The notes beneath the pieces were generated by a model. It was not told where the DNA came from and made no database searches. It worked only from the letters and a program-made list of their open reading frames with translations. 64,000 nucleotides of DNA, taken from the NCBI GenBank assembly GCA_012270795.1, contig JAAXHO010000279.1, forward strand, positions 1-64,000, in the 5' to 3' direction. A program made the translations under genes and the position numbers. This DNA comes from Candidatus Poribacteria bacterium. Lineage in GTDB: Bacteria; Poribacteria; WGA-4E; WGA-3G. Positions 1-64,000 of the stretch are shown in pieces (the stretch's first letter is position 1; each line of letters opens with the position of its first letter).

Positions 1-1
1 G

Positions 2-139
2 GCGAAGGGTCGAGACAACGATCAGTCAACTGTGTGGTCAATTCAATATATCAAGGATACATGCCAGAACCCATTTGGGTTTTTTGACACGGATGAACAA
101 CAAGTTTGTTGGTTTCACACTCGGTGTTTTCATAAATAA
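2..139 (+). CDS. Possible 3' end of an unknown protein, cut by the window edge
   Basis: The second forward frame is open from the window edge to a TAA at 137-139 and gives 45 residues with a normal residue mix, ending in C-W-F-H-T-R-C-F-H-K. I do not recognise the family. An AACCCA/TGGGTT hairpin followed by six T lies inside it at about 69-88, which would be odd within a gene, so it could instead be chance in a non-coding stretch. Low confidence. Confidence 0.3.
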   Translation, partial: AKGRDNDQSTVWSIQYIKDTCQNPFGFFDTDEQQVCWFHTRCFHK

Positions 140-593
140 ATGTTTAGGTCGTAAGTTGATGGCATTAAAAGATGTTGTTTATGCATAAATAAACAATACA
201 ACATGTTGTATATTATGAATAGTAATTAGCACAAGTCGTTATATTATAACACAATTAACAAAAACAACGCAAATTAAAAAAGAGCAAGGGTGTGTAAAGT
301 TTTTGTCACTTGTCTGAACCAGGATTTTCAGGATTATCAGATTTTCAGGATGATGAGTTTAAGATATGACGCACCATTCATAAGTTGGCATAAATCTGTA
401 TCAAAAACTTCTGTATCAAAAACTATTGATGAGGTAATCCCGGGGAATGCCTAAATGGCATTCATACCGTTGATTTGAAAATCCTGGTTCAGACAGAATC
501 GCGGAAGGCGCGAATTTCACAAAAGACACGGCAAAGATACCCAAAATCAAACGCACTCAATTGTCACGAAACAGCTTTGTTGAAAGACATTTC

Positions 594-634
594 AATAATA
601 GAATCCCAATAGATGATACATGATTTCTATTGTT
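594..634. repeat. 41-bp element with terminal inverted repeats, copy A
   Basis: The element starts AATAATAGA and ends TCTATTGTT, nearly perfect 9-base inverted ends. An inverted second copy lies at 51623-51663, where the 9-base ends match perfectly. In both places it lies next to the 111-bp element (680-790 and 51109-51219), so the two belong to one larger repeated unit; the 51-kb copy has about 400 extra bases between them. Confidence 0.7.
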
Positions 635-679
635 CTCAAAAACAGAAAACACAACACAAAAAACGACAAAAAAGCCATT

Positions 680-790
680 TAGTTGTTTTTTTCAAAATTC
701 CGTAAATTCATAAAACCTTCATAAACCCATACCACGACACGATCGAAAAGACTTACGAAAAAATCGCAAAAAACCGAAAAAAAACAACTA
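680..790. repeat. 111-bp MITE-like element, copy A
   Basis: The element begins TAGTTGTTTTTTT and ends AAAAAAACAACTA, so it has about 13 bp of terminal inverted repeat. A copy of exactly the same length lies in opposite orientation at 51109-51219, with a nearly identical central 50 bases. Similarity continues 10-40 bases outside both ends. It encodes no transposase. A reading frame on one strand is open in both copies and ends in the same residues (FMNLRNFEKNN), but no start signal supports translation. Confidence 0.75.
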
Positions 791-835
791 AAAAATTTCA
801 TGAATTGAATGCCACTAGAGAAATAATTTTTGCTG

Positions 836-865
836 TTGACATCTCTAACCCTTGTAGTGTATGAT
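836..865 (+). promoter_or_regulatory. Promoter of gnd
   Basis: TTGACA (836-841), an 18-base spacer and TATGAT (860-865). The -10 box covers the upstream ATG at 861, so that ATG cannot be the start of the gnd protein; the TTG at 900 fits a start about 25 bases after the predicted transcription start. Confidence 0.65.
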
Positions 866-899
866 ATACAAACACATAACGTCATTGGAGGACATAAAT

Positions 900-2363
900 T
901 TGGCAGCAGACATCGGTCTCATCGGATTAGCAGTGATGGGTGAAAATCTCGCTCTCAATATGGAAAGCAAAGGGTTTGAAGTTGCGGTTTTTAACCGAAC
1001 CGTCTCAAAAGTAGATGACTTCACTTCAGGAACAGCTAACGGAAAAAACATCGTCGGAACACATTCTATCACAGAGTTTATTGGAAAATTAGACACACCC
1101 CGAAAAATTGTTTTGATGGTAAAAGCAGGTGAACCTGTTGATGCATTCATTGAGTTACTCGTTCCGCATCTCTCAAAAGGCGACTTGATTATTGATGGAG
1201 GCAATTCCAATTTCAACGATACCATTCGCCGACACACAGACCTCGCAGAACAGGATATCCTATTTATTGGAACCGGAATCTCCGGCGGGGAAGAAGGCGC
1301 ATTAAAAGGCCCCGCAATGATGCCCGGGGGTTCTGCTGAGGCATACACGCTCGTAGAACCAATCTTTACGAAGATTGCAGCGCAGGTAGATGGCACACCT
1401 TGCTGTTCATACATCGGTCCCAACGGGGCTGGGCATTACGTCAAAATGGTGCATAACGGCATCGAATATGGGGATATGCAGCTGATATGTGAAGCATATT
1501 CACTTATGAAAAACATCTTAGGTATCAACGCTGACGACATGCATGCAGTCTTCAATCAGTGGAATCAAGGCGAACTAAATTCTTACCTCATAGAAATTAC
1601 CGCAGACATCTTTACACAACGCGACGCAAATGGCACACCTTTTGTAGATGTTGTACTGGATAAAGCAGGACAAAAGGGAACAGGTAAGTGGACAAGTATA
1701 TCGGCATTAGATCTCGGTATTGCTGCTCCAACAATCGCTGAAGCCGTTTTTGCACGCTGTATATCTGCAATCAAGAGTGAACGCGTTGAGGCCTCCCAGG
1801 TTATTAAAGGACCCGTTGGCACTTATGATGGTGACCAAGAAGCAGCTTTGCAGGCAATCCATGATGCACTCTACGCTGCAAAAATCTGCTCTTACGCACA
1901 AGGTTTCGCGCTCATGCGGGAAGCAAGTTCCGAATACGACTGGAATCTGGACCTCGGAAAAATCGCTTTAGGATGGCGTGGTGGATGTATTATCCGGGCA
2001 AAATTTCTACATCGCATTGCAGAAGCATTTGAACGAAATCCTGACCTACCGAACCTACTGCTTGACTCCTATTTTCGCGGTGTGATAGAAACAGCACAAC
2101 CCCACTGGCGGAATGTCATTAGTACTGCTACGCAGCTCGGTGTCCCAATTCCAGCGTTCAGTTCGGCTTTAGCGTATTTTGATAGCTACCGTAGCAGCAG
2201 GCTTTCTGCTAACCTTATCCAAGCGATGCGCGACTATTTCGGCGCACACACCTATCACAAGTTGGATGCAGACGGAAATACTATTGCCAGTGAAGATGGT
2301 GAACCAACCGTATTCCATACAGAATGGATGTTAGAAAACCGGCCGGAAGTGATTATAGAATAG
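900..2363 (+). CDS. gnd: 6-phosphogluconate dehydrogenase (decarboxylating)
   Basis: Oxidises 6-phosphogluconate to ribulose 5-phosphate with release of CO2, making NADPH in the cytosolic pentose phosphate pathway. The 487-residue product opens with the Rossmann motif GLIGLAVMGENLALN, followed by the substrate and catalytic segment IDGGNSNFNDT, the GTGISGGEEGA loop, the catalytic H-N-G-I-E-Y-G-D stretch and the C-terminal 6PGD helical domain; length is normal for the family (about 470-490). I chose TTG at 900 because GGAGG lies 8 bases upstream at 887-891 and the conserved protein begins AADIGLIG; an in-frame ATG at 861 lies in the promoter. First gene of a three-gene run with a HAD phosphatase and a 2-hydroxyacid dehydrogenase. 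Confidence 0.95.
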   Translation: MAADIGLIGLAVMGENLALNMESKGFEVAVFNRTVSKVDDFTSGTANGKNIVGTHSITEFIGKLDTPRKIVLMVKAGEPVDAFIELLVPHLSKGDLIIDGGNSNFNDTIRRHTDLAEQDILFIGTGISGGEEGALKGPAMMPGGSAEAYTLVEPIFTKIAAQVDGTPCCSYIGPNGAGHYVKMVHNGIEYGDMQLICEAYSLMKNILGINADDMHAVFNQWNQGELNSYLIEITADIFTQRDANGTPFVDVVLDKAGQKGTGKWTSISALDLGIAAPTIAEAVFARCISAIKSERVEASQVIKGPVGTYDGDQEAALQAIHDALYAAKICSYAQGFALMREASSEYDWNLDLGKIALGWRGGCIIRAKFLHRIAEAFERNPDLPNLLLDSYFRGVIETAQPHWRNVISTATQLGVPIPAFSSALAYFDSYRSSRLSANLIQAMRDYFGAHTYHKLDADGNTIASEDGEPTVFHTEWMLENRPEVIIE

Positions 2364-2375
2364 AAAGGAGAACTT

Positions 2376-3269
2376 ATGGCACAAGATCCACAACAAGCAT
2401 TATATGACTTTAAACCTCAACACGATTTTTTTGTCGGTATTGATTCTGACGGATGCGTTTTCAATAGCATGGAGGTCAAACACAACGACTGCTTCAGCGT
2501 CAACGTTGTCAAACATTTTGGATTGGCAGCAATTTCACGACAGGTACATCAAGCATGGGATTTTGTAAATCTCTATTCCACCATGCGCGGCACAAACCGA
2601 TTTAAAGCAGTTCTTCTCGTTTTTGATTACTTGCGTGAAATGTCCCTTGTACAGAAGATGGGTTTAGAAATACCGAAACTTTCTCACCTACGAAAATGGA
2701 CTGAGACCGAGACGAAACTTGGTAACCCTGCGCTTCAAGAGGCAATTGACAACGCAGCTGGAGAAAGACACGATGAATTAAGTCAAGTGATGCAATGGAG
2801 CCTTGCTGTGAACGAAAACGTCGCAGAAATTGTCTACAACCTTCCTCCGTTTCCTGGAGTCCGTGAAGCACTGCAACGACTTCAAGGAAAAGCAGACGTG
2901 ATTGTTGTCTCTGCTACACCAGACGAAGCACTCAAACGCGAATGGGACGAACACAATATTGATCAATACGTTGCACTAATTGCTGGACAGGAGATGGGAA
3001 CAAAAACCGAACATCTTACTATCACAACAAAGGACAAATATGCCGAAAACCGTGTCCTAATGATCGGGGATTCCCCAGGTGACTTAAAAGCAGGTCAAAG
3101 TGTAGACGCATTATTCTTTCCTGTCAATCCCGGTGCTGAAGACACATCATGGGCACACTTCCTTGACGAAGGTATAGACAGGTTTTTTAGTGAGCAATAT
3201 GCAGGAAGTTATGAAAATGGATTGCTAAAAAAATACCAAGAATTGCTACCAGACACACCACCGTGGTAA
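2376..3269 (+). CDS. HAD-superfamily hydrolase, phosphatase-like
   Basis: A 297-residue HAD hydrolase that starts 12 bases after gnd with an AAGGAG ribosome site. Motif I is D-S-D-G-C-V-F near residue 23 (nucleophile Asp and general acid Asp), motif II is the Ser in VVSATPDEA, a conserved Lys sits in the M-G-T-K-T segment, and motif III/IV is MIGDSPGDLKAG. The helical insert between motifs I and II is a C1-type cap. The family removes phosphate from small metabolites; the place behind gnd suggests a sugar-phosphate substrate, but that is inference. No membrane segment or signal peptide. Confidence 0.85.
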   Translation: MAQDPQQALYDFKPQHDFFVGIDSDGCVFNSMEVKHNDCFSVNVVKHFGLAAISRQVHQAWDFVNLYSTMRGTNRFKAVLLVFDYLREMSLVQKMGLEIPKLSHLRKWTETETKLGNPALQEAIDNAAGERHDELSQVMQWSLAVNENVAEIVYNLPPFPGVREALQRLQGKADVIVVSATPDEALKREWDEHNIDQYVALIAGQEMGTKTEHLTITTKDKYAENRVLMIGDSPGDLKAGQSVDALFFPVNPGAEDTSWAHFLDEGIDRFFSEQYAGSYENGLLKKYQELLPDTPPW

Positions 3270-3303
3270 GACATACCAGAATTTGACTAACGAAAGGACT
3301 TAC

Positions 3304-4251
3304 ATGAAGATATTATTACAACATAGAGTTGAAGGCGAACAGTTAAAGCGGTTAGAAAACATCATTGGAGAGAAACATACTTACGTTCTGCCAACTTCAC
3401 GTGAAGAATTAGTTGCGGAATGTGAAGATGCTGATATTTTCTTCGGTTTTTGTAGCGAGGATATTTTTCCACACCTCTCCAACGTCAAATGGGTTCAAGC
3501 GTCAAGTGCTGGCATGGACAAACACATGTATCCCAATATGCGCGAAAGCGATGTGATTTTGACCAACGCTGCTGGACTTTACGGCACACACGTCGCTGAC
3601 CAAGCGTTTGCACTTCTTCTCGGTTTAACACGCGGTATTCATCATTGTGTTCGCAACCAAGATAACCACAAATGGGGTGGTAGTCAATCACCTATGATTG
3701 AGATTGATGGATTCAAAATCGGTATTGTCGGGTTAGGGGGTATCGGCATGCAGATAGTGAAACGCGCAAAAGGATTTGATATGCACGTTATCGCTGTAGA
3801 TGCTTACCGAACTGAAAAACCTGATAATGTGGACGAACTTTTGCCAATGGAAAAACTCAAAGACACGATGAGTCGCGTAGATGTTGTGATGATTGCTTGT
3901 CCTTTGACTGAAGAGACCCGCGGACTGATAAATGCTGATAACTTGTCAGTAATGCAACCAACTGCTTATCTTATCAACATTGCCCGCGGCCCGATTGTAA
4001 AGGAAGGCGACTTAATTGAAGTCTTGCAATCCGGTAAAATCGCCGGTGCAGGATTAGATGTAACAGAGGTAGAACCACTGGATAAAGAAAGCCCGTTGTG
4101 GGACATGGATAACGTTATTATTACGCCACATGCAGCAGGTGGTTCACAGCACCGCATGCGCCGCATCACCGAGTTTTTCTTGGATAATCTTGAGCGGTAC
4201 CTCAAGGGTGAAGAATTAAAGAATGTTGTGGATAAGCAGCTTGGGTTTTAG
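3304..4251 (+). CDS. D-2-hydroxyacid dehydrogenase, NAD-dependent
   Basis: A 315-residue member of the D-isomer-specific 2-hydroxyacid dehydrogenase family, which interconverts 2-keto acids and D-2-hydroxy acids. The NAD-binding motif GIVGLGGIGMQ is near residue 140. The catalytic Arg is in the LINIARGP segment, the Glu in VTEVEPLD and the His in ITPHAAGG. I chose ATG 3304 because AAAGGA precedes it by about 6 bases; an in-frame TTG at 3283 lacks such a site. Third gene of the gnd run. Substrate (glyoxylate, hydroxypyruvate, phosphoglycerate or other) cannot be told from sequence alone. Confidence 0.88.
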   Translation: MKILLQHRVEGEQLKRLENIIGEKHTYVLPTSREELVAECEDADIFFGFCSEDIFPHLSNVKWVQASSAGMDKHMYPNMRESDVILTNAAGLYGTHVADQAFALLLGLTRGIHHCVRNQDNHKWGGSQSPMIEIDGFKIGIVGLGGIGMQIVKRAKGFDMHVIAVDAYRTEKPDNVDELLPMEKLKDTMSRVDVVMIACPLTEETRGLINADNLSVMQPTAYLINIARGPIVKEGDLIEVLQSGKIAGAGLDVTEVEPLDKESPLWDMDNVIITPHAAGGSQHRMRRITEFFLDNLERYLKGEELKNVVDKQLGF

Positions 4252-4278
4252 TTGTTACGAGGATTAAATTTATTTACG

Positions 4279-4463
4279 GTGAATTATTGAAATAATTATA
4301 CACATCTTCTGTAGGAGCGACCCGGAGAATGCCGAAAAATATTCATACCCGGGGAATACCATCGGGCGAATGCACTCGGCAGAATACGCGTACGGTATTC
4401 TACATGATTCGCCATGATTCATACCGTTGATTTCTTGGTCGCGACCAAAGGTCGCTCCTACAA
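4279..4463. repeat. Composite intergenic palindrome, GTAGGAGCGACC family
   Basis: Lies between two convergent genes. It starts with GGTGAATTATTGAAATAATT, then CTTCTGTAGGAGCGACC, an AT-rich middle with GGGAAT and ATACCGTTGATTT words, and ends with GGTCGCGACCAAAGGTCGCT and CCTACA. The ends can pair over about 17 bases. The same composite is found at 30821-30920 and 54434-54552, and parts of it at 5649 and 51419-51504. Confidence 0.75.
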
Positions 4464-4521
4464 CTCAAAATGTAGAATTAAATCCATAATCTACCATAAA
4501 TAACCCCGGGGATAGAGACCT

Positions 4522-5457
4522 TCAATTGTTAAGGAGATGGAGCAGGATCGCTTTCATGCTATACAGTCGGTTTTCGGATTGATGGAAGATAATTGAACGC
4601 GGATCGTCAAGCAACTCACCTGAAATCTCATAACCGCGATGTGCAGGTAGACAATGCATTATTTTGCAATTAAGACCTTTTAGTAACGTATTGTTCAACT
4701 GATAAGGTAACATCTTGTTGATACGACTTTCCCGTTCCTCAGCAAAGTTAGGATCCGTAAAAAATTCCATATCTATCCAAGTATCTGTATAGACGACATC
4801 GCTTTCCGATATGACTTCCTGCAGTGCCAACACACTATGATCAACATCTGTAGAAATGGCTTTATAGCACCCTTTCTTTTCTGCTTCAGACAAGAGTTCC
4901 CCATCTTCAGCCGCAGGATTGATTTCTGGTGCAATAACAGTCACCTCAAGTCCGACTTTCATACCTGCAGCAATCAATGAATTACAGACATTGTTATGAA
5001 CACCGATGAAACATACCTTCACACCATCTAACCTTCCGATATGTTCCTGTATTGTCATGAGATCACCAAGAGCTTGTGTTGGATGGTATCTGTCACAACA
5101 GCCGTTTATCATAGGTACAGATGCCGCTTCGGCTGCCTCACAAATATCAGCATGTTTCAGGAAACGTGCCAAAATAACATCTACATAAGCAGACAAAACG
5201 CGTATTTCGTCACTGAGGTCTGCCAATCCGAAGTTTGTTGTGCGCCAGTCTAAATAGTGCACGTAGCCTCCCAGTTGCACAATGCCGATTTCACCAGCAC
5301 ACCGTGTCCGTGTAGAGGTCTTTTGAAAGAGCAGCGCAAGACTTAACCCGCCAGCAGCGTGTTTGTACTTTTCAGGATAATTCTTGATCTTGATACCGTT
5401 TTCTACTGTTTCAAGAATCTCCGTTTCTGACCAATTCTTTAATGTAACTAAATGCAT
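4522..5457 (-). CDS. Ornithine/aspartate carbamoyltransferase family protein, unusual substrate loop
   Basis: A 311-residue cytosolic carbamoyltransferase. Carbamoyl-phosphate motifs are clear: K-T-S-T-R-T-R near residue 50, HPTQALGD near 130 and MHCLPAHRG near 275. It is closest in layout to ornithine carbamoyltransferase of arginine synthesis, but the ornithine loop, normally D-x-W-x-S-M-G, reads DTWIDMEF, and STRTR is followed by CAGE instead of the usual SFE. So the amino substrate may differ (for example an acylated ornithine or another amine). Start ATG 5457 has GGAGG 6 bases upstream; an in-frame ATG at 5478 has none. It stands alone, with no other arginine gene beside it. Confidence 0.8.
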   Translation of the reverse strand: MHLVTLKNWSETEILETVENGIKIKNYPEKYKHAAGGLSLALLFQKTSTRTRCAGEIGIVQLGGYVHYLDWRTTNFGLADLSDEIRVLSAYVDVILARFLKHADICEAAEAASVPMINGCCDRYHPTQALGDLMTIQEHIGRLDGVKVCFIGVHNNVCNSLIAAGMKVGLEVTVIAPEINPAAEDGELLSEAEKKGCYKAISTDVDHSVLALQEVISESDVVYTDTWIDMEFFTDPNFAEERESRINKMLPYQLNNTLLKGLNCKIMHCLPAHRGYEISGELLDDPRSIIFHQSENRLYSMKAILLHLLNN

Positions 5458-5583
5458 ATCTGCCTCCACAGTGGTCATATATCCTGTTATTGTTTAGACT
5501 TGGGGTAAAAAGGAAATGATAATTATAATCAACAATTCGGGCAATGTCAAATGTTTTTTTGGTGTGGGGTGTGTAAAGTCCGG

Positions 5584-5669
5584 AGGCATTCAATTGTCAA
5601 AATGTACTCTTGGAGGAGGGTTTTCAACCCCGATCTCCCCAGTTTCTGTAGGAGCGATCCGGGGAATGA
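5584..5669. repeat. Partial intergenic palindromes
   Basis: Holds half of the GGAGGGGTTTC-type palindrome (compare 53204-53334) starting with GGCATTCAATTGTC, directly followed by half of the GTAGGAGCGACC-type palindrome. Both look like truncated or diverged copies. Confidence 0.5.
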
Positions 5670-5721
5670 CAGAGATTGTTGGAGTGCTTGAATTTTAACT
5701 GCCATACGCATTCCTTCTCTT

Positions 5722-6507
5722 TTACTCCACCATTCCAAGGTCAGCCTCTAAAAGTTTCATACCATCTTTTTTAGCTGTAAAACTCATGTGTGGGGTTGTC
5801 GTGCCATTAAGCAGTGAAAAATCTGAGAAAAAACGAAGAGTCAAAAGTACTGTATAAGCACTGTGAGCATGTTTCGGTAAACTGAATGGTCCAAGTGTAC
5901 GGTATGACCAATTGACCTCTTTAGAAGCATGAGGGAATTTTAGAAGCATGAGGGAATGGAAATAAGGCAAGACATGTTGAACATTGTAGTTCGTAATCAG
6001 CATCGGTTACAGAATGTCCTGAATGTTCTGTACATTCAGGACATTGGATTTCTATGCCTAATTGAAAAACCTTCGTCTTAATCAATTGTTGAAGGATTCT
6101 CTCTGCTGAACCTTCTACCTTATACCCCATTTGGTTTGTGATCTTTTGAATTTCACCCCGAACAAATTCTTCTGACATAGATTTTTCATCACCACCCAAT
6201 TGTGGTTGTATTTCTTTAAGATATTTTACAAAAACTTCAACTTCACTTTCCGCAGTTAGCAACCCGTTTTGTTCCAATAACTTTTGCAAATCTGAAATTC
6301 GCTTAAGTAGTTCACTGAGAATTTCGTTGTTGCTGCTCATTTTTCCTAAAAGTTGAATAATTCCTTCTTGTGCCAAAATCCAAGTGCCGCTAACTCCACC
6401 GAGTTGTAGTATCATCTGTTTAGCAATGTGGTCCGCAGACGAGAGGTCTACTGTCCAACCTTTTAAGCTAATTTCCGTTCCTCAAAAAGTTCATGCCGCA
6501 ACAGCAT
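5722..6507 (-). pseudogene. Broken gene for a zinc-ribbon protein of unknown function
   Basis: The reading frame seems to start at an ATG at 6507 that overlaps the stop of the upstream gene as TGATG, which suggests translational coupling. About 35 bases in, around 6468-6474, a one-base loss would shift the frame. The next frame runs through residues ending in a four-cysteine zinc ribbon (CPEC and CSTC), then meets a perfect 19-bp tandem duplication (5920-5938 and 5939-5957) that shifts the frame and brings an early stop. Past it the third frame continues for about 70 residues to 5722. Alternatively translation begins at 6415 or 6340. No family recognised; the context is a decaying accessory patch. 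Confidence 0.6.
5920..5957. repeat. Perfect 19-bp tandem duplication breaking a gene
   Basis: The unit TTTAGAAGCATGAGGGAAT occurs twice in a row. Because 19 is not a multiple of three it shifts the reading frame; removing one unit restores a continuous protein across the site. Confidence 0.9.
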
Positions 6508-6815
6508 CAGTTACGGTGCTTTTGCTTCTTTTCCCATTCCCGCGCATCTTCTCGCGTCGTCCGTCTTCCGACTTGATGAACATAAACATCTTTACTGTAA
6601 TCTCGTTGGAGTTCCTTTTCACGTCGGTGCAAGTCATTCGTAATTCCGCTGCGGATAATTTTGTCCCCTTGTTTTAGATGGTATTTATAGGTATCACGCT
6701 GTGGTTCTACTTGAACCCCTCTTGCCTTAAGTACCTCTTCAACGGCTCGTTTTATTTTTGACCTTGGGATTTGTCCTCGCTTAGGAGGATACTTGACAAT
6801 TCTCTGTCTTGGCAT
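6507..6815 (-). CDS. Small protein with GIY-YIG-like features
   Basis: A 102-residue basic protein with a good ribosome site (GGAGG about 9 bases before ATG 6815). After a lysine-rich start (K-R-G-Q-I-P-R-S-K-I-K-R) it has Y-K-Y-H-L-K-Q-G-D-K-I-I-R, then SGITNDLHRREKEL, a pattern like the GIT-N-D-x-x-R-R-x-x-E core of GIY-YIG proteins, and ends with RTTREDAREWEKKQ. The first Tyr-containing motif is weak, so nuclease activity is uncertain. It overlaps the next, broken gene by TGATG. Assignment rests on pattern only. Confidence 0.55.
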   Translation of the reverse strand: MPRQRIVKYPPKRGQIPRSKIKRAVEEVLKARGVQVEPQRDTYKYHLKQGDKIIRSGITNDLHRREKELQRDYSKDVYVHQVGRRTTREDAREWEKKQKHRN

Positions 6816-6838
6816 CTAAATTACCTCCATAGAATAGG

Positions 6839-7472
6839 TTATAGTTCGTTATTTGATTGACGATTCAGCCACTCTGCTACAGCAAAAATATAATCATTGA
6901 AGTGCTTCAGGTCTTCAACTTCTAAACGAAGTCCGTGAATAACCTGAGGTAAATCGTTCAAAAAACTTTGGTAACGTTTCCAAATAATTCCACCCCCTGG
7001 AATTGTCTGACGATCCGATACGGTGAGAAGCCAATTTCGAACAACCCTTACCACTTCCTCAGGATTATTGTTATGCACAAAAATATCTTGACCGGAAATA
7101 TCTGAAATAAACTTTTGATACCGAGTACGGTTCTCTATCCAACACAAGGCATTTTTTCCTTTCCTGTTCTTGTATACCGTATCTCTTTGCCCCAAGAAAA
7201 ATCCCCAACTCTAATGGCATGTTAAACCGAGGAAGTCCTGAAGTCTCATCTGATTCTGTTCTGGAAATATCATGAATCCCATAACGACAATCCTCAATAA
7301 TATTATAAATCTTATCAATCCGAACTTGACTTGCGTCTCCTGCCTCAAGCGCACAGCGGGCAACAAAACCGCAATCATGCACGGCAAATATCATCGCATC
7401 AAACAGAGGTTTGTAATCTGAGTCAAATGGACAATTGATAAAAACATTGTCATTATAACTGGGTGGTTGCAT
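6839..7472 (-). pseudogene. Frameshifted gene of a conserved hypothetical family (VFINCPF type)
   Basis: The N-terminal part reads NVFINCPFDSDYKPLFDA, then C-G-F-V-A-R-C-A-L-E, IHDISRTE, LPRFNMPLELGIFLGAKRYG. This is a conserved bacterial family of about 200 residues that I know only as hypothetical, with an N-terminal alpha/beta part that could be TIR-like (inference). Around 7121-7131 the frame shifts by one base; the other frame continues with YQKFISDISGQDIFVHNNNP to a stop at 6839. One base removed near there gives a full protein of about 210 residues. Start ATG 7472 has AGGA upstream. Broken by mutation or by an assembly error. Confidence 0.7.
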
Positions 7473-7602
7473 GTATTCCTATTCAGTTCATCTTCATAGA
7501 AGTTTAAACAATTTTAGCACATTCTTTATGTAAGTATACCATAAATTTTATGAATCGTCAATCTTTGGCATCCTTAAATTTTAATATTACGTGAAAGATA
7601 TT

Positions 7603-8874
7603 TCAACCATACAACCCCTGCAGCACCTCAAAATAATCAGGAAACGTCTTACTCACACAACCTGGGTTTTTGATTCGAATCCCTGGCACCTTCAACCCGA
7701 TAAGCGAAAACGCCATCGCTACACGGTGATCGTTATAGGTATCAATCGCTGTAGGTGTAATTGGAGAAGGGGAAATTTCAAGTCCATCTTGATGTTCAAC
7801 GACAGACACACCCAATCTACGCAGTTCCGTCACCATCGCGTGAATCCTGTCAGTCTCCTGCCAGCGTGTATGCTCAATGTTGCGGATAGCGACTCTGCTA
7901 TCCGAAAATGGGGCAATCGCAGCAAGCGTCAACGCAGTATCCGAGATAGCTTTCATATCCACATCAATACCCTTCAACTGATTCGGTCCCTTAACGGTAA
8001 TTCCGTCATCAGAAGCAGAGACTTGACATCCCATCTGCTCTAAAACATGCACAAATTGCACATCACCTTGTGCAGAACTTGTGGATAAGGACTTCACAGT
8101 GACACATCCGCCAGTGAGTGCTGCAGCAGCGAAGAAGTAGGACGCACTGGAAGCATCCGTCTCAATATGGTAAGCACGCGCTTGATACTGCTGTCCGCCA
8201 TCTATGTGGAAATGTTGATAATCTTTGTGGATAACATGTGCATCAAACGCCTCCATTACCGACATCGTAATGTCAATATAAGGTGTTTTGAGATCATCGA
8301 CAACTTCAATCTCCATGCCGTTTTTAGCACACGGAGCAATAAGCAGCAGTGCTGTTAAAAACTGACTACTTTTGCTGACATCAAGTTTGGTTTTCCCACC
8401 TTCAAGGCCATCGGCTTGGACAATTACAGGGAGATGTCCGTTCTCAAATTTGGAACGGACATTAACACCAAGCAACCGTAACGCATCAAGTAAATCTGAC
8501 ATTGGACGACTACGTCGCATCGGTTCATCGCCATCAATCACAAACTTGCCGTGACCAAGAGAAACGAAACTGATAAGTGATCGTGTTGTTGTTCCTGAAT
8601 TGCCGACATAGAGATCGGCACGCTGAACAGGAATTCGTCCACCATGTCCCTTTACAGAAAAGGTCGCTTGTTCCCTATTTTCCGTGATAGAGAAACCGAG
8701 TTTGCGGAGCGCATTGCACATATAGTGCGTATCATCACTGAAAAGCGCACCTGTTAAGGTAGACTCTCCGTGTGCAAGCGCAGCAACTAACAGCGCACGA
8801 TTCGTAAAACTTTTTGAACCAGGAACTTCTATGGTAACGTTGGGTGAGGTTTTAATCGGTTGTATTTCTATCAT
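7603..8874 (-). CDS. aroA: 3-phosphoshikimate 1-carboxyvinyltransferase (EPSP synthase)
   Basis: Joins shikimate 3-phosphate and phosphoenolpyruvate to make EPSP, the sixth step of the shikimate pathway, in the cytosol. The 423-residue product has the N-terminal GSKSFTNRALLVAAL motif, YVGNSGTTTRSL, the PMRRSRPM loop, and near the C-terminus HTRWQETDRI and TYNDHRVAMAFS, all standard for the family; length is typical. The start codon overlaps the stop of the upstream DapA-family gene as ATGA, so the two are translationally coupled although no direct pathway link is evident. Confidence 0.95.
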   Translation of the reverse strand: MIEIQPIKTSPNVTIEVPGSKSFTNRALLVAALAHGESTLTGALFSDDTHYMCNALRKLGFSITENREQATFSVKGHGGRIPVQRADLYVGNSGTTTRSLISFVSLGHGKFVIDGDEPMRRSRPMSDLLDALRLLGVNVRSKFENGHLPVIVQADGLEGGKTKLDVSKSSQFLTALLLIAPCAKNGMEIEVVDDLKTPYIDITMSVMEAFDAHVIHKDYQHFHIDGGQQYQARAYHIETDASSASYFFAAAALTGGCVTVKSLSTSSAQGDVQFVHVLEQMGCQVSASDDGITVKGPNQLKGIDVDMKAISDTALTLAAIAPFSDSRVAIRNIEHTRWQETDRIHAMVTELRRLGVSVVEHQDGLEISPSPITPTAIDTYNDHRVAMAFSLIGLKVPGIRIKNPGCVSKTFPDYFEVLQGLYG

Positions 8875-9782
8875 GTAACATTATAGTGCAAGATGCCCAA
8901 ATCAGCAAGCAACGTTGTGAGTTCGGTTTTGGCAGCATCACTAACAGGCAGCAACGGACTTGTCGTCCATGCGTTGCAAACCCCCAGAATCTCCAAACAT
9001 GCCTTGATACCACTAACCCCCTGTCCATAAGTATAGAGTTTGCTAAGTTTGACAAAGAATTGTTGAAGACGGTCAACTTCCTCAATATTACGATCTCTTG
9101 CAGCGTTGTAAAGTGCAACTGCTTCCTTTGGAGCGACGTTTGAAATGGAAATGATCCCACCTTCAGCACCAAATAGCACCGCTGCTCCCACAAGAAAATG
9201 GGAACCGATCATAATGGAAAAATCCTCACGTTCCCCTAATAGTACCGATAGATTCAAGAAATTCACCCAATCGGCAGAACTATCCTTTATACCGACGATG
9301 TTATCACATTCATCTGCCAACTGCGCAACTACAGGTGGTTTAATAAAGGTCTTAGCAGTAATCGGAATATTGTAAATCACTACCGGCAGCTCAGTGCTTG
9401 CGGCGACCGCTTTGTAAAACTGGACTATATCCGCGACATCAACGGAGGGATAATAGTAACACGGAGTCGTAGCAACAGCATCAAACTCAAATTGTTGTGC
9501 GATTTCTATGTTTTGTATCACGCGTTGTGTGCTGGTATCCATAACACAACAAATAACTGGAACCCGTCCTGCAATAGTTTTGATGGCGATGTCCATTGCA
9601 CGTTCCCGTTCTGCTTGTGTCAACGTCGCAAACTCACCAGAGGAACCCAGCAGATAAATACCATGAACTCCATTGTCTATCAAGCGGGTAAGTTGTCTAA
9701 CAAACCCAAGTTCGTCAACACGTTCCTTTTCATCCAGGGGTGTCACCGTAGGTGCAAAAATACCTTCATATCGGATATCCAT
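8871..9782 (-). CDS. Dihydrodipicolinate synthase / N-acetylneuraminate lyase family protein
   Basis: A 303-residue class I aldolase-type lyase with a TIM barrel. It has FAPTVTPLD at the start, LLGSSGEFATL (the GTTGE-like pyruvate loop), the catalytic Tyr in VIYNIP and the Schiff-base Lys in IVGIKDSS. The family includes DapA, sialic acid lyase and KDG or KDGDH aldolases; the SSGE loop differs from the T-T-G-E of strict DapA, and with a sialidase gene 14 kb away a sugar-acid lyase is possible. Start ATG 9782 has AAGAGGAAA upstream; an in-frame ATG at 9833 lies next to the -10 box. Confidence 0.85.
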   Translation of the reverse strand: MDIRYEGIFAPTVTPLDEKERVDELGFVRQLTRLIDNGVHGIYLLGSSGEFATLTQAERERAMDIAIKTIAGRVPVICCVMDTSTQRVIQNIEIAQQFEFDAVATTPCYYYPSVDVADIVQFYKAVAASTELPVVIYNIPITAKTFIKPPVVAQLADECDNIVGIKDSSADWVNFLNLSVLLGEREDFSIMIGSHFLVGAAVLFGAEGGIISISNVAPKEAVALYNAARDRNIEEVDRLQQFFVKLSKLYTYGQGVSGIKACLEILGVCNAWTTSPLLPVSDAAKTELTTLLADLGILHYNVT

Positions 9783-9823
9783 CGTTTCCTCTTTCATGTT
9801 TATCGGAATTGTAATGTAGTTGC

Positions 9824-9852
9824 AGTTTAACAAAGCACGAATTAAATGTCAA
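9824..9852 (-). promoter_or_regulatory. Promoter of the DapA-family gene and aroA
   Basis: Reading on the minus strand: TTGACA (9852-9847), 17-base spacer, TAAACT (9829-9824). Transcription would start near 9817, about 35 bases before ATG 9782. Confidence 0.6.
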
Positions 9853-9913
9853 TAACTTCCAAAAATGTGTTATCATTTAATCGGATACCAAACAGACCTG
9901 CGGAAAATGACTT

Positions 9914-11704
9914 ATGAAAATTCGAACGCAACTCACATTTAGCTACATAGGCATCGTTCTCATGGTGCTACTTGCTGTCTACTTTTTTCTTGGAGAAGCA
10001 CTAAAGGGGTTACTCAGAGATCGTATTACCAATGAGTTGAAAGTTCAGGCTGCACTCACAAGAGAGTTTTTGATTGAGGCACTCCCGGAAAAAGAAAATT
10101 TTACACACCAAGCAATAGATGCACTTGTAGACCGTCTTGGAGAAACAGGAAACGTCCGTTTGACCTTCATTGGGGAAGAGGGCACTGTCTGGGGTGATAC
10201 AGAACGGGATGGACAAGTACTCATTGAGATGGACAATCACCTTTCCCGTCCAGAAGTACAAGAAGCTATTAAGAAAGGCAGCGGAATTCAAAACCGACGT
10301 AGTGATACAACAAACATAAAATACCGTTACTATGTACTACCTGCTGAAAAAAATGGACAATCTATAGGATATTGCCGTGTGGCACTACCGATGGCAACCG
10401 TGAATACTACTCTCGGCAACCTGCAACGCTTACTACTATATGCAATCATTGCTGGTTCGGTTCTGGCAATCCTGTTCGGTATTTTTAGCACAAATGCCAT
10501 TGTCAAACCGATTAACAAATTAACGCAGATCACACAATCCATCGCTGCAGGAGAAAGTACCTCTCGTGTTGAGGTCAATTCTGAAAACGAACTTGGACAA
10601 CTTTCACGGCATTTCAATCTCATGACAGATAGAGTTCAAGAACAGATTGATATGATTTCCTTAGAAAATCAACGCTTAGAAACCATTTTGAACAATATGA
10701 GTGAAGGTGTCCTGTTGGTAAATGGTGCGTCGGAAATTACTTATGCCAATCCAGCTGCTGTCGTGATGTTGAACCTACCTGAACTATATATTGGCAGAGC
10801 ATTGATTGAAATTAACCGCATTCCTGAACTCCAGGCTTTACTTATGGAAGCAGAACAGACAGGTACCGTTGCTTTTGCCGAAATACGTCTTGCCAATCTG
10901 ACAGAGTCAGAGGCAGAAGTGACAATCGTTCCCGTTGCCGCCGAGAGTGAATATGTCATCGTCATCCATGATGTCAGCCATGTCCGAAAATTAGAACGCA
11001 TTCGCGCAGATTTCGTAGCAAACGTATCACACGAATTACGCACACCTTTGACAACAATCCACGGATACGCTGAAACACTGTTGAACAACAGTTCTATCAA
11101 GAACAAAAAACGCAAAGAATTTATCGTAAAAATACTCAATCACTCTTCGCGTCTCACACGATTAGTCTCGGATTTGCTGGAATTAGCACGGCTTGAATCT
11201 GGAGATGTAGAGTTAACAAGGGAACTATGCCACCTCAATGATTTCCATGAACAACTATTGGATGTGTTTGAACCGGTCTTAGAAGAGGCAGATTTAGTTT
11301 TGAATTGGAATATACCCGCCGATTTACCCGAAATAAACGTTGACAGACAACTATTTATGCAGGTTTTCGTAAATCTTATTGACAACGCAATAAAATATAC
11401 ACCTGATGGCGGTGAGATAGATGTGTCAGCAGAAAAGGGAGTAACAGACTCGGATACCACTGATGAAATCGTTGTCCATATCAAAGATGCTGGCATCGGT
11501 ATCCCATTAGAGTCGCAATCTCGCGTTTTTGAGCGGTTTTATCGTGTTGATAAGGGACGCGCACGGAAAATGGGTGGTACCGGTTTAGGATTGGCAATTG
11601 CGAAACATATATTGCTATGCCACAGCGGACAGATATGGTTGGAAAGCGAACTGGGGCAAGGCACAGTCTTTCATTTTGCGATACCGTTAGGAAAAATGAG
11701 TTAG
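9914..11704 (+). CDS. Membrane sensor histidine kinase, PhoR/PnpS type
   Basis: A 596-residue transmembrane kinase. A first membrane segment lies at residues 10-27, followed by an extracytoplasmic sensor of about 145 residues and a second membrane segment near 174-195. Then come HAMP (196-248), a PAS-like domain (about 255-360), HisKA with the H-box FVANVSHELRTPLTT near 375, and HATPase_c with N-box VFVNLIDNAIKYTP, G1 KDAGIGIP and G2 GGTGLGLAI. No response regulator gene is adjacent, so its partner is elsewhere. The stop codon overlaps by a few bases with the convergent tenA stop. Confidence 0.9.
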   Translation: MKIRTQLTFSYIGIVLMVLLAVYFFLGEALKGLLRDRITNELKVQAALTREFLIEALPEKENFTHQAIDALVDRLGETGNVRLTFIGEEGTVWGDTERDGQVLIEMDNHLSRPEVQEAIKKGSGIQNRRSDTTNIKYRYYVLPAEKNGQSIGYCRVALPMATVNTTLGNLQRLLLYAIIAGSVLAILFGIFSTNAIVKPINKLTQITQSIAAGESTSRVEVNSENELGQLSRHFNLMTDRVQEQIDMISLENQRLETILNNMSEGVLLVNGASEITYANPAAVVMLNLPELYIGRALIEINRIPELQALLMEAEQTGTVAFAEIRLANLTESEAEVTIVPVAAESEYVIVIHDVSHVRKLERIRADFVANVSHELRTPLTTIHGYAETLLNNSSIKNKKRKEFIVKILNHSSRLTRLVSDLLELARLESGDVELTRELCHLNDFHEQLLDVFEPVLEEADLVLNWNIPADLPEINVDRQLFMQVFVNLIDNAIKYTPDGGEIDVSAEKGVTDSDTTDEIVVHIKDAGIGIPLESQSRVFERFYRVDKGRARKMGGTGLGLAIAKHILLCHSGQIWLESELGQGTVFHFAIPLGKMS

Positions 11705-12378
11705 ATCTGCCATCCCTGTTCTGTCCATGCCATCTCCCAAAACAGGTATTCATACCGACTGCTCATCAGAAAATATTTCTGAAGTCGATCTTTCTCGTCT
11801 AGGCTGCTTTCAGTTGTAATGTCATTTAGCAAGTTGCGTAACCATTCACCTAAAGCAAGGAATTCAGCAGAAGCATACATATCAATCCATTCTTGGTAAA
11901 GCGGTTCAGGGGAACCACCTTGTTCAGCAAGTGATGTACCGATCTCCGCATAACCCCATTGACACGGAAGCACACCAGCTATCACATCTGCTAAAGTACC
12001 AACTTGTGCTACGTGGAGTATGTGACGCGTATAAGCATGCGTTGTCGGTGCAACAGGTGCTGATTCCATTTCAGTGGGAGAAATGCCGAACTTCTCACAA
12101 TACCCACGATGTAAATCCATCTCGGTGTTTAACGTCTCGTTGAGCAACCGTGAAAAGAGTGCCATTGTCGCTTCATCGTGTGCTTTGATAACGCCATAAG
12201 CAAAGACACGACTATAATCCAAGAGAAACAAATAATCCTGGATCAGATAGTATTTAAACTTTTCCTTCGGTAACGTACCATCTGCAATGCCTTGAACAAA
12301 TGGATGTCTAAGATCCGCTTCCCAGATGGGTGCCGCGAATTGCCGTAACTCATCGGTGAATTTTGTATGTTGTATCAT
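11701..12378 (-). CDS. tenA: TenA family aminopyrimidine aminohydrolase (thiaminase II)
   Basis: Cytosolic enzyme of thiamine salvage that hydrolyses aminopyrimidine breakdown products of thiamine. The 225-residue helical product has HPFVQGIADGTLP near the N-terminus, YYLIQDYLFLLDY, the catalytic Cys in VLPCQWGYAEIG and the YEYLFWEMAW stretch before the C-terminus, all typical. I chose ATG 12378 since GGAG stands about 6 bases upstream; an in-frame ATG at 12417 lacks one and would add an odd extension. thiE lies 9 kb away, not in the same operon. No TPP riboswitch is seen upstream. Confidence 0.9.
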   Translation of the reverse strand: MIQHTKFTDELRQFAAPIWEADLRHPFVQGIADGTLPKEKFKYYLIQDYLFLLDYSRVFAYGVIKAHDEATMALFSRLLNETLNTEMDLHRGYCEKFGISPTEMESAPVAPTTHAYTRHILHVAQVGTLADVIAGVLPCQWGYAEIGTSLAEQGGSPEPLYQEWIDMYASAEFLALGEWLRNLLNDITTESSLDEKDRLQKYFLMSSRYEYLFWEMAWTEQGWQI

Positions 12379-12477
12379 ATCAACTCCATAATAACATCGG
12401 AAAATATCGTCCTGCATGTGTCAAGAATATCAATAAATCTCTTGTATATCATAACTTAATATCACAAGGATGTCAAA

Positions 12478-13368
12478 ATGTTTAAAAAACTTGGGATCGT
12501 CACCAACATCTGGGCAAATGAAATAGCAAATGGTAGACGATTTGATGATTTGATGGTGGAATTCGGTGCAAATGGATTTAGAGACATGGAGGTACGCGAA
12601 GGTGAATACCTTCGAAACTCTGAATTCGGAAAAACTCTTCAAAAAATAGAAAACGCAATACCTGAATACACTAATAACGAGTTCAAGACTATCTGTAACG
12701 ACATGTGGGATAGCGGTTTTGATCCGAATAAGACAAACTATCCTATGCTATTTAGAGAGATTGCCGACTTCGTTGAAAAAGCTCAGGATTGACTTTGAGC
12801 TATGCTATGTCCCACCCGTGGCTATCAAAATCACTTGACATTGATGTAGACACACAAAAAATTGTCGTCGCCAAGAAGTTGGCATATCTACTATGTCCAG
12901 CGCGCGCGATTGCGTCTCGTAGATTTGGAAAGTGAAGGTGAAATTGACCACAACGCAGCAGTTACCAATCTAAAACGTTATAAATCACTTTTACCGGAAT
13001 ATCCGATGATTTTTGCTGTGGAAAATGCAAAGCAGTCGGCAACCTTGACCCTCCAATTGGCAATTGCAGGTGGCGCGAAATTGACTTATGACGAAACGAA
13101 TACATACCGTGATGATCGCACAACACTAAATCCACCAGAAGCGTTTTGGCAAAAGGTCAAAATGGATGACCTTACGTCTGTGCATTTCAAACAGAAAACA
13201 GAAGAAGGCGTGTTGTCTGAAGTAAACAGTGGCTATGTGGATTTCAAAGCAATTACGCAACGTCTAAAAACAGGCAACTATGAAGGAGAACTGTTGCTTG
13301 AAAACGCACCGACCACACATTCGTTGAAAGATGCAATAAATAGCAGGAAGTATTTACTCACCTGCTGA
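12478..13368 (+). pseudogene. Broken sugar phosphate isomerase/epimerase (TIM-barrel) gene
   Basis: The gene starts well (AAGGATG before ATG 12478) and gives MFKKLGIVTNIWANEIANG, the start of a xylose-isomerase-like TIM barrel. Around 12788-12792 a one-base change brings stops; the next frame continues SYAMSHPWLSKSLDIDVDT and VVAKKLAYLLCPARA. At an alternating CG run (12901-12908) the frame shifts again, to LRLVDLESEGEIDHNAAV, EYPMIFAVENAKQS and LLLENAPTTHSLKDAIN, ending at 13368. The rebuilt protein would be about 295 residues, normal for the family. Two separate shifts make a real pseudogene more likely than one assembly error. Confidence 0.75.
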
Positions 13369-13413
13369 ACTAAACGACCTGACGGTGTCTTGTTCATTTA
13401 ATCCATCATTACT

Positions 13414-13821
13414 CTACAAAACTTCTCTGATTTTTGCTGCAATCTGACCGATTTCTTCAATATCTCCTTCACTCGGTTTCCAAGGTAACCGTAACGGATC
13501 CCCATCCCATCTCGGAATGAGATGTAGATGAAAATGAAATACTGTCTGAAAACCAGCCGCTTCATTGGATTGGAACAGATTAAGTCCATCCGGATTCAAT
13601 GCTTCCCGGATCGATGCCGCAAGCGGTACCGCAGCTTCCATAATTTTACTACCGACTTCGGCAGGCATATCAAAAATATTCCGATAATGTTCTTTCGGTA
13701 TAATGAGGAGATGTCCAGGGTTCGCAGGGGCAATGTCCATAAAAGCAAAAACGTGGTCGTTTTCATACACCTTGGCAGCGGGAATCTTACCTGCAACAAT
13801 TGCACAAAAAATACATTCCAT
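13414..13821 (-). CDS. HIT family nucleotide-binding hydrolase
   Basis: A 135-residue histidine triad protein; the family hydrolyses nucleoside phosphoramidates or dinucleotides. It starts MECIFCAIVAGKIPAAKVYE, has DIAPANPGHLLIIPKEH in the middle and the signature HFHLHLIPRW with His-x-His-x-His near residue 105. Start ATG 13821 is preferred over an in-frame ATG at 13839 because the family begins with C-x-F-C, here CIFC. Stands alone between the broken isomerase gene and the sigma factor gene. Confidence 0.92.
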   Translation of the reverse strand: MECIFCAIVAGKIPAAKVYENDHVFAFMDIAPANPGHLLIIPKEHYRNIFDMPAEVGSKIMEAAVPLAASIREALNPDGLNLFQSNEAAGFQTVFHFHLHLIPRWDGDPLRLPWKPSEGDIEEIGQIAAKIREVL

Positions 13822-14078
13822 CTTTCTGTAACTCCACAAGATTTTTTCAGCATTTTAGCAAATTTAGGTCTAAATTTCAACAATTTATCTAAATTCAGAC
13901 AAAATAAATTTGACGTGTTCCTTGCTGTATGATACCCTTTAAAATATCCTCAACTGGTAATTTACTTAGATGTCATAGAAATACTGAAATTTCTGAAACT
14001 TAATAACGTTTAGCATCGTTATTAATAGCGAAACTGTTTCAGATTCCTTTGACGAATATGCAAAGGAGGCATTTGGTC

Positions 14079-14696
14079 ATGGCGCGTCAAGCGAAAAATG
14101 AGCTCTCGGCTACAGAAGATACTTATTTAGCAACTCAAGCCAAACAAGGCAACGAAGCTGCGTTTAGTCAACTTTTTGAAAAACACTACCATTGGGTATA
14201 TAGCAAAGCTTATCGCATGCTATCAGACCATCAAGATACAGAAGAAGTAAGTCTGGATGTGTTTACAAAAGTCTGGCAAAAATTGCAAAACGATAAGTGG
14301 GACCCCAAAAAAGGGAGTTTCCAAGCATGGTTAAATATAGTAGCCAAACATACAGTTATTGATGCAATACGTAGAAGGGATAGAATCCGTGAATCCCTAC
14401 TCACGCTTGAAGAACAAGATGACAGACCGCTCAATGAATTTGAAGATGCGCGCCCCGGCCCAGACAAACACATAATCGCCCAAGAAGCACAAGAAATCTT
14501 GGAGAATGCTCTGGAACAGGTCACGAAACCGAATCACCGTATCGCATGGATATTACGACACTTAGAAGGATGTAGTGTCGCTGAAATTGCACGAATTCTA
14601 AACAGAAAAGATGGCACCGTCAAAATATGGATATTCCGGTGCACACAAGAATTACGTCAAATTTTAGTCAATAAAGGTATCCAATGGATTTATTAG
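14079..14696 (+). CDS. RNA polymerase sigma factor, sigma-70/ECF type
   Basis: A 205-residue ECF-like sigma factor. Region 2 is seen as FSQLFEKHYHWVYSKAYRML, the D-T-E-E-V-S-L-D-V-F-x-K-V-W-Q segment and the FQAWLNIVAKHTVIDAIRRR helix; region 4 is HLEGCSVAEIARILNRKDGT followed by VKIWIFRCTQELRQ. AAAGGAGG (14063-14070 area) precedes ATG 14079 by about 10 bases; an in-frame TTG at 14073 is also possible. It heads a run with an FHA-like protein, a metallopeptidase and a CvpA-like protein. No zinc-binding anti-sigma is obvious, so the next gene may be its regulator (inference). Confidence 0.88.
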   Translation: MARQAKNELSATEDTYLATQAKQGNEAAFSQLFEKHYHWVYSKAYRMLSDHQDTEEVSLDVFTKVWQKLQNDKWDPKKGSFQAWLNIVAKHTVIDAIRRRDRIRESLLTLEEQDDRPLNEFEDARPGPDKHIIAQEAQEILENALEQVTKPNHRIAWILRHLEGCSVAEIARILNRKDGTVKIWIFRCTQELRQILVNKGIQWIY

Positions 14697-14722
14697 AATT
14701 ACTAACATGGAGGATCAACTTT

Positions 14723-15364
14723 ATGCGGTTTTTTAGAAAAACGCCTAAGTCCGTCCGGTATACCGATACCGATAGAAAAGAATCTGAGATATTAGAAGCT
14801 TATACTTGCTGGCTGAAGAACGAAAAACTCAGTCGAAAACAGAAAAATCTTCTAAAGAACATTCAGGAATCAACGCATTTTCACAATTTGAAAGAATTGG
14901 TTGATTTTGCACACTATCGTTTCCAGGAAACAGCCAGTATTACACCTTGTCCGGGTTCAAAAGAACGCGTCGCTGAGAAACTGATGAAAGCCATCAGAGG
15001 CGACGAAGCAGAAGCAACTGCAGAATTGCCGGTAACCCTTAACCCACAAGCTGCATACAGTCCACAGGCAATGGGTAACGTAGATACCGATGTATTCCCA
15101 GGAACGAAAACTCCGCCCACCGATGAAGAGTTGAACCTATGGCAAAATCTTGAAACCCGTAAAAATGCTGATATCCATACACTCGCACATCTGAACCTCT
15201 CCTTTGAGATACAAGATGACGAAGTTTCTATCACAGATTTAGGAAGTTCAACACCAACGCATGTTGAAGGCGTTCGCGTAAAAGATTCCGCACCTATTGA
15301 AAAAGGTTCAGAGTTTAAGTGTGGAGATATTACTTTCCAAGTAATCGACATCAAGAACTCTTAA
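14723..15364 (+). CDS. FHA-like domain protein, possible sigma regulator
   Basis: A 213-residue soluble protein following the sigma gene after 26 bases, with GGAGG 9 bases before ATG 14723. The first 90 residues are charged and helical. The last 55 residues look like a degenerate forkhead-associated (phosphothreonine-binding) domain: LNLSFEIQDDEVSITDLGSS, then P-T-H-V-E-G-V-R-V, and K-G-S-E-F-K-C-G-D-I-T-F. The S-R-x-H motif of FHA domains is not clear. No membrane segment. Its place suggests control of the sigma factor, but nothing in sequence proves it. Confidence 0.6.
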   Translation: MRFFRKTPKSVRYTDTDRKESEILEAYTCWLKNEKLSRKQKNLLKNIQESTHFHNLKELVDFAHYRFQETASITPCPGSKERVAEKLMKAIRGDEAEATAELPVTLNPQAAYSPQAMGNVDTDVFPGTKTPPTDEELNLWQNLETRKNADIHTLAHLNLSFEIQDDEVSITDLGSSTPTHVEGVRVKDSAPIEKGSEFKCGDITFQVIDIKNS

Positions 15365-15428
15365 TTTACCAAAAAAGTAGAACAGGGGAGGCGTTAAGGA
15401 ATTAACATCACACACACTTACATGTTGT

Positions 15429-16505
15429 GTGTGCAATACTACTCCCCTTTCGTACTCTTTTTTACTGTATAAACAAAAAAGTATAAACAAAAAATCTGTG
15501 CATAAAACGTCTTCACTTGCCTTATCCTATTTTCAGCAAGCGGCGGCCTGTTATCAAAAAGCCCAGTATGTTGAAGCAATTCAACATTACCTATTGGGTT
15601 TGGAATATGACCAAAGCCGTTACCATATTTATGCCGACCTCGCAAAAGCTTACGAAATGGTTGGCAAATGGGAACAGGCGTTGTTCTATTTAGATATTGC
15701 CCTCCAATTATCCCCCGACTCACAAACAGTCCTTAGACGCAAAGCACGAATCAAAGAGGAAAAAAAATATTATCAAACGCTGATTTCTAATAGTGGTTTA
15801 GTAGAGAACGTACCGCCTAATTTTACGCCAATTCTACAAACAAAAAACGTGGCGCGTCCCACACAGATAGTAACGTCACATTCTTTGCAGTGGACAGTGG
15901 AACCCGCAGTTTCCCAAAAAACACTGTGGCATATCTACCAACTCATAGAAAAAACGAACAACGAAATCGGTATAAAACTTCACTGTTATCCACAGCACCA
16001 AATTCAAATCACAATCATAAATACTTATGACTTACCTACACAGACACTTATGCCAAGATGGGCAAGTGGTTGCTATAATGGACAAATACAGGTGTGCTAC
16101 TGTGCTGACGGTGAACCGGAACTTGGGGTTTTATACACGCTCATTCGGCATGAGTGGACACATTTACTTATTGATATGCTAATACACGGGAATTGTCCTA
16201 TGTGGCTCAACGAAGGACTCGCACAAACAATGGCTCGTCCCCTGTTCTCTTTTGAAAAACTCACACTACACCAAGCAAACTATAACGGAGAATTACCAAC
16301 AATTTCAGAACTCAACCAACCTTTCACTGAACTGCCAACCTCACAACGTAAAATCGCCTATCTCCAATCTGCAGCAATTGTCACTAACCTAATAGACGAA
16401 GGTGGGTTCTCTTCTATCCAACAACTTCTCCACCATTTAGGAAACGGCATACCGATTGAAATTGCAATGCAGCAAACATATCAAAAGCCTGTAATACCCA
16501 AATAA
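15429..16505 (+). CDS. TPR and peptidase MA-like metallopeptidase domain protein
   Basis: Two TPR units near residues 28-97 (ALSYFQQAAACYQKAQYVEA, YADLAKAYEMVGKWEQALFY) are followed by a gluzincin-type peptidase: IRHEWTHLLID holds H-E-x-x-H and WLNEGLAQTMAR holds the third zinc ligand Glu. The start is unsure: a GTG at 15429 and another at 15498 are in frame, both without a good ribosome site, and the first 22 codons contain a perfect 14-bp tandem duplication (15467-15494). No signal peptide is seen from either start. Third gene of the sigma run. Confidence 0.75.
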   Translation: MCNTTPLSYSFLLYKQKSINKKSVHKTSSLALSYFQQAAACYQKAQYVEAIQHYLLGLEYDQSRYHIYADLAKAYEMVGKWEQALFYLDIALQLSPDSQTVLRRKARIKEEKKYYQTLISNSGLVENVPPNFTPILQTKNVARPTQIVTSHSLQWTVEPAVSQKTLWHIYQLIEKTNNEIGIKLHCYPQHQIQITIINTYDLPTQTLMPRWASGCYNGQIQVCYCADGEPELGVLYTLIRHEWTHLLIDMLIHGNCPMWLNEGLAQTMARPLFSFEKLTLHQANYNGELPTISELNQPFTELPTSQRKIAYLQSAAIVTNLIDEGGFSSIQQLLHHLGNGIPIEIAMQQTYQKPVIPK

Positions 16506-16562
16506 AAACAGACAACACAGACTTTGTTCTTAACTTACTAAGTTCCTTTCCTATCCTTCATT

Positions 16563-17057
16563 ATGACAAAATTAGATATCGCCATCCTCATCATTGTCGG
16601 CATTGCCGGGTTTAGTTGCTACAAGGCAGGTTTTACGCGAAGCGTATGGGGTATTTTTGCCCTCGGTGCAGGGCTCGTCATCGCAAGTCAATTATGGCAG
16701 CACCTCGCCCTCCCCATCCAAAAACTTATCTCACATGAAGAAATCGCAAAATGGCTCAGTATTATCGTACTGATTGCTATTACCGCCATAATTGTTGATA
16801 CCGTTTTTGAACGGATACACCGAATTTTTGAGAAGGGTATTTTGGGGTGGCTGAATAGCCTGCTCGGTTTAGCGGTAGGTGTTGCATCAAGTGTGCTTAT
16901 TATCGCATTGCTACTCCATTTCGTCAATCCACATCGCAACGATTTCCTCAAAGATGAAATAAACAACTCTATTTTCGCTGTCCATCTGATGGAACTTGGT
17001 GAAAATGTCTGGACATTTGGCAAAGAAAATGTCAAAAAACACCTTGAACCTGAGTGA
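16563..17057 (+). CDS. CvpA family membrane protein
   Basis: A 164-residue inner-membrane protein with four predicted hydrophobic segments, near residues 5-20, 28-45, 64-82 and 96-119. The start LDIAILIIVGIAGFSCYKAG and the later ILGWLNSLLGLAVGVASSVL match the CvpA (colicin V production) family, which has D-x-x-I near the N-terminus and a G-x-x-N-x-x-L-G loop. Function in most bacteria is unknown. No clear ribosome site. It follows the metallopeptidase gene after 57 bases. Confidence 0.75.
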   Translation: MTKLDIAILIIVGIAGFSCYKAGFTRSVWGIFALGAGLVIASQLWQHLALPIQKLISHEEIAKWLSIIVLIAITAIIVDTVFERIHRIFEKGILGWLNSLLGLAVGVASSVLIIALLLHFVNPHRNDFLKDEINNSIFAVHLMELGENVWTFGKENVKKHLEPE

Positions 17058-17078
17058 CGTTTTATACCAGTTCAAGTA

Positions 17079-17714
17079 CTACCAACCAGCCTGTTTCAGA
17101 AACTCCAACGCCATCAAAGTATGTCCTTCCGCATTTGGATGCACACCATCTCGCGTTGTCCACAACGCCCCAGGTCTGGCAGCAACCGCATTATCAAACG
17201 CATCATTTATCTGAATCAAAAGCGCATCAAACTCATCAGCAAGCTTATGAATACTGGCGTTGTAAGCATCAACCGCTAACGGTCTCGGATTTTCAACATC
17301 CTCTTCAATATAGAAGATCTCAAACAGAAAAATTGGAATCTCCAATTCATTCTTCACACGCGTCAGTATTCGCCGATAGCACGCCTCCCAACTCGGCAGA
17401 TAGTCCTCATTAGAAATACCTTGTCCATGCTGACGACCTGCATTGTTAATCCCGATTTTCACTGAAAGCCAATCCGGTTTTTCATCTATAACATCGGTAT
17501 CCCAACGGTTCTCTAAACCTTCAACCACATCCCCACCAATCCCTTTGTTGACATAAGTAATATCGCGTCCGGGGTATTTCGCAGTAATCAGCTCTGTTAT
17601 TTTGCGAACATACCCATGTCCATACGGAGCGTGATCCCCTCTCCTACCGCAATCCGTAATACTATCCCCAATAAACAGCACCTTATCTCCTGATTGAAAC
17701 AACAAATTACTCAC
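17079..17714 (-). CDS. SGNH/GDSL hydrolase
   Basis: A 211-residue SGNH-fold esterase or acetylhydrolase. Block I is VLFIGDSITDCGRRGDH with the nucleophile Ser, block II includes the oxyanion Gly in N-K-G-I-G-G-D-V-V, block III is GINNAGRQ with Asn, and block V is TRDGVHPNAEGH with the Asp and His of the triad. There is no signal peptide, so it is probably cytosolic and could act on acetylated sugars. The start is GTG 17714 with AAAGGAG upstream. Convergent with the CvpA-like gene. Confidence 0.9.
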   Translation of the reverse strand: MSNLLFQSGDKVLFIGDSITDCGRRGDHAPYGHGYVRKITELITAKYPGRDITYVNKGIGGDVVEGLENRWDTDVIDEKPDWLSVKIGINNAGRQHGQGISNEDYLPSWEACYRRILTRVKNELEIPIFLFEIFYIEEDVENPRPLAVDAYNASIHKLADEFDALLIQINDAFDNAVAARPGALWTTRDGVHPNAEGHTLMALEFLKQAGW

Positions 17715-18052
17715 AAACTATCTCCTTTATGTGATATACAAATTGCAAACATTAGAAATCTGACATTCCATTAACTTATCACATTTTCAACAAATTGCCA
17801 ACATGAAAAATATCCAAATCAACGCTGAATGTGTTTATAGTATTCAGCGGAGTTAGAAACCCCTCCAACAATTACAAAACTCGACAATAAAAATAATATT
17901 TTTTTGGTAACCTTTTTATCCGATTTATGCACATAGTATATGAATATAGGACTTACGCATTTCCCTTTAGAAAGGGGAGTTAAAAAGTCGTTTTATGGAA
18001 AACTATTTTTATTTAATAAATTATAAAAAATGTTATAAATAGGAGAAGAATA
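17715..18052. other. Non-coding region with thiE leader copy and partial palindrome
   Basis: No gene is seen in 338 bases. It contains a 55-bp copy of the thiE leader at 17760-17814 (listed separately), a GGAGTTAGAAACCCCTCC word near 17849 that is half of the palindrome family seen at 53204-53334, and a CTTTAGAAAGGGG hairpin near 17964. An AGGAGAAGAATA ribosome site at the end belongs to the next gene. Confidence 0.7.
17760..17814 (+). repeat. 55-bp copy of the thiE leader and first codons
   Basis: Matches 21151-21205 with three mismatches and no gaps. The copy includes the last 43 bases before the thiE start codon and ATGAAAAATATC, then diverges and stops after 17 codons. It is an orphan 5' end lying 3.4 kb upstream of the real gene. 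Confidence 0.85.
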
Positions 18053-18902
18053 ATGAAGTCTTTAAAAATCATAGTTATCGCAGTGTCGATAGCATTTATG
18101 TTTGTAATCGGTATATCTCAGAGTCAGGCTGAGTTTGAGATAGAGGAAATGTACCCCAGTATAGGAGATTACATACGAATACACGGACTCTTTTTATCAT
18201 TACGCTTATGTGAAAACTTCAGAACCGTATATCGTAGTTGATTGGTATATCAATGGGAAGTATGTAGGTTACAGTACTGGTGATAATGTAAAAACTGAAG
18301 CGACATTTAGTCCTAATCCTTACGGCTATCCGGGTTCTCCCCTCGGTCAGGTCTATACAATTAAGGCAGTAGCCTATTCACTTTATGATGAAAATGAGAA
18401 GAAGCACCATTCAGATACCGATTCTTATGACGTGACTGTCTATACCCCGCTTAAAACGGATTATTTTTATGGCGGATGGACTTATGCTGAAATGGAAGTA
18501 TGGGTAGACGTAGGCTGGCATGGTCTGACCGCTGAAATAGCCCTCGGCGGTTACATTAAGAACTGGGACCGTGAAAATATTATTTACGGATTCACTGGAT
18601 TTTATCAAGTTGGCAGGTTAACTAAAATATTAAAGCAGCTGGACGAAGTGTATCTTAATGGTGAACTTGTAGAAATTGGTGGACTTAAAAAATTTGATAT
18701 GAAAGATAATGCTGTACATACAGCTTGGTTTGGACGTACAGATTCTCACACACTTGGCAATCAGTTGCCAGAGTACACGTATTTTGTTGAAGCGCAAGTA
18801 ACAATGACGGCACATCGTTCAAATGATCGCAAAAAACGACAAGATGAAGTTCAAATTGATGAATATCAAGAACTCTCTTCTGAAGATTTTGCTGGCCATT
18901 AG
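18053..18902 (+). pseudogene. Frameshifted secreted protein of unknown function
   Basis: Starts with a good signal peptide (basic MKSLK, hydrophobic IIVIAVSIAFMFVIGI, then S-Q-S-Q-A-E). Around 18165-18185 the frame shifts by one base; the first frame stops at 18241, while the other reads YEYTDSFYHYAYVKTSEPYI and continues to 18902. The main part is rich in Tyr and Trp and contains VVDWYINGKYVGYSTGD, like the Ig-like or beta-sandwich modules of surface proteins. The protein does not carry the C-terminal W-G tag seen on other secreted proteins here. Mutation or assembly error cannot be told apart. Confidence 0.7.
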
Positions 18903-19091
18903 ATGATTTTACTTTACGATGACTTGTGGTGCTCTTACAAAAATGCCACACGTCATCGTTTATGGTAGAGTTTTGAATTATTTACATTCTGAAATTTAAC
19001 GAAAACGCCACGGTTACCCCACTGACAAGGGGGGTTAACATCTTTATGTGTGTCAACACATTTTCAGATTTTAACATATAGGAGGTATGTT

Positions 19092-20132
19092 ATGAGAATA
19101 AAACGTAGACTCACGTTTTTGTCTGTGTGCATGGGACTTGCTATTTTCCTGTTTTGTGCGTTGAATATTGATGCCAAAATAGTATTTCAAGCAAGAATAA
19201 AACATACAGGAGATACACTTTCTCATATCTATGTTATGGAAGATGACGGTAGTAATTTACGTAGAATAACGAGTCCAAATCGCTATGATCGTGTCCCACG
19301 TTGGTTTCCTAACGGTAAACAGATAGTATTTGAAAGAGACTGGGGGTATGGGAAGCAAAACACAGGGGATACCATGCAGAGAGAATTTTTTATTATTGAT
19401 GAAACAGGCATGAACGAACATAGCTTTATGGACAATCATCGTAAAGATACAAGTCCATTTCCTTCGCCTGATGGTCGATATATTCTTTTTGATAGTTCTC
19501 GTGATAATAAATATCTGGATATTTATAGTTACGATTTAGTCCGTAAAAAACTAAATCAGCTGACACACAACAACACAATAGAAGATGGATATACACAAGA
19601 TGCTAGCTGGTCTCCTGATGGTAACAAGGTTGTATATCACAATGCAGCAGGCGGAGATACTATTTGGAGAATGGATTCGGATGGAGGCAGAAAAGAACGT
19701 ATTACGCCTTTTCATCAAGGGAATACATTCCTTAATCGAGGGTATCCAAGATGGTCGCCTTCTGGCAAATATATTATGTATTATGAAACAGAATTTGCAA
19801 ATGATCCCTTCAAGGATATAGCAAGTCGTCTTATTATTCAGAATGTTTTTACAGGCAAACGGACCATACATAAATTTCCTGTAAAAGTGAATTTGGCTGG
19901 ATTAGCATGGATGGGGAATGATGGGACTGTGCTGTTTGCATACAAGGAACAGTATGATGTACCATCTGATCCACGTAATATTTATCGGTATGATCTAAAT
20001 AGTCGTAAGATGACACAACTTACCGATTTTCCATTAGGACATGCTATATTTCCACATTGGGTTGAAGGCCCGCTTTCAGTATCGCCTCAAGATAAATTGA
20101 CGACAAGTTGGGGACATTTAAAACAAAGGTAA
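19092..20132 (+). CDS. Secreted TolB-like (PD40) beta-propeller protein with C-terminal W-G tag
   Basis: A 346-residue exported protein. The signal peptide is MRIKRRLTFLSVCMGLAIFL followed by F-C-A-L-N-I-D-A-K. The body has PD40/TolB-type propeller blades: RWFPNGKQIVFERD, FPSPDGRYILFDSS, SWSPDGNKVVYHNA, RWSPSGKYIMYYE. It ends with VSPQDKLTTSWGHLKQR, matching the C-terminal motif of the proteins ending at 24137 and 54374. ATG 19092 has AGGAGG 6 bases upstream. Not the real TolB, which lies in a tol operon; this is a stand-alone propeller, probably in the periplasm or at the cell surface. Confidence 0.85.
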   Translation: MRIKRRLTFLSVCMGLAIFLFCALNIDAKIVFQARIKHTGDTLSHIYVMEDDGSNLRRITSPNRYDRVPRWFPNGKQIVFERDWGYGKQNTGDTMQREFFIIDETGMNEHSFMDNHRKDTSPFPSPDGRYILFDSSRDNKYLDIYSYDLVRKKLNQLTHNNTIEDGYTQDASWSPDGNKVVYHNAAGGDTIWRMDSDGGRKERITPFHQGNTFLNRGYPRWSPSGKYIMYYETEFANDPFKDIASRLIIQNVFTGKRTIHKFPVKVNLAGLAWMGNDGTVLFAYKEQYDVPSDPRNIYRYDLNSRKMTQLTDFPLGHAIFPHWVEGPLSVSPQDKLTTSWGHLKQR

Positions 20133-20263
20133 AATAGCAAGCATTTACCATAGTGAAGGCAATACCTTCAGGGTTGTTTAGCAGAGACATTCAATTGTCG
20201 GGTTTTGCGGATTTGGGTTCAGACAAATAACCAAAACTTTACACCCTCCTTCCATTAATTCTA

Positions 20264-20292
20264 TTGATAATCGGTTTGAATTGTGGTATACT
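20264..20292 (+). promoter_or_regulatory. Promoter of the AbrB/PIN module
   Basis: TTGATA (20264-20269), 17-base spacer, TATACT (20287-20292), 33 bases before the antitoxin ATG at 20326. Confidence 0.55.
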
Positions 20293-20325
20293 TCCTTCAA
20301 CTGTTTATAGGAAAAGGTGGATACT

Positions 20326-20553
20326 ATGAAAACTCTCGCTTTGGAGACCGATTATAAGATCAAATTACCTCTTGACTGGGTGAAAGAATTGGGGTTGGAA
20401 TCGGGGATTGTAATTGAAAGGACAGATGATGGCATACTCATCCGTCCTTGCACTGTCCAAACATGGGACGAGGTATATGCCGAGAAACTCATTATCGGGA
20501 CTCCTTCGGTATTGGACTTGTCCGAGGTAAGCGGAGATGACCTTATTTTCTGA
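20326..20553 (+). CDS. AbrB/MazE-type antitoxin
   Basis: A 75-residue swapped-hairpin DNA-binding antitoxin: YKIKLPLDWVKELGLESGIV and DGILIRPC are the AbrB/SpoVT core. The acidic C-terminal half (V-Y-A-E-K-L and S-E-V-S-G-D-D-L) would bind the toxin. It should neutralise the PIN toxin encoded next and repress its own promoter, as is usual for this family. ATG 20326 has AGGTGG upstream. The last 17 bases overlap the toxin gene. Confidence 0.82.
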   Translation: MKTLALETDYKIKLPLDWVKELGLESGIVIERTDDGILIRPCTVQTWDEVYAEKLIIGTPSVLDLSEVSGDDLIF

Positions 20554-21127
20554 TCAGTCCACACCGCGTGGTCTGGACGCTATGCTGATTGTCTACTCTT
20601 TGCTTGATGGACATCCCGCATCCGCTGCGTGCGAGTCGTTCATCCGAGACCACACCAGTTGGTTCACGACAACGCTTACACTGCTTGAAGCAAAGGCGAT
20701 TCTCTCAAAGGTTTATGCCATAGATGCAAACCTTGCCTCACAACAACTTTCCCAATTTTCCACAGGACCTATAGAAATTATTGAAGTAAACTTACCTATT
20801 ATCCTTGAGGCGATGAAGATTGCAGATACTTTGAAAATTGACATCACTGATGCGGTTCTGGTGCAAGCAACACATGTCCGTAGTGCTAACATCCTTGCAA
20901 CTGATGACCGTAAACTAATACAAGTCTGCCATCAAATAGATATTAGCGTTGAAAATTCGATTGATATTTCGCTACGTAGGCAGATGGCAAATTGGGAAGC
21001 AGCAAACTTGCCGCAAAAAGGATTACCTCGCATTCTAAGGCGAATTCATCTTTGGCTAAATCAGAACCATCAACAAGTCGCCGAAGAATTCTGGTCTCAA
21101 ACTGGCAGTGGAAGTCATCTACCCTAA
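20537..21127 (+). CDS. PIN-domain toxin (VapC-like)
   Basis: A 196-residue PIN ribonuclease. The four acidic residues are in LDAMLIVYSL (Asp 15 region), LTLLEAKAIL (Glu), IDITDAVLVQ (Asp) and ILATDDRKLI (Asp). Such toxins cut RNA and are held by the upstream AbrB-type antitoxin. It is longer than usual (130-150): about 60 extra residues after the PIN fold (RRQMANWEAANLPQKGLPRI and beyond) are helical and of unknown role. The start overlaps the antitoxin stop by 17 bases. Confidence 0.82.
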   Translation: MTLFSDQSTPRGLDAMLIVYSLLDGHPASAACESFIRDHTSWFTTTLTLLEAKAILSKVYAIDANLASQQLSQFSTGPIEIIEVNLPIILEAMKIADTLKIDITDAVLVQATHVRSANILATDDRKLIQVCHQIDISVENSIDISLRRQMANWEAANLPQKGLPRILRRIHLWLNQNHQQVAEEFWSQTGSGSHLP

Positions 21128-21150
21128 CCCCTCCTACAAGCGTAAAAAAC

Positions 21151-21205
21151 CTGACATGCCATTAACTTGTCACATTTTCAACAGATTGCCAACATGAAAA
21201 ATATC
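21151..21205 (+). repeat. 55-bp thiE leader, second copy
   Basis: Covers the last 43 bases before the thiE ATG and the first four codons; the partner copy is at 17760-17814. The two copies bracket 3.3 kb holding two secreted-protein genes and the AbrB/PIN module. Confidence 0.85.
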
Positions 21206-21829
21206 GGAGTTTTACACGTCATCACAGATACAACGGTTCAATCCAAATATACGCATCCCCAATTGACGGAACTTGCAATACAGGGCAGCGCAGACACAAT
21301 CCAATTCCGACACAAAAACGGAACAACACGCGAATTGATTCAGATTGCACAGCAGATGCAAACGGTATGTGCAAATCATGACGTGCCGCTGATTGTGAAC
21401 GATAGAGCGGACATTGCACTGGCTGTCGGTGCAAGCGGCACACATTTTGGACAAGATGATATGCCTGTTGCCATCGGAAGAAAAATACTCTCTACAGAAA
21501 CCATCATCGGGGCATCAGCGCGTACCGAGGAGAAGATGCTTGAAGCAATTACAGAAGGCGCAGACTACATCGGGTTTGGTCCCATCTATCAAACATCCTC
21601 AAAGCCGGATGCCGAAACACCTAAAGGATTAGAACGATTGCAACGCATGTGTGAAATAGCAAAATGTCCAGTAATCGCGATCGGCGGCATTACACTACAA
21701 ACCGCTGCTGCGGTAATAAACGCAGGCGCACACGGAATCGCTGTCATTTCTGCCGTATGTTCCCAACCCGATCCGATCGCAGCAACACAAAACCTCATGA
21801 ACGAAATCCAAAATGCAAAACAAACATAA
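21194..21829 (+). CDS. thiE: Thiamine-phosphate synthase
   Basis: Joins HMP-pyrophosphate and thiazole phosphate to make thiamine phosphate, in the cytosol. The 211-residue TIM barrel has IQFRHKNGTTREL, LIVNDRADIALA, THFGQDDMPV, DYIGFGPIYQTSSKP and CPVIAIGGITLQTA, all family hallmarks. ATG 21194 fits the conserved start (M-K-N-I-G-V-L-H-V-I-T-D); an in-frame GTG/TTG 27 bases upstream is possible but unneeded. No ribosome site or TPP riboswitch is seen. Confidence 0.92.
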   Translation: MKNIGVLHVITDTTVQSKYTHPQLTELAIQGSADTIQFRHKNGTTRELIQIAQQMQTVCANHDVPLIVNDRADIALAVGASGTHFGQDDMPVAIGRKILSTETIIGASARTEEKMLEAITEGADYIGFGPIYQTSSKPDAETPKGLERLQRMCEIAKCPVIAIGGITLQTAAAVINAGAHGIAVISAVCSQPDPIAATQNLMNEIQNAKQT

Positions 21830-21853
21830 ATACTGCACGGGAAATAACACAAT

Positions 21854-23386
21854 ATGAGTGAATACAATCAAGTTAATAAACCTGACATAAACACAATAGA
21901 ATTTAACCCAAATGAATTTCGGGAAGTTGACCAAGTTTATGAACCAGATTTTGATAAGATTGACGAAGATTTCGTGCAGAAATTATGGAATGGACAACGT
22001 TTTTTCAATGCAAACCTAATTGCAATTGATGGCAGAGAAATTCGCATCCTGAAACAAGGTATCTGGAACCGTGAAGAAGGTCCAGATTTTATGCACGCAG
22101 AGGTTGAGATCAATGGAAAACTCTATGTCGGTGATATAGAAATACATGTAAAATCTTCCGAATGGTACGCACATAAACACCACCTCAATTCAAGGTATAA
22201 CCGCGTTGTTCTCCATGTGGTTCTCTATAACGATGACTTCAATTTACGAACACGGCTACAGAATGGAAAGCGAATCTCAACACTGGAACTTCTCAAATGG
22301 ATAGACGCACCTATCGGAGACCTATATGACGAAACAAACCAAACAGAAGCAGACACAGCCAATTTCTGCAGAGTCACAGGCAACCGATTAAACATAGAGA
22401 GTCTCAAAAGGACGTTTGAAGCGTTAGGCACTGAAAGGTTCTTAGAAAAGGCGGATGCCATCCGATTGTTAAGGACACGGCTCGATTTTGAACAAATTCT
22501 ATATGAAGGCATAATGGAGGCATTGGGGTATTCCCAAAACAGCAAACCGTTGCGAGAGTTAGCACAACGCGTACCTTTTGCTGACTTGGATCATAAGTCC
22601 GAACACGAGACGCAAGCGATTCTCTTTGGTGTTGCGGGGCTGCTACCATCCCAATCGAAAAAACCGAAACCCGTCCATGTAAATGACGATCCATTCATTG
22701 TGACATTAGAAAGATTATGGGAAGCATCAAAGCAAGCAGAACGAACAGACCGTATGAACGCAACAAAATGGCAGTTCGGTAGAATCCGTCCATATAACTA
22801 TCCGACAAGACGGATTGCAGCAATCAGTCAATTGGTCTTTCGTAGTAAAGGAAGTTTGATGCTCTACTTTCTCCCTATCTGTGAAAAGGCAGCAAATGTA
22901 GATACACCCAAACTGCTACGAACTATCAGAACTGAACTTCTTAGCCGTTTGACACTGGAACCCACCGGCTATTGGGAAACACACGCCAACTTTGGGAAGG
23001 GTGGAACGCAGAAGGCAAATCTTATTGGAGATGCCAGAGCTTTGGATATCATCGTCAACAAAATACTTCCTATCGCATATATCTGGGCAGTAGAGTCAGA
23101 AAGCAGAAAACTACAAAATGCAATTTTAAGTCTTTACAGTGCCTTTACAAAAACGCAAGAAAACAGTATAATTCGTCAAGTGGAAAAACAGGTCTTTACA
23201 GATGCACAACCGATGCGTTTAATCAAACCTACAGCACAGATACAGCAAGGGATCATCTGTCTTTACAAAAACTACTGTGCTGACCAACTTTGTGACCTTT
23301 GTCCTGTTTTTGAAAACAACGCAGTTTTGACATTAGAGAATTCTTACCAAAAAAATCGTAAATTGGTAGAATATCAACAAAAATAA
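21854..23386 (+). CDS. DUF2851 family protein
   Basis: A 510-residue cytosolic protein that follows thiE after 24 bases. Signature blocks are FVQKLWNGQRFFNANL, GREIRILKQGIWNREEGPDF, YVGDIEIHVKSSEWYAHKHH and NRVVLHVVLYND near residues 40-130; near the C-terminus lies a four-cysteine stretch with the pattern C-L-Y-K-N-Y-C followed by C-D-L-C. The G-P-D-F, E-I-H and K arrangement resembles a PD-(D/E)XK nuclease core (inference). Function unknown in any organism I know of. The C-terminal cysteines could bind a metal. Confidence 0.85.
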   Translation: MSEYNQVNKPDINTIEFNPNEFREVDQVYEPDFDKIDEDFVQKLWNGQRFFNANLIAIDGREIRILKQGIWNREEGPDFMHAEVEINGKLYVGDIEIHVKSSEWYAHKHHLNSRYNRVVLHVVLYNDDFNLRTRLQNGKRISTLELLKWIDAPIGDLYDETNQTEADTANFCRVTGNRLNIESLKRTFEALGTERFLEKADAIRLLRTRLDFEQILYEGIMEALGYSQNSKPLRELAQRVPFADLDHKSEHETQAILFGVAGLLPSQSKKPKPVHVNDDPFIVTLERLWEASKQAERTDRMNATKWQFGRIRPYNYPTRRIAAISQLVFRSKGSLMLYFLPICEKAANVDTPKLLRTIRTELLSRLTLEPTGYWETHANFGKGGTQKANLIGDARALDIIVNKILPIAYIWAVESESRKLQNAILSLYSAFTKTQENSIIRQVEKQVFTDAQPMRLIKPTAQIQQGIICLYKNYCADQLCDLCPVFENNAVLTLENSYQKNRKLVEYQQK

Positions 23387-23414
23387 ACGTTAACATTTTA
23401 ACAGGAGAAATATC

Positions 23415-24137
23415 ATGAAAACATTGTGTGTAATTACGACAATAACATTGCTTTGCATTTCTGTTGCTACAGCAAAGGAAACATTCTTTTCTGCACTTGA
23501 AAGTCAGGCAGAGGTCGAAAAAGAAGGTGGTACCGTAGGTGGTGGCAGTTTCGTCCCTGGCAAATTTGGCAACGGTTTTGTCAGTCAAGAACAGGGAGAT
23601 GTCATCCATTTTCCGGTGGAAGATCGGTTTATCAACCTTGATGAAGGGACCGTTGAATTATGGGTAACGATGGGAATTGATACCTCTGCAATTACAGGTG
23701 AACTATTTATGTTTATGACTTATAAACGTGGAACTGATGCGGTTTTCCTGCAGTTTAACAATGGTGGCATCGCGCAAATGCGGATAAAAAGTGCTAATAA
23801 CTGGTTCAATGCCAACAGTACACCACTAAACTGGAAAGAGGGTGAACATCACCACATGGCTGGAACATGGGTACCAGATGGATTGAAACTCTACTTGGAT
23901 GGTGAACTGGAAGGAGAAGATAATTTTAGTGAAGGTCCCAAGGTTTTTGCGGAAACCTTTGAAATTAACAATGCCTCTCCTCCCTCACCTAATTTTCCAA
24001 CAAATTGCGTTGTTGACAGTCTACGTATTTCTGACCATCAAAAGGATATTGATGAACTGGTACTTGGTGACCCCGCACCTGTCTATCCTTTTGAAAAAAT
24101 AACGACAACATGGGGACGATTGAAGACAGCAAAATAA
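23415..24137 (+). CDS. Secreted LamG-like (concanavalin A fold) protein with C-terminal W-G tag
   Basis: A 240-residue exported protein. The signal peptide is MKTLCVITTITLLCISVATA, with a good AGGAG ribosome site. The body is a single LamG-like jelly roll: GTVELWVTMG near residue 77, then WKEGEHHHMAGTWVPDGLKL and Y-L-D-G-E-L-E-G-E-D. The end, VYPFEKITTTWGRLKTAK, matches the C-terminal motif of the proteins ending at 20132 and 54374. It lies 13 bases before a sialidase gene, so it may be co-expressed and may bind the same glycans (inference). Confidence 0.85.
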   Translation: MKTLCVITTITLLCISVATAKETFFSALESQAEVEKEGGTVGGGSFVPGKFGNGFVSQEQGDVIHFPVEDRFINLDEGTVELWVTMGIDTSAITGELFMFMTYKRGTDAVFLQFNNGGIAQMRIKSANNWFNANSTPLNWKEGEHHHMAGTWVPDGLKLYLDGELEGEDNFSEGPKVFAETFEINNASPPSPNFPTNCVVDSLRISDHQKDIDELVLGDPAPVYPFEKITTTWGRLKTAK

Positions 24138-24150
24138 CTGAGGTACAAAA

Positions 24151-25215
24151 ATGTATAAAACAGAAAATCCGCTTTTCATTGCGGGAACAGAAGGATATAA
24201 CACATTTCGTATTCCAGCACTTACCGCATCAAACAAAGGAACACTGCTGGCATTCTGTGAAGGTAGACGCAAAGGTGGTGGCGATTCAGGTGACATAGAT
24301 ATCGTGTTGAAACGGAGTTTTGACAATGGGGAAACATGGCAACCGATACAAGTTGCTGTCTCCACAGGGGCGGATACAGACGGTAATCCCGCTCCCGTTG
24401 TTGACCGAGACACTGGCACCATCTGGCTACTATTTTGTAAGAACTTCGCGGATGGTGGGGAAGGAAAAATTATCGCAGGAGAAGCACCGCGAACTGTTTG
24501 GGTGACCTCAAGCACTGACGATGGAGAAACCTGGGCAGAACCGAAAGACATCACTGCCGACACAAAACTGGATACATGGACGTGGTATGCAACAGGTCCC
24601 TGTCACGGCATCCAATTGGCGAGTGGCAGAATGGTAATTCCGTGTGATCATGTGCTTGGCAACAGTCGCAACTATGCAGAAACAGGCTATTCGCATCTCA
24701 TAGTGAGTGATGACCATGGCGAAACGTGGCGGATCGCAGGGGAAGCGCAACCTGGCACAAATGAATCCGTTGTTGTTGAAACTGTGGATGGTGATCTCTA
24801 TTTCAATTGCCGAAACTACGTTGCTCCGAAACGACGAGCTTACGCGTGGAGTTCTGACGGTGGTGATACGTTCACTGAGTTCGGTTACGATGACGACTTA
24901 ATAGAACCTATCTGCCAAGCCAGCATGGTGCGTTATACAGATGCTAACGCACACGACAAAAACCGCGTCCTTTTTTCTAATCCGGCAAGCACCGGACGCG
25001 AAAAGATGACGATACGTATCAGTTATGATGAATGCCGTAGTTGGAATGCAGGTAAAGTCTTGCATGCAGGTCCCGCTGCCTATTCCGACCTCTGCATAGA
25101 CACAGACATGAATGTATGTTGTCTCTATGAACGCGGCGAGCGCGGTGCTTACGAGACGTTGTCCTTCGCAAAATTCGATTTAGCATGGTTAACGGATAGT
25201 GAGGATACACTGTGA
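24151..25215 (+). CDS. Exo-alpha-sialidase family (BNR repeat) protein
   Basis: A 354-residue six-bladed propeller of the sialidase superfamily. FRIPALTASNKGTLLAFCEG holds the R-I-P motif with the first catalytic Arg; Asp boxes (S-x-D-x-G-x-T-W) are SFDNGETW, STDDGETW, SDDHGETW and a diverged SSDGGDTF. Family members remove terminal sialic acids or related sugars. There is no signal peptide, so it would act in the cytosol or leave by a route not seen here. It follows the LamG gene by 13 bases. True substrate unproven; many BNR proteins in such genomes are not sialidases. Confidence 0.82.
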   Translation: MYKTENPLFIAGTEGYNTFRIPALTASNKGTLLAFCEGRRKGGGDSGDIDIVLKRSFDNGETWQPIQVAVSTGADTDGNPAPVVDRDTGTIWLLFCKNFADGGEGKIIAGEAPRTVWVTSSTDDGETWAEPKDITADTKLDTWTWYATGPCHGIQLASGRMVIPCDHVLGNSRNYAETGYSHLIVSDDHGETWRIAGEAQPGTNESVVVETVDGDLYFNCRNYVAPKRRAYAWSSDGGDTFTEFGYDDDLIEPICQASMVRYTDANAHDKNRVLFSNPASTGREKMTIRISYDECRSWNAGKVLHAGPAAYSDLCIDTDMNVCCLYERGERGAYETLSFAKFDLAWLTDSEDTL

Positions 25216-25251
25216 TGTTAAACTAAAGTCAGAATGGATTGTCAATCTGTA

Positions 25252-25281
25252 TTTCAAAAGGAGTTTTTTCAAAAGGAGTTT
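25252..25281 (+). repeat. 15-bp tandem duplication of the ribosome binding site
   Basis: TTTCAAAAGGAGTTT occurs twice in a row before ATG 25286, giving two Shine-Dalgarno sequences; only the second, 5-8 bases from the ATG, is well placed. Confidence 0.85.
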
Positions 25282-25285
25282 ATTG

Positions 25286-26521
25286 ATGCTCTTAACACGA
25301 CGAATCAGCAAACACTTTTTTGAACGGATACGAAGTCAAAAAAAGAAAAGGAACGGATTGCTAATTTGGCTTGCATCAACTTTTGCCGCTTGTGATGTGA
25401 TTATTCTATTTGTATTATTTAAGATTCTTCTACCCCTGTTGTTAGATAACACGCCGTATCTACTGCCGGAACATGCTCAAGAGCCCACACATCTTTCTAC
25501 TTTTACCGCAACTAAAAACACAATCCATTTGCTGGCATTTTCACCAAATGGAAAAACACTCGCTTGCGGAGCATATAACGAAATATTGTTGTGGGATACA
25601 GAAACTGGCAATCAATTATACTCAATGCGCGAACATGCAGGAGCTGTCACTGCTCTGACATTTTCACCTGATGGAAAAACCTTTGCCAGTAGTAGCAAGT
25701 CAAATCAAAACACCGTTTTAGTATGTGATACCACTACAGGACAAGTAATATCATACTTATCAGGACAAAATTCTTTGATAGCTTACTTAGATTTTTCTCC
25801 TGATGGCAGTATCTTGGTTAGTGCGGATGTTCATGGTTTAGTAATAGCTTGGGATACCAACACAAACCTTATACATCAACACATACATGGAACATTTGCA
25901 TTCGCAATAAGTACATACCAAGTCTACTACTCATTTCCCGAAACATACAAAGATAGTATTATCACAAGTTGGAATAGGGATTTAAGAGACACAAATGTTA
26001 TTAACACACCAAAAAGTTTGATATCGGTAGTAGGCTCTAAAGCGTTTGATGACTACGGTATCATTGCGATGACACCTGGTCCGAGCACCTTGCCAATTTA
26101 TCTTTCATCAAATCCATACCCGATTCAGTCATTGAAGTTTTCCCCTGATGGCAAAACCCTTGCAAGTGGCAGTCAAAGTCTTCGTCAACCGTTTTATATT
26201 ACTACTGGGAAAATCCATCTGTGGGATGTTGACACAGGGCTGACTACAGCAACTCTCAAAACACCTGGAAGGAGAGTTGAAACTCTTGCGTTTTCTCCTG
26301 ATGGAAACACACTTGCAAGTGACGGCAGTAGACGCTGGAAAGATAGTGCCAAGATATTCATCTGGGATTTGACTACCCGCGAATTGATCTCTATGATTGA
26401 TACAAATTCGTTAAGTAGAATTACCGCTTTAGCGTTTGCTCCTGATAATATAACACTTGCAAGTAGCAACAGAAGTGGTAAAGTGGATCTCTGGGATATT
26501 ACTGGTCAAATTAGGAAATGA
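25286..26521 (+). CDS. Membrane-anchored WD40 repeat protein
   Basis: A 411-residue protein with a basic start, one membrane segment near residues 22-52 (LLIWLASTFAACDVIILFVL onward) and then a WD40 propeller facing outward or inward. About six units carry the F-S-P-D-G-K-T-L-A-S and W-D-x-x-T-G patterns, for example LTFSPDGKTFASS, LKFSPDGKTLASGSQ, LAFSPDGNTLASDG, FIWDLTTREL and VDLWDITGQ. WD40 propellers serve as binding scaffolds; no enzyme domain is joined. ATG 25286 is preferred over one at 25199 because of AAAGGAG. Confidence 0.82.
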   Translation: MLLTRRISKHFFERIRSQKKKRNGLLIWLASTFAACDVIILFVLFKILLPLLLDNTPYLLPEHAQEPTHLSTFTATKNTIHLLAFSPNGKTLACGAYNEILLWDTETGNQLYSMREHAGAVTALTFSPDGKTFASSSKSNQNTVLVCDTTTGQVISYLSGQNSLIAYLDFSPDGSILVSADVHGLVIAWDTNTNLIHQHIHGTFAFAISTYQVYYSFPETYKDSIITSWNRDLRDTNVINTPKSLISVVGSKAFDDYGIIAMTPGPSTLPIYLSSNPYPIQSLKFSPDGKTLASGSQSLRQPFYITTGKIHLWDVDTGLTTATLKTPGRRVETLAFSPDGNTLASDGSRRWKDSAKIFIWDLTTRELISMIDTNSLSRITALAFAPDNITLASSNRSGKVDLWDITGQIRK

Positions 26522-26527
26522 CTATGA

Positions 26528-26701
26528 AATCACAAATATAATGTAAATGAACATATCAACAAAGTTTGCCAAGAAGCAGGATTTGAACCAACAACTTTAT
26601 GCATACCTATTGAACTGATGGAGGAAATTCAGATGAAGAAACACCAGAGAAATCTGAGGATGATATCTGAACACTCTCGACTTAAAAAAATAGAGGGGTA
26701 A
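26528..26701 (+). pseudogene. Possible remnant reading frame without a start
   Basis: An open frame of 57 codons with protein-like content (C-Q-E-A-G-F-E-P-T-T-L-C-I-P-I-E-L-M) and a TAA at 26699-26701, but no good start codon near its beginning; the first ATG in frame is at about 26618. It may be the tail of a lost gene. No family recognised. Confidence 0.3.
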
Positions 26702-26703
26702 TA

Positions 26704-27549
26704 CTAACGCACATATTCCTTCCCGCGATGCTCTGCAATCCATGTTTTTAACGGCACATCAGCATCTGTGGGTTGCCACCATCCCTTAATGTTCACACCG
26801 TCCCCTAACAACTGCCGCCGAATCGGATCGCATTTCTCAAGGATTTCTTGTGGCATTAGGTTGTAATCCAAGCCACGCAACCACCGATAACTATACCCCA
26901 TAAACAAAACCTTCCGCGTTACATCGGAATAGTTTCTACCCCTTGAATGACACATCCTTCGGTCAAATAGCACAGCGGTTCCCGGTTTGACGAGAAGATC
27001 TATTGCACCCTCAGGATCGCTTTCAGGATCAGGTCGTGGTGGTAATTTGTCAAGTTTGTGACTACCGGGAATAAGGCGCATTGCCCCGTTGTCACGATGC
27101 ATCACATCGCTTAGCCAGTAACTCACCTTCAATGAAAGACGTGGGTGTGGACGTTCCATCTCTGAAATAGGTCTGCCACCATCCTGATGCCAACCTGCCC
27201 CTTTAGCAATACGTTCTGCATCGGGAGGTTCTGGTGGATACATAATCAGATGTGAGATGTAGAGTTGGATATTCCAACCCAAAATATCCCAAAGCAGCGG
27301 AAATACCTTTTTATTATCAAGCAGTTCCAGCAATAGATCATCTTCAACGACAGCGCGAAATTTAGCCATCAACTTGTGTGGAGCCAATCCATTCTTGGCA
27401 CGTTCTTCAGCATCAATACGATCAGCAACTTTCTCTAAGGCATCTGTCATTTCAGGACTGATTGCATCTTCAACAATCAGATAGCCGGTATCGTTAAATG
27501 TTTTGAGTTGTTCGTCAGTAGCACAGTATTCAAGCCAAGTCGTATCCAT
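26704..27549 (-). CDS. Phytanoyl-CoA dioxygenase (PhyH) family protein
   Basis: A 281-residue Fe(II)/2-oxoglutarate-dependent oxygenase. The iron facial triad is seen as H-x-D in GWHQDGGRP near residue 140 and the distal His in MCHSRGRNYSD near 216; the Arg of that stretch would bind 2-oxoglutarate. DTGYLIVEDAISPEM at the start is typical. Family members hydroxylate varied small molecules; the substrate is unknown. It stands before a Uma2 gene and a Gfo/Idh oxidoreductase on the same strand, a neighbourhood common in carbohydrate-degrading marine bacteria. Confidence 0.9.
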   Translation of the reverse strand: MDTTWLEYCATDEQLKTFNDTGYLIVEDAISPEMTDALEKVADRIDAEERAKNGLAPHKLMAKFRAVVEDDLLLELLDNKKVFPLLWDILGWNIQLYISHLIMYPPEPPDAERIAKGAGWHQDGGRPISEMERPHPRLSLKVSYWLSDVMHRDNGAMRLIPGSHKLDKLPPRPDPESDPEGAIDLLVKPGTAVLFDRRMCHSRGRNYSDVTRKVLFMGYSYRWLRGLDYNLMPQEILEKCDPIRRQLLGDGVNIKGWWQPTDADVPLKTWIAEHRGKEYVR

Positions 27550-27580
27550 CTGTTATCCCATAGAATAATAGTTTTGCAGT

Positions 27581-28276
27581 TTACGAGTCCGTGGACTCCG
27601 CTTCCAAGCGTTTTAGTTTTTCTCGGAGTTCTACCAATTCAGCTTCAGCATTTCTCCGCGCGGCAACTTCTTGTTGACGTGCATCTGCTTCTTTCTCCGC
27701 GCGTGTTTTTAACCAATCCCTTGCCACTACATCATATACACCAATACCATCCATCTGTACAACAAATTCCAAATTCAAGGTTTCTGACGGTACACGCCCA
27801 TCAGGAAGCGGTGGGATTTCAACATAGACACCATCAATGAGACGAAATCCCATCAATGGTGTGGGTAAGTTGGTCCGAAATGTATCGTATAGGAGATACT
27901 CTTTAACACCTATATCAGCATATATATCTTTCTTGTTGCCTAAATCGTTGTGGTAAGTGCTTTGGCTTGCAAACTCCATGATGAAATCGGGTGCTTTACC
28001 CTCTTCCCACACCTTATAGATGCGGCGTTCATGTTTACCAACCCCAAACGAAACGAAGATATCTGGTTTGACGAATGCTTTTGGATTGCCTTTTTGGTAA
28101 TACATCATCATATTACTCCAGGCATAAACATCCGAATCTTCCGCGAAATGTGTTTCCAGCATATCAAGCATACGGAAAATCCCGCGGAGGTGTCGTTCAG
28201 TTTCGGCGAGAGGTTCATCATCCGTTTCTGGATAAAATTTTCTGTCGTCTGTTGGTGCATAAGATATTTTTCGCAT
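27581..28276 (-). CDS. Uma2 family (DUF820) PD-(D/E)XK protein with coiled-coil tail
   Basis: A 231-residue protein. The Uma2 core has VKPDIFVSFGV, KAPDFIMEFASQSTYHND and DIYADIGVKEYLLYD, giving the D, E and K residues of a PD-(D/E)XK nuclease fold. The last 40 residues are a coiled coil (A-R-R-N-A-E-A-E-L-V-E-L-R-E-K-L). The family is widely expanded in cyanobacteria and similar genomes; whether it cuts DNA in cells is not established. AGGAAA precedes the ATG. Confidence 0.85.
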   Translation of the reverse strand: MRKISYAPTDDRKFYPETDDEPLAETERHLRGIFRMLDMLETHFAEDSDVYAWSNMMMYYQKGNPKAFVKPDIFVSFGVGKHERRIYKVWEEGKAPDFIMEFASQSTYHNDLGNKKDIYADIGVKEYLLYDTFRTNLPTPLMGFRLIDGVYVEIPPLPDGRVPSETLNLEFVVQMDGIGVYDVVARDWLKTRAEKEADARQQEVAARRNAEAELVELREKLKRLEAESTDS

Positions 28277-28318
28277 TTTTGTAAATTTCCTATCTGTTTT
28301 CCCATTACAAAATGTAGT

Positions 28319-29557
28319 TCATACAAGTTGTTGATATGAAGATTCTTGTTCTTCAACACGTTCAATAATCTCGCCTGTTTCTGTGTCTCTGTAGATGCGT
28401 TTCATCCTACCATCAGGCATCCGTTCATCCTTGAGATGAGCATATCGTTCATCTGCATCAGGTTGCGCAGCGTGTATGTCTTCAGTTTCTGCCTCACCAC
28501 GCCAGTCATCAAGTTCAACCGCTTCCCACAGTTTAGACTTCGCGGATTTATAGCAAGCATCAATGATAGCGTTCACAACATAACCGTCATAGAAGGTTTC
28601 CATAGGGTCTCTACCTTCGTCCATTGCGTTGAACATATCAAGAAACATATCCCGATAACCGAGTTCAGCGACTTCATCACCGACGGGGAATAGCCAACCG
28701 GTGTCACTTTCCGCCTTTTCAGCGACATAGCCGCCTTGACCGACTGCAGTAAACATCTCAAAACCAGTTCGTAACCAGTGATTGAGCCAAATTGTGCCTT
28801 CACTACCGGAAACTTCATCGCGCAGATCCATACCACCACGGAATGCCCAACTAACTTCAAACTGCCCCATTGCCCCGCTTTCAAACCGAATGAGCGCAAT
28901 GCCGTGGTCCTCCGCATCAATCGGATGTACGAGCGTATCTGCCCAACACATCACCTCAAGCGGTTTGTTGTTCTTTCCAACAAAATTCCGTATAATCTCA
29001 ATGCAGTGGCATCCCATATCAACGATAGCACCACCGCCAGCCTGTTCCAAATCCCAAAACCAATCGCTATGCGGCCCGGGATGTGTTTCACGAGAACGCA
29101 CCCAGAGTATTTTTCCGAGCGCACCATTTTGAACAGCTTCCAACGCCTTTAGAGTTTTAGGAGGATAGACCAAATCTTCAAGGTAACCACCAAAAACACC
29201 GCCTTCTTCCACAAGGTCAAGCATCGTCTTCGCTTCTTCCGCAGTCCGTCCGAGCGGTTTCGTACAGAGGATTGCCTTCCCTGCCTCTACCGCAAATTCA
29301 ACTGCCTTCAGATGTAGGTTGTTCGGCAATCCGATAACAACAACATCCGTCTCTGGATGGTTGATCGCCTCTGCTAAATCGGTTGTCGCATTCGGGATGC
29401 CCCACTCTTTTGCAAAATCCGTTGCGCGTTCTTCGCGCCGAGAGTAGACAACATGCACGCGATCAGCACCACGTTGATTATGGAGCGTCATCGTGTAAAA
29501 CATACCGATTAACCCCGTCCCGAGCATCGTAACTTTATGGTCTTTATGTTCTGACAT
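28319..29557 (-). CDS. Gfo/Idh/MocA family oxidoreductase
   Basis: A 412-residue NAD(P)-dependent sugar or cyclitol dehydrogenase. The N-terminal Rossmann start is [20 protein letters not shown]; the E-K-P-like motif is seen as [13 protein letters not shown], and [15 protein letters not shown] holds the conserved D-x-G-x-H segment of the catalytic domain. ATG 29557 has GGAGAAA upstream; an in-frame start at 29638 would overlap the neighbour. The tail after residue 370 is charged. It could process sugars released by nearby glycan-degrading enzymes (inference). Confidence 0.88.
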
Positions 29558-29615
29558 GCATTTCTCCATTAAAAGGTTTTTGTATGGATAAGGTGCAACG
29601 ACCTTACCCATCCAA

Positions 29616-30722
29616 TTATTCTGTTTTGTACGCTGCAATCACACCCCAATCGTCTACTGTCCAGCAGTGGTTCTTATCCGTGGCGTGTACTCCTTTGAGA
29701 GCACCGCTCCCACCAGCTTTCGTAGCACTCCAGGTCTTCCCACCATCCGTGGTATGCAAAACAGCACTATATTCTCCAACTGCCCAACCCACCATCTTAT
29801 CCACAAACATAATATCATAGAGATTGTCAATTGAGTCAGTTTTCTGTTGTTTCCACGTTTTCCCACCATCGGCGGTATGCAGGATTAACCCCTCTTGCCC
29901 TGAAATCCATCCTGTTTTTTCATCGGCAAAATGGATACCGAACAAGTTGTTATCAAAACCGGCGTTCTTTTTTTCCCAGTTTTCACCACCATCGGTCGTG
30001 TGCAGAAGTGTTCCGTAAGACCCAATAATCCAACCTGTCGTCGGTGAAACAAACAGTATATTTTCCAAATTGTTTCGGGTTTCCCCGACGCGTGCCCGTT
30101 CAGAACTGCCGACCCAAGTTTCACCACCATCGGTCGTTTTCAATATAGCGTTTTCTGTTCCTACGATGAAACCGACCTTCTCGGTGATCATCTGGACACC
30201 CATCAAGCTGGAACGTATACCACCTCCTCTACGACGGTTATTATTATTTTGGTTTGCTGCTTGACTTCTCGCCATTTTTCGCTTCCAAGTTTTTCCACCG
30301 TCTTCAGTTTTTAGAATCATACCTCTTGCACCTGTAAGAAAACCTATATCCTCATTGACAAAATAGATATTGTAAAGTGTCGGCAAACCGCCACCACCAA
30401 AACCACCCCCAGGCGCACCGCCACCCGGAGGACCGCCGGGTCTCTGTCCTGTCGGTGCACCGGCCGGGCGCGTATTTATCTCTTTTTTCTTCCAAGTCTT
30501 TCCACCATCCGCTGTCACAAGTACCAAACCTTTGTCTCCAACGACCATACCGTTTTGATTGTCCATAAAATGGACATCATGTAACATACCTTCAATGCCA
30601 TCATCACGAATAATATCGTCTTCTCGCAGTATCGTCCACTTCCCAGCAGCCGTCACAAGTAAAATCGGAATCGTGATGCCGATAAATACTAAAAAAATAA
30701 TAATAGTAGTCTTTTTGCTCAT
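29616..30722 (-). CDS. YCF48/HCF136-like BNR propeller protein
   Basis: A 368-residue exported or membrane-anchored propeller: hydrophobic segment at residues 5-24 ([20 protein letters not shown]), then at least six repeats of the form T-x-D-G-G-K-T-W ([66 protein letters not shown]) each followed by a G-W/F-x-x-G strand. Between blades 1 and 2 there is a Gly/Pro-rich insert of about 25 residues. Homologues assist photosystem II in phototrophs, but the fold is used widely elsewhere; no photosynthetic role is implied. AAGGAG precedes the ATG. Confidence 0.82.
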
Positions 30723-30820
30723 GATTTTCTCCTTCGTATATCTGTATCTAAATCACATAGAAACTTCGTGTCTATTTTGAAACTATAGTGAATTATGCAA
30801 TTAATTCTACATTCTGAATT

Positions 30821-30920
30821 GTAGGAGGGAACTCCGATTCCCGACTATCAAAGGGGTTGGTCGCGATTCGGAGATCGCTCCTACAAGGAAGGTGTATAAT
30901 TATTTCCATATTTCACCATA
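30821..30920. repeat. Composite intergenic palindrome, GTAGGAGCGACC family
   Basis: Diverged copy of the element at 4279-4463: GTAGGAGGGAACTCCGATTC pairs with GAATCG-type sequence and GATCGCTCCTAC, followed by GTGTATAATTATTTCC and TTTCACCATA, the reverse complement of the AT-rich edge seen at 4279 and 54552. Confidence 0.7.
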
Positions 30921-30926
30921 ATAATT

Positions 30927-33113
30927 CTAATTGGCTTGAAAATCTTCATATATCTGTTGTGCTTTAACTTCAACACCTATTAAGTAAGTTTGACCGATTT
31001 GCATTTTGTAAAGTTCGGTCAAGTCTCCACTTGTTTGACCGAAGACTTTGGCGTATCTTCGGCATTTGTCTTTGTTAGGTCCAGAGGCGTACGCTTTGGT
31101 TTTGGCATCTGTCCCAGATTTGCGGATTTCAACGAACATATCTGCAAACTTCAGATACGTGCCGTCTCCAACAAACCTGATGCTTTCCAGCGTCGTGAAA
31201 TCAAGTTCAGGGAGTGCATCTGTTAAAATCACACATGCTTGTTCCATATCTATTTTTCCTTCACGTAGTGCAATAGCAATTCCGAGAAAGAACAGATCAT
31301 TTTTATCGCGTTTTGCTTCGCCTTCCTGCTTGGAGGCACGGAGTTCTTCTGGGTTCGGTTCAGACTCGTTGTAATACGTAATATCTTCCCTCACATCACA
31401 TGTCGCAGTAATATTGCTCTCTTCAAAAATCGATGCAAGGTAGTCAGACAAAGGTATATCTGCTTGTTTGTAGTGTGCAGCAAGTGCAGTGACCAACACC
31501 ATAGACTCACCCGCAGATTTCTCCCGCATCGCTATAGCCGTTCTGCCACCGTGACTCCTAATAAGTTTTTCAGGTCCAGTAATCATGCCACCACTCTCTT
31601 CGCCCGCAAAGATGAGTCGTGGCTGCACACCAAGCGATACTGTTTCACCGTAAACATCTTGAACAACAACGGCAGCTTCAGGGGCATCAACTATTTGCTT
31701 CTCGATTTTCTTCATGATTGCAGCGATCTCTTTGAAACCAACAGGCACGTTAATCACATTCACTCCATTCGCAGCTGCCCATTGATCCCATGCAAGTGCT
31801 GATGGTGTAGTCTTAATCATGAACCGCGGATGGTGTTCCCAAAGACCAGCAGTCTTCAACTGTTTTGTATGAAAATCCATCAACATCAAAAACGCTTGAT
31901 TAGGTGTGTAAATTGTTAGCAATCTATCATCATCAAGTGTCAGGTAATCAACACCAAGACTTTGGAGTGTTTCAGCACGCGCTGCTTCCTCTATTTCACA
32001 GACAATAAGCCGATCCCCATCCGGATCAGTCGCCTGAACAATTGTACCCATAGGTTGATCCTTGAGTTTGGAAGCATAGTCAACAGATCGGACAACATCC
32101 AGAACACTAAAATCACAACCGAGATCATAAAATTCAGATGCACCTGTTTTTGGGTTCTTGTCCAGTTTACCGATATTGTGATAGAGTGGATCCGCTTCAA
32201 CGTGAAGCCAACGCACAGAGTTTGCTATTCCTAACCGCTCAAATATCGCACGCATCGGACGATACATACACCCTCCAACACAATCTACAACAATCGGAGG
32301 TTTCATCTCACGTATAAGGTTTAGATTCGCATCTGTCGCAACACCGCTTTTGAGATACCCGACATATAGCTGCACACCGTCGTGGAGTTCATCTAATCGC
32401 TCAAAATCTATATGCTTGTCGTTGACTGCACTAAACTGAATCGTATACCCATCTTTATCTGCGATTTTGAGTATCTCCTCAATCTTTTTGACAAACTGCA
32501 TAGACTCTTCGGGTAGATATTGACTCCCTTGATTATTTAGGTCTTTTGTTGCGTTTTTTGTGCTAACAGAATGGCTTGATGTGACATGCTCACCCCCATC
32601 CAAGTCAAGCATGAAAATAAGGAACGATGCCATCCAAATCGGCAATGTTCCAAACCCTTTTGGCACATAAGTCCGTATCCCCTGTGCTGCTTGTATCCGG
32701 GCAATAAACTCAACATATTTCTGTGAGTTGTACCGCACCTCACAACCAGCAAGTTTCTCTACGAGGTTCCCATCCGACTTTTCGTTCACGACGAGACTCT
32801 TTCCAAGTGTCGCCAAGATGATGCCAACCTGATTAATCGGAAACCGCGTATCCCACGGATACAAAATGTTTTGAGGACCACGTATCCCAGCGGTTGATAC
32901 TTGTGCTTCTTTTGCATAGTTGCGAAACCATTCCCAAAGATTCAACTGTTCAATCAATTCCTTGTTGAGTAGGAATGTAAATGCTTCAGGTTCGTCTTGC
33001 AGAAAAAGGGGTGATTTGATTGAGGCGGGGGTGTTTTGCTCAACAACTGCAAAGAGTTCTTGTTCTGTGCGGTTTCGTTTATCAAGGGACGCTACGTCTA
33101 CAGCAATAACCAT
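30927..33113 (-). CDS. Alpha-D-phosphohexomutase family protein, large and atypical
   Basis: A 728-residue phosphohexomutase-like enzyme, longer than usual (450-580). The metal loop is TDPDGDRLIV and the sugar-binding loop is GEESGGMITG, both intact; STAGIRG near residue 73 is the N-terminal family motif. The catalytic serine loop, normally T-[AS]-S-H-N-P, reads TSSHSVSTKN, so the serine and histidine are kept but N-P is replaced. It should move phosphate on a hexose (glucose, mannose or similar). ATG 33113 has GGAG 7 bases upstream; an extended -10 box (TGCTATAAT) lies at about 33151-33143. Confidence 0.8.
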   Translation of the reverse strand: MVIAVDVASLDKRNRTEQELFAVVEQNTPASIKSPLFLQDEPEAFTFLLNKELIEQLNLWEWFRNYAKEAQVSTAGIRGPQNILYPWDTRFPINQVGIILATLGKSLVVNEKSDGNLVEKLAGCEVRYNSQKYVEFIARIQAAQGIRTYVPKGFGTLPIWMASFLIFMLDLDGGEHVTSSHSVSTKNATKDLNNQGSQYLPEESMQFVKKIEEILKIADKDGYTIQFSAVNDKHIDFERLDELHDGVQLYVGYLKSGVATDANLNLIREMKPPIVVDCVGGCMYRPMRAIFERLGIANSVRWLHVEADPLYHNIGKLDKNPKTGASEFYDLGCDFSVLDVVRSVDYASKLKDQPMGTIVQATDPDGDRLIVCEIEEAARAETLQSLGVDYLTLDDDRLLTIYTPNQAFLMLMDFHTKQLKTAGLWEHHPRFMIKTTPSALAWDQWAAANGVNVINVPVGFKEIAAIMKKIEKQIVDAPEAAVVVQDVYGETVSLGVQPRLIFAGEESGGMITGPEKLIRSHGGRTAIAMREKSAGESMVLVTALAAHYKQADIPLSDYLASIFEESNITATCDVREDITYYNESEPNPEELRASKQEGEAKRDKNDLFFLGIAIALREGKIDMEQACVILTDALPELDFTTLESIRFVGDGTYLKFADMFVEIRKSGTDAKTKAYASGPNKDKCRRYAKVFGQTSGDLTELYKMQIGQTYLIGVEVKAQQIYEDFQAN

Positions 33114-33241
33114 CTGTGCGCTCCAAAATAGGTTTTGTGGTTATTATAGCATATACTGTAGATTTTTTGTGAGATAATTTAGTTGGGTTCATTAGGTTGA
33201 AATAGGTGGTTGGGACAATTATGTTTACTGAATCTCTCTTC

Positions 33242-33658
33242 TTAATTCTTCCAATTTTCCAAACGTAATCCCAATCCAACTATTCTTTCATAATCAGAAT
33301 CGGAGGCAACCAGAATCGCATCAAGAGCCAAAGCTGTAGCAGCAATCCAAAGATCGCATTCACCTAAAGACGTTCCTTGTTGTTCTGCAGCAACTTTTAT
33401 CTGTGCATAGGTATCGGCGACCTGCTCTGGAATTGGGTCGCATTGTACTTCAGTAAAAAGTTCATCTGCCTTTTGTTCAAGTTCTTGTTTTCTTTTACCG
33501 GAAGGAAGTCGCTGGATACCGAACAGAATTTCACCCTTAACGATGGTGCAAGTAAAATGGTAGTCCGACTCAGTCAGAGAATCTAAACGCCCTTTTACTC
33601 TGGAATTGTCCTGCATCAACAAACTACATGTTGATGTATCCAAGAGATACTTATTCAT
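33242..33658 (-). CDS. VapC-type PIN-domain toxin
   Basis: A 138-residue PIN ribonuclease. Acidic residues are in KYLLDTSTCSLL (Asp 7), IVKGEILFGIQRLP (Glu), GECDLWIAATAL (Asp) and LVASDSDYERI (Asp). It is a clear homologue of the toxin at 44309-44725: both share TSTCSLLM or SSTCSLLM, GEIL[FY]GIQRLP and a C-terminal L-E-N-W or V-E-N-W. The start codon overlaps the stop of the 587-residue upstream protein as TAATG, the coupling expected of an antitoxin gene. Confidence 0.88.
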   Translation of the reverse strand: MNKYLLDTSTCSLLMQDNSRVKGRLDSLTESDYHFTCTIVKGEILFGIQRLPSGKRKQELEQKADELFTEVQCDPIPEQVADTYAQIKVAAEQQGTSLGECDLWIAATALALDAILVASDSDYERIVGLGLRLENWKN

Positions 33659-35421
33659 TATTTATTACTTTCATCCGAATCAAAGGGCGAATCAAAACTT
33701 ATAGGTATTTTTCCCTCTTTTATTGACCAATTCAGTACTTCAATATCTTCATCAGTGAGATGTGGTGGCTTTTCCATCGCTTTGATGAGACGTTGCGCAG
33801 CGGGGTTTTTTCTTGTTGTATGTTCCCGTTTTTGATCTGACTCTGTCCAAGTACGAAACTGTTGTAATGTATCAAGTGCCACACTGGCTGAAACAGCGGG
33901 ATGTGCCGCGAGTAGAATCTGACCGATTTTTTTCTTACCAGTTTCACTGCTCTTACAGGCTTGTTCAATTTCGGGGACTGTAACCAAAGGCATTTTCGAT
34001 GTCGCGCGAAATTTTATTTTTTCAAGCCATTGGACAGAAAGCAGCTTTGCTAAACCTGTCAAGAAAGGCTCTAGCCATATTAGACTATCAACAAGATAAG
34101 TTGAAATGAGTATATGTGCATGAAAAAGATCTTCTGGACTTGTTTCGATATTATGAATAATCTTTAATGCTGCTGTTAACCTCTCTTCAGATTTAACATC
34201 TTGTGTTTTCATAACTTTTAGGGCGTTATTTTGATCTGCAGAGAACATTCTATCAATCAGATTAAGGACAGTTGTCATATTTTCTTTTATAGGTAGGTCT
34301 GACGAATTGGCGCGCCATATAGACAAAATTGCATGTGTATCTGCGCCTGCTGATAATTGAATAACAAGGGCTGCTACTGTCATAACAGTGATGTTCTCAA
34401 CAGATGTGAAATTGGGCACGTTTTGGACAGGTATAAAGCCAATTCCCTCTTCTCCGATCCCTTTTCCACTTTGGAGGTGCTTTTGTATTGAGTCGCAAGC
34501 ATTTGCCAATTCCTGTATACGTTCTGGTAGTTCATTGAGGGTTTTGTTTCTAAAGTCGTCCTGTGTTTTGAGTAGAGAGAGAAAGAGATTTAATTCTGGA
34601 TATGTATTTTTATCTGGGGTTTGCAGAGCATGCTGAAAAACTGTCGTTTCATGCCCAAATCTGTACTCAATTTGAGCAAGGTAGAGCCAAGAGTATCCTA
34701 TCGGAGAATCAGGTAAGTCTAAAACTTTTTCGTTAGTCTCCGTATTGCTACAAAAACCCGCAGGAGGTTCAAAAGGTAATGAAGCTTTATCTTCAATCCC
34801 ACACCATATTATCCATATCCATTTTATAGTGTGTTCTAATCGTTTTTTCAAAGTGAAATACTGAAGGTCTTCGCTGTCTTGAGGTAGTTTTTCAAAATCT
34901 TGCAACGCAAGATGTAATAGTTTTATGCAGTTCAACATATTGCCTGCTTTGAAGTGGGCAAATCCAGCATCTGCATATAAACCGATATATCTTTCAGTGT
35001 TCTCAATTTGCTGAGTCCTTTTTGCCCCCTCTTCAAGGAATGTAGCTGCTTGCTTCCAATTATCCAAATTGGCTGCACATATAGCAGCCCTTCTGTATTC
35101 TTCTAAAGGTCCAATGTTTACTTGTTCTGATGGATTTGTAACTATCTGTTCGTCGTGAATTACCTTGAGTTGAGAGGCAGGAAAACTCGTACACTTATAC
35201 ATTTGTCCATTGTCATCACTGAATTCCACCTCAAATGCATCGCCATCTGCAAGGATTTCAACAACAGTACCCACTTCTCCACGCTTAAGATTATGTTCAG
35301 GTATATCCTGCGTGAGTGTAACGACATCAAGGAGTTTTATTTCTCGTTTTTCTGTAGTTTTTTGTTGGTGCTCAGACTGATTTTCTATGCTCAAGTCGGT
35401 CTTTACTGAGTCTTTCGGCAT
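33658..35421 (-). CDS. Giant VapB-like protein: DUF4926 domain, helical repeats and antitoxin tail
   Basis: A 587-residue soluble protein. Residues about 28-92 match DUF4926: IKLLDVVTLTQDIPEHNLKR, then G-E-V-G-T-V-V-E and E-V-E-F-S-D-D. Residues about 105-530 are helical and TPR-like (RRAAICAANLDNWKQAATFL, YADAGFAHFKAGNMLNCIKL). The last 45 residues hold TDEDIEVL and SIKEGKIPISFDSPFD, matching TKEDADVL and SIREGEIPIRFDSVFD of the small antitoxin at 44709-45032. Since the next gene is the homologous VapC toxin, this protein probably neutralises it. A short antitoxin made from an internal start is another possibility. Confidence 0.72.
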   Translation of the reverse strand: MPKDSVKTDLSIENQSEHQQKTTEKREIKLLDVVTLTQDIPEHNLKRGEVGTVVEILADGDAFEVEFSDDNGQMYKCTSFPASQLKVIHDEQIVTNPSEQVNIGPLEEYRRAAICAANLDNWKQAATFLEEGAKRTQQIENTERYIGLYADAGFAHFKAGNMLNCIKLLHLALQDFEKLPQDSEDLQYFTLKKRLEHTIKWIWIIWCGIEDKASLPFEPPAGFCSNTETNEKVLDLPDSPIGYSWLYLAQIEYRFGHETTVFQHALQTPDKNTYPELNLFLSLLKTQDDFRNKTLNELPERIQELANACDSIQKHLQSGKGIGEEGIGFIPVQNVPNFTSVENITVMTVAALVIQLSAGADTHAILSIWRANSSDLPIKENMTTVLNLIDRMFSADQNNALKVMKTQDVKSEERLTAALKIIHNIETSPEDLFHAHILISTYLVDSLIWLEPFLTGLAKLLSVQWLEKIKFRATSKMPLVTVPEIEQACKSSETGKKKIGQILLAAHPAVSASVALDTLQQFRTWTESDQKREHTTRKNPAAQRLIKAMEKPPHLTDEDIEVLNWSIKEGKIPISFDSPFDSDESNK

Positions 35422-36015
35422 TATGGGATACCTCGTCTACAAGAGTTTTACGTGATGTATTAAGTAACGGGTATTTATTTCTGACAAAGATGTATAACAC
35501 AATGATAAACTCAAGTATATCACATTATCGGGCAAAAAATCAAGACATATTGCAACCTATACCTGCTCCAAAATCAGATTCCCATACATATCAACTATCC
35601 TTTGACACAGAGGCATTCATTTGTCCAGTTGTTTCAAATACATCATGAAACATCAACGGAAATCTATTGGATATTTATTGGATATCTATTGTTCCACACC
35701 AAAGACAATTTGGAAACTGACATACATGACGCGCTATAATATAAACAATACTATAAAAACGTGAGTTCAATAAAAGTCTAATTCAACTTTCATTGTCCAC
35801 TTTTCCTCACAAATAAGATTTCCCCTCGCTTGCGGGGGGATAAAGGGGGGTAAATCCCTGAAAATGACAAAAAATCCGGGATAAAATCCTTGAACAAACA
35901 AAATTCTAAACAGGAACACCCAAATTTGCGTAAGTCCTAGTTGATATCTTTTCACACTACATAAACATTGATAAAATATTGACCTCACCGTTATACAATC
36001 GGTGAGGTCAGTAAA
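35422..36015. other. Non-coding region left of hicAB
   Basis: Apart from the direct repeat at 35615-35852 it shows no gene. The first 100 bases should hold the promoter of the giant VapB-like gene (minus strand); its ribosome site is GAGGTATCCCATA before ATG 35421. After the repeat there are T-rich and A-rich stretches without a recognisable signal. Confidence 0.6.
35615..35852 (+). repeat. 238-bp direct repeat, left copy, flanking hicAB
   Basis: Matches 36654-36891 over 238 bases with only two differences and no gaps. It starts ATTCATTTGTCCAGTTG and ends with a CCCCTCGCTTGCGGGGGGAT hairpin. It also contains CTATTGGATATTTATTGGAT, a short internal repeat. Confidence 0.92.
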
Positions 36016-36201
36016 TTATGGCCGTGGAATTTCTAACTGTTTACAGATTTCCCTGGCAAGTACATTGTCAATCTCGGTGTGCCTTGGCACCGCAGTACGA
36101 GTGCCTATTTCCGGATTACCCCACAATGCGTGCCTCTTGCCTTCTCTAATCAAACTGCACCCGTGCTTTTTGAGATGCCTGATCAACTGCACACGTTTCA
36201 T
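36016..36201 (-). CDS. hicA: HicA-type mRNA interferase toxin
   Basis: A 61-residue double-stranded-RNA-binding-fold toxin: MKRVQLIRHLKKHGCSLIRE, then G-K-R-H-A-L-W with the catalytic His, and TAVPRHTEIDNVLAREICK. HicA toxins cleave mRNA and are blocked by HicB. The ATG overlaps the hicB stop by four bases (ATGA). Confidence 0.9.
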   Translation of the reverse strand: MKRVQLIRHLKKHGCSLIREGKRHALWGNPEIGTRTAVPRHTEIDNVLAREICKQLEIPRP

Positions 36202-36410
36202 ACAGCAATTTTTACTTCCTCATACTCGCTTTCGGCTCGGTGAACTGCCTCCTGTGAGTCATATTCTAAGACTTCAAGAAGTGTGATCTTCAGTGTTTCA
36301 AGCAATTCTTCACGTGTCCTTTCTTGACAAGTGACTCCAGATACTTCTCGTATCCAACCGATCCACCACTCACCGCGGCGTTGGATCTGTGCAGTATAGT
36401 ACGCTTGCAT
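36198..36410 (-). CDS. hicB: HicB-type antitoxin
   Basis: A 70-residue antitoxin with the partial RNase H-like fold: YYTAQIQRRGEWWIGWIREV and CQERTREELLETLKITLLEV. The C-terminal DNA-binding domain found in long HicB proteins is absent, so this is the short form. AGGAG precedes ATG 36410. Here the antitoxin gene comes first and the toxin second, the reverse of the classic hicAB order but common for this family. Confidence 0.85.
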   Translation of the reverse strand: MQAYYTAQIQRRGEWWIGWIREVSGVTCQERTREELLETLKITLLEVLEYDSQEAVHRAESEYEEVKIAV

Positions 36411-36653
36411 AACAATCTCCTGTTGTTAAATCGGCTTAGCGTTATTTGGTTTCTGGAAATCAAATAATCCTAAGCAAGGAATCAGCGTCTTGCCTCTGGA
36501 ATATAATAGCGTAACTTATGTGATTATGAACCCATATTTATAATGACTTGTGCTCCACAGTTACTGTCAATATTCTCATTTGGCGGTTTTCTAAATTATA
36601 AACGCTAATAGTCCAATTGTCAACCCTAAAACGTGCTAATTTCGGTAAATATT

Positions 36654-36891
36654 ATTCATTTGTCCAGTTGTTTCAAATACATCATGAAACATTAACGGAA
36701 ATCTATTGGATATTTATTGGATATCTATTGTTCCACACCAAAGACAATTTGGAAACTGACATACATGACGCGCTATAATATAAACAATACTATAAAAACA
36801 TGAGTTCAATAAAAGTCTAATTCAACTTTCATTGTCCACTTTTCCTCACAAATAAGATTTCCCCTCGCTTGCGGGGGGATAAAGGGGGGTA
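36654..36891 (+). repeat. 238-bp direct repeat, right copy, flanking hicAB
   Basis: Second copy of 35615-35852, same orientation, offset 1039 bases. The unit between the two copies is the hicAB module plus about 240 bases of non-coding DNA upstream of it. Confidence 0.92.
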
Positions 36892-36947
36892 GAACCGAAC
36901 TTACGTTATAAAAAAGCAAAATAAACCACAACAAACGTTAAAAATAC

Positions 36948-36976
36948 TTGACACGCATTATTATACATGTTATAAT
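36948..36976 (+). promoter_or_regulatory. Perfect consensus sigma-70 promoter without an obvious gene
   Basis: TTGACA (36948-36953), 17-base spacer and TATAAT (36971-36976). It lies 57 bases after the right direct repeat. The next clear gene starts 690 bases downstream. Confidence 0.65.
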
Positions 36977-36983
36977 ATACTTC

Positions 36984-37305
36984 ACACATTAAACTTGCGA
37001 TAGAATATTATGACCACACCTATAAAACTGACACATTCTACTCATACTAAGAACAACAAATTTCAAAATGTTACACTTTTCAAAAAAATATTTTTTTTCA
37101 ATTCACAAGAAAACACCTGTAAACCCTTTCTAACACTGGGTTTATAGCACATTTTAAATGTTGCCAAAAAAACGAAATTTGTTTTCATTTGAAAACATTT
37201 TAAGGACGAACCGCCCAATAAAAACGTGAAATAAACACAACTTTCGTAGAGCAAATTGACAACATCTCCTAATTGCCTTATCAAAGTTTTTTGATAAAAT
37301 TTTAT
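36984..37305 (+). ncRNA. Candidate small transcript downstream of a consensus promoter
   Basis: From the predicted start near 36984 the sequence is AT-rich. It contains a 45-codon frame (37010-37147) lacking a ribosome site and ends near a TTATCAAA/TTTGATAA hairpin (37278-37297) that is followed by a short T-rich run. Nothing else shows a function; the call rests on the promoter and the hairpin only. Confidence 0.3.
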
Positions 37306-37663
37306 ACTACCTTTTTGAATTGGATCTGTTGAGGGTAATCTTGGTAATCTGTAAATCCTGGTTCAGACAGAATCGCGGAATACACGGAAAAGATACCCAC
37401 AATAAAACATCTTGATAAGGATAATGGTTATTCTTAACAAAAAATCGTGATGCAGCGGCCTTTTCCGCGTCTTCCGTGTTTTCCAAGAATTCCGCGATTC
37501 CGCACATACTCAGCGTCCTCCGTGAATTCCGTGTTTCCGCAGCGTTTCAAGCAATTCTTCGTGTGCCTTCCTACAAGAGAGTTCAAAAATAAAATTGTTG
37601 TCAAATTACGAAACACATGTTAAAATGTTAATTATCACTCAATCTTACAATGGAGGTCTACCC
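37306..37663. other. Non-coding region with degenerate repeat words
   Basis: Contains the AATCCTGGTTCAGACAGAAT block (about 37347-37366) shared with 480-500 and a stretch rich in imperfect TTCCGTG and TTCCGCG words (about 37440-37545). Short open frames here look like chance. GGAGG just before 37664 belongs to the next gene. Confidence 0.5.
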
Positions 37664-38887
37664 ATGCGTTTATCACGTGTCCTAACAACTTTACTTTTAT
37701 CACTGTTTCTTATCAGTTTCTTTATACCATCATCTTCTTTTGCGTTTATTGAACGAGAGTTTACAATCCGAGAGATCCTTGATGCCTGCACCAATATTGT
37801 TTTCGGCGAAGTGAAAACTGTTAATGCCCGACGGTTGCAAGCCATTATTAAAGTCAATGAAGACGTAAAGGGAAAAAGTTATCTAAAAGAAATCAAAATG
37901 AACTTTGCAACAGGACAATATCTCAGAAATTCCACACCTCAAAAGATGATCAGGTTGTTAAAACCGGGTATGCCTATTATCGTTTTTTACCGTCAACAAT
38001 ACGGCATTGATAGCATGTGTTTTATTGATAACACATGGTTCCAAATGCGTGGCTATCAAGGTAGAGGTGGCAATTCCTGGTGGAGTTTCACACACATTGA
38101 CCCGATGATGAATCGCACTTTTGATGGGAAAACATTAGCATTTCAAAAAGTTGTTCGCGACATGTTAGACGGTAAGATGTGGGTGGGTGCCCCCAAAAAT
38201 GCCGTAAAAATGCTGGTATTGACAGGAAATAGCACCTCCCCCACCTTGGGACAAACCCATGTTCATACCAACTCCATGACCTACGAATACCAAGCAATTC
38301 GCAGTGTTAAGAAGGTTGACAAACGCCCCATGGCTTACGAATCCACCAAATTGCGTACACTACCGAACTTGAAAGATGCTGATATTTTATGGCTTGGATA
38401 CGAAGAAATATCAAGTTTTGGTCGGCACCTCCTCACTAAAGACACAGAAAAAAAAATAAAAGACTTCGTTAAAAATGGCGGTATCGTCATTGTCTCCGGA
38501 CAAGACAGTACACCAATCAAACCTTGTGGCGTTGGATGGTTAGATGGTAATTTGAAAGGTGTTGAAAGTCCACCTGAAAGGTATTTTGTCGTTAAAGACA
38601 AATCCGCACCTCTCTTTTCAAGACCCAATATCGTCCAATCGGGAAAAATCTTTACTGATGATGCGTGGGTAGGCTGGAAAAAAGATGATAAAGTTTTTGC
38701 TACCATCCATGAAAGAAAGGAACTTGTTATCGGTGCAAGATCTTATGGAAAGGGCCTCTATATCATTACCAGCCTTCGTAACGATAACCAATATACAGTT
38801 TCAATGAACAAACCACTCTTGGAAAACATTATCAATTATGCTGTTAATGAAATGAAAAAAATGGAAAAACAGGTCCCCAAAGACTAA
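37664..38887 (+). CDS. Secreted protein with a glutamine-amidotransferase-like C-terminal domain
   Basis: A 407-residue exported protein with the signal peptide MRLSRVLTTLLLSLFLISFF followed by I-P-S-S-S-F-A. The first half (FTIREILDACTNIVFGEVKT, GKSYLKEIKMNFATGQYL) resembles beta-rich domains of unknown function. The second half (ADILWLGYEEISSF, IKDFVKNGGIVIVSGQDST, SYGKGLYIITSLRNDN) fits the ThuA/DUF4159 class of amidotransferase-like folds, which often lack the catalytic Cys, as here. ATG 37664 has GGAGG 8 bases upstream; an in-frame start at 37595 is less likely. It does not carry the C-terminal W-G tag. Confidence 0.7.
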   Translation: MRLSRVLTTLLLSLFLISFFIPSSSFAFIEREFTIREILDACTNIVFGEVKTVNARRLQAIIKVNEDVKGKSYLKEIKMNFATGQYLRNSTPQKMIRLLKPGMPIIVFYRQQYGIDSMCFIDNTWFQMRGYQGRGGNSWWSFTHIDPMMNRTFDGKTLAFQKVVRDMLDGKMWVGAPKNAVKMLVLTGNSTSPTLGQTHVHTNSMTYEYQAIRSVKKVDKRPMAYESTKLRTLPNLKDADILWLGYEEISSFGRHLLTKDTEKKIKDFVKNGGIVIVSGQDSTPIKPCGVGWLDGNLKGVESPPERYFVVKDKSAPLFSRPNIVQSGKIFTDDAWVGWKKDDKVFATIHERKELVIGARSYGKGLYIITSLRNDNQYTVSMNKPLLENIINYAVNEMKKMEKQVPKD

Positions 38888-38890
38888 CCT

Positions 38891-39028
38891 AAGTTGCTAC
38901 CTACGTAGCACAATCTTCCAGATTGTGTTGAAAGGGCACAAACTGAATTGCTACAAAATCTTGCGAAAAATGAGTCATTTTCTGTAAAAAACGGTGTTGC
39001 ATGTCTAAAATCTCGTAGGTAGCAACTT
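38891..39028. repeat. 138-bp element with perfect 15-bp inverted ends
   Basis: AAGTTGCTACCTACG (38891-38905) and CGTAGGTAGCAACTT (39014-39028) are perfect inverted repeats. The interior holds TAGCACAATCTTCC and GGCACAAACTG words seen in other intergenic elements (53555 and 56567). It fills the gap between two convergent genes. Confidence 0.8.
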
Positions 39029-39037
39029 GGGTACAGA

Positions 39038-40219
39038 CTAAAGGAATTTCGTTATTACTAATGTAATGTCGTCGTGAAGACCTTCTCCCTGCTGATGTGC
39101 CGCAAGGTCAACTAAAATCGCATCCTTTATTTCTGTTGGTGTTAGATGCCTTTTTTCAAAAATAAGGTTTTTGAATCTTTTATATCCATATACCTCTTCC
39201 TTTGCATTGAAAGCTTCTGTGATTCCATCTGAATAAAGTATGAGTAGGTCACCCGGTTCCCAGGTCGTTTCAGAGCTCTGGTAATGTACAAACGATGCCT
39301 TATGCGGTAATGCAATACCGACAGGTGCATATTGTGAATCCAATTCTATGAACTTTCCTGTGTTCGCCCTATAAAGTAGCATGGATGGGTGCCCCGCATT
39401 AACGAATTCAAGTCGCTTGTCCTGATGAATGATAACATAACAACATGTCATATAGATAAAGGTTTGTGCATCCTCCTCCGTAACACGTTTGATAGCCTTC
39501 ATCACCTCAGACACCGATGCATCAAACTGAATTTGCGTTTGTATGCAACTTTTTGTCATCGCCGCAACCATAGCAGAATGAAAACCATGCCCCATCACAT
39601 CTCCAATGAAAATTCCCACCTGTTTGTTAGGTAGATGCAAATAGTCGTAGTAATCCCCACCAACACTGTTTGTCGGTTGACAATAACCAGCGGAAATTAA
39701 ACAGGGATGCGTAATCTCTTCGTTTGGTAAGATCGATTGTTGCACCTCAGCCGCAAGCCGCATTGACTCCTCTTGTGCAACCTCTTTTCTGATAGCACTC
39801 ATCTGTACTTCAAGATCATGCCGAATTTTATTGTTTAAAACTCGGAACATGCCTCTACCAATTAGTGGTTCCCGTGCCAATGCGTAAAAAAAATCATCCT
39901 GAGAAATTCGCAGAAGGTTCGTCGGGGTGACAGTCCTTATCGTCGCGCTTCTCAGTTTATTGTCAATCAGGGCAACTTCACCAAAACAATATCCCTTCTC
40001 TTTAAATGATAAGACCTCCATCTCTGCTTTGATAATACTAATTTCACCATTAACAAGCAAGTAAAGCGAATCTCCTTCATCTCCTTCTTCAAAAATGGTA
40101 TGGTCTGCAGGATATGCCACCTCGTCTGCGATATCACATATTGATTTCAAATTCGCTTTTGAGAGTTCGGCGAACAGTTCTGTGTTTTTTAGAAACTGTA
40201 TTTTTTGTTCAACTAACAT
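39038..40219 (-). CDS. Cyclic-nucleotide-binding domain and SpoIIE/PP2C phosphatase
   Basis: A 393-residue cytosolic signalling protein. Residues 15-130 form a cNMP-binding beta barrel (TIFEEGDEGDSLYLLVNGEI, FGEVALIDNKLRSATIRTVT). A helical linker leads to a PP2C/SpoIIE (RsbU-type) serine phosphatase: QQSILPNEE, SVGGDYYDYLHL, GIFIGDVMGHGFHSAMVAAM, LLILYSDGITEAFN and HDDITLVITKF hold the metal-binding Asp residues. Such phosphatases act on anti-sigma antagonists in partner switching. No partner kinase or STAS gene is next to it. Confidence 0.9.
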   Translation of the reverse strand: MLVEQKIQFLKNTELFAELSKANLKSICDIADEVAYPADHTIFEEGDEGDSLYLLVNGEISIIKAEMEVLSFKEKGYCFGEVALIDNKLRSATIRTVTPTNLLRISQDDFFYALAREPLIGRGMFRVLNNKIRHDLEVQMSAIRKEVAQEESMRLAAEVQQSILPNEEITHPCLISAGYCQPTNSVGGDYYDYLHLPNKQVGIFIGDVMGHGFHSAMVAAMTKSCIQTQIQFDASVSEVMKAIKRVTEEDAQTFIYMTCCYVIIHQDKRLEFVNAGHPSMLLYRANTGKFIELDSQYAPVGIALPHKASFVHYQSSETTWEPGDLLILYSDGITEAFNAKEEVYGYKRFKNLIFEKRHLTPTEIKDAILVDLAAHQQGEGLHDDITLVITKFL

Positions 40220-40432
40220 AACCTACACATCCTTTAGATTGCCTCGCGTTTGAAGGTGTTGAGCATCAATAATTGGTTGAATTCACATAACATATTTGAC
40301 AACACATCGTGGTATTATACTCACCTATAGCGGATTTGTCAATTCTCTTTTCAGAAAACAGGTAGGGTGTGTAAAGTTTTTGTAGAAATACTGATGTGTA
40401 AGGAGATGTTGCGAAGTATAATAAGTGGTAAG

Positions 40433-41722
40433 TTATTCCAGATATTGTCGTAGATGTACCAAGGTGCGTTCAACCGCGCCCAGTTTTTCCTCAATCAGCT
40501 GCTTTCCTAAATTGCCGGTAGTGCTTCTGTCTTTTTCGTTCGTCAACCACATTGTGATAACCGATGCCATCTGCTCTGGTGTATGTACAAGTTTCGCAGC
40601 ACCTTTTTCTAACAACAAAGTGGCTTCGTGGGAATTTTGTATCGTCGGACCGAAAAGGACAGGTTTTGCCATCGCCGCAGGTTCCATCACATTGTGAACA
40701 CTGCCATGAAAACTCCCCCCAACAAAAGCAATATCTGCTAAATAATAGAGTTCCGCTAATAGTCCTACTTTATCAACGATGAGGACATCCACATCCGCCA
40801 AATTCGTATCACTGGTAAGTTTTGAAAAGTAACGGTATGAGAAATTTTGCTGATTCAACTCGGAGGAAATAGCCTCAATCCGCTCTGGTGTCGGTTCATG
40901 CGGCACTAAAATCAAGTGCGGTAATCGCACTGCCACATCATCACGTAGAATCTGATACGCCTTTAGGATGACCTTCTCATCATCAGCATAAGTACTACCC
41001 GCGATGAAAATAGGTCGCGTAAAAGTTGTCTGTCCAGAGAACAACTCCATTTCTGACTCAACCGACATTGCGCGACGGTATACCTGTTCATAACGCGTAT
41101 CCCCTGTGAGAACGACCTGATGTTTTGAAGGGCAGAATCGTTGAAACCGGTTGGCATCTTCCTCTGAAATAGCACAATGCAAAGTGATATGCCGATGTAC
41201 ACTTCTGGAAAATGACATGCCGATTAAAGAAAGCCGTTTGGAACCAGCATGCAGCGTTCCAGCAATAACAATCGTCGGTATACGATATTTGGATGCTTTC
41301 CAAACAAGATTGGGCCAAATGTCGTATCTGGAGAAGACAAGACATGTAGGTTTGATGAGGTCTATCAAACGTTCAGCATTGAGAGGCGTATCAAAAGGGA
41401 GGTAAACACCGACATCAGCATACGGATATGTTTCTACATTAGATGCAACCGAAGGTGAGAAGAAAGTTAAAACGATGCGTGTATCTTCATATAATGCTTC
41501 TATAAGCGGTTTTGCCTGTTCGAATTCTCCCACCGAAGTAAAGTGAAACCATGCTGTTTTCTCAATTTTTCGGGCATCCCGAAGCTGTTGGATTAGTTTC
41601 TCAAATACGTGTTTTCGTCCGTGAATACCCTCACGGATTTTGCGATTACAACACGCTGCGATATGGTAACAGATGTACATTGCGGGAAGTGCAATTGTGT
41701 TGTAGACAAATCGCCAAAACAT
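40433..41722 (-). CDS. waaA: 3-deoxy-D-manno-octulosonic acid transferase (Kdo transferase)
   Basis: Adds Kdo to lipid A precursor at the inner membrane in lipopolysaccharide synthesis. The 429-residue product has an N-terminal membrane anchor (FVYNTIALPAMYICYHIAAC), the acceptor motif WFHFTSVGEFEQAKPLI, a middle SRYDIWPNLVWKASKYRIP, IFIAGSTYADDEKVIL and the C-terminal GGSFHGSVHNVMEPAAMAKP and V-L-F-G-P donor site, all typical of GT30. The presence of waaA points to a Gram-negative envelope. It stands alone. Confidence 0.93.
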   Translation of the reverse strand: MFWRFVYNTIALPAMYICYHIAACCNRKIREGIHGRKHVFEKLIQQLRDARKIEKTAWFHFTSVGEFEQAKPLIEALYEDTRIVLTFFSPSVASNVETYPYADVGVYLPFDTPLNAERLIDLIKPTCLVFSRYDIWPNLVWKASKYRIPTIVIAGTLHAGSKRLSLIGMSFSRSVHRHITLHCAISEEDANRFQRFCPSKHQVVLTGDTRYEQVYRRAMSVESEMELFSGQTTFTRPIFIAGSTYADDEKVILKAYQILRDDVAVRLPHLILVPHEPTPERIEAISSELNQQNFSYRYFSKLTSDTNLADVDVLIVDKVGLLAELYYLADIAFVGGSFHGSVHNVMEPAAMAKPVLFGPTIQNSHEATLLLEKGAAKLVHTPEQMASVITMWLTNEKDRSTTGNLGKQLIEEKLGAVERTLVHLRQYLE

Positions 41723-41846
41723 AAAGCAGTGTTATAGGGTAGGGAATGTAAATTGAAACTAGGTAAACCCGCAGAAGCTGGCCGAAGCGAAGCTGCATCG
41801 GCTGTGCTGCTTCTACATAGCGGAAGGTTTACGAAATTGTTTTGAG

Positions 41847-42179
41847 CTACTCCTTGAGTGCATCAAGGATTTTCTTCTTGAGAACGTCTTTAGGCATCGC
41901 GCCGACAATTTGGTCCGCGACTTCTCCATCTTTGAAAACAAGCAGTGTCGGGATACTTCGCACGCTATATTTCATTGCAGTTTGACGGTTGTCGTCAACA
42001 TTGACTTTTCCGACTTTGAAAGTGTCTGTGTTTTCAGAGGCAAGTTCCTCCAGAACGGGTGCGATCATTTTGCAGGGGCCACACCATTCTGCCCAAAAGT
42101 CAACAACTACAGGGATATCTGACGCAATCACCATCCCCTCAAATGTATCATCTGTAATTTCAAAAGTATTTTCAGCCAT
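41847..42179 (-). CDS. trxA: Thioredoxin
   Basis: A 110-residue thioredoxin that reduces protein disulfides in the cytosol. The active site is FWAEWCGPCKMIAPVLEELA; cis-Pro is in RSIPTLLVFKDGE; the C-terminal segment GAMPKDVLKKKILDAL is standard. AAGGAG precedes the ATG. TTGCTA, a 17-base spacer and TTTAAT upstream could be its promoter. Confidence 0.96.
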   Translation of the reverse strand: MAENTFEITDDTFEGMVIASDIPVVVDFWAEWCGPCKMIAPVLEELASENTDTFKVGKVNVDDNRQTAMKYSVRSIPTLLVFKDGEVADQIVGAMPKDVLKKKILDALKE

Positions 42180-42401
42180 GATAACTCCTTATACAGTGTG
42201 ATTAAAAGATTCACGTTTTTTATTAGCAAGTTTGTTAGATAAACTCCCTTTCAGGTGAATCAATATGTTAATATGTTACCCTATTGCGATTAAAATTTCC
42301 ACATTTAATTGCATTTTTTATGTAGTCAAACTCATTGCATTCTATCAGGAAATATAGTATTATTATGAGATAGGTTGAATTTGTAATGCCAAGTGAAGTG
42401 A

Positions 42402-43106
42402 ATGCACAAACCACGTACAGTTGATGGAATACTCAAAAAAATAAAAGAAAAAGCAGCTACTAGGGAATATCTATACCGTGGCGAACCTGAACATTATCAG
42501 GAAAAACCATATTATGGTAAGGTTTCCTCTAACTTTTATCGTATTTTCCTTGATGACAGAAACAGAAACTTTGATGTTAATGCGGAATACTTCAATATAG
42601 AGGAACTCCAAACAGCAGTCCTGAGTGTTTCTAAACAGTTTTCACGAAAACCAATCAGTGAACTTGAACGCCTTTCTGAAATTCAATACTATGGAGGTAA
42701 AACCAACCTTATAGATTTCACACGAGATTATCTTATTGCGCTTTTCATGGCATGTGATGGATCTCCCGACGAGGATGGTAGGATTATCTTGCAAAAAAAG
42801 AAACTGATGGAACCGTATATTCAAGAGCCTTATGAACCAATAAATCGCGTCATTGCCCAAAAAAGCGTATTCGTGCGGCATCCAGATGGTTTTATTCAAC
42901 CAAACGACGATGACATCATCAATATTCGGTCAGACCTCAAACAGTCAATGCTAATACATCTACGATATTCCCACGATATTTCTGTTGAAACAATCTACAA
43001 CGATATACAGGGCTTTGTAAAAGATCAGAAAAACCACACGCAATTCTACAAGACGATTTATGAAGGTTTAGTCCAAAAGCAGAAAGGAGATACAGGAAAT
43101 GGCTAA
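42402..43106 (+). CDS. FRG domain protein
   Basis: A 234-residue protein with the FRG domain: the F-R-G-like motif is EYLYRGEPEHYQEKPYYGK near residues 22-40, and IQYYGGKTNLIDFTRDYLIA near 93-112 is the second hallmark (usually L-Q-H-Y-G-x-x-T-x-L-L-D). The domain's activity is unknown; it often occurs in accessory or conflict-related genes. There is no signal peptide. The stop overlaps the next gene, a TPR protein, by 8 bases, so the two probably work together. The ribosome site is weak (AAGTGAAGTG). Confidence 0.82.
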   Translation: MHKPRTVDGILKKIKEKAATREYLYRGEPEHYQEKPYYGKVSSNFYRIFLDDRNRNFDVNAEYFNIEELQTAVLSVSKQFSRKPISELERLSEIQYYGGKTNLIDFTRDYLIALFMACDGSPDEDGRIILQKKKLMEPYIQEPYEPINRVIAQKSVFVRHPDGFIQPNDDDIINIRSDLKQSMLIHLRYSHDISVETIYNDIQGFVKDQKNHTQFYKTIYEGLVQKQKGDTGNG

Positions 43107-44121
43107 CGAATCTAAGATGGTGCATTATGAAGAAGCTGCCAAACATTTTACTGAAGCTATTCGTATGAGACCAGGTTTTGCTATGCCCTATATCTACCGG
43201 GGCGAGGTTTACCATAAGATGGGTAAGTTTGATCTCGCAATTACTGATTATACCCAAGCGATTTTTTGGACTCGGCAACCTGCAAGGGCGTATTATGGTC
43301 GTGGTATGGCACACGGTGCTAAAGGCGATATTGACAAAGCAATTGAGGACTTCACGAAGACGATTCAACATGAACCTGAATACGCAGAGGCATATTACCA
43401 TCGCGGACACGCTTATGTTGATAAAAACGAGTTTGATCTGGCAATTGAGGACTGTGATAAAGCAATCCAGCTTAACCCCGACCTTGCTGATGCTTATGTT
43501 GTTCGTGACAATGCCTACAGCGGCAAAGATGAGTTTGACTTTGCTATCATGGACTACAGTAAGGCGATACGACTTAATCCTGATGATGTCTATGTCTATC
43601 GCAAACTCGGGGACCTTCACTTTCTCAAAGGTGATTTTGACACATCTATTGAAAACTATAACACAGCAATAAAATTAGAGATGAATGATGCCCATAACTA
43701 TCACTTTCGCGGTTTTGCTTATTTCCTCAAAGGTGAGTTTGATCTGGCTTTTGCAGATTATGCCAAGGCATTAGAATTAAAATCCGATTATGTTCAAGTC
43801 TATTACACCCGCGCTAGGACTTGGTTATACCAAAAGAAATGGACGAAAGTTAGAGAAGACCTGACAATTGCAAAGGACAAAGGACTGAATATTTCCATCC
43901 TGTTTTGCAAAGGGTACGATAGCGTTGCAGACTTTGAACGGCAAAATGATGTCAAATTGCCAGAAGATATCGCCGCAATGTTGACAGGACAGGAACGAAC
44001 CGTGATCCCACCTGTGCAGGAAAACCAATACCAGCCCCCTTGTAGAATTGAGCTGTCTTTATTTAGGGACATCATCGCGATGGTTCCAGAAGAGGAACAC
44101 GCCCTTCAATTCACCATGTAA
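43099..44121 (+). CDS. TPR repeat protein partnered with the FRG protein
   Basis: A 340-residue soluble protein with about seven 34-residue TPR units from residue 8 to about 245, for example AYYHRGHAYVDKNEFDLAIE and NYHFRGFAYFLKGEFDLAFA. The C-terminal 85 residues are not TPR (DSVADFERQNDVKLPEDIAA). AAAGGAG lies inside the FRG gene, about 10 bases before ATG 43099, which supports coupled translation. TPR stacks bind peptide tails; here the FRG protein is the obvious candidate partner (inference). Confidence 0.85.
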   Translation: MANESKMVHYEEAAKHFTEAIRMRPGFAMPYIYRGEVYHKMGKFDLAITDYTQAIFWTRQPARAYYGRGMAHGAKGDIDKAIEDFTKTIQHEPEYAEAYYHRGHAYVDKNEFDLAIEDCDKAIQLNPDLADAYVVRDNAYSGKDEFDFAIMDYSKAIRLNPDDVYVYRKLGDLHFLKGDFDTSIENYNTAIKLEMNDAHNYHFRGFAYFLKGEFDLAFADYAKALELKSDYVQVYYTRARTWLYQKKWTKVREDLTIAKDKGLNISILFCKGYDSVADFERQNDVKLPEDIAAMLTGQERTVIPPVQENQYQPPCRIELSLFRDIIAMVPEEEHALQFTM

Positions 44122-44196
44122 CAGAAAACCCGTTCCATCAACAGAGCGAAATTGAGTACCGCCCAACCGCTTAATGAAAAAAGTTTCATAGGAATG

Positions 44197-44302
44197 TCAT
44201 GCCCACAAACCAACATCCCAATATCCTCCTCATTATGTCTGATGAGCATGCCCCGATGTACAGCGGACCGTATGGACACCCGCTTGTCCAAACGCCACAC
44301 AT
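44197..44302 (+). pseudogene. Orphan 5' end of a sulfatase gene (106-bp direct copy)
   Basis: Matches 45274-45379 with three mismatches, covering the start codon (44199) and 34 codons of the sulfatase at 45276. After 44302 the sequence changes to the 3' end of the VapC gene and the frame stops at 44357. This copy has AGGAATGTC before its ATG, a better ribosome site than that of the intact gene, so it may carry the original leader, with the VapBC module inserted between the two copies. Confidence 0.88.
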
Positions 44303-44308
44303 AGAAGA

Positions 44309-44725
44309 TCAGTTTGTCCAATTCTCAACTTGCAATCCAAATTCTATAATCCTTTGAAAGTCAGAATCTGCAGAGACGAGAATCGTATCAAATGTCATAG
44401 CAGTTGCAGCAATCCATAGATCGTTTTCTGACATAGCTGTTCCAAGTTGTTCTGTCTGGCTTTTCAAGGTTGCATAATAATCAGCTGTTTCTTTAGGAAT
44501 TGCAAGATATGGCAATTCTTCAAATAGGTTTACGACTTGATTTTCTAAAACTTGTCGTCTGTGCCCTATCGGAAGTCTCTGAATTCCATACAGAATTTCA
44601 CCTCTAACGATTGTGCAGGTAAAAACATAGTCATTTACATCGGATAGGGAATCAAGGTGGGCAGTAACATGAAGATTGTGTGCCATCAATAGACTGCATG
44701 TTGAGGAATCAAGAAGATAGTTCAT
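44309..44725 (-). CDS. VapC-type PIN-domain toxin
   Basis: A 138-residue PIN ribonuclease with acidic residues in NYLLDSSTCSLL, IVRGEILYGIQRLP, SENDLWIAATAM and LVSADSDFQRI. Homologous to the toxin at 33242-33658 along its whole length. ATG 44725 has AGGTAA upstream and overlaps the antitoxin gene by 17 bases; a longer in-frame start at 44812 would run into that gene. Its stop codon lies 7 bases from the sulfatase fragment. Confidence 0.9.
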   Translation of the reverse strand: MNYLLDSSTCSLLMAHNLHVTAHLDSLSDVNDYVFTCTIVRGEILYGIQRLPIGHRRQVLENQVVNLFEELPYLAIPKETADYYATLKSQTEQLGTAMSENDLWIAATAMTFDTILVSADSDFQRIIEFGLQVENWTN

Positions 44726-45032
44726 TAATTTTACCTGTCGACTTATCAAAGACAGAATCAAAACGGATTGGTATTTCTCCCTCTCTAATTGATTGAAGGA
44801 GGACATCTGCATCTTCTTTTGTCACTTGATGTGATTTGTTAATCGCAGCCAATATCTTTTTTGGTTTACCTGTTGGTTCAAGATTCTGTATACTTTCCGT
44901 ATTGCTGATATCTTTTTTTGACAGTATTGATTTTACAAACAGAGATTCTATATACTTCTGTAGTTTTTCAATATCGGAATCAGGCATTTTCTCAATGGTA
45001 TCATGCAACCATTTTTTTGTTTCAACAGACAT
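44709..45032 (-). CDS. VapB-type antitoxin
   Basis: A 107-residue antitoxin. The first 50 residues are helical (TKKWLHDTIEKMPDSDIEKL); the tail holds TKEDADVL and SIREGEIPIRFDSVFD, the likely toxin-binding stretch, shared with the C-terminus of the 587-residue protein at 33658-35421. ATG 45032 has GGAGG 5 bases upstream; an in-frame ATG at 45068 does not. No DNA-binding motif is clear. Confidence 0.8.
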   Translation of the reverse strand: MSVETKKWLHDTIEKMPDSDIEKLQKYIESLFVKSILSKKDISNTESIQNLEPTGKPKKILAAINKSHQVTKEDADVLLQSIREGEIPIRFDSVFDKSTGKINELSS

Positions 45033-45110
45033 AATTTCCTCCATCTCCGTAATTTGCCCTGGGATCATAAACAGAGTAACGGTATAAGTAGTTTTAGCAA
45101 TTGTGCAATA

Positions 45111-45139
45111 AGTTTATCAGAGTTTGCTGTCAATGTCAA
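45111..45139 (-). promoter_or_regulatory. Promoter of the vapBC module
   Basis: On the minus strand: TTGACA (45139-45134), 17-base spacer, TAAACT (45116-45111), about 80 bases before the antitoxin ATG. Confidence 0.55.
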
Positions 45140-45214
45140 GTGTTTGCTTTTTAAAGAGATTGGGAAATGATGTTGCCATGTAGTAGTCGGATTGTATCAA
45201 AATAGGATTTTCTA

Positions 45215-45243
45215 TTGACATTTTGTGCACGTGGTGGTATTCT
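45215..45243 (+). promoter_or_regulatory. Promoter of the sulfatase at 45276
   Basis: TTGACA (45215-45220), 17-base spacer, TATTCT (45238-45243), 32 bases before ATG 45276. The same boxes and spacing occur before the sulfatase at 51782. Confidence 0.55.
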
Positions 45244-45273
45244 ACAAAAAAGCCTTATATTGGATTAGTAGTA

Positions 45274-45379
45274 TCATGCCCACAAACCAACATCCCAACA
45301 TCCTCCTCATAATGTCTGACGAGCATGCCCCGATGTACAGCGGACCGTATGGACACCCGCTTGTCCAAACGCCACACAT
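45274..45379 (+). repeat. 106-bp direct repeat inside the intact sulfatase gene
   Basis: Second copy of 44197-44302. The two copies flank a 971-bp segment holding vapBC and its promoter region. Confidence 0.88.
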
Positions 45380-46694
45380 GGACAGACTCGCTGAAGGCGA
45401 TGTCACCTTCATAAATGCGTATTGCAATTCGCCGCTATGCATGCCGTCACGGATGTCTTTTATGATGGGGCGATATATCCACCACATTGGCGCGTGGGAC
45501 AACGCAGCACCTTTGCGTCCGGATGCTGTCACGTGGGCACATCTTCTACGCGATGCGGGATATGATGTTGTGCTTTCAGGCAAACAACATTTTGGTGGTA
45601 TGGATCAGTTGCACGGCTTTCGTGCGCAACTTGCCAGAGACTTACACGCTGAAAGAAAACATGGACTCACGGATTGGCGAAATGGCACACCAGCAGCATT
45701 CCATCCTTGGCAAGGACCTGCGCGAGCCGGTCCAGGAACGACAGAAGAAATTAAGATAGATGACCTGGCAGAGGCAGCAGCAATTGCCTATCTCCGCGAT
45801 ACTGCAAGGCAGGAACAGCCGTGGGCCCTCAATGTGTCATTCATTGCACCTCACTTTCCGCTGGTTGTACCGCAAAGGTTTTGGGACCTCTACCCACTTG
45901 ATAAGATTGACCTGCCCAACATTCCAGATGGACACCTTGAGAATCAGCATCCCGTGTATCAACGTATGCGTCGAATGTTCGGTTGTGTTGACTTTCCAGA
46001 GGATTTAGTTCGCCGCGCACGTGCTGGTTATTATGGATTGATTACCTATCTTGATGAGAAGATCGGGAATCTGATTCGGACGCTTGAAGAGACAGGTCAG
46101 TTGGAGAATACCGTCGTCATCTATACCAGTGATCATGGTGAGATGAACGGTGAACACGGTATGTGGCGAAAGTCGAATTTTTATGAGGCTTCCTCCCGTG
46201 TGCCGTTGCAGATTATGTTTCCTGATCGGATGTCTGCAGGCAAACACATTGATGAAGTGGTTTCACTTGTTGATTTGACAGCAACGTTGGTGGACATTGC
46301 GGGTGGACATTCCTTAAGTCAATTTGATGGCAATAGTCTGATGGGGTTGATACAAGGGACTGAGACAGCATGGAAAGATTTTGCGTTCTCTGAATATCTT
46401 GCTCATGGTGTTGCACGTCCGATGGCGATGCTGCGGAAGGGACGTTACAAATTCAACTACAGCCTTGGTGATCCGTGTGAACTTTACGATATTTCTGAAG
46501 ACCCTGATGAGTTTTACAACCTTGCAAATGAATTTAGGTATCAGGCAATTTGCCGTGATATGGAAACGCAACTTTTAGCAGAATGGGATCCCGTTGAAAT
46601 TGAGAAACAGGTGCGCGAGAGTCAACAGGCGCGGCTTCTCATTGATAAAGTGACTGCGGGAGAATGGCGTAAACCTCCTTCTGCCGTGATATAA
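45276..46694 (+). CDS. Sulfatase, type I (formylglycine-dependent)
   Basis: A 472-residue sulfatase. NILLIMSDEHAPMYSG starts the metal site; NSPLCMPSRMSFMMGRY holds the C-x-P-S-R core in which Cys is turned to formylglycine; VIYTSDHGEMNGEHGMW gives further metal ligands and GKQHFGG the Lys. There is no signal peptide, so it would act in the cytosol or leave by another route. The layout resembles choline-sulfatase-like or glycosaminoglycan sulfatases; the substrate is unknown. Its leader comes from inserted vapBC-side DNA. Confidence 0.92.
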   Translation: MPTNQHPNILLIMSDEHAPMYSGPYGHPLVQTPHMDRLAEGDVTFINAYCNSPLCMPSRMSFMMGRYIHHIGAWDNAAPLRPDAVTWAHLLRDAGYDVVLSGKQHFGGMDQLHGFRAQLARDLHAERKHGLTDWRNGTPAAFHPWQGPARAGPGTTEEIKIDDLAEAAAIAYLRDTARQEQPWALNVSFIAPHFPLVVPQRFWDLYPLDKIDLPNIPDGHLENQHPVYQRMRRMFGCVDFPEDLVRRARAGYYGLITYLDEKIGNLIRTLEETGQLENTVVIYTSDHGEMNGEHGMWRKSNFYEASSRVPLQIMFPDRMSAGKHIDEVVSLVDLTATLVDIAGGHSLSQFDGNSLMGLIQGTETAWKDFAFSEYLAHGVARPMAMLRKGRYKFNYSLGDPCELYDISEDPDEFYNLANEFRYQAICRDMETQLLAEWDPVEIEKQVRESQQARLLIDKVTAGEWRKPPSAVI

Positions 46695-46751
46695 TTTTGA
46701 AAATCAAGGTTTTCCGTTAATTCTGAAGTTTCTTTTCTATCAATCGAGGAA

Positions 46752-46833
46752 TCCCACCTACCAGAGAATTTGTAAAGCAAAAATCGGGGTTAGAAACCCC
46801 TCCTACAAAGTGTTGCAAAATAGGTAGGTGGGA
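46752..46833. repeat. 82-bp nested palindrome
   Basis: TCCCACCTACC (46752-46762) and GGTAGGTGGGA (46823-46833) are perfect inverted ends. Inside lies ATCGGGGTTAGAAACCCCTC, the core of the palindrome family seen at 53204-53334. It sits between the convergent sulfatase and ThuA-containing gene. Confidence 0.75.
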
Positions 46834-46840
46834 GTTAGTG

Positions 46841-49800
46841 CTACTGATCCGCCGTGTTGTGTGTGTCTTCAAGTGCATGTATCGTGCCGTGCAGATAGCA
46901 CTCTAATGGTGTGCCGTCTGCGAAGTTGACTTTGATGTCAACGTGCAACTGCATTGTAGGTGTAATGCTCGGTATTTTGAGGAAAGCGGTTTTGCCGTCC
47001 TCAGAAAGCGTTACAGATTGAACGGGGTGTGTATCTCTGCCTTCCTCACCAGAACGTTTTAGCTTCGGTGAACCGTAGTTTTTCGTCCATCTGTATTCCC
47101 AACTTTGTACTCGCCAGTTTTCAGGTTTTGCTGCGGATTCAGGTGCAAGGGGTGTGTAGAAACTGACTATTAAGCCGTCTCTGACAGCGCGGAACGTTTT
47201 TGGGGTGCGGAGCGGTGCACCGGTCATCCGTATCCGATAGAATCCTGTATCTTCTTGTTTATTGGACGACCATCCGAATAGCCCCGCGATGTAGAGTTCT
47301 CGGGTGATGGGGTGGTATCGTCCCCGCATCACGCCAGTTGGCAGCTCTACACCGAGTTCGGTGAGAGCACCTTGGACGGTGTCGTCTACTTCTTGCTGCA
47401 GGACAGCATAAACCTTCCCCGTACCGTAACTGACAGAGAGGACTGAATCACCCATTTCTCCCCAGGTATCGGTTGGCACCCAAACGAGTGTTGCGGGGGA
47501 TCGGTCAACGAAGGGAGCGACCCAGCAGAGGGGCGGTTCATAGGTGGTTGGCGGTTCGTCGGATGGGTACCAACCCCATGCGTTCCCGTAGAATTTTCCT
47601 GATTCAGCGATACGGTTGATTCGGTTTGCAGGCATCCAATAGCCTTCCTGATCAGTGCCGTAGAATATAGGCCCGGGGCTGATTCCGAGTCCGTTTGAAG
47701 CGCGAAATCCGTAAGCGACCACGGTGGACTTTTCCCTATCTGGTGTCACTTTGATGAGAGTGCCGTGGTGTGGGTGTTGTGCCTTTAGTGCGTGTCTAGC
47801 AGCTTTCATGTAGTAGAAGTTCCCTTCTGCATCAGTCTGCAGGTCCATGCAGGGTTCGTGGAAATGTTCACTATTGTAGGTATCGTTATTAAAGTTCTCG
47901 TAGAAGTCGGTTTCACCATCTGCGTTGAGATCAACAAGTCGTGTGATTTGGTCGCGCCCGACGACGTAAATTTGATCATCAACGATTTTTAGTCCGAGTG
48001 GTTGGTTTAGTCCGGTTGCGATACGTTGCCAAACGAGTTTTTCCAAAGTATCATTAAGTCCGGTGACTGTCCAGACATCCCCGTTCCATGTGGAAAGTGC
48101 GGCACTATTCCCGTCTTGGAAGAAGTCGAACCCGCCGAAACGTATCCACGAATCCCAGGGATTTTGGGTGGGCCAATCTATTTTATCTATTGCGAACGGT
48201 TGACTTGGGTCTATGCCTTTGTTTGCTGCTAACCGGGCAAATTCATTGAGTTGTGACTCACTACCATCCCATGTAAGAATCGATGTGGTTTTGTCTGTAG
48301 TGAAGTCGAGGTAAACTCGGTTAGAGTCAATGGTCCATTTCGCTCCCTCAATGGGTTCGACTAGTGTCACTGCAATCAAGGGTGGTTCTTGAAAACGTTG
48401 GTAAAGTCTATTCATTTCTTTGGGAGAGAGGGCGCGGTTGTATAGATGCATTTCGTCAAGTTTCCCTTGCAGTCTGGGGGAATTCTCTGGGAAATTTTCT
48501 GCTGTGAATCCGAGTCGCCAGATGTCATCTTCCAACGCTTCATCTGGTTTAAGGCTGCCTTTAGCGGTAATCTCACCGTCTAAAAAGAGGGTTACTGTCC
48601 CTGTCTGATGTTTCCATGTCAATCCGACATGATGCCAAACCCCGTCATTGACAGGTTTTGCATTTCTTGCGGTGTTGGTGATGACACCGACCCATCCGAC
48701 ATCAAACGCTAAATGCCCACCTCGGATAAAGAAAGTTTTGCCATTTGGCACCCATTCTGGTTCCTCAAGTGCTTCAGAAAAGATTGAACCGTCTTTTTCA
48801 GTGGCAATCCATGCAGTAAAGGTTAGGTCAGAGGTATCAAAATCGAGGTCAAAGTTTTCATCAAAACGCGCTTCAGCATCCCCATCAAATAAAAGACTAC
48901 TGTTTCTCCAACCGATTTCCCAACGAACTCTGTCAAGGGTGATAGTGGAATTTTCAGATATTTCACTTTCGGTGTGTAAACCTGTGCCTTCGTCAAAACG
49001 CCAGTGTCCGATCAAGGCTGGATCGTTCTTCTGCAATTGTGAATCAGTGGATTCTGATTTTTTGGCAGAAGGGACCAGGACAGCAAAGTACTGATCTGCA
49101 CTGCCAACACCGTCATGGGCAGGGGTTAGATCGTCCATAGAAAGCACTTTCGGTAGATATCCATCTAATTCAAAGTGCATTTTCGTTGTTCCTGGTTCTA
49201 TTTTGAGTGTTTCTAGTATGAGTCTCTGTTGTATATCGGTGTTTCCAGTTGTGTTTAGTTTTTCTGCCCACCGTTTCGGTCCACCTTTGACCAACATCGT
49301 CAAATCTGTCACTTTAGGTGAGGCATCAACGAATTGCGTCCATGTGCTCAATTTGAGTGTTTCCTGATTTGTAGCCGTGATCAGTATTTTGGTGGAGATT
49401 GCTTTTTTGGAGGGTGGGAATCGGACACGTAGTTCGTCCTGTTCTGTCTCCCACTGAGTGCCTTCTGGTGCGTCAACCAGAGCGGCGAGTAGGCTGCCCT
49501 GTGCGCCGGGTTCTGTATTTGGTGGACATAGTGCAACCCCCCGTGCCGCGTGAAAATTTAGGTAGAGCGGATGGTTTACCGTCAGGGATTGTTGCCACAC
49601 GTACAAGCGTGCTTGATGTGGAGGGACCGAGATGAAAAGTGCGTGAAAAAGCGGAAGCCTTATCTCCACTTTCAAGCGTTGGTGATTCCAACACTGAACG
49701 AGTGCCTACTGTATAGGAAAGAATAACGCGGTTTTTGTGAAGGTACAACCCTTTCCAATGTGCCCAATCTTTGGGTAGGGGACCGAAGGGAACAGAGCGC

Positions 49801-50963
49801 GTATCCTCAAAGCTGTCGTTTTTTGCCCAGCCGGGTCCCACTTTGTTTTCCCATAAGAGTTCTCCTTCTATAGATGGGAAACTCTGATGCCATCCGTTAT
49901 ATGCAACATCTGCATAGTCAATCAATCCACCTATCCAACCTGCGGAATAACGTAACAGGTCTGTGTCAAACACCACTGTTCCACCTGTGTGATCTGGTGT
50001 CAGGGGGATAATAATGCCTTTATAGGTAAGGTTTTTGGGATGTACGGCAACAGCAGTGGAGAGAAAGGGCCCGTAGTCCATATCTCGCCACCGTTGTCCT
50101 GTTTTTGCACGCCAACCGGGGGCATATCGTTGAGGGGCATCACGATCAAGACACCAATAGACTCCGTTAACAACAAGTCGACGAAAGTCAACCACGTTGA
50201 AGTCTTCTGGGTGTCCCATCGTTGTTGTGAACACACGTCCGCCGCCAGTGTGGGTATGCGTCCATGCAATAGGATTGACTGTCTTCTCGTCACCTCGTCT
50301 TTTATCTGGAAATACGGGTCGTCCGTGTACTAATATCTGTGCGTCTTCTGGTGGATAGTTTGGACGCACGTGGTAGGTCCAGGAGCGGACGTGGAATTCG
50401 GGACTTACACCTTGAAGGATAGGGTGCTCACCGATGGTTGTAGCATCGGTACTTGCGCCGTGTCCGTAGTGGCGTATCCATGGTGCTCCGAGTTCGCGTG
50501 CCCCGAAACTGTTCCAAAACTCCGCTCGTTGATCGGAGTTTCTATAATTAAAAGCGTGTGTTGTTGTGCGAAAAGCGAGGATGGGAGCTCCGCGGTCTAT
50601 GTATTTTTGTAACATCTCAAGGTTGTCATCTGGGAGTTGTCGGAAACGTAGGTACAGGACGAGTAGGTCAGCGGTTTCAAGTGCTTCAAGTCCGTTGATG
50701 CTGTTGCCCGCGCCCCCCTGAATTACGTAGTCAATGAGTACTGTGGTGCGGAAACCGTAATGGTCTGCCAATACCTTTGCTAAAGCCGGCATTGTTACTT
50801 CGGAACGGTATTCATTTTCACCCACGACGAAGACGATATGGGGTTGCTGTGCGTGGCTGATGGACGCGAATGTACTCAACGTGAGTAAAATTGCCAGTAG
50901 GCAAGTTACTGTTCGTTTTGTCTGTTTGAGTGAGTCGTTGTGTAAGTTATATGAAATTGACAA
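46841..50963 (-). pseudogene. Frameshifted large secreted ThuA / LamG / sorbosone-dehydrogenase-like protein
   Basis: One gene of about 1,370 codons split by a frameshift. It starts at TTG 50963 (GGAGG 8 bases upstream) with a signal peptide (TVTCLLAILLTLSTFASISH then A-Q), then a ThuA domain (PHIVFVVGENEYRSEVTMPA, RGAPILAFRTTTHAFNYRNS). At a run of six C on the plus strand (49537-49542) one extra base shifts the frame; removing it joins KFSRGTG to VALCPPNTEPGAQGS. After that come a LamG domain (GHWRFDEGTGLH to MHLYNRALSPKEM) and a PQQ-type propeller (ATGLNQPLGLKIVDDQIYVV, DLNADGETDFYENF). It may be phase variable, a pseudogene or an assembly error. Confidence 0.75.
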
Positions 50964-51108
50964 ATGTTGTTCCTCCCAGATGGATTGAATTAATGAGTTA
51001 GTATTGCATTATTCGTTTTTATTAGTAAATTATTCAATTGGCAAAAGTATAGCAGGTTAAGGAAAAATGTCAATAAAAATCCGATTCTGTACTAATTGTG
51101 GAATTTTT

Positions 51109-51219
51109 TAGTTGTTTTTTTCGTGATTTTTGTGATTTTTTCATAAGTGCTTTCGATCGTGTCGTGGTATGGGTTTATGAAGGTTTTATGAATTTGCGAA
51201 ATTTTGAAAAAAACAACTA
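51109..51219. repeat. 111-bp MITE-like element, copy B
   Basis: Inverted copy of 680-790, same length, with TAGTTGTTTTTTT and AAAAAAACAACTA ends. It lies in the 818-base gap upstream of a sulfatase gene. Confidence 0.75.
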
Positions 51220-51348
51220 AATGGGGTTTTTGTCGTTTTTTTGTAGTGTACTTTGTTTTGGATTTGTTCTTTAATTTTGTGTTCTTTGATTTGTTTGGTC
51301 TGTCATTTTGGTGATCCTTTTTTGTATAAAACTAATAGTTTGGATTTT

Positions 51349-51547
51349 ATACCAATTCAAATTAATATTGTCCCATTAAGGAATTCCACTTTTATTGCTG
51401 GTTGGGGTACCTCTCTTCGGTAGTAGCGACCTCCAAATCAAGAAATCAACGGTATGAATGCTCTATAGCATTCCCCGGGTCGCGACCTGGAGGTCGCTCC
51501 TACCAGAACGTTTCAACAAATGGCATCTTATTTTTTAGAAATGGTAT
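51349..51547. repeat. Nested repeat: ATACCA-type inverted ends around a GTAGGAGCGACC-type palindrome
   Basis: The left end reads ATACCAATTCAAATTAATAT and the right end TTTAGAAATGGTAT, related to the ends of the element at 56507-56620. Inside, 51419-51504 is a palindrome from TAGTAGCGACCTCC to GGAGGTCGCTCCTACC, with ATCAACGGTATGAATGC between. Confidence 0.6.
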
Positions 51548-51622
51548 TATTTGGGTATATGGGTATATGGGTTATATTATACCTTATGGGGGTGTGGTTT
51601 TGTTGTGATTTCTATTTTGGGA

Positions 51623-51663
51623 ACAATAGATATCATGTATAATCTATTGGGATTCTATTGTTG
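51623..51663. repeat. 41-bp element with 9-base inverted ends, copy B
   Basis: AACAATAGA and TCTATTGTT are perfect inverted ends. Inverted counterpart of 594-634. The rest of the gap 50964-51718 shows no gene. Confidence 0.7.
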
Positions 51664-51718
51664 GGAACCCACCAACAACGAAACTTGTCAATTGAATGTC
51701 TTCGGATTGATTTGTTAT

Positions 51719-51747
51719 TGACAAACAAGGGTAGATGATGTATTCTT
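51719..51747 (+). promoter_or_regulatory. Promoter of the sulfatase at 51782
   Basis: TTGACA (51719-51724), 17-base spacer, TATTCT (51742-51747), 34 bases before the ATG. Confidence 0.6.
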
Positions 51748-51781
51748 TTCAAAAGTCAATCCTAACAATAGGAAGTTTTAC

Positions 51782-53197
51782 ATGGAGGCAACAAAAAAGC
51801 GACCGAATCTCGTCTATGTCTTTGCAGATCAGCTCCGTTACCAAGCATGTGGTTATGCGGGGGATACACGCGCACGGACACCGCATATAGACAGACTGGC
51901 TACAGAGGGGGCAAACTTTTGTAACGCTGTCTCTGGCAGTCCGATGTGTGCACCGTATCGTGCATCGCTTTTTACCGGAAAATATGCAAGTAGCACTGGC
52001 ATGGCGATCAATGAACTCCGCATGAACCCGAACCATGACTGCTTCGGACACGTTTTGCATCGCAACGGCTACCAGACAAGTTATATCGGGAAGTGGCACT
52101 TGTGGGCAAATCAGTTGGGCAGGCATCACGATCCTGTGAATTCGTATATCCCGCCGGGACCGCATCGTCTCGGTTTTGATGGGGAATGGTCAGCGTACAA
52201 TTTCCATCATACCTACTTTGACACATATTATCATAAAGACAGTCCAGAGAGGATAACGATTCCCGGCTATGAACCGGATGGACAGACAAATTTAGCGATT
52301 GACTATCTCCAACGTGCATCAAAAGCGGACGATCCTTTTGCCCTTTTCCTATCAATCGGCACACCGCATGACCCGTGGACAGAGAACAACGTTCCGAGTG
52401 AATATTATGAGATGTTCCGTGATGTTGACTTTCCGTATCCACCGAACTATAAAGTAGAAAACGACCCTTATGGTGATGGGTGGGCGATGATGAATGCCGA
52501 ACACCGAGCGAAACTTCCTGAATGGATGCGTGCTTATTATGCGATGACGACAAACCTTGATTGGAATATCGGCAGGTTGCTGACAGCCATTGACGAACTT
52601 GGATTGCGCGAGGACACGATCTTTGTGTTTACCTCTGATCATGGGGAGATGTTCGGTGCGCAGGGACGCAGAGCGAAAAACATCTTTTATGAGGAAGCGG
52701 TTCGTGTTCCGTTTCTTGTTAGATGGGATAGCCAAATTCCAAGTGGGCATATTGCAGACGCGTGTTTAAATACACCGGACATTATGCCGACACTGCTTGC
52801 AATGATGAATTTGCCGATTCCTACAGATGTTGAAGGGACAGATATGAGTAAGGCAGCATATAACCTTACGTTTGATGAACCGGTTGCTGCGTTTATGCAA
52901 GGGATGGGATGTACTGCAAAGTGGGAGGATGGTTATGAGTGGCGAGCTGTCCGAACCAAGCAATATACCTACGCTGTTCACCGTCCTGATCGTTGTGAAA
53001 AACTTTTTGATAATCTGGCGGATCCGTATCAAACCTGTAATTTGGCAGATGACCCCGCATCGGAAACGCTCCGAGATGGTTTCCGTGAGATGTTAAAGCA
53101 ACGTATGGATGCAGTTAATGACACCTTTGAAGCATGCACATGGTATCGGGATAACTGGACAGAGGATCGGATTATTCTAAGGACAGCAACATTATAG
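51782..53197 (+). CDS. Sulfatase, type I, with C-A-P-Y-R active-site core
   Basis: A 471-residue sulfatase without a signal peptide. NLVYVFADQLRYQACG starts the metal site, GSPMCAPYRASLFTGKYAS holds the C-x-P-x-R core (usual fourth residue Ser, here Tyr), GKWHLWANQLG and FVFTSDHGEMFGAQGRRAKN give the Lys, Asp and His ligands. The Cys is kept, so formylglycine formation is still expected; the Tyr may affect recognition by the maturation enzyme. AGGAAG precedes the ATG. The substrate is unknown. Confidence 0.9.
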   Translation: MEATKKRPNLVYVFADQLRYQACGYAGDTRARTPHIDRLATEGANFCNAVSGSPMCAPYRASLFTGKYASSTGMAINELRMNPNHDCFGHVLHRNGYQTSYIGKWHLWANQLGRHHDPVNSYIPPGPHRLGFDGEWSAYNFHHTYFDTYYHKDSPERITIPGYEPDGQTNLAIDYLQRASKADDPFALFLSIGTPHDPWTENNVPSEYYEMFRDVDFPYPPNYKVENDPYGDGWAMMNAEHRAKLPEWMRAYYAMTTNLDWNIGRLLTAIDELGLREDTIFVFTSDHGEMFGAQGRRAKNIFYEEAVRVPFLVRWDSQIPSGHIADACLNTPDIMPTLLAMMNLPIPTDVEGTDMSKAAYNLTFDEPVAAFMQGMGCTAKWEDGYEWRAVRTKQYTYAVHRPDRCEKLFDNLADPYQTCNLADDPASETLRDGFREMLKQRMDAVNDTFEACTWYRDNWTEDRIILRTATL

Positions 53198-53203
53198 TAA
53201 AGC

Positions 53204-53334
53204 CAGAGGTATTCAATTGTCACAAAGTATCATGGTTGGAGGGGTTTCTAACCCCGATTTCTGCTGCTGTGTATCTGAAATCGGGGTTAGAAACCCCTCC
53301 AACAACAACGAAATCCGACAATTGAATGCCTCTG
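53204..53334. repeat. 131-bp long palindrome
   Basis: Outer arms CAGAGG-ATTCAATTGTC / GACAATTGAAT-CCTCTG (53204-53221 and 53317-53334) and inner perfect 26-base arms (53235-53260 and 53278-53303) with core GGAGGGGTTTCTAACCCCGA, around a 17-base loop. It begins 7 bases after the sulfatase stop. Partial copies lie at 5584, 17849, 20180 and 46780. Confidence 0.88.
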
Positions 53335-53621
53335 ATAGTAAAGCATATAATTATATGAACATATTTGTAGCACAAACTTTATGAAGATTAACTAAATAAT
53401 TCGGTAATATCTTAGCGATGATCGGTGCGGTTAGGAAACCGCAAATCAACGGTATGAATGTCATTTAGGCATTCCCCGCCTACCGAGTTTGGGGAAAATT
53501 AGAATTACCGAAAGAATAAGTTAATCTTCATAAAGTTTGTGCAAATGCGGACACAAACTGGCAGTTTGTGCTACAAAAAAGAGATTAATTTAGAAATGGT
53601 ATTATACACAAGGAGCAAAAC
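53335..53621. other. Non-coding region with further repeat words
   Basis: Contains GGTGCGGTTAGGAAACCGC with ATCAACGGTATGAATG and GGCATTCCCCG (about 53424-53480) and CACAAACTGGCAGTTTGTGC (53562-53581), a small hairpin related to the 38891 and 56507 elements. AAGGAG at the end serves the next gene. Confidence 0.6.
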
Positions 53622-54374
53622 ATGTATATTAAGGTTTTTTCACTTCTTTTCACAATAATGACAATAGGTATATTTGTCAGTTTTAGCCATGCTCAGATCG
53701 ATCCTGAGAAGATCGTCGGCATTTGGTTACTTGACGAAGACAAGGATGATGTTGCAGAAGATGCATCGGGGCACGGATATGATGGAACAATCACCCAATC
53801 AGACTGGGTTGATGGCAAAGTTGATGGTGCTCTTGATATTAAGAAAGGTGGTACTGTCACTATTCCGTTCGGTAAGGGAGTCGTGACGGATAAGATGAGT
53901 TTCATCTTGTGGCTTCAGTTTACCGATTTATCAGGACAGCAAAACTACTTCTCTATACACGATCAGAGTGATAACCGCTATGTCCCGTATAAGGAAGGTG
54001 CAAACACACTCCGTAGTTGGAGCAATGTCTGGAATGTTAGCAGTGGTGTCGTTGTAAAAGCGGGGACGTGGTATCATGTTGCGAACACTTACGATGGAAC
54101 AACGGCAAAGATATATGTCAACGGTGAAGAAAAGGTCTCGCAAACGGTGCAGAAGTTCCAACTTGTAGATGAGAATCAGACTGCATGGCTTGCAACTGAC
54201 AAAGGTGCCAGTTTCCAGTCTGCTTGTATTATGGATGAGGTAGGTCTTTTCAACGATGCCCTATCTAAAGATGAGATCCAGAATATAATGGATAACGGGA
54301 TCTATCAGACAGTATTTGCTGTGGAACCTGTAAATAAACTTCCTCTGGTTTGGGGCAAACTGAAGCATCGATAG
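53622..54374 (+). CDS. Secreted LamG domain protein with C-terminal W-G tag
   Basis: A 250-residue exported protein: signal peptide MYIKVFSLLFTIMTIGIFVS then F-S-H-A-Q, and one LamG/concanavalin A domain (IVGIWLLDEDKDDVAEDASG, GTWYHVANTYDGTTAKIYVN, CIMDEVGLFNDALSKDEIQN). LamG domains of this type bind glycans or proteins. It ends with VEPVNKLPLVWGKLKHR, which shares the V-x-P-x-x-K-[LI]-x3-W-G-x-L-K motif with the proteins ending at 20132 and 24137. AAGGAG precedes the ATG. Confidence 0.88.
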   Translation: MYIKVFSLLFTIMTIGIFVSFSHAQIDPEKIVGIWLLDEDKDDVAEDASGHGYDGTITQSDWVDGKVDGALDIKKGGTVTIPFGKGVVTDKMSFILWLQFTDLSGQQNYFSIHDQSDNRYVPYKEGANTLRSWSNVWNVSSGVVVKAGTWYHVANTYDGTTAKIYVNGEEKVSQTVQKFQLVDENQTAWLATDKGASFQSACIMDEVGLFNDALSKDEIQNIMDNGIYQTVFAVEPVNKLPLVWGKLKHR

Positions 54375-54745
54375 AAAATACACCACAAGTTACAACCCTT
54401 GTAAACCAGGATTGTAGCAGTCATTGCAGATGTTGTAGGAGCGACCTTTGGTCGCGACCGGGAGGTCGCTCCTACAGAAGAAACCGCACAGTCGCGACCA
54501 AAGGTCGCTCCTACAGAAGAGGGGTATAATTATTTCAATAATTCACCATAGTTATCTATTATAGTTTGAGCAATTTCCGTGCCAGTCATGGATATGGTTA
54601 TTTACCGAAAAGTCTGTTGTATCAATGTTTTATTGCCCAAATAGGAGTAAGTAGGTAGGATACCTGCACGATTTTGTGCATGTAGGATGGGTTGGTTCTC
54701 TGGGACAACATAGCTGCTGTCCCAGAAGGTACTCGAGTGCGATGT
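54375..54745. other. Non-coding region with GTAGGAGCGACC-family palindromes
   Basis: 54434-54476 is a 43-base palindrome (TGTAGGAGCGACC to GGTCGCTCCTACA); a second half-unit follows to 54515, then GGTATAATTATTTCAATAAT and TCACCATA to 54552, the same composite as at 4279-4463. The remaining 190 bases up to the sulfatase stop show nothing recognisable. Confidence 0.7.
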
Positions 54746-56455
54746 TTAAATCACCCGTTTCACATAGACATAATATGCGCCGAGTGATAAGTCACCAGAT
54801 TCATCAGAGAACTGTGTTTCGAGTCGCGTCTGTCCTGCTTTGAGATTGAATGTAAAGGTTACACCGACAGCGTCAGGTTTAATATCTTGTGTTGCTGTTT
54901 GGTCGGCGATTTGGATTTGTGCGGTCTTCAAAGCTAATGCGCGTCCACCGTTATATAGGTCAATCTTTTCACCGGGTATGCCTTCCGTGATGGCTCTGTT
55001 TTCTTCGCGGGGCCAGCGACGCAGTTCAAAACTGTATTCACCATCTTCGGGGACTTCTATTGCCCAATACCCGTTGCATTGATTCCCATTGCGTATAGCC
55101 CCTTGATTCCATGCGTTTCCGCTGCCGTGCCAATCGTGTGTGGTGATACATGCAAGTTGTTCGTTCTGTGTGCCAATGACAATTGGGCAATCTTCATCAA
55201 ACCGTTCAGAAACGAGTTCCCACCATACCTCATAATGATCGCGGAGTTCTGCGACTACAGCGGGATGTGCATCAGCGATGTCTTCCCGTTGTTCGGGGTC
55301 TGCTTGTATGTCGTAGAGTTCTGTTCCGTTGATAAGTCTCCATCTTTGTGTCATCGTTGCACTTTGTCTCCACTTGACTGGATTTTCGACGCGTTGGGAG
55401 TCCGTTACAATTACACGGTCTTCCCATTCTACTAACTTATCTTGTAGCAGTGGTGCAATGCTTTTGCCGTGGAAACGGGAACTATCGGACACTTCTAAAT
55501 CACAGAGGTCAATTAGCGTTGGGAGTAGATCTATATTTGCTGTGAGTTCGTCTATCTCTTTCTTTTGTGAGAAGCCACCACCGGGCCAATGCATAAAGAG
55601 CGGTACACGGTGTCCGCCTTCATAAGGAGAGCCCTTCTTACCACGCATGCCCGCATTGTATCCTGCCTTGACGTACCCCTGTTGATCCAGGTCACAACCG
55701 TTGGCAGTACCGTTGTCGGTCATGAAGATGAGGATAGTGTTTTCTTCAAGTCCGAGGACTTTTAGGTGGTGTCGGAGCCGTGCCATGTTGTCGTCAATGT
55801 TGGTGATCATGCCGTAGAAACAAGCACGTGATTCAGGTTCCCCTTTCCTTCGGTACACTTCGCTATATGCATCGGGGACACGGAAGGGCCCGTGGGGTGC
55901 GTTGGTAGGTATGTAGCAGAAGAATGGACGATTTTTGTTCCGTTCAATGAACTTCATACCCTGTTGAAACCAAACATCTGTGCAATACCCTTCAAAAGGT
56001 TGTTCAGAACCGTTGTCAAAATAGGTGTCGTCAAAATAGTCGTTCCCCCAGTAATCGGGTGTTTGACTGATACCGCCCCCGCCGTGATAGAGTGCTTCTT
56101 CGAAGCCACGATCATGTGGGCGGAACGGGTAGTTGTCACCGAGATGCCATTTACCGAACATGCCGGTTTTGTAGCCGTTGCGTCTGAAGATGTCTGCTAT
56201 CGTGACCTCATCGCTACGGAGCAGCGATCTGCCGCCGATGGTATGCCACACACCTGTTGAGTTGCAGTATCTGCCTGTCATGATGCCTGCGCGTGTCGGT
56301 GAACATGTGGGCCCGACGTGCATGTTTCGGAGTTGGACGCTCTCTCCGGCGAGTGCGTCCAGGTTTGGGGTGTTGATGACTGGGTTTCCGGTGCATCCTA
56401 AATCACCGTAGCCTTGGTCGTCGGTTATAACGAAAACGAGATTAGGTTGTGTCAC
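54746..56455 (-). CDS. Arylsulfatase-type sulfatase with C-terminal beta domain
   Basis: A 569-residue type I sulfatase. NLVFVITDDQGYGDLGCTGN, GPTCSPTRAGIMTGR with the canonical C-S-P-T-R core, KTGMFGKWHLGDNYPFRPHD and ILIFMTDNGTANG are the metal and catalytic segments. After residue 440 a beta-rich domain (GYWAIEVPEDGEYSFELRRW, VGVTFTFNLKAGQTRLETQF) looks like a carbohydrate-binding add-on. No signal peptide. The start is probably GTG with AGAGGA upstream. Most similar in layout to glycan sulfatases of marine bacteria; the substrate is unknown. Confidence 0.92.
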   Translation of the reverse strand: MTQPNLVFVITDDQGYGDLGCTGNPVINTPNLDALAGESVQLRNMHVGPTCSPTRAGIMTGRYCNSTGVWHTIGGRSLLRSDEVTIADIFRRNGYKTGMFGKWHLGDNYPFRPHDRGFEEALYHGGGGISQTPDYWGNDYFDDTYFDNGSEQPFEGYCTDVWFQQGMKFIERNKNRPFFCYIPTNAPHGPFRVPDAYSEVYRRKGEPESRACFYGMITNIDDNMARLRHHLKVLGLEENTILIFMTDNGTANGCDLDQQGYVKAGYNAGMRGKKGSPYEGGHRVPLFMHWPGGGFSQKKEIDELTANIDLLPTLIDLCDLEVSDSSRFHGKSIAPLLQDKLVEWEDRVIVTDSQRVENPVKWRQSATMTQRWRLINGTELYDIQADPEQREDIADAHPAVVAELRDHYEVWWELVSERFDEDCPIVIGTQNEQLACITTHDWHGSGNAWNQGAIRNGNQCNGYWAIEVPEDGEYSFELRRWPREENRAITEGIPGEKIDLYNGGRALALKTAQIQIADQTATQDIKPDAVGVTFTFNLKAGQTRLETQFSDESGDLSLGAYYVYVKRVI

Positions 56456-56506
56456 GATATATCCTCTCTTTCTATTTAATAGTTCGTTTTGGTGGAGATT
56501 GATGTA

Positions 56507-56620
56507 ATACCATTTCTATAAATTATTGTCTCATTAGAACGGTTGTTATGGTAGTCATTCTTTAGGCACAAACTGGAAGTTTATGCTACAAAAAGAGACA
56601 TTATCAATTAGAAATGGTAT
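56507..56620. repeat. 114-bp element with ATACCATTTCTA inverted ends
   Basis: Left end ATACCATTTCTATAAATTAT and right end ATTAGAAATGGTAT pair over the outer 12 bases plus GTCTC/GAGAC further in. The inside holds GGCACAAACTGGAAGTTTAT, like 53562-53581. Related ends occur at 51349-51547 and 53581-53605. Confidence 0.65.
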
Positions 56621-56689
56621 AACATCAAATTAATTTGATTCATATCTATGGTGCGGTAAAGAAACCGCGCCTACCGTCAGCGTTAGTGA

Positions 56690-58072
56690 TTAGTGTAAAA
56701 CGCCTTGAGCTTTCAATCGTGAAATTAATTTCGCTTGTGTGCTTTGTCCCTTTGTTGAGTTGCATGCACCGCAGAGGAGTTGTAGGTTGTCCTCGTGGTC
56801 AGTGCCGCCTTGGGATTTTGGTGCGATGTGGTCTACCGTCATGTTCCGAAACGGAAATTGTGTCCTACATCCGTTACATAAACCTTCTTGCTTGCCGAAC
56901 AACGTATGTTTATGTGTACGATAGTTGGGCAGCTTCTCACTCCGTTTCGGTATGTCTGTGCGATGGATAACGTCGCCAAACATGCCTACCTCGCTTTCTA
57001 ACCGTACGCTCACAAGGTCAACCGCTTTAACAGAAATATCAATACCAATCCATTGGCGTTGTAGTCGCTCTGCGGCGACACAAGTTGTGGCGCAACCACA
57101 GAACGGATCTAACACGATGTCGTCTTTATTGCTACTTGCTTTAATGATACGTTCCAATAATGCGATCGGTTTTTGTGTAGGGTAGCCGGTGCGTTCCTCT
57201 TTCGCAGGTGGAAGTACATCATCCCATATATTACCATAGGACGCGCCTTTGTAATCTTTTAGATACTTTCGTCTCTCCAGTTTTCCATCAGGACGAATAA
57301 CGATATTGCCTTTTTGGTATTCCTCCTCTAAACGTTCTTTGCTTAACCGCCATCCTGATGGATGCGGATTTACGAACCTCCGCCATTCATAACATAGGTT
57401 CGGGCGTTCACCCATATTCGGGGTGCGCCAAATATGCGCTGAGTCGTTGTAATACCTTTCTCCATTTTCGTCAACATGCTTGAATTTCTTATAGATTTCA
57501 GTTTCTGTCAATTCTCTTTGTGGACGCAACGATGTAGCTTTAGACGATGCATAATACAAGAGCATATCAGCGTTGTTTCCCCACCGTAAGCTGCGATGCT
57601 GGGATCCTTTTTGCGTAGATGTTGCGCGCTTCCATGTAATCTCAGATCTGAAGTTGTTTTTTCCAAAGATGCTATCCATGATTACCTTCAAATAATGGCT
57701 GGCAGTTGGGTCGCAGTGTAGGTATATACTTCCTGTCTTTTTGAGGACGCGTTTCATTTCTAACAAACGCACCGCCATCATAATGAGATAAGATTTCATA
57801 CCTTTGCCGTGCGTGAGTTCGGCTGCGTGGATTGCTTGATATAAAGCGGGTTCGCGGTCTGCAATTTCGCCGTGCCATGCGTTGTCTACGTCGGAGAGTG
57901 TCCAGGTATCTTTGAAGGCTGCGCCTGCTGCATCACTCCCGATGGGTGCTGCGTAGTTACGATTGGAATTGAAGGGTGGGTCAAGATAGATGAGGTCAAC
58001 GGATCCGGTGTCAATTCCGCGTAGCACGGGAAGGTTGTCGTTTGAGAAGATTGTTCGGTTTTGGACGTTCAT
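56690..58072 (-). CDS. DNA methyltransferase fused to an HNH endonuclease domain
   Basis: A 460-residue fusion. The first 365 residues are a beta-class adenine/cytosine-N methyltransferase: DLIYLDPPFNSNRNY (catalytic DPPF, 31-34) comes first, and IVLDPFCGCATTCVAAERL (AdoMet-binding motif I, about 319) last. Residues about 393-445 are an HNH nuclease: C-N-G-C (399-402), TVDHIAPKSQGGTDHEDNLQ with D-H 414-415 and N 429, then CGACNSTKGQ. So one chain has both modifying and cutting parts, or the HNH acts with the MTase on unmodified DNA. It follows a TPR gene by 22 bases in a run with higBA. Confidence 0.88.
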   Translation of the reverse strand: MNVQNRTIFSNDNLPVLRGIDTGSVDLIYLDPPFNSNRNYAAPIGSDAAGAAFKDTWTLSDVDNAWHGEIADREPALYQAIHAAELTHGKGMKSYLIMMAVRLLEMKRVLKKTGSIYLHCDPTASHYLKVIMDSIFGKNNFRSEITWKRATSTQKGSQHRSLRWGNNADMLLYYASSKATSLRPQRELTETEIYKKFKHVDENGERYYNDSAHIWRTPNMGERPNLCYEWRRFVNPHPSGWRLSKERLEEEYQKGNIVIRPDGKLERRKYLKDYKGASYGNIWDDVLPPAKEERTGYPTQKPIALLERIIKASSNKDDIVLDPFCGCATTCVAAERLQRQWIGIDISVKAVDLVSVRLESEVGMFGDVIHRTDIPKRSEKLPNYRTHKHTLFGKQEGLCNGCRTQFPFRNMTVDHIAPKSQGGTDHEDNLQLLCGACNSTKGQSTQAKLISRLKAQGVLH

Positions 58073-58094
58073 AGTTATTGAGTACGAATTACCT

Positions 58095-59195
58095 TTACAT
58101 CTTTTTCTTAATTTGGGCGATAAGTTCTTCGTCTCCCGCTTCCTGTGCTAGACTTAATGCTTTCTGGAAGTCTTGTGCTGCTTCTACTTCATGCCCCAAT
58201 TCTATTTTTGAGATCCCTCTATTGAAATATGCTTCTATATAATCAGGATTTTTGTGAATAGCCTCATCAAAGTCAGTAATAGCAGCTTCAGAATGCCCTA
58301 GTTCTGCTTTAGCTATTGCTCTACCATTATAAGCTTGGTAGGAGTTAGGATCCAAACGGATGACCGTGTCAAAGTCGGAAATAGCCTCAAAATATCGGCC
58401 TATTAGGCTTTTGGCAAGGGCTCGGTTGATGTAGGCTGTTACAAATTCTGAGTCAAGTCGAATAGCTTCGTCGAAGTCAGAAATAGCAGCTTCAGAATGC
58501 CCTAGCTCACCTTTTGTTGCCCCTCTGCTGTTATATGAAACTGCGTCTTTAGGGTCTAAACGGATGGCTGTGTCAATGTCAGTGAGAGCCGCAAAATGTT
58601 GTCCCATTCTGCGTTTCGCAATACCACGATTATTGTATGCTCTTGCTAAATTTGGATCTAATCTGATTGCCTCATCAAAGTCAGAAATAGCCTCAGTATA
58701 CTGTTTTAGTCTGCTTTTTGAGATTCCCCTATCAGTATAAAAAATTGCATCGTCTGGAACTAAATGGATGGCTGCGTTAAAGTCGGAAATCGCTTCAATA
58801 TATTGATTTATTTCGTTTTTAGCGAGAGCTCGGTTATAGTAAGCATCTATATAATTAGGGTTCAAACGAATTGCCTCGTCAAAGTCAGCGATAGCTTCAA
58901 GATGTTGTCCTAAATCCATTTTGGCAGATCCCCGGTTGTTGTGAGCATCTATATAGTTGGGATCTAAACGAATTGCCTCATCAAAGTCAGAAATGGCATC
59001 AAAGTGTCGTCCTAAATATGCCCTTGCAGTTCCCCTGCCGTGGTAAGCTAAAGCTGAGGTAGGGTCTATATGAATTGCCTTATCAAAGTTGGATATGGCA
59101 CTACTATAATCTTTCTGATTGAATAACTCCCTACCTTTGTCAACGTAGTCTTTGGCAGTTTTAGTAGTGGTTCTGGCAAAATTATCTTTTGTCAT
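58095..59195 (-). CDS. TPR repeat protein in the higBA operon
   Basis: A 366-residue soluble protein built of about ten near-identical 34-residue TPR units (AISDFDEAIRLDPNYIDAHN, then N-R-G-x-A-K-x-x-L-G-x-H), spanning residues 15-345. ATG 59195 lies 10 bases after the higA stop with AGGA before it. Such stacks bind peptide tails. The gene order toxin-antitoxin-TPR recalls toxin-antitoxin-chaperone operons, in which a SecB-like chaperone guards the antitoxin; a TPR protein in that place is not something I know described (inference). Confidence 0.88.
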   Translation of the reverse strand: MTKDNFARTTTKTAKDYVDKGRELFNQKDYSSAISNFDKAIHIDPTSALAYHGRGTARAYLGRHFDAISDFDEAIRLDPNYIDAHNNRGSAKMDLGQHLEAIADFDEAIRLNPNYIDAYYNRALAKNEINQYIEAISDFNAAIHLVPDDAIFYTDRGISKSRLKQYTEAISDFDEAIRLDPNLARAYNNRGIAKRRMGQHFAALTDIDTAIRLDPKDAVSYNSRGATKGELGHSEAAISDFDEAIRLDSEFVTAYINRALAKSLIGRYFEAISDFDTVIRLDPNSYQAYNGRAIAKAELGHSEAAITDFDEAIHKNPDYIEAYFNRGISKIELGHEVEAAQDFQKALSLAQEAGDEELIAQIKKKM

Positions 59196-59205
59196 CAGGC
59201 TTTTC

Positions 59206-59637
59206 CTATGCAAACTTGGATTCAGATGTCTCAATATCTATTAATTTGTCTCGAATGAAGTCTCTATCTGATTCTTCTCTGTTTTGTTGTTCTAATGTTA
59301 CCTGATTCATAGGTTCTGCTTTCATAACTCGTTGTTCCCCCACCTTATTTTTTGCGGGAACAATACGAATTTCTATGTCATGATTCAGATGAGTCAGAAA
59401 AGTCAATAATCGTTCAACACTGTAATGATTAAACTTTCCCTTCTTGAGCCGAGAGATTTCGGGTTGCTTGACACCTAAAATATCTGCAGCCTCAGCTTGC
59501 GTTAACTTCCGCGCTTCTATAATCCGGAACACCTCATATCCAAGTTGGGCTTTGAGATGCAATTCCTCTGCATCCGGTAGATCGAGATCTGCAAAAACAT
59601 TGCCTGAACTCTCTTCAAATTTAACTTTTTTACTCAT
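59206..59637 (-). CDS. higA: HigA-type antitoxin (XRE family) with a C-terminal extension
   Basis: A 143-residue antitoxin. VFADLDLPDAEELHLKAQLG is the usual start of the partner of Gp49/HigB toxins; an HTH follows (RKLTQAEAADILGVKQPEIS, then R-L-K-K-G-K-F). The core usually ends near residue 105, but here about 38 more residues follow (KAEPMNQVTLEQQNREESD and beyond), charged and probably flexible. In toxin-antitoxin-chaperone systems such a tail makes the antitoxin depend on a chaperone. The start overlaps the toxin stop as ATGA. Confidence 0.85.
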   Translation of the reverse strand: MSKKVKFEESSGNVFADLDLPDAEELHLKAQLGYEVFRIIEARKLTQAEAADILGVKQPEISRLKKGKFNHYSVERLLTFLTHLNHDIEIRIVPAKNKVGEQRVMKAEPMNQVTLEQQNREESDRDFIRDKLIDIETSESKFA

Positions 59638-59996
59638 AGTTTCCCTTCCCTTTCTTGTGCCATTTTCAGACGCTTTTTGATTAAGTCTATCTCTTTCTTT
59701 GGTGTTTTTATACCTTTCTTTGCTTTTTTCTGAAAACAGTGTAGGACATAAATCTGCTCCCCAATTTTTACGGCATACACAGCACGATAGGTATTAGTTT
59801 TATGTGTAGCCCGTATTTCAAATATCCCTGGACCGATGTGCTTAAGTAGTTTCGCCGCTGAAGATAAACTTCCCGCTTGTGCAGAGAACAAAGCGTCCCC
59901 AATATCCTTTTGAACAGATTTCGGAAATTTTTTAAGCTTTTTCTTAGCGTTTCCAACCCAAACGACTTGCTTCAAGACTCGTTTTATGTCCATCAT
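59634..59996 (-). CDS. higB: HigB-type toxin, RelE superfamily (Gp49-like)
   Basis: A 120-residue basic mRNA interferase-like toxin: KKLKKFPKSVQKDIGDALFS, IGPGIFEIRATHKTNTYRAV, IYVLHCFQKKAKKGIKTPKK and EIDLIKKRLKM are standard Gp49/HigB blocks. The ATG lies 6 bases after a TATAAT box, so the mRNA would start at or next to the A of the ATG (leaderless). Toxin before antitoxin is normal for higBA. Confidence 0.9.
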   Translation of the reverse strand: MMDIKRVLKQVVWVGNAKKKLKKFPKSVQKDIGDALFSAQAGSLSSAAKLLKHIGPGIFEIRATHKTNTYRAVYAVKIGEQIYVLHCFQKKAKKGIKTPKKEIDLIKKRLKMAQEREGKL

Positions 59997-60002
59997 AGTA
60001 TA

Positions 60003-60031
60003 ATTATATCCAAATGGGTATATAATGTCAA
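60003..60031 (-). promoter_or_regulatory. Perfect consensus promoter of the higBA-TPR-MTase run
   Basis: On the minus strand: TTGACA (60031-60026), 17-base spacer, TATAAT (60008-60003). The predicted start is at about 59996, the first base of higB. Confidence 0.75.
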
Positions 60032-60326
60032 GTTAAATCTTTTTTGCAAACACCTAATCCTGAAAATCTGATAATCTTGGAAATCCTGATTCAGACAAAG
60101 ACCCCCTTGTAGGCGTATTTTGATATAGATTAATTTATTAATCGGGTTGTGGTGCGGTTAGGAAACCGCACCTACCATTCTGAATGTCCGAGGCACTAAA
60201 TCATGCATAATGCCAAAAGAGCGTTCTGCCACGCGCATTTGGCGTTGATTTGGCAATGAATTGCGCGACTACAACGCGGATACTCTTAAAATCCGTGATC
60301 CAGACAGTAATTGAGCAGACAAAGCC
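60032..60326. other. Non-coding region with repeat words
   Basis: Holds an inverted copy of the TCTGAACCAGGATTT family (about 60056-60098, with AATCCTGAAAATCTGATAAT), and GGTGCGGTTAGGAAACCGCA (60150 area) as at 53424. The rest shows no gene. Confidence 0.6.
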
Positions 60327-61514
60327 CTACTGCAACGCCTTTTTGATACGATCCAATCCGCGATTTATCTCTGCCAAAGAGGTGGCGAAGGAGAGACGTA
60401 AGTTGTTATCTGCACCGAACCCGTCACCTGGTACAACGCCGACACCTGCTGAACCGAGTAGATAATCGGTTATGTCCATTGATCCCTCAATCTTTTTACC
60501 GTCAAGTGTTCTGCCATAATGTTCTGAAAAATCTGGGAAGATGTAGAACGCGCCTTGTGGTTTGACATAACTGACACCGTCAATATCGTCAAAACGTTGG
60601 CATATCACATTGCGGCGTTCTTCAAATGCTTTCCGCATCTCTTCAACGGCATCTTGTGGTTCATTGAGTGCGGTGACAGCAGCTTTCTGTGCAATGGAGG
60701 TTGGGTTTGAGGTGCTATGGGATTGGATACGGGACATCGCTGAAACAACATCTTCGGGACCGGCAGTATATCCGATACGCCAACCTGTCATGGAATATGC
60801 TTTGGAAACACCGTTGACAACGAAGGTAATCGCTTTGGTTTCTTCGTTGAATGATGCGGGACTCTGATGTGTTGCACCGTCATAGAGGAGTGCTTCATAG
60901 ATTTCATCGGAGATGAGGTAGACCTGATGTTTGACTGCAAGTTCGGCTATCTGCTTGAGCGTTTCTACATCGTAAGTAGTGCCTGTTGGATTGCTCGGGC
61001 TGTTGATGAGGATCGCTTTTGTTTTTGGAGTAATCGCTGCTTCCACCTGCTCAGGTTGCATGCAGAAGTTCTGTTCTGCGGTGGTATCAATCACACGTGG
61101 TACTGCCCCTGCTAACTTGATTTGCTGGGGATAACTCACCCAATAGGGTGCGGCGAAGATGACCTCGTCTCCCGGATCACAGATCGCTTGCATGATGTTG
61201 TAGAGCGTGTGTTTTGCCCCACACGAAACGATGACTTGTGAGGTTGTATAACTCAGTCCGTTGTCATTCTGGAATTTGTCTACGATTGCCTCTCGCAGTT
61301 CGGGGATACCGGGGACAGGTGTGTATTTGGTGAAACCTGCATCAAGTGCATCAATAGCGGCGGCTTTGATATAGTCGGGTGTATCAAAGTCGGGTTCGCC
61401 TGCCCCGAATTTGACGACATCTACGCCATCCGCGATCATTGCGTTGATTTTCGCGGTGATGGCTAAGGTTGATGAGGGTGTTACGTTTTGACTTCGTTGT
61501 GATAGTGAGATCAT
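60327..61514 (-). CDS. Aspartate aminotransferase, class I/II PLP enzyme
   Basis: A 395-residue aminotransferase of subgroup Ib, which moves the amino group between aspartate (or a related amino acid) and 2-oxoglutarate. VVKFGAGEPDFDTPDYIK at the start, YTPVPGIPELREAI, LINSPSNPTGTTYD, YLISDEIYEALLY and the PLP lysine in VNGVSKAYSMTGWRIGYTAG are all canonical, with the C-terminal Arg in NNLRLSFATS. Length is normal. Substrate preference (aspartate, prephenate) is not certain. Confidence 0.92.
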   Translation of the reverse strand: MISLSQRSQNVTPSSTLAITAKINAMIADGVDVVKFGAGEPDFDTPDYIKAAAIDALDAGFTKYTPVPGIPELREAIVDKFQNDNGLSYTTSQVIVSCGAKHTLYNIMQAICDPGDEVIFAAPYWVSYPQQIKLAGAVPRVIDTTAEQNFCMQPEQVEAAITPKTKAILINSPSNPTGTTYDVETLKQIAELAVKHQVYLISDEIYEALLYDGATHQSPASFNEETKAITFVVNGVSKAYSMTGWRIGYTAGPEDVVSAMSRIQSHSTSNPTSIAQKAAVTALNEPQDAVEEMRKAFEERRNVICQRFDDIDGVSYVKPQGAFYIFPDFSEHYGRTLDGKKIEGSMDITDYLLGSAGVGVVPGDGFGADNNLRLSFATSLAEINRGLDRIKKALQ

Positions 61515-61562
61515 TAATTCTCCTTACGATTTTGGTTTTTTACAAAATAATCGTTAATTCCT

Positions 61563-62465
61563 TTATGATGCTAAGATGCGTTTGAACTCATCAAGACTTG
61601 GCACTTGAACTGCTTTGCGATGCAACTCTCTAATCCGTTGATTTTCCTCAATGTTCTCAAGTGTCGGTTTCAATAATTGCACATCACTGTGTTGAAAACG
61701 CACTTCTAACACTTCAAGAAGTAATTCAATGGTATTTTTTCTTTCGGCTTTTTCTGAAAAATATTGTGCGAAAGATGTTTTTTGCATGGTGTCCTCCGAT
61801 AAAATGTTACGAATATCATGAAAATTTAATATCATGTCAGACAAAATAGCCATAGATGCAAGATAGTCTGGTTTGTCCGCCTCGTCCATTGGGATAGTTT
61901 GTGCGACATCAACACATTGCCGTAACCACGCCTTGGAATCCATTTTCTCTGGTGGTTTCATCAATGGAGCGAAAGGAATGAGTCCTTTCAGTCTTGCTTC
62001 TAAAATGTTTTGTCCTTCTATTTGACTTAGTCTGATGACCTTATACTTGATTGTGGTTTCATATCCTGATAAATTCTGGATGTATTCCCCTGGATCGTTT
62101 TGTCCTGCATTAGGATGGAGATAAATCACGTGTGAATATATTGGCAATTGATACGTACGTATCCCCAATCCCGCGTATCCTGCAATCCGATATGGCATTG
62201 GTATTTCTGTGCTATCGTGTGTCTGAAATTCCAGATGGACAATGGCTTCTTCACCATGAACGTTTGCGTGTATGAAACTGTCGGCATGAAACCATTTGAC
62301 AATCGGCTGCTCCGTTTCAAGTATTTCTATCGCTTTTGCGTCTGGTATGTCAAGGCAAAATCTTATACATTCATCAGGATTCTGACGGACAATATGCTTT
62401 GACACAATGTCAAATTGTCCAGGCGATTGTGATGTTGCATCAGGATTGAAAATTTCATTTGTCAT
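61563..62465 (-). CDS. Rpn-family PD-(D/E)XK nuclease-like protein
   Basis: A 300-residue protein. The N-terminal part has [20 protein letters not shown] followed by E-F-Q-T-H, the D...E-x-Q core of Rpn/PDDEXK transposase-like nucleases, then [10 protein letters not shown] and [12 protein letters not shown]. The C-terminal half is helical and ends in a leucine-rich, charged tail ([19 protein letters not shown]). The family (RpnA-E in E. coli) promotes DNA recombination. The start overlaps the stop of the DnaJ-like gene by four bases (ATGA). Confidence 0.78.
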
Positions 62466-63325
62466 AGTGTTTTTGCGAGTTGTTTGAGTAGGTCTTTCTG
62501 TTTGCGTGACAATGACTTTGGAATTTCCACGTCAATACGGACGCGCAGGTCACCATTTCTACCGGATGGGTCTAAGATGCCTTGTCCACGTAGACGTAGC
62601 TGCTGTCCGGGTTGCGCGCCTGCTGGTATTTTGACCTTCACATTTCCTGTTAGCGTTTGCACTTGAACGACACCACCTAACGCTGCTGTTGTCATAGGCA
62701 CTTTGGCATCTGTTACCAGGTCCAGTCCGTCGCGTGTCAAAGTTGGATGCGGTTGAACAGAAATTTTGACTAATAGATTTCCTGAGGGTCCAGCACCGAT
62801 AGATTCACCGTGTCCGCGTACGCGAAGTGTTTGACCGTCTTTGATCCCGGGTGGAATTTTTAATGTGATGTTTTTCCCTCTGATTCTAACCTCTTTTTGC
62901 GTTCCGTTCACTGCATCGGCGAAGGATATAGTAAGGTTTACGTGTTGATCACGTCCGCGATATGTGTGTGTCGTTCGGTGTTGAGGACCGAAAACATCAC
63001 TGAACGCGCCTCCAAAACCTCCGTGAGCTGCGCGCCCAAGAAGGTCGTTTAAGTTGATGTGTGTGAAGATGTCCTCCACATTGGTATACCCTTCAAAACC
63101 CATCCCGTGAACACCAGTATGCCCACGCGTATCGTAGACGCGCCGCTTATCTGGATCAGATAGCACCGAATATGCATTAGATGCCTCTTTGAATTTCTCC
63201 TCAGCCGCTTTATCGCCAGGGTTCTTATCTGGATGATATTGTACTGCTAATTTGCGGTATGCCTTTTTGATTTCATCTGCTGTGGCGTTCCGTTTGACAC
63301 CGAGTATTTCGTAGTAGTCTCTCAT
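62462..63325 (-). CDS. DnaJ-like co-chaperone, CbpA type
   Basis: A 287-residue type B J-protein that would stimulate a DnaK ATPase. The J domain at residues 1-68 has the HPD motif in [13 protein letters not shown] short Gly-rich linker follows, then C-terminal domains I and II ([50 protein letters not shown]). The zinc-finger region of DnaJ is absent. No dnaK or grpE is adjacent; the next gene downstream, overlapping, is the Rpn-like nuclease. Confidence 0.92.
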
Positions 63326-63382
63326 GATATTTTGTGGTATTACTTAGTTTAGTGTTGGTTGTTTTTTTATAAGAATGTTATT

Positions 63383-64000
63383 CTACAATAATTCTATCAT
63401 CTCCCCAACATTAAAGATGATATTACGATCCTTTACAAGTGTTTGACCGAATTTGAGTATTGCAGTTTCTACACATAATTTCTGATTCATATTCTCAATG
63501 TTTTCAATGTCTTTAACATGCGCTGCGCCGATAATCCTTCGTAACATCTCCATGCCTGCAAACCCGCTAGCTTCGTGGAAGATCATATGTAAGGTGCGAA
63601 CCTTAAGGGAAGGTTCCATCTCAAATGCTTCTGTGTAGGTCTCCCATGTTTTAAGTATCGCTGTTTTTAGTTTTAACTGCACATCGGGGTTATTGGTGTG
63701 TGAAAAATAGGACAAAAGATAGTTTGCCCAAAACAACCCTACATCAAATGCTACAGGACCGTAAAATGCGAATTCCGAATCAATCACCTTAGCATTTTCA
63801 CCATTGACCATAATACTGCCGGTATGAAGGTCACCGTGTGTTACCCCACGTTGTACTCTAAGAAAAATGCTCTTTAACATATCCGCTTGTTCCCGAAAAG
63901 CTTCATCTGATTTTAGTTGACCTACTGTGCTTTCCAATCCATCCGTATAGAAATTTGTTTCATGTTCCGTAAATGGGAATGTGAAAACGTAATCTGCTGT
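63383..64000 (-). CDS. mtnK: Methylthioribose kinase-like protein, 5' end beyond the window
   Basis: The 205 residues present form the C-terminal half of an aminoglycoside-phosphotransferase-fold kinase. GVTHGDLHTGSIMVNGENAK holds the catalytic loop H-G-D-L-H-T-G-S-I and AKVIDSEFAFYGPVAFDVGL the metal-binding D-x-E; this exact loop is characteristic of 5-methylthioribose kinase of methionine salvage. The frame stays open to the window edge at 64000, so the N-terminal half is missing. Expected full length is about 400 residues. Confidence 0.82.
   Translation of the reverse strand, partial: TADYVFTFPFTEHETNFYTDGLESTVGQLKSDEAFREQADMLKSIFLRVQRGVTHGDLHTGSIMVNGENAKVIDSEFAFYGPVAFDVGLFWANYLLSYFSHTNNPDVQLKLKTAILKTWETYTEAFEMEPSLKVRTLHMIFHEASGFAGMEMLRRIIGAAHVKDIENIENMNQKLCVETAILKFGQTLVKDRNIIFNVGEMIELL

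Follow-up and report, generated by a model that had tools for sequence, protein, structure and literature searches.

How does a VapC toxin come to stand behind a protein of 587 residues, when the second VapBC of the same stretch has a canonical short antitoxin, and what might this large protein do? The window, as we call the whole stretch of DNA analyzed, comprises 64,000 nucleotides (contig JAAXHO010000279.1 of assembly GCA_012270795.1) of a Candidatus Poribacteria bacterium, a sponge-associated host. The features on which the analysis is based are the following:

33242..33658, minus strand: vapC1, predicted PIN-domain toxin of 138 aa (Pfam, NCBIfam, alignment).
33658..35421, minus strand: putative compound antitoxin of 587 aa and deletion derivative of a nuclease-STAND-TPR-tail protein (locus comparison).
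35161..35334, minus strand: DUF4926 domain, residues 30-87 (Pfam PF16277, E 6.6e-22).
35125..35146, minus strand: deletion junction, about residues 93-99, ...VTN/PSEQVNIG..., the slash marking the junction (comparison with locus L016; identical in locus L003).
33847..35130, minus strand: alpha-helical TPR-like body, residues 98-525 (homology to STAND relatives).
33661..33810, minus strand: predicted VapB-type toxin-binding tail, residues 538-587 (tail homology).
30927..33113, minus strand: flanking gene of 728 aa, phosphohexomutase-like as judged from sequence alone, which anchors the locus (also the neighbour in L016).
36016..36201, minus strand: HicA-like gene upstream of the compound antitoxin (named by sequence motif, no profile match).
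36198..36410, minus strand: HicB-like gene (named by sequence motif).
44309..44725, minus strand: second VapC (57% identical to vapC1).
44709..45068, minus strand: second VapB, canonical short antitoxin of 107 or 119 aa depending on the start (weak DUF2281-like N-terminus).

The positions of the two open reading frames and the TAATG overlap between them were exact in the initial annotation: on the minus strand the junction reads ...AGTAATAAATAATGAATAAG..., so that one base is common to the stop TAA of the 587-aa gene and the start ATG of vapC1. The toxin is a PIN protein (PF01850, E 7.4e-14 in Pfam) and displays the acidic residues D7, E43, D102 and D120/D122, all in place in the alignment; its closest curated names in NCBIfam are tRNA(fMet)-specific VapC models, at E 9e-18 and under the model cut-offs, and its homologues with solved structure are FitB and VapC. 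The two toxins of the window, proposed from the outset to be homologous, share their 57% identity over ~137 aa. Glu replaces Asp at residue 7 (LLETT/LLETS versus LLDTS) in the otherwise intact VapC proteins of L005, L006, L014, L032, L035 and L036.

The HicA-like and HicB-like genes stand in an order that is repeated upstream of L003 and L005. This hicBA-like pair (36016-36410) is flanked by 243-nt direct repeats (35615-35857 and 36654-36896; 98% identical, 1039 nt apart), partial copies of which are found at 11 further places in the genome. The second vapBC (44309-45068) lies between 117-nt direct repeats (44189-44305 and 45266-45382; 94% identical, 1077 nt apart) that correspond to the 5' part of the downstream sulfatase-like gene, and it looks as if it had been inserted with duplication of the target.

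The DUF4926 domain read in the large protein was recovered by Pfam, and outside it the protein matched no Pfam, NCBIfam or PADLOC model. No DNA-binding domain of the AbrB, RHH or Phd-like types was found (Pfam reported DUF4926 only and NCBIfam nothing); the local canonical VapBs are likewise devoid of a recognised DNA-binding domain, their N-terminus being weakly DUF2281-like. An AlphaFold2 model of the 587-aa protein (13 rows) reached a pLDDT of only 54, with a helical core as its confident part, and Foldseek returned no significant match for the body; given the poor model, the fold of the body was taken from homology.

The C-terminal tail had been matched to the second antitoxin by the patterns TxEDxxVL and SI[KR]EG[KE]IPIxFDSxFD, and this match was borne out: the two share 45% identity along 56 aa, with E 7e-5 when the whole genome was searched. 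Moreover, when profiles of 10 fused tails and 8 canonical short antitoxins, aligned and built separately, were compared by hhalign, they matched with a probability of 99% and an E value of 5.8e-18; thus the similarity did not vanish at the profile level. Intermediate forms were also detected, since L117 and L119 encode short antitoxins having a tail near the fused type (KNPIA...) with VapC immediately after. That the large protein carries a VapB-type toxin-binding tail is therefore well supported by homology. In the tail of the window, Ser replaces the Lys/Arg of most tails (IPI[KR]FDS to IPISFDS), at a position that could touch the active site of VapC, a point that counts against the explanation preferred below.

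We then mapped all tails and all VapC of the family in 85 genomes of the Poribacteria phylum. Intact VapC (identity >=57%) was directly behind a tail ORF in all 33 cases, at a distance of -2 to 26 nt, and no intact VapC of the family without a tail was found among these 33, while 47 of the 90 tails had no adjoining VapC. Tails thus persist without VapC and intact VapC was never encountered without a tail, which is the pattern that an antitoxin predicts. The ORFs preceding intact VapC were of very different kinds: canonical antitoxins of about 100-130 aa, DUF4926 proteins, HicB-/AF2212-like proteins, the 587-aa protein and STAND proteins of 1075-1511 aa. In all, at least four unrelated N-termini (DUF2281-like, DUF4926, STAND and AF2212/HicB-like) carry the tail, and they share no sensor. 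The tail proteins of L036 (3545-4601), L139, L135 and L035, each followed by intact VapC, are fusions between antitoxins of different families, with the tail joined to AF2212-like and/or HicB-like antitoxins. In L122 (6575-6942) and L126 (1108-1257) a DUF4926-tail or a tail remnant lies just upstream of the STAND-tail-VapC unit, and these tandem copies could recombine.

Both the variety of carriers and the one-way dependence would agree with passive addiction, in which tail and VapC penalise the loss of the host gene and the body is a passenger that folds and carries the tail. A precedent is CreTA, which guards CRISPR-Cas (PMC12737573), and the comparison of chromosomal sites described below points the same way, as other genomes have at this site DUF4926 with the tail only, a remnant, or nothing. 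We consider this guard-like role possible, if a little short of an even chance. Two results oppose it: the constraint on the body exceeds what is expected of a passenger (see below), and the nuclease and NTPase have been deleted, so that addiction gave them no protection.

Where the body comes from was revealed by its relatives, 34 loci obtained by scanning genome contigs, all of them from Poribacteria; a scan of viral contigs returned no relatives. The homologues L004-L016, where intact, are 1424-1511 aa long. They start with a Cap4/DUF4297-type nuclease, in some cases preceded by DUF4926; an nSTAND3 NTPase and TPR-like repeats come next, the tail closes the protein, and VapC usually stands behind it. 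About 15 genomes carry such a receptor, complete or almost complete, ending in an antitoxin tail. In the 1502-aa protein of L016 both Cap4_nuclease (E 2e-6) and nSTAND3 (E 1.2e-6) scored above the gathering scores; the matches were weaker in the other orthologues, where the QVK, Walker A and Walker B motifs are conserved. PADLOC matched the orthologues to LmuA/DUF4297, and an AlphaFold model of the nuclease/NTPase part of L016, in spite of a pLDDT of 46.5, displayed a recognisable P-loop ATPase core. Body and tail of the window protein correspond to residues 1012-1502 of L016 at 88% identity, and the body aligns to residues 932-1337 of a Sphingopyxis STAND protein at 23% identity. The call of a helical TPR-like body was therefore correct as far as it went, but incomplete, the body being the C-terminal third of a STAND protein. 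Among the features of Avs/STAND proteins, the homology to the C-terminal helical repeats is present in the window protein (with a low-confidence helical model); the N-terminal nuclease effector and the STAND NTPase with its Walker motifs are absent from it, and the effector is absent genome-wide.

STAND homologues of 1332-1352 aa are also encoded on plasmids of Pseudomonadota (Sphingopyxis, Bradyrhizobium, Agrobacterium and Janthinobacterium). At best their alignment with L016 begins at residue 75-88 and reaches about 1430-1440, the tail boundary, where the proteins themselves end, which argues that the VapB tail is an add-on; none of those examined had a VapC directly downstream. DUF4926 and the tail, both foreign to these homologues, look like additions made to the STAND protein in Poribacteria.

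The relation between the short and the long forms became clear at the locus level. Positions 30969-35133 of the window, spanning the 728-aa gene, vapC, tail and body, match L016 without interruption at 84% nucleotide identity; beyond the body the match skips positions 1196-4000 of L016 and resumes at DUF4926. Since the match is continuous through the flanking gene, L016 represents the same chromosomal site and its protein is the full-length orthologue. What the window lacks by comparison is ~925 residues, that is, the nuclease, the NTPase and the first part of the solenoid, a deletion of 2.8 kb. L003, from a different genome and 79% identical to the window in the protein sequence of the body, has the identical in-frame junction (...VTN/P[ST]EQVNIG...), and these two genomes are the only carriers of the short form. 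In a tree of the body the window was nested among full-length proteins (100/100); a DNA-level tree paired it with L003 (80/85), a pairing that is not strongly supported, and around the junction its identity was highest to L003. The small number of carriers and the modest support for the pairing count against the explanation preferred below. We infer a single in-frame deletion that preceded the split between the window and L003, and that probably proceeded through short direct homology, TCAGAACA-like sequence being present in both flanks. In L003 (5558-5740) vapC has been deleted and the tail reads into the last VapC residues, leaving an orphan antitoxin whose frame is still open. A model in which the body was inserted into a short DUF4926-tail gene was rejected, as the body starts inside the solenoid of its homologues and the orthologue at the same locus, L016, is full length.

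As the source is a metagenome-assembled genome of 298 contigs, a misassembly of a full-length gene might be thought to have produced the 2.8-kb deletion. This is largely excluded, because another genome has the exact in-frame junction; in addition, a search of the window's own genome found no full-length copy and no nuclease or NTPase part elsewhere.

We also examined the site in other genomes of the genus. DUF4926 with the tail was found in G037 and G040 and a remnant in G041; G046 gave weak HicA/HicB-like matches only, and no recognisable copy was present at the site in G032, G034-G036, G038, G039 and G042, the contigs of G038 and G039 ending within a few kb. Genomes G043, G045 and G033 were left out of this comparison, having too little flank. 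Arranged as a series of reduction, the locus goes from full length (L016) to the short form of the window, to DUF4926 plus tail (L019, L028), to a remnant (L027) and to absence in the others. Such a series, together with the loss of vapC in L003, is what would be seen if the short protein were a decaying relic, a translated pseudogene-like leftover that neutralises VapC at most or does nothing.

The coding sequence itself makes such a relic quite improbable. No stop or frameshift interrupts the 587 codons; about 3 stops would be expected without selection on the window branch and 6 on the L003 branch, and 0 were observed. Pairwise dN/dS of the body was 0.18 between the window and L016 and 0.24 between the window and L003, as compared with 0.22-0.29 for pairs of full-length genes. 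Under neutrality about 29% of the changes should be synonymous. Of the changes unique to the window 12 were synonymous and 6 nonsynonymous, which corresponds to an omega of about 0.20 and departs from neutrality at p 0.001; those unique to L003 were 19 synonymous and 21 nonsynonymous (p 0.009). Small as these counts are, neutral substitution was rejected. This selection would have acted after the deletion, provided that the common junction is taken as one event, and the purifying selection on the shortened protein indicates that it is probably functional.

Taken together, we favour with a probability of roughly three in four the reading that the 587-aa protein is a compound antitoxin that arose by in-frame deletion, a reduced STAND-VapBC hybrid whose tail holds VapC; the remaining sensor body possibly, but not necessarily, gates the toxin. 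The ancestor would have been a defence-type protein composed of a Cap4/DUF4297-type nuclease, a STAND NTPase and a TPR-like sensor, which gained a VapB tail at its C-terminus, with vapC in translational overlap, and DUF4926 at its N-terminus. The in-frame deletion would then have taken the nuclease and the NTPase but spared DUF4926, the C-terminal portion of the solenoid and the tail, and its product would have survived because loss of the tail with vapC kept should harm the cell. Tail and VapC would be made together, the tail presumably wrapping the PIN domain and blocking its active site. Free VapC, probably a tRNA nuclease, would cut tRNA and stop translation, the trigger being loss or degradation of the large protein or, with less certainty, a change induced in it by a solenoid ligand. 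Binding, inhibition and trigger are thus predictions from sequence comparison, which itself provides the homologies, the junction, the shared locus, the one-way dependence of VapC on the tail and the purifying selection.

The initial annotation had proposed an antitoxin tail grafted on a sensor-like protein. The part concerning the tail stands, as it is of the VapB type and keeps company with VapC in all the intact cases; the body, on the other hand, is not purpose-built but the remnant repeat domain of a nuclease-STAND-TPR protein. Release of VapC by a ligand is plausible from this STAND parentage. In such a sensor-gated toxin, the solenoid would still bind a phage or stress ligand and free VapC, which would replace the lost nuclease as effector. 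The body does derive from the C-terminal repeats, which do the sensing in Avs proteins (PMC12931631), it is under purifying selection even after the loss of the NTPase, and in PARIS an ATPase keeps a tRNA nuclease sequestered until it senses a phage protein (PMC11455837). Nevertheless, we regard this sensor-gated toxin as unlikely, given that STAND signalling goes through the NTPase, here deleted, that the solenoid is reduced to its C-terminal part, and that L003 has the body without vapC. In the case of Avs5, activation needs the C-terminal repeat domain and function needs the NTPase motifs (PMC12931631), which makes a classical STAND switch unlikely in a protein without NTPase; a release resembling that of PARIS could still operate, since the effector VapC would be bound directly. 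That L003 keeps the short protein without vapC also indicates that the protein is not maintained by the toxin alone.

The other end of the full-length proteins displays a comparable arrangement. In relatives with DUF4926, the gene is often preceded by one for DUF6883 (about 116 aa, E 2e-27 to 1e-30) that overlaps it by ATGA, as seen in L007, L009, L012, L013, L021, L034 and L124; in the window no DUF6883 gene lies upstream of the 587-aa gene. From this arrangement DUF6883-DUF4926 would be another toxin-antitoxin pair, in which case both ends of the full protein would act as antitoxins. In L009 (606-5892) DUF6883, a 1508-aa DUF4926-nuclease-STAND-TPR-VapB tail protein and VapC follow each other with successive four-base overlaps, and its protein is possibly a double-headed antitoxin on an immune receptor. 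A broader reading, rather doubtful at present, sees the Poribacteria system as a toxin-armed immune receptor. The STAND protein would combine the roles of sensor, nuclease effector and antitoxin, the last towards one or two flanking toxins (DUF6883 through DUF4926, VapC through the tail); the toxins would be freed when the receptor senses phage or when it is lost or inactivated, and the window would be a minimal form in which the nuclease was swapped for VapC.

These results suggest that immune receptors can incorporate toxin-antitoxin pairs, uniting two bacterial defences usually kept separate, toxin-antitoxin pairs and NLR-like STAND receptors. The antitoxin would here be the physical C-terminus of the receptor, and the existence of full and reduced natural alleles allows the roles of guard and arm to be tested against each other. 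One predicted toxin-binding tail appears to have moved among its unrelated carriers, and DUF6883-DUF4926 emerges as a pair that may likewise be toxin and antitoxin. VapBC and STAND defence proteins are already known, as is the modular acquisition of genes by immune systems (PMC12799240); a limited search of open-access titles and abstracts turned up neither a STAND protein with a VapB tail nor its reduced form, and in the open-access literature no description of a DUF6883-DUF4926 pair was found, DUF6883 being unmentioned there and DUF4926 named in a single paper.

Compared with type II VapBC systems, the locus shares the PIN toxin with its acidic residues, nearest by profile similarity to the tRNA(fMet)-cleaving subgroup, the overlapping upstream antitoxin gene and the homologous C-terminal tail; it differs in the 587 aa of the antitoxin, whose tail is borne on DUF4926 and a STAND-derived solenoid. 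With Avs/AVAST and STAND proteins having a Cap4/DUF4297 nuclease, the likeness is in the body, homologous to the C-terminal repeats of nuclease-nSTAND3-TPR proteins, and the orthologues have all the parts, whereas the window protein lacks nuclease and NTPase and the Poribacteria members add the VapB tail and vapC. With the DUF6883-DUF4926 pair the window protein has DUF4926 in common but not the DUF6883 gene, which in relatives overlaps by ATGA. CreTA similarly ties a toxin and its antidote to an immune gene, making loss of the gene costly, although it is an RNA pair acting at transcription, while the window tail is a protein part of the immune gene itself. If sensing frees VapC, the locus would resemble PARIS (AriA-AriB) in having a large protein that sequesters a tRNA-cutting toxin; yet PARIS joins an ABC-type ATPase (AriA) to a Toprim nuclease (AriB), there is no homology, and the window protein has no ATPase. 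Finally, Hachiman, AVAST and other systems acquired nuclease-protease pairs (PMC12799240), likewise a modular effector pair, of which one member is fused to the defence protein and its partner is the product of a neighbouring gene, but composed of a pro-nuclease and a protease activated by cleavage, as opposed to a toxin and an antitoxin.

Follow-up and report, generated by a model that had tools for sequence, protein, structure and literature searches.

The window analysed here is a stretch of 64,000 nucleotides from Candidatus Poribacteria (contig JAAXHO010000279.1, positions 1 to 64,000 of the forward strand), and all positions are counted along it. Two adjoining genes on the plus strand are the subject of this analysis. 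The upstream gene (42402–43106, 234 aa) carries an FRG domain (PF08867; PDC-S15) and is predicted to encode an ADP-ribosyltransferase (ART)-like effector. The downstream gene (43099–44121, 340 aa) encodes a TPR protein (TPR_1, E 6.7e-51, 168.6 bits in the Pfam search) that carries a conserved C-terminal domain, called CTD below. A ribosome-binding site of the TPR gene, AAAGGAG, was read within the FRG gene at 43083–43089 (plus strand). It is followed, after 9 nt, by ATGGCTAA at 43099–43106 (plus strand), which holds both the ATG of the TPR gene and the TAA of the FRG gene. Thus, the 8-nt overlap of the two reading frames and the position of the TPR ribosome site inside the FRG gene, both claimed in the original prediction, are borne out.

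The core match of the FRG protein to PF08867 is encoded at 42465–42773 (plus strand) and contains the invariant residues R26-G27, T101, I104 and F106. It scores 33.7 bits against a Pfam cut-off of 25, over residues 22–124. The protein resembles known FRG families in matching both PF08867 and PDC-S15; the latter, a PADLOC defence candidate, is the best of 12 matching models (E 1.4e-12). R26-G27 is invariant in alignments of 33 and of 76 rows, and residue 96 is Tyr in the window protein vs His in 125 of 137 aligned FRG sequences. No evident invariant acidic residue (Glu) is present in the FRG alignment at the usual third ART position. Q153, which would lie near the expected place of this residue, is invariant in alignment A1. 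Some ARTs lack the catalytic acidic residue.

The AlphaFold model of the window FRG protein, made with 75 relatives, has a pLDDT of 86.2 and a pTM of 0.83. The VIA-align comparison of this model gave 121 entries with Z of at least 2. We take the best 50 of them (Z 6.4 to 4.5) to be all ART-superfamily proteins, some according to their names; the list is redundant, many of these 50 entries being the same few proteins. The top match has a Z of 6.4 and an rmsd of 4.0 over 116 residues, a Z below 8 being not decisive for the fold, and the matches cover mostly residues ~20–184 of the model. Judged by the starts of the alignment ranges, and if the first aligned residues are ungapped, R26 would presumably coincide with the catalytic Arg that is conserved in the first strand of several ARTs. 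Foldseek alone gave weak matches (best E 0.08, with P450 rows mixed in), and a sequence search of the PDB with A2 gave no match at E 10.

With moderate confidence, the model of the window FRG protein is taken to have an ART-like fold. This fold is likely according to the uniform list of ART proteins together with the published assignment of Frg to the ADP-ribosyltransferase superfamily, as given in Iyer et al. (2022; PMC9503650). There, one sentence places Frg among characterized signal-generating enzymes, and another states that Frg 'might' be an NADase. The earlier statement that FRG domains have no known activity should thus be changed. The window model agrees moderately with the RES/Frg immune members of the superfamily treated there. 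The FRG passages of that paper mention no TPR partner for Frg, whereas the window FRG, known here from its sequence and model, is coupled to TPR.

In the downstream protein, seven TPR repeats of 34 residues were read at 43138–43851 (plus strand). The CTD, with ~48 residues, is located at 43846–43986 (plus strand, E 2.1e-22) and is predicted to be a helical cap. In the model of the last repeats and the CTD (pLDDT 92.6), three short helices come after the last TPR helices and would form this cap. The VIA search with the TPR-CTD model gave TPR proteins as matches, and no PADLOC model matched the window TPR protein at E 0.1. Matches of the CTD to SMI1_KNR4/SUKH_6 were found for two of six queries at E 0.03–0.11, below the cut-off; the CTD was not accepted as a SUKH piece, and these matches are kept as a lead. 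The own genome contains 84 TPR matches vs only three CTDs. These three are in the window gene, in the FRG gene of contig C51 and on contig C214, so that two are FRG-linked. The CTD is present in 42 of 59 genomes.

The number of TPR repeats is 7 in the window, 6 to 19 in the orthologues, and 13 or 18 in the nearest orthologues. Near-identical repeats form 62 pairs, found in 23 of 250 proteins; between the paired repeats, 230 nonsynonymous and 173 synonymous single-base codon differences were counted, with no neutral ratio applied. Positive selection on the repeats was rejected on these counts, and the 62 pairs gave no sign of a fast-evolving sensor in the TPR array beyond the repeat number.

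Downstream of the pair on the plus strand, a sulfatase ORF (PF00884) is located at 45225–46694, and its ATG matching the duplicated 5′ end is at 45276. The 5′ end of this gene is present twice (117 nt, 94%), at 44189–44305 (plus strand) and at 45266–45382. Between the two copies of this direct repeat (44189–45382) lies a VapBC-like pair on the minus strand (44309–45068), with a PIN gene at 44309–44812 (PF01850, E 4.4e-13) and a partner at 44709–45068 that has no Pfam match over the cut-off. The first sulfatase-like ATG follows the TPR stop codon after 77 nt, a spacing like that of the orthologues. VapB or PIN matches between the TPR and sulfatase genes were found in only three (L085, L087 and L090) of 23 orthologous loci with this sulfatase. 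According to the arrangement of the sequence, the VapBC-like pair is judged to be a later insertion outside the FRG-TPR unit. The toxin-antitoxin module that the original prediction had placed directly next to the genes was thus rejected as their partner, since it sits in an insertion scar made of the duplicated sulfatase 5′ end. A second case resembling a repeat-bracketed VapBC-like insertion was observed in L095, around 192–1498.

Coupling of FRG and TPR in relatives

FRG homologues were found in 65 of 145 relatives searched. From the matches listed, not all of which were taken, 120 regions were read (119 from relatives and one with a paralogue of the own genome), and greedy gene calling gave no FRG gene in four of them. 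The regions contain 133 FRG genes. In 76 of these, FRG is fused in frame to TPR repeats, and in 54 the TPR gene is the next gene after FRG. One FRG gene, that of C51 in the own genome, is fused to the CTD only, with a run of N between. The last two genes are neither fused nor followed by TPR, and one of them, in L066, is a disrupted copy. Accordingly, FRG is fused to TPR or stands before it in 130 of 133 genes, and the pair is conserved outside this genome.

The junction is also similar in relatives. The overlap of ATG and stop with an internal ribosome-binding site recurs in the nearest relatives of the window. In many other separate pairs, a ribosome-binding site is present at the end of FRG and the TPR start comes just after the FRG stop; gaps of up to 62 nt separate the reading frames in some pairs. 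Three FRG genes with TPR repeats are present in each of the loci L142, L156 and L116, which suggests local duplication.

As a background set, we read 30 FRG matches, together with 1.5 kb of flanking sequence, that came from a search directed mainly at another phylum. Five were set aside as belonging to this phylum or unscored: L285, L286, L292 and L294, which have TPR, and L289, which was unscored. Of the 25 scored matches outside the phylum, 22 have no TPR in the gene or in the 1.5-kb flanks, and three, in G294 and G315, have TPR. TPR coupling is rare there and is therefore the mark of a single FRG subfamily, not a general property of FRG. The window subfamily, coupled to TPR-CTD, differs in this point from the other members of PF08867 and PDC-S15.

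Records of other groups make up 5 of the 80 loci kept out of 216 that encode a relative. According to the record labels, these groups are Dehalococcoidia, Caldilineaceae, another Chloroflexota, Entotheonella and Nitrospira. All six FRG genes in these five loci are fused to TPR, and the CTD was detected in four of the six. As to the direction of FRG-TPR transfer between phyla, the tree shows three changes with a forced minimum of one and favours no direction.

Exchange of effectors on the TPR-CTD module

Among the best 150 CTD places, 26 are outside the fetched regions, one has no gene call, and 123 are readable. FRG is present at 65 of the 123, fused at 34 and directly upstream at 31, with the window added by hand. 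A TIR domain is fused at 26 places and a PIN-like gene lies upstream at five (by motif), these two classes being assigned, beyond the representatives tested with Pfam, by custom HMMs or a short motif. An HNH-like N-terminus is found at two places and an antitoxin-like N-terminus at one. The other 24 places have other arrangements or TPR-CTD alone, without a recognised effector.

Sixty CTD regions without FRG were selected by hand from the same 150 places. In Pfam searches of representatives, TIR was identified in three, DUF2971 in one and PIN in one, together with Eco57I enzymes upstream; the HNH match of a TPR-CTD representative is below the Pfam cut-off, and the PIN-like example in L333 has no Pfam match. 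In L354 (2334–3225), a PIN-like gene precedes a fusion gene in which TPR-CTD is combined with an antitoxin-like N-terminus of the 'DNELYELG' type. The same layout is observed in L123, L127 and L148, the PIN domain being confirmed with Pfam for L354 only.

In the rows inspected, the commoner TIR type has a C-x-x-E stretch, which we take to be the catalytic motif. Module members with TIR match the TIR_2 and ThsB models and are in this respect like ThsB of Thoeris. They differ from effectors such as ThsB and SpbK, the latter described as a TIR NADase in PMC12847820, in that their TIR domain is attached to TPR-CTD. These observations, together with the fusions, indicate that the FRG-TPR pair is a real, conserved and modular unit. 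As the same TPR module occurs with other immune-type domains, we regard the pair as a probable member of a modular defence-like family and not as a chance neighbourhood.

At least 150 residues are present past the CTD in 29 of 203 CTD genes (13 with TIR, 12 others, 4 with FRG). A TaqI_C target-recognition domain was identified in this part in four of five tested, and the fifth has DUF4268. No TaqI_C-type domain is present in the window FRG-TPR pair. Some TPR-CTD proteins thus share a terminal TaqI_C-type recognition domain with type IIG restriction enzymes (Eco57I/TaqI_C); they differ from these enzymes in that those tested have no methylase match, and in that the recognition domain is not closest to that of the neighbouring enzyme in five of seven loci. 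The idea that the TaqI_C domain matches the specificity of the neighbouring restriction-modification (RM) enzyme was rejected, the own enzyme being the best match in only two of the seven loci, with small margins. TIR- or FRG-TPR-CTD proteins with a terminal TaqI_C domain were seen in L302 (5534–8197), L306 (951–6224) and L163 (5057–6106), with Eco57I-type enzymes in the same regions.

RM genes were counted around the loci that lie in genomes covered by the background search, the observed genes being those similar to five Pfam-confirmed seeds, themselves from the CTD loci, and the background being Pfam matches: on this basis 15 Eco57I-type genes vs 1.72 expected are near the 60 CTD-selected loci (526 kb), and 9 vs 0.81 are near the TIR loci. 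In the case of FRG, 7 vs 2.19 expected are near the 82 non-window loci (634 kb; P 0.007), and 7 vs 3.19 near all FRG-selected loci together (P 0.044). No RM enrichment was found near the 34 window-type FRG loci (0 vs 1.0 expected in 275 kb). The association with restriction enzymes thus holds for the CTD, TIR and non-window FRG loci and is not seen for the window type.

Possible function of the FRG-TPR pair

The reading that we favour, as having a little better than an even chance of being right, is that the split FRG and TPR-CTD unit is an NAD-targeting effector under TPR-CTD control and serves as a conflict system. The two window genes would be the split, translationally coupled form of a single protein design, in which an ART-like FRG effector is combined with a TPR array closed by the CTD. 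The TPR-CTD would act as an exchangeable module for control and sensing, which is joined also to TIR and to a few other effector-type domains. It would keep FRG inactive; when a signal linked to an intruder is sensed, it would release or assemble FRG. The active FRG would then consume NAD+ or transfer its ADP-ribose. Shutdown of the cell by FRG would follow the logic of abortive infection, with phage as the presumed target. Phage defence by the pair is putative, and the window-type loci, with no RM enrichment and a stable sulfatase neighbour, fit a settled role at least equally.

This settled role is the first alternative: in the window lineage, the pair would belong to the sulfatase locus, with a regulatory or metabolic task, and would have lost its conflict role. 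Of 35 window-type loci (L063–L098 minus the paralogue L092, some of which stop at contig ends), 23 have the same sulfatase (77–93% identity) downstream of the TPR gene and in the same orientation, and the distance to the TPR gene is at most 130 nt in 12 of the 23. The opposite flank, with the thioredoxin and kdtA genes, is common only to L063 among the 120 regions. The window FRG gene is under purifying selection, with a dN/dS of 0.12–0.21 against seven orthologues (dS above 1 in two of the seven). As the sulfatase stays downstream, the window copy looks settled and not mobile, and the conserved FRG-TPR-sulfatase locus under purifying selection makes a mobile accessory gene unlikely here. Judged by its sequence context, the FRG-TPR unit of the window lineage may have settled into a sulfatase locus. 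As the whole explanation this role is unlikely, if the strongest of the rivals. The regions read around the other FRG-TPR copies (L099–L182) gave no sulfatase of more than 70% identity, and we know of no FRG domain linked to sulfatases.

A toxin-antitoxin pair, in which FRG is the toxin, TPR is a separate antidote, and both are made together through the overlap, seems slightly less probable again. Two small overlapping genes with separate products in the window and a toxin-like fold speak for it, as do the PIN-like genes that precede TPR-CTD genes whose N-terminus is antitoxin-like, among which only L354 has the Pfam PIN match. However, the single-chain FRG-TPR proteins (76 of 133) and the TIR-TPR-CTD fusions suit a self-regulated effector better.

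Poribacteria are associated with sponges, and TPR proteins of theirs have been included among eukaryotic-like proteins, which would suit a symbiont protein delivered or displayed to the host. This is improbable for the window genes: no hydrophobic N-terminal signal was seen by eye in the FRG or the TPR protein, and the module, being joined to TIR or FRG, has restriction enzymes in its vicinity. That two unrelated genes stand side by side by chance, as the commonness of TPR matches in this genome (84) might suggest, is practically refuted by the fusions.

Returning to the NAD-targeting effector, a wider proposal is more tentative, and we would rather doubt it than not. One immune family would share a TPR-CTD module with interchangeable NAD-attacking domains, FRG/ART or TIR, and some members would carry a restriction target-recognition domain, so that reading of a DNA site leads to loss of NAD. 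If this is true, DNA-site reading by a restriction-type domain would trigger NAD loss and not DNA cutting, and the pair in the window would represent a split family member that lacks the DNA-reading domain. Among the papers listed, which include neither subscription papers nor preprints, none describes a family of FRG-TPR or TPR-CTD proteins. FRG domains are widespread and are filed as likely NAD-acting enzymes. With FRG and TIR exchanged on a common TPR-CTD module, FRG is connected to a well-studied class of NADases, and its activity and control can be predicted in a directly testable way.

The results also suggest a part in conflict systems for some of the numerous TPR proteins of these bacteria. 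The original prediction had seen TPR partners of conflict genes as a theme of this region, with the TPR gene adjoining higBA (58095–59234) as a further example. According to the CTD search of the own genome, this gene has no CTD; it is of a different kind from the TPR-CTD gene treated here. At 56690–59996 of the window, this TPR gene is accompanied by the higBA-like pair and by a gene that resembles, by eye, a DNA methylase with an HNH end.
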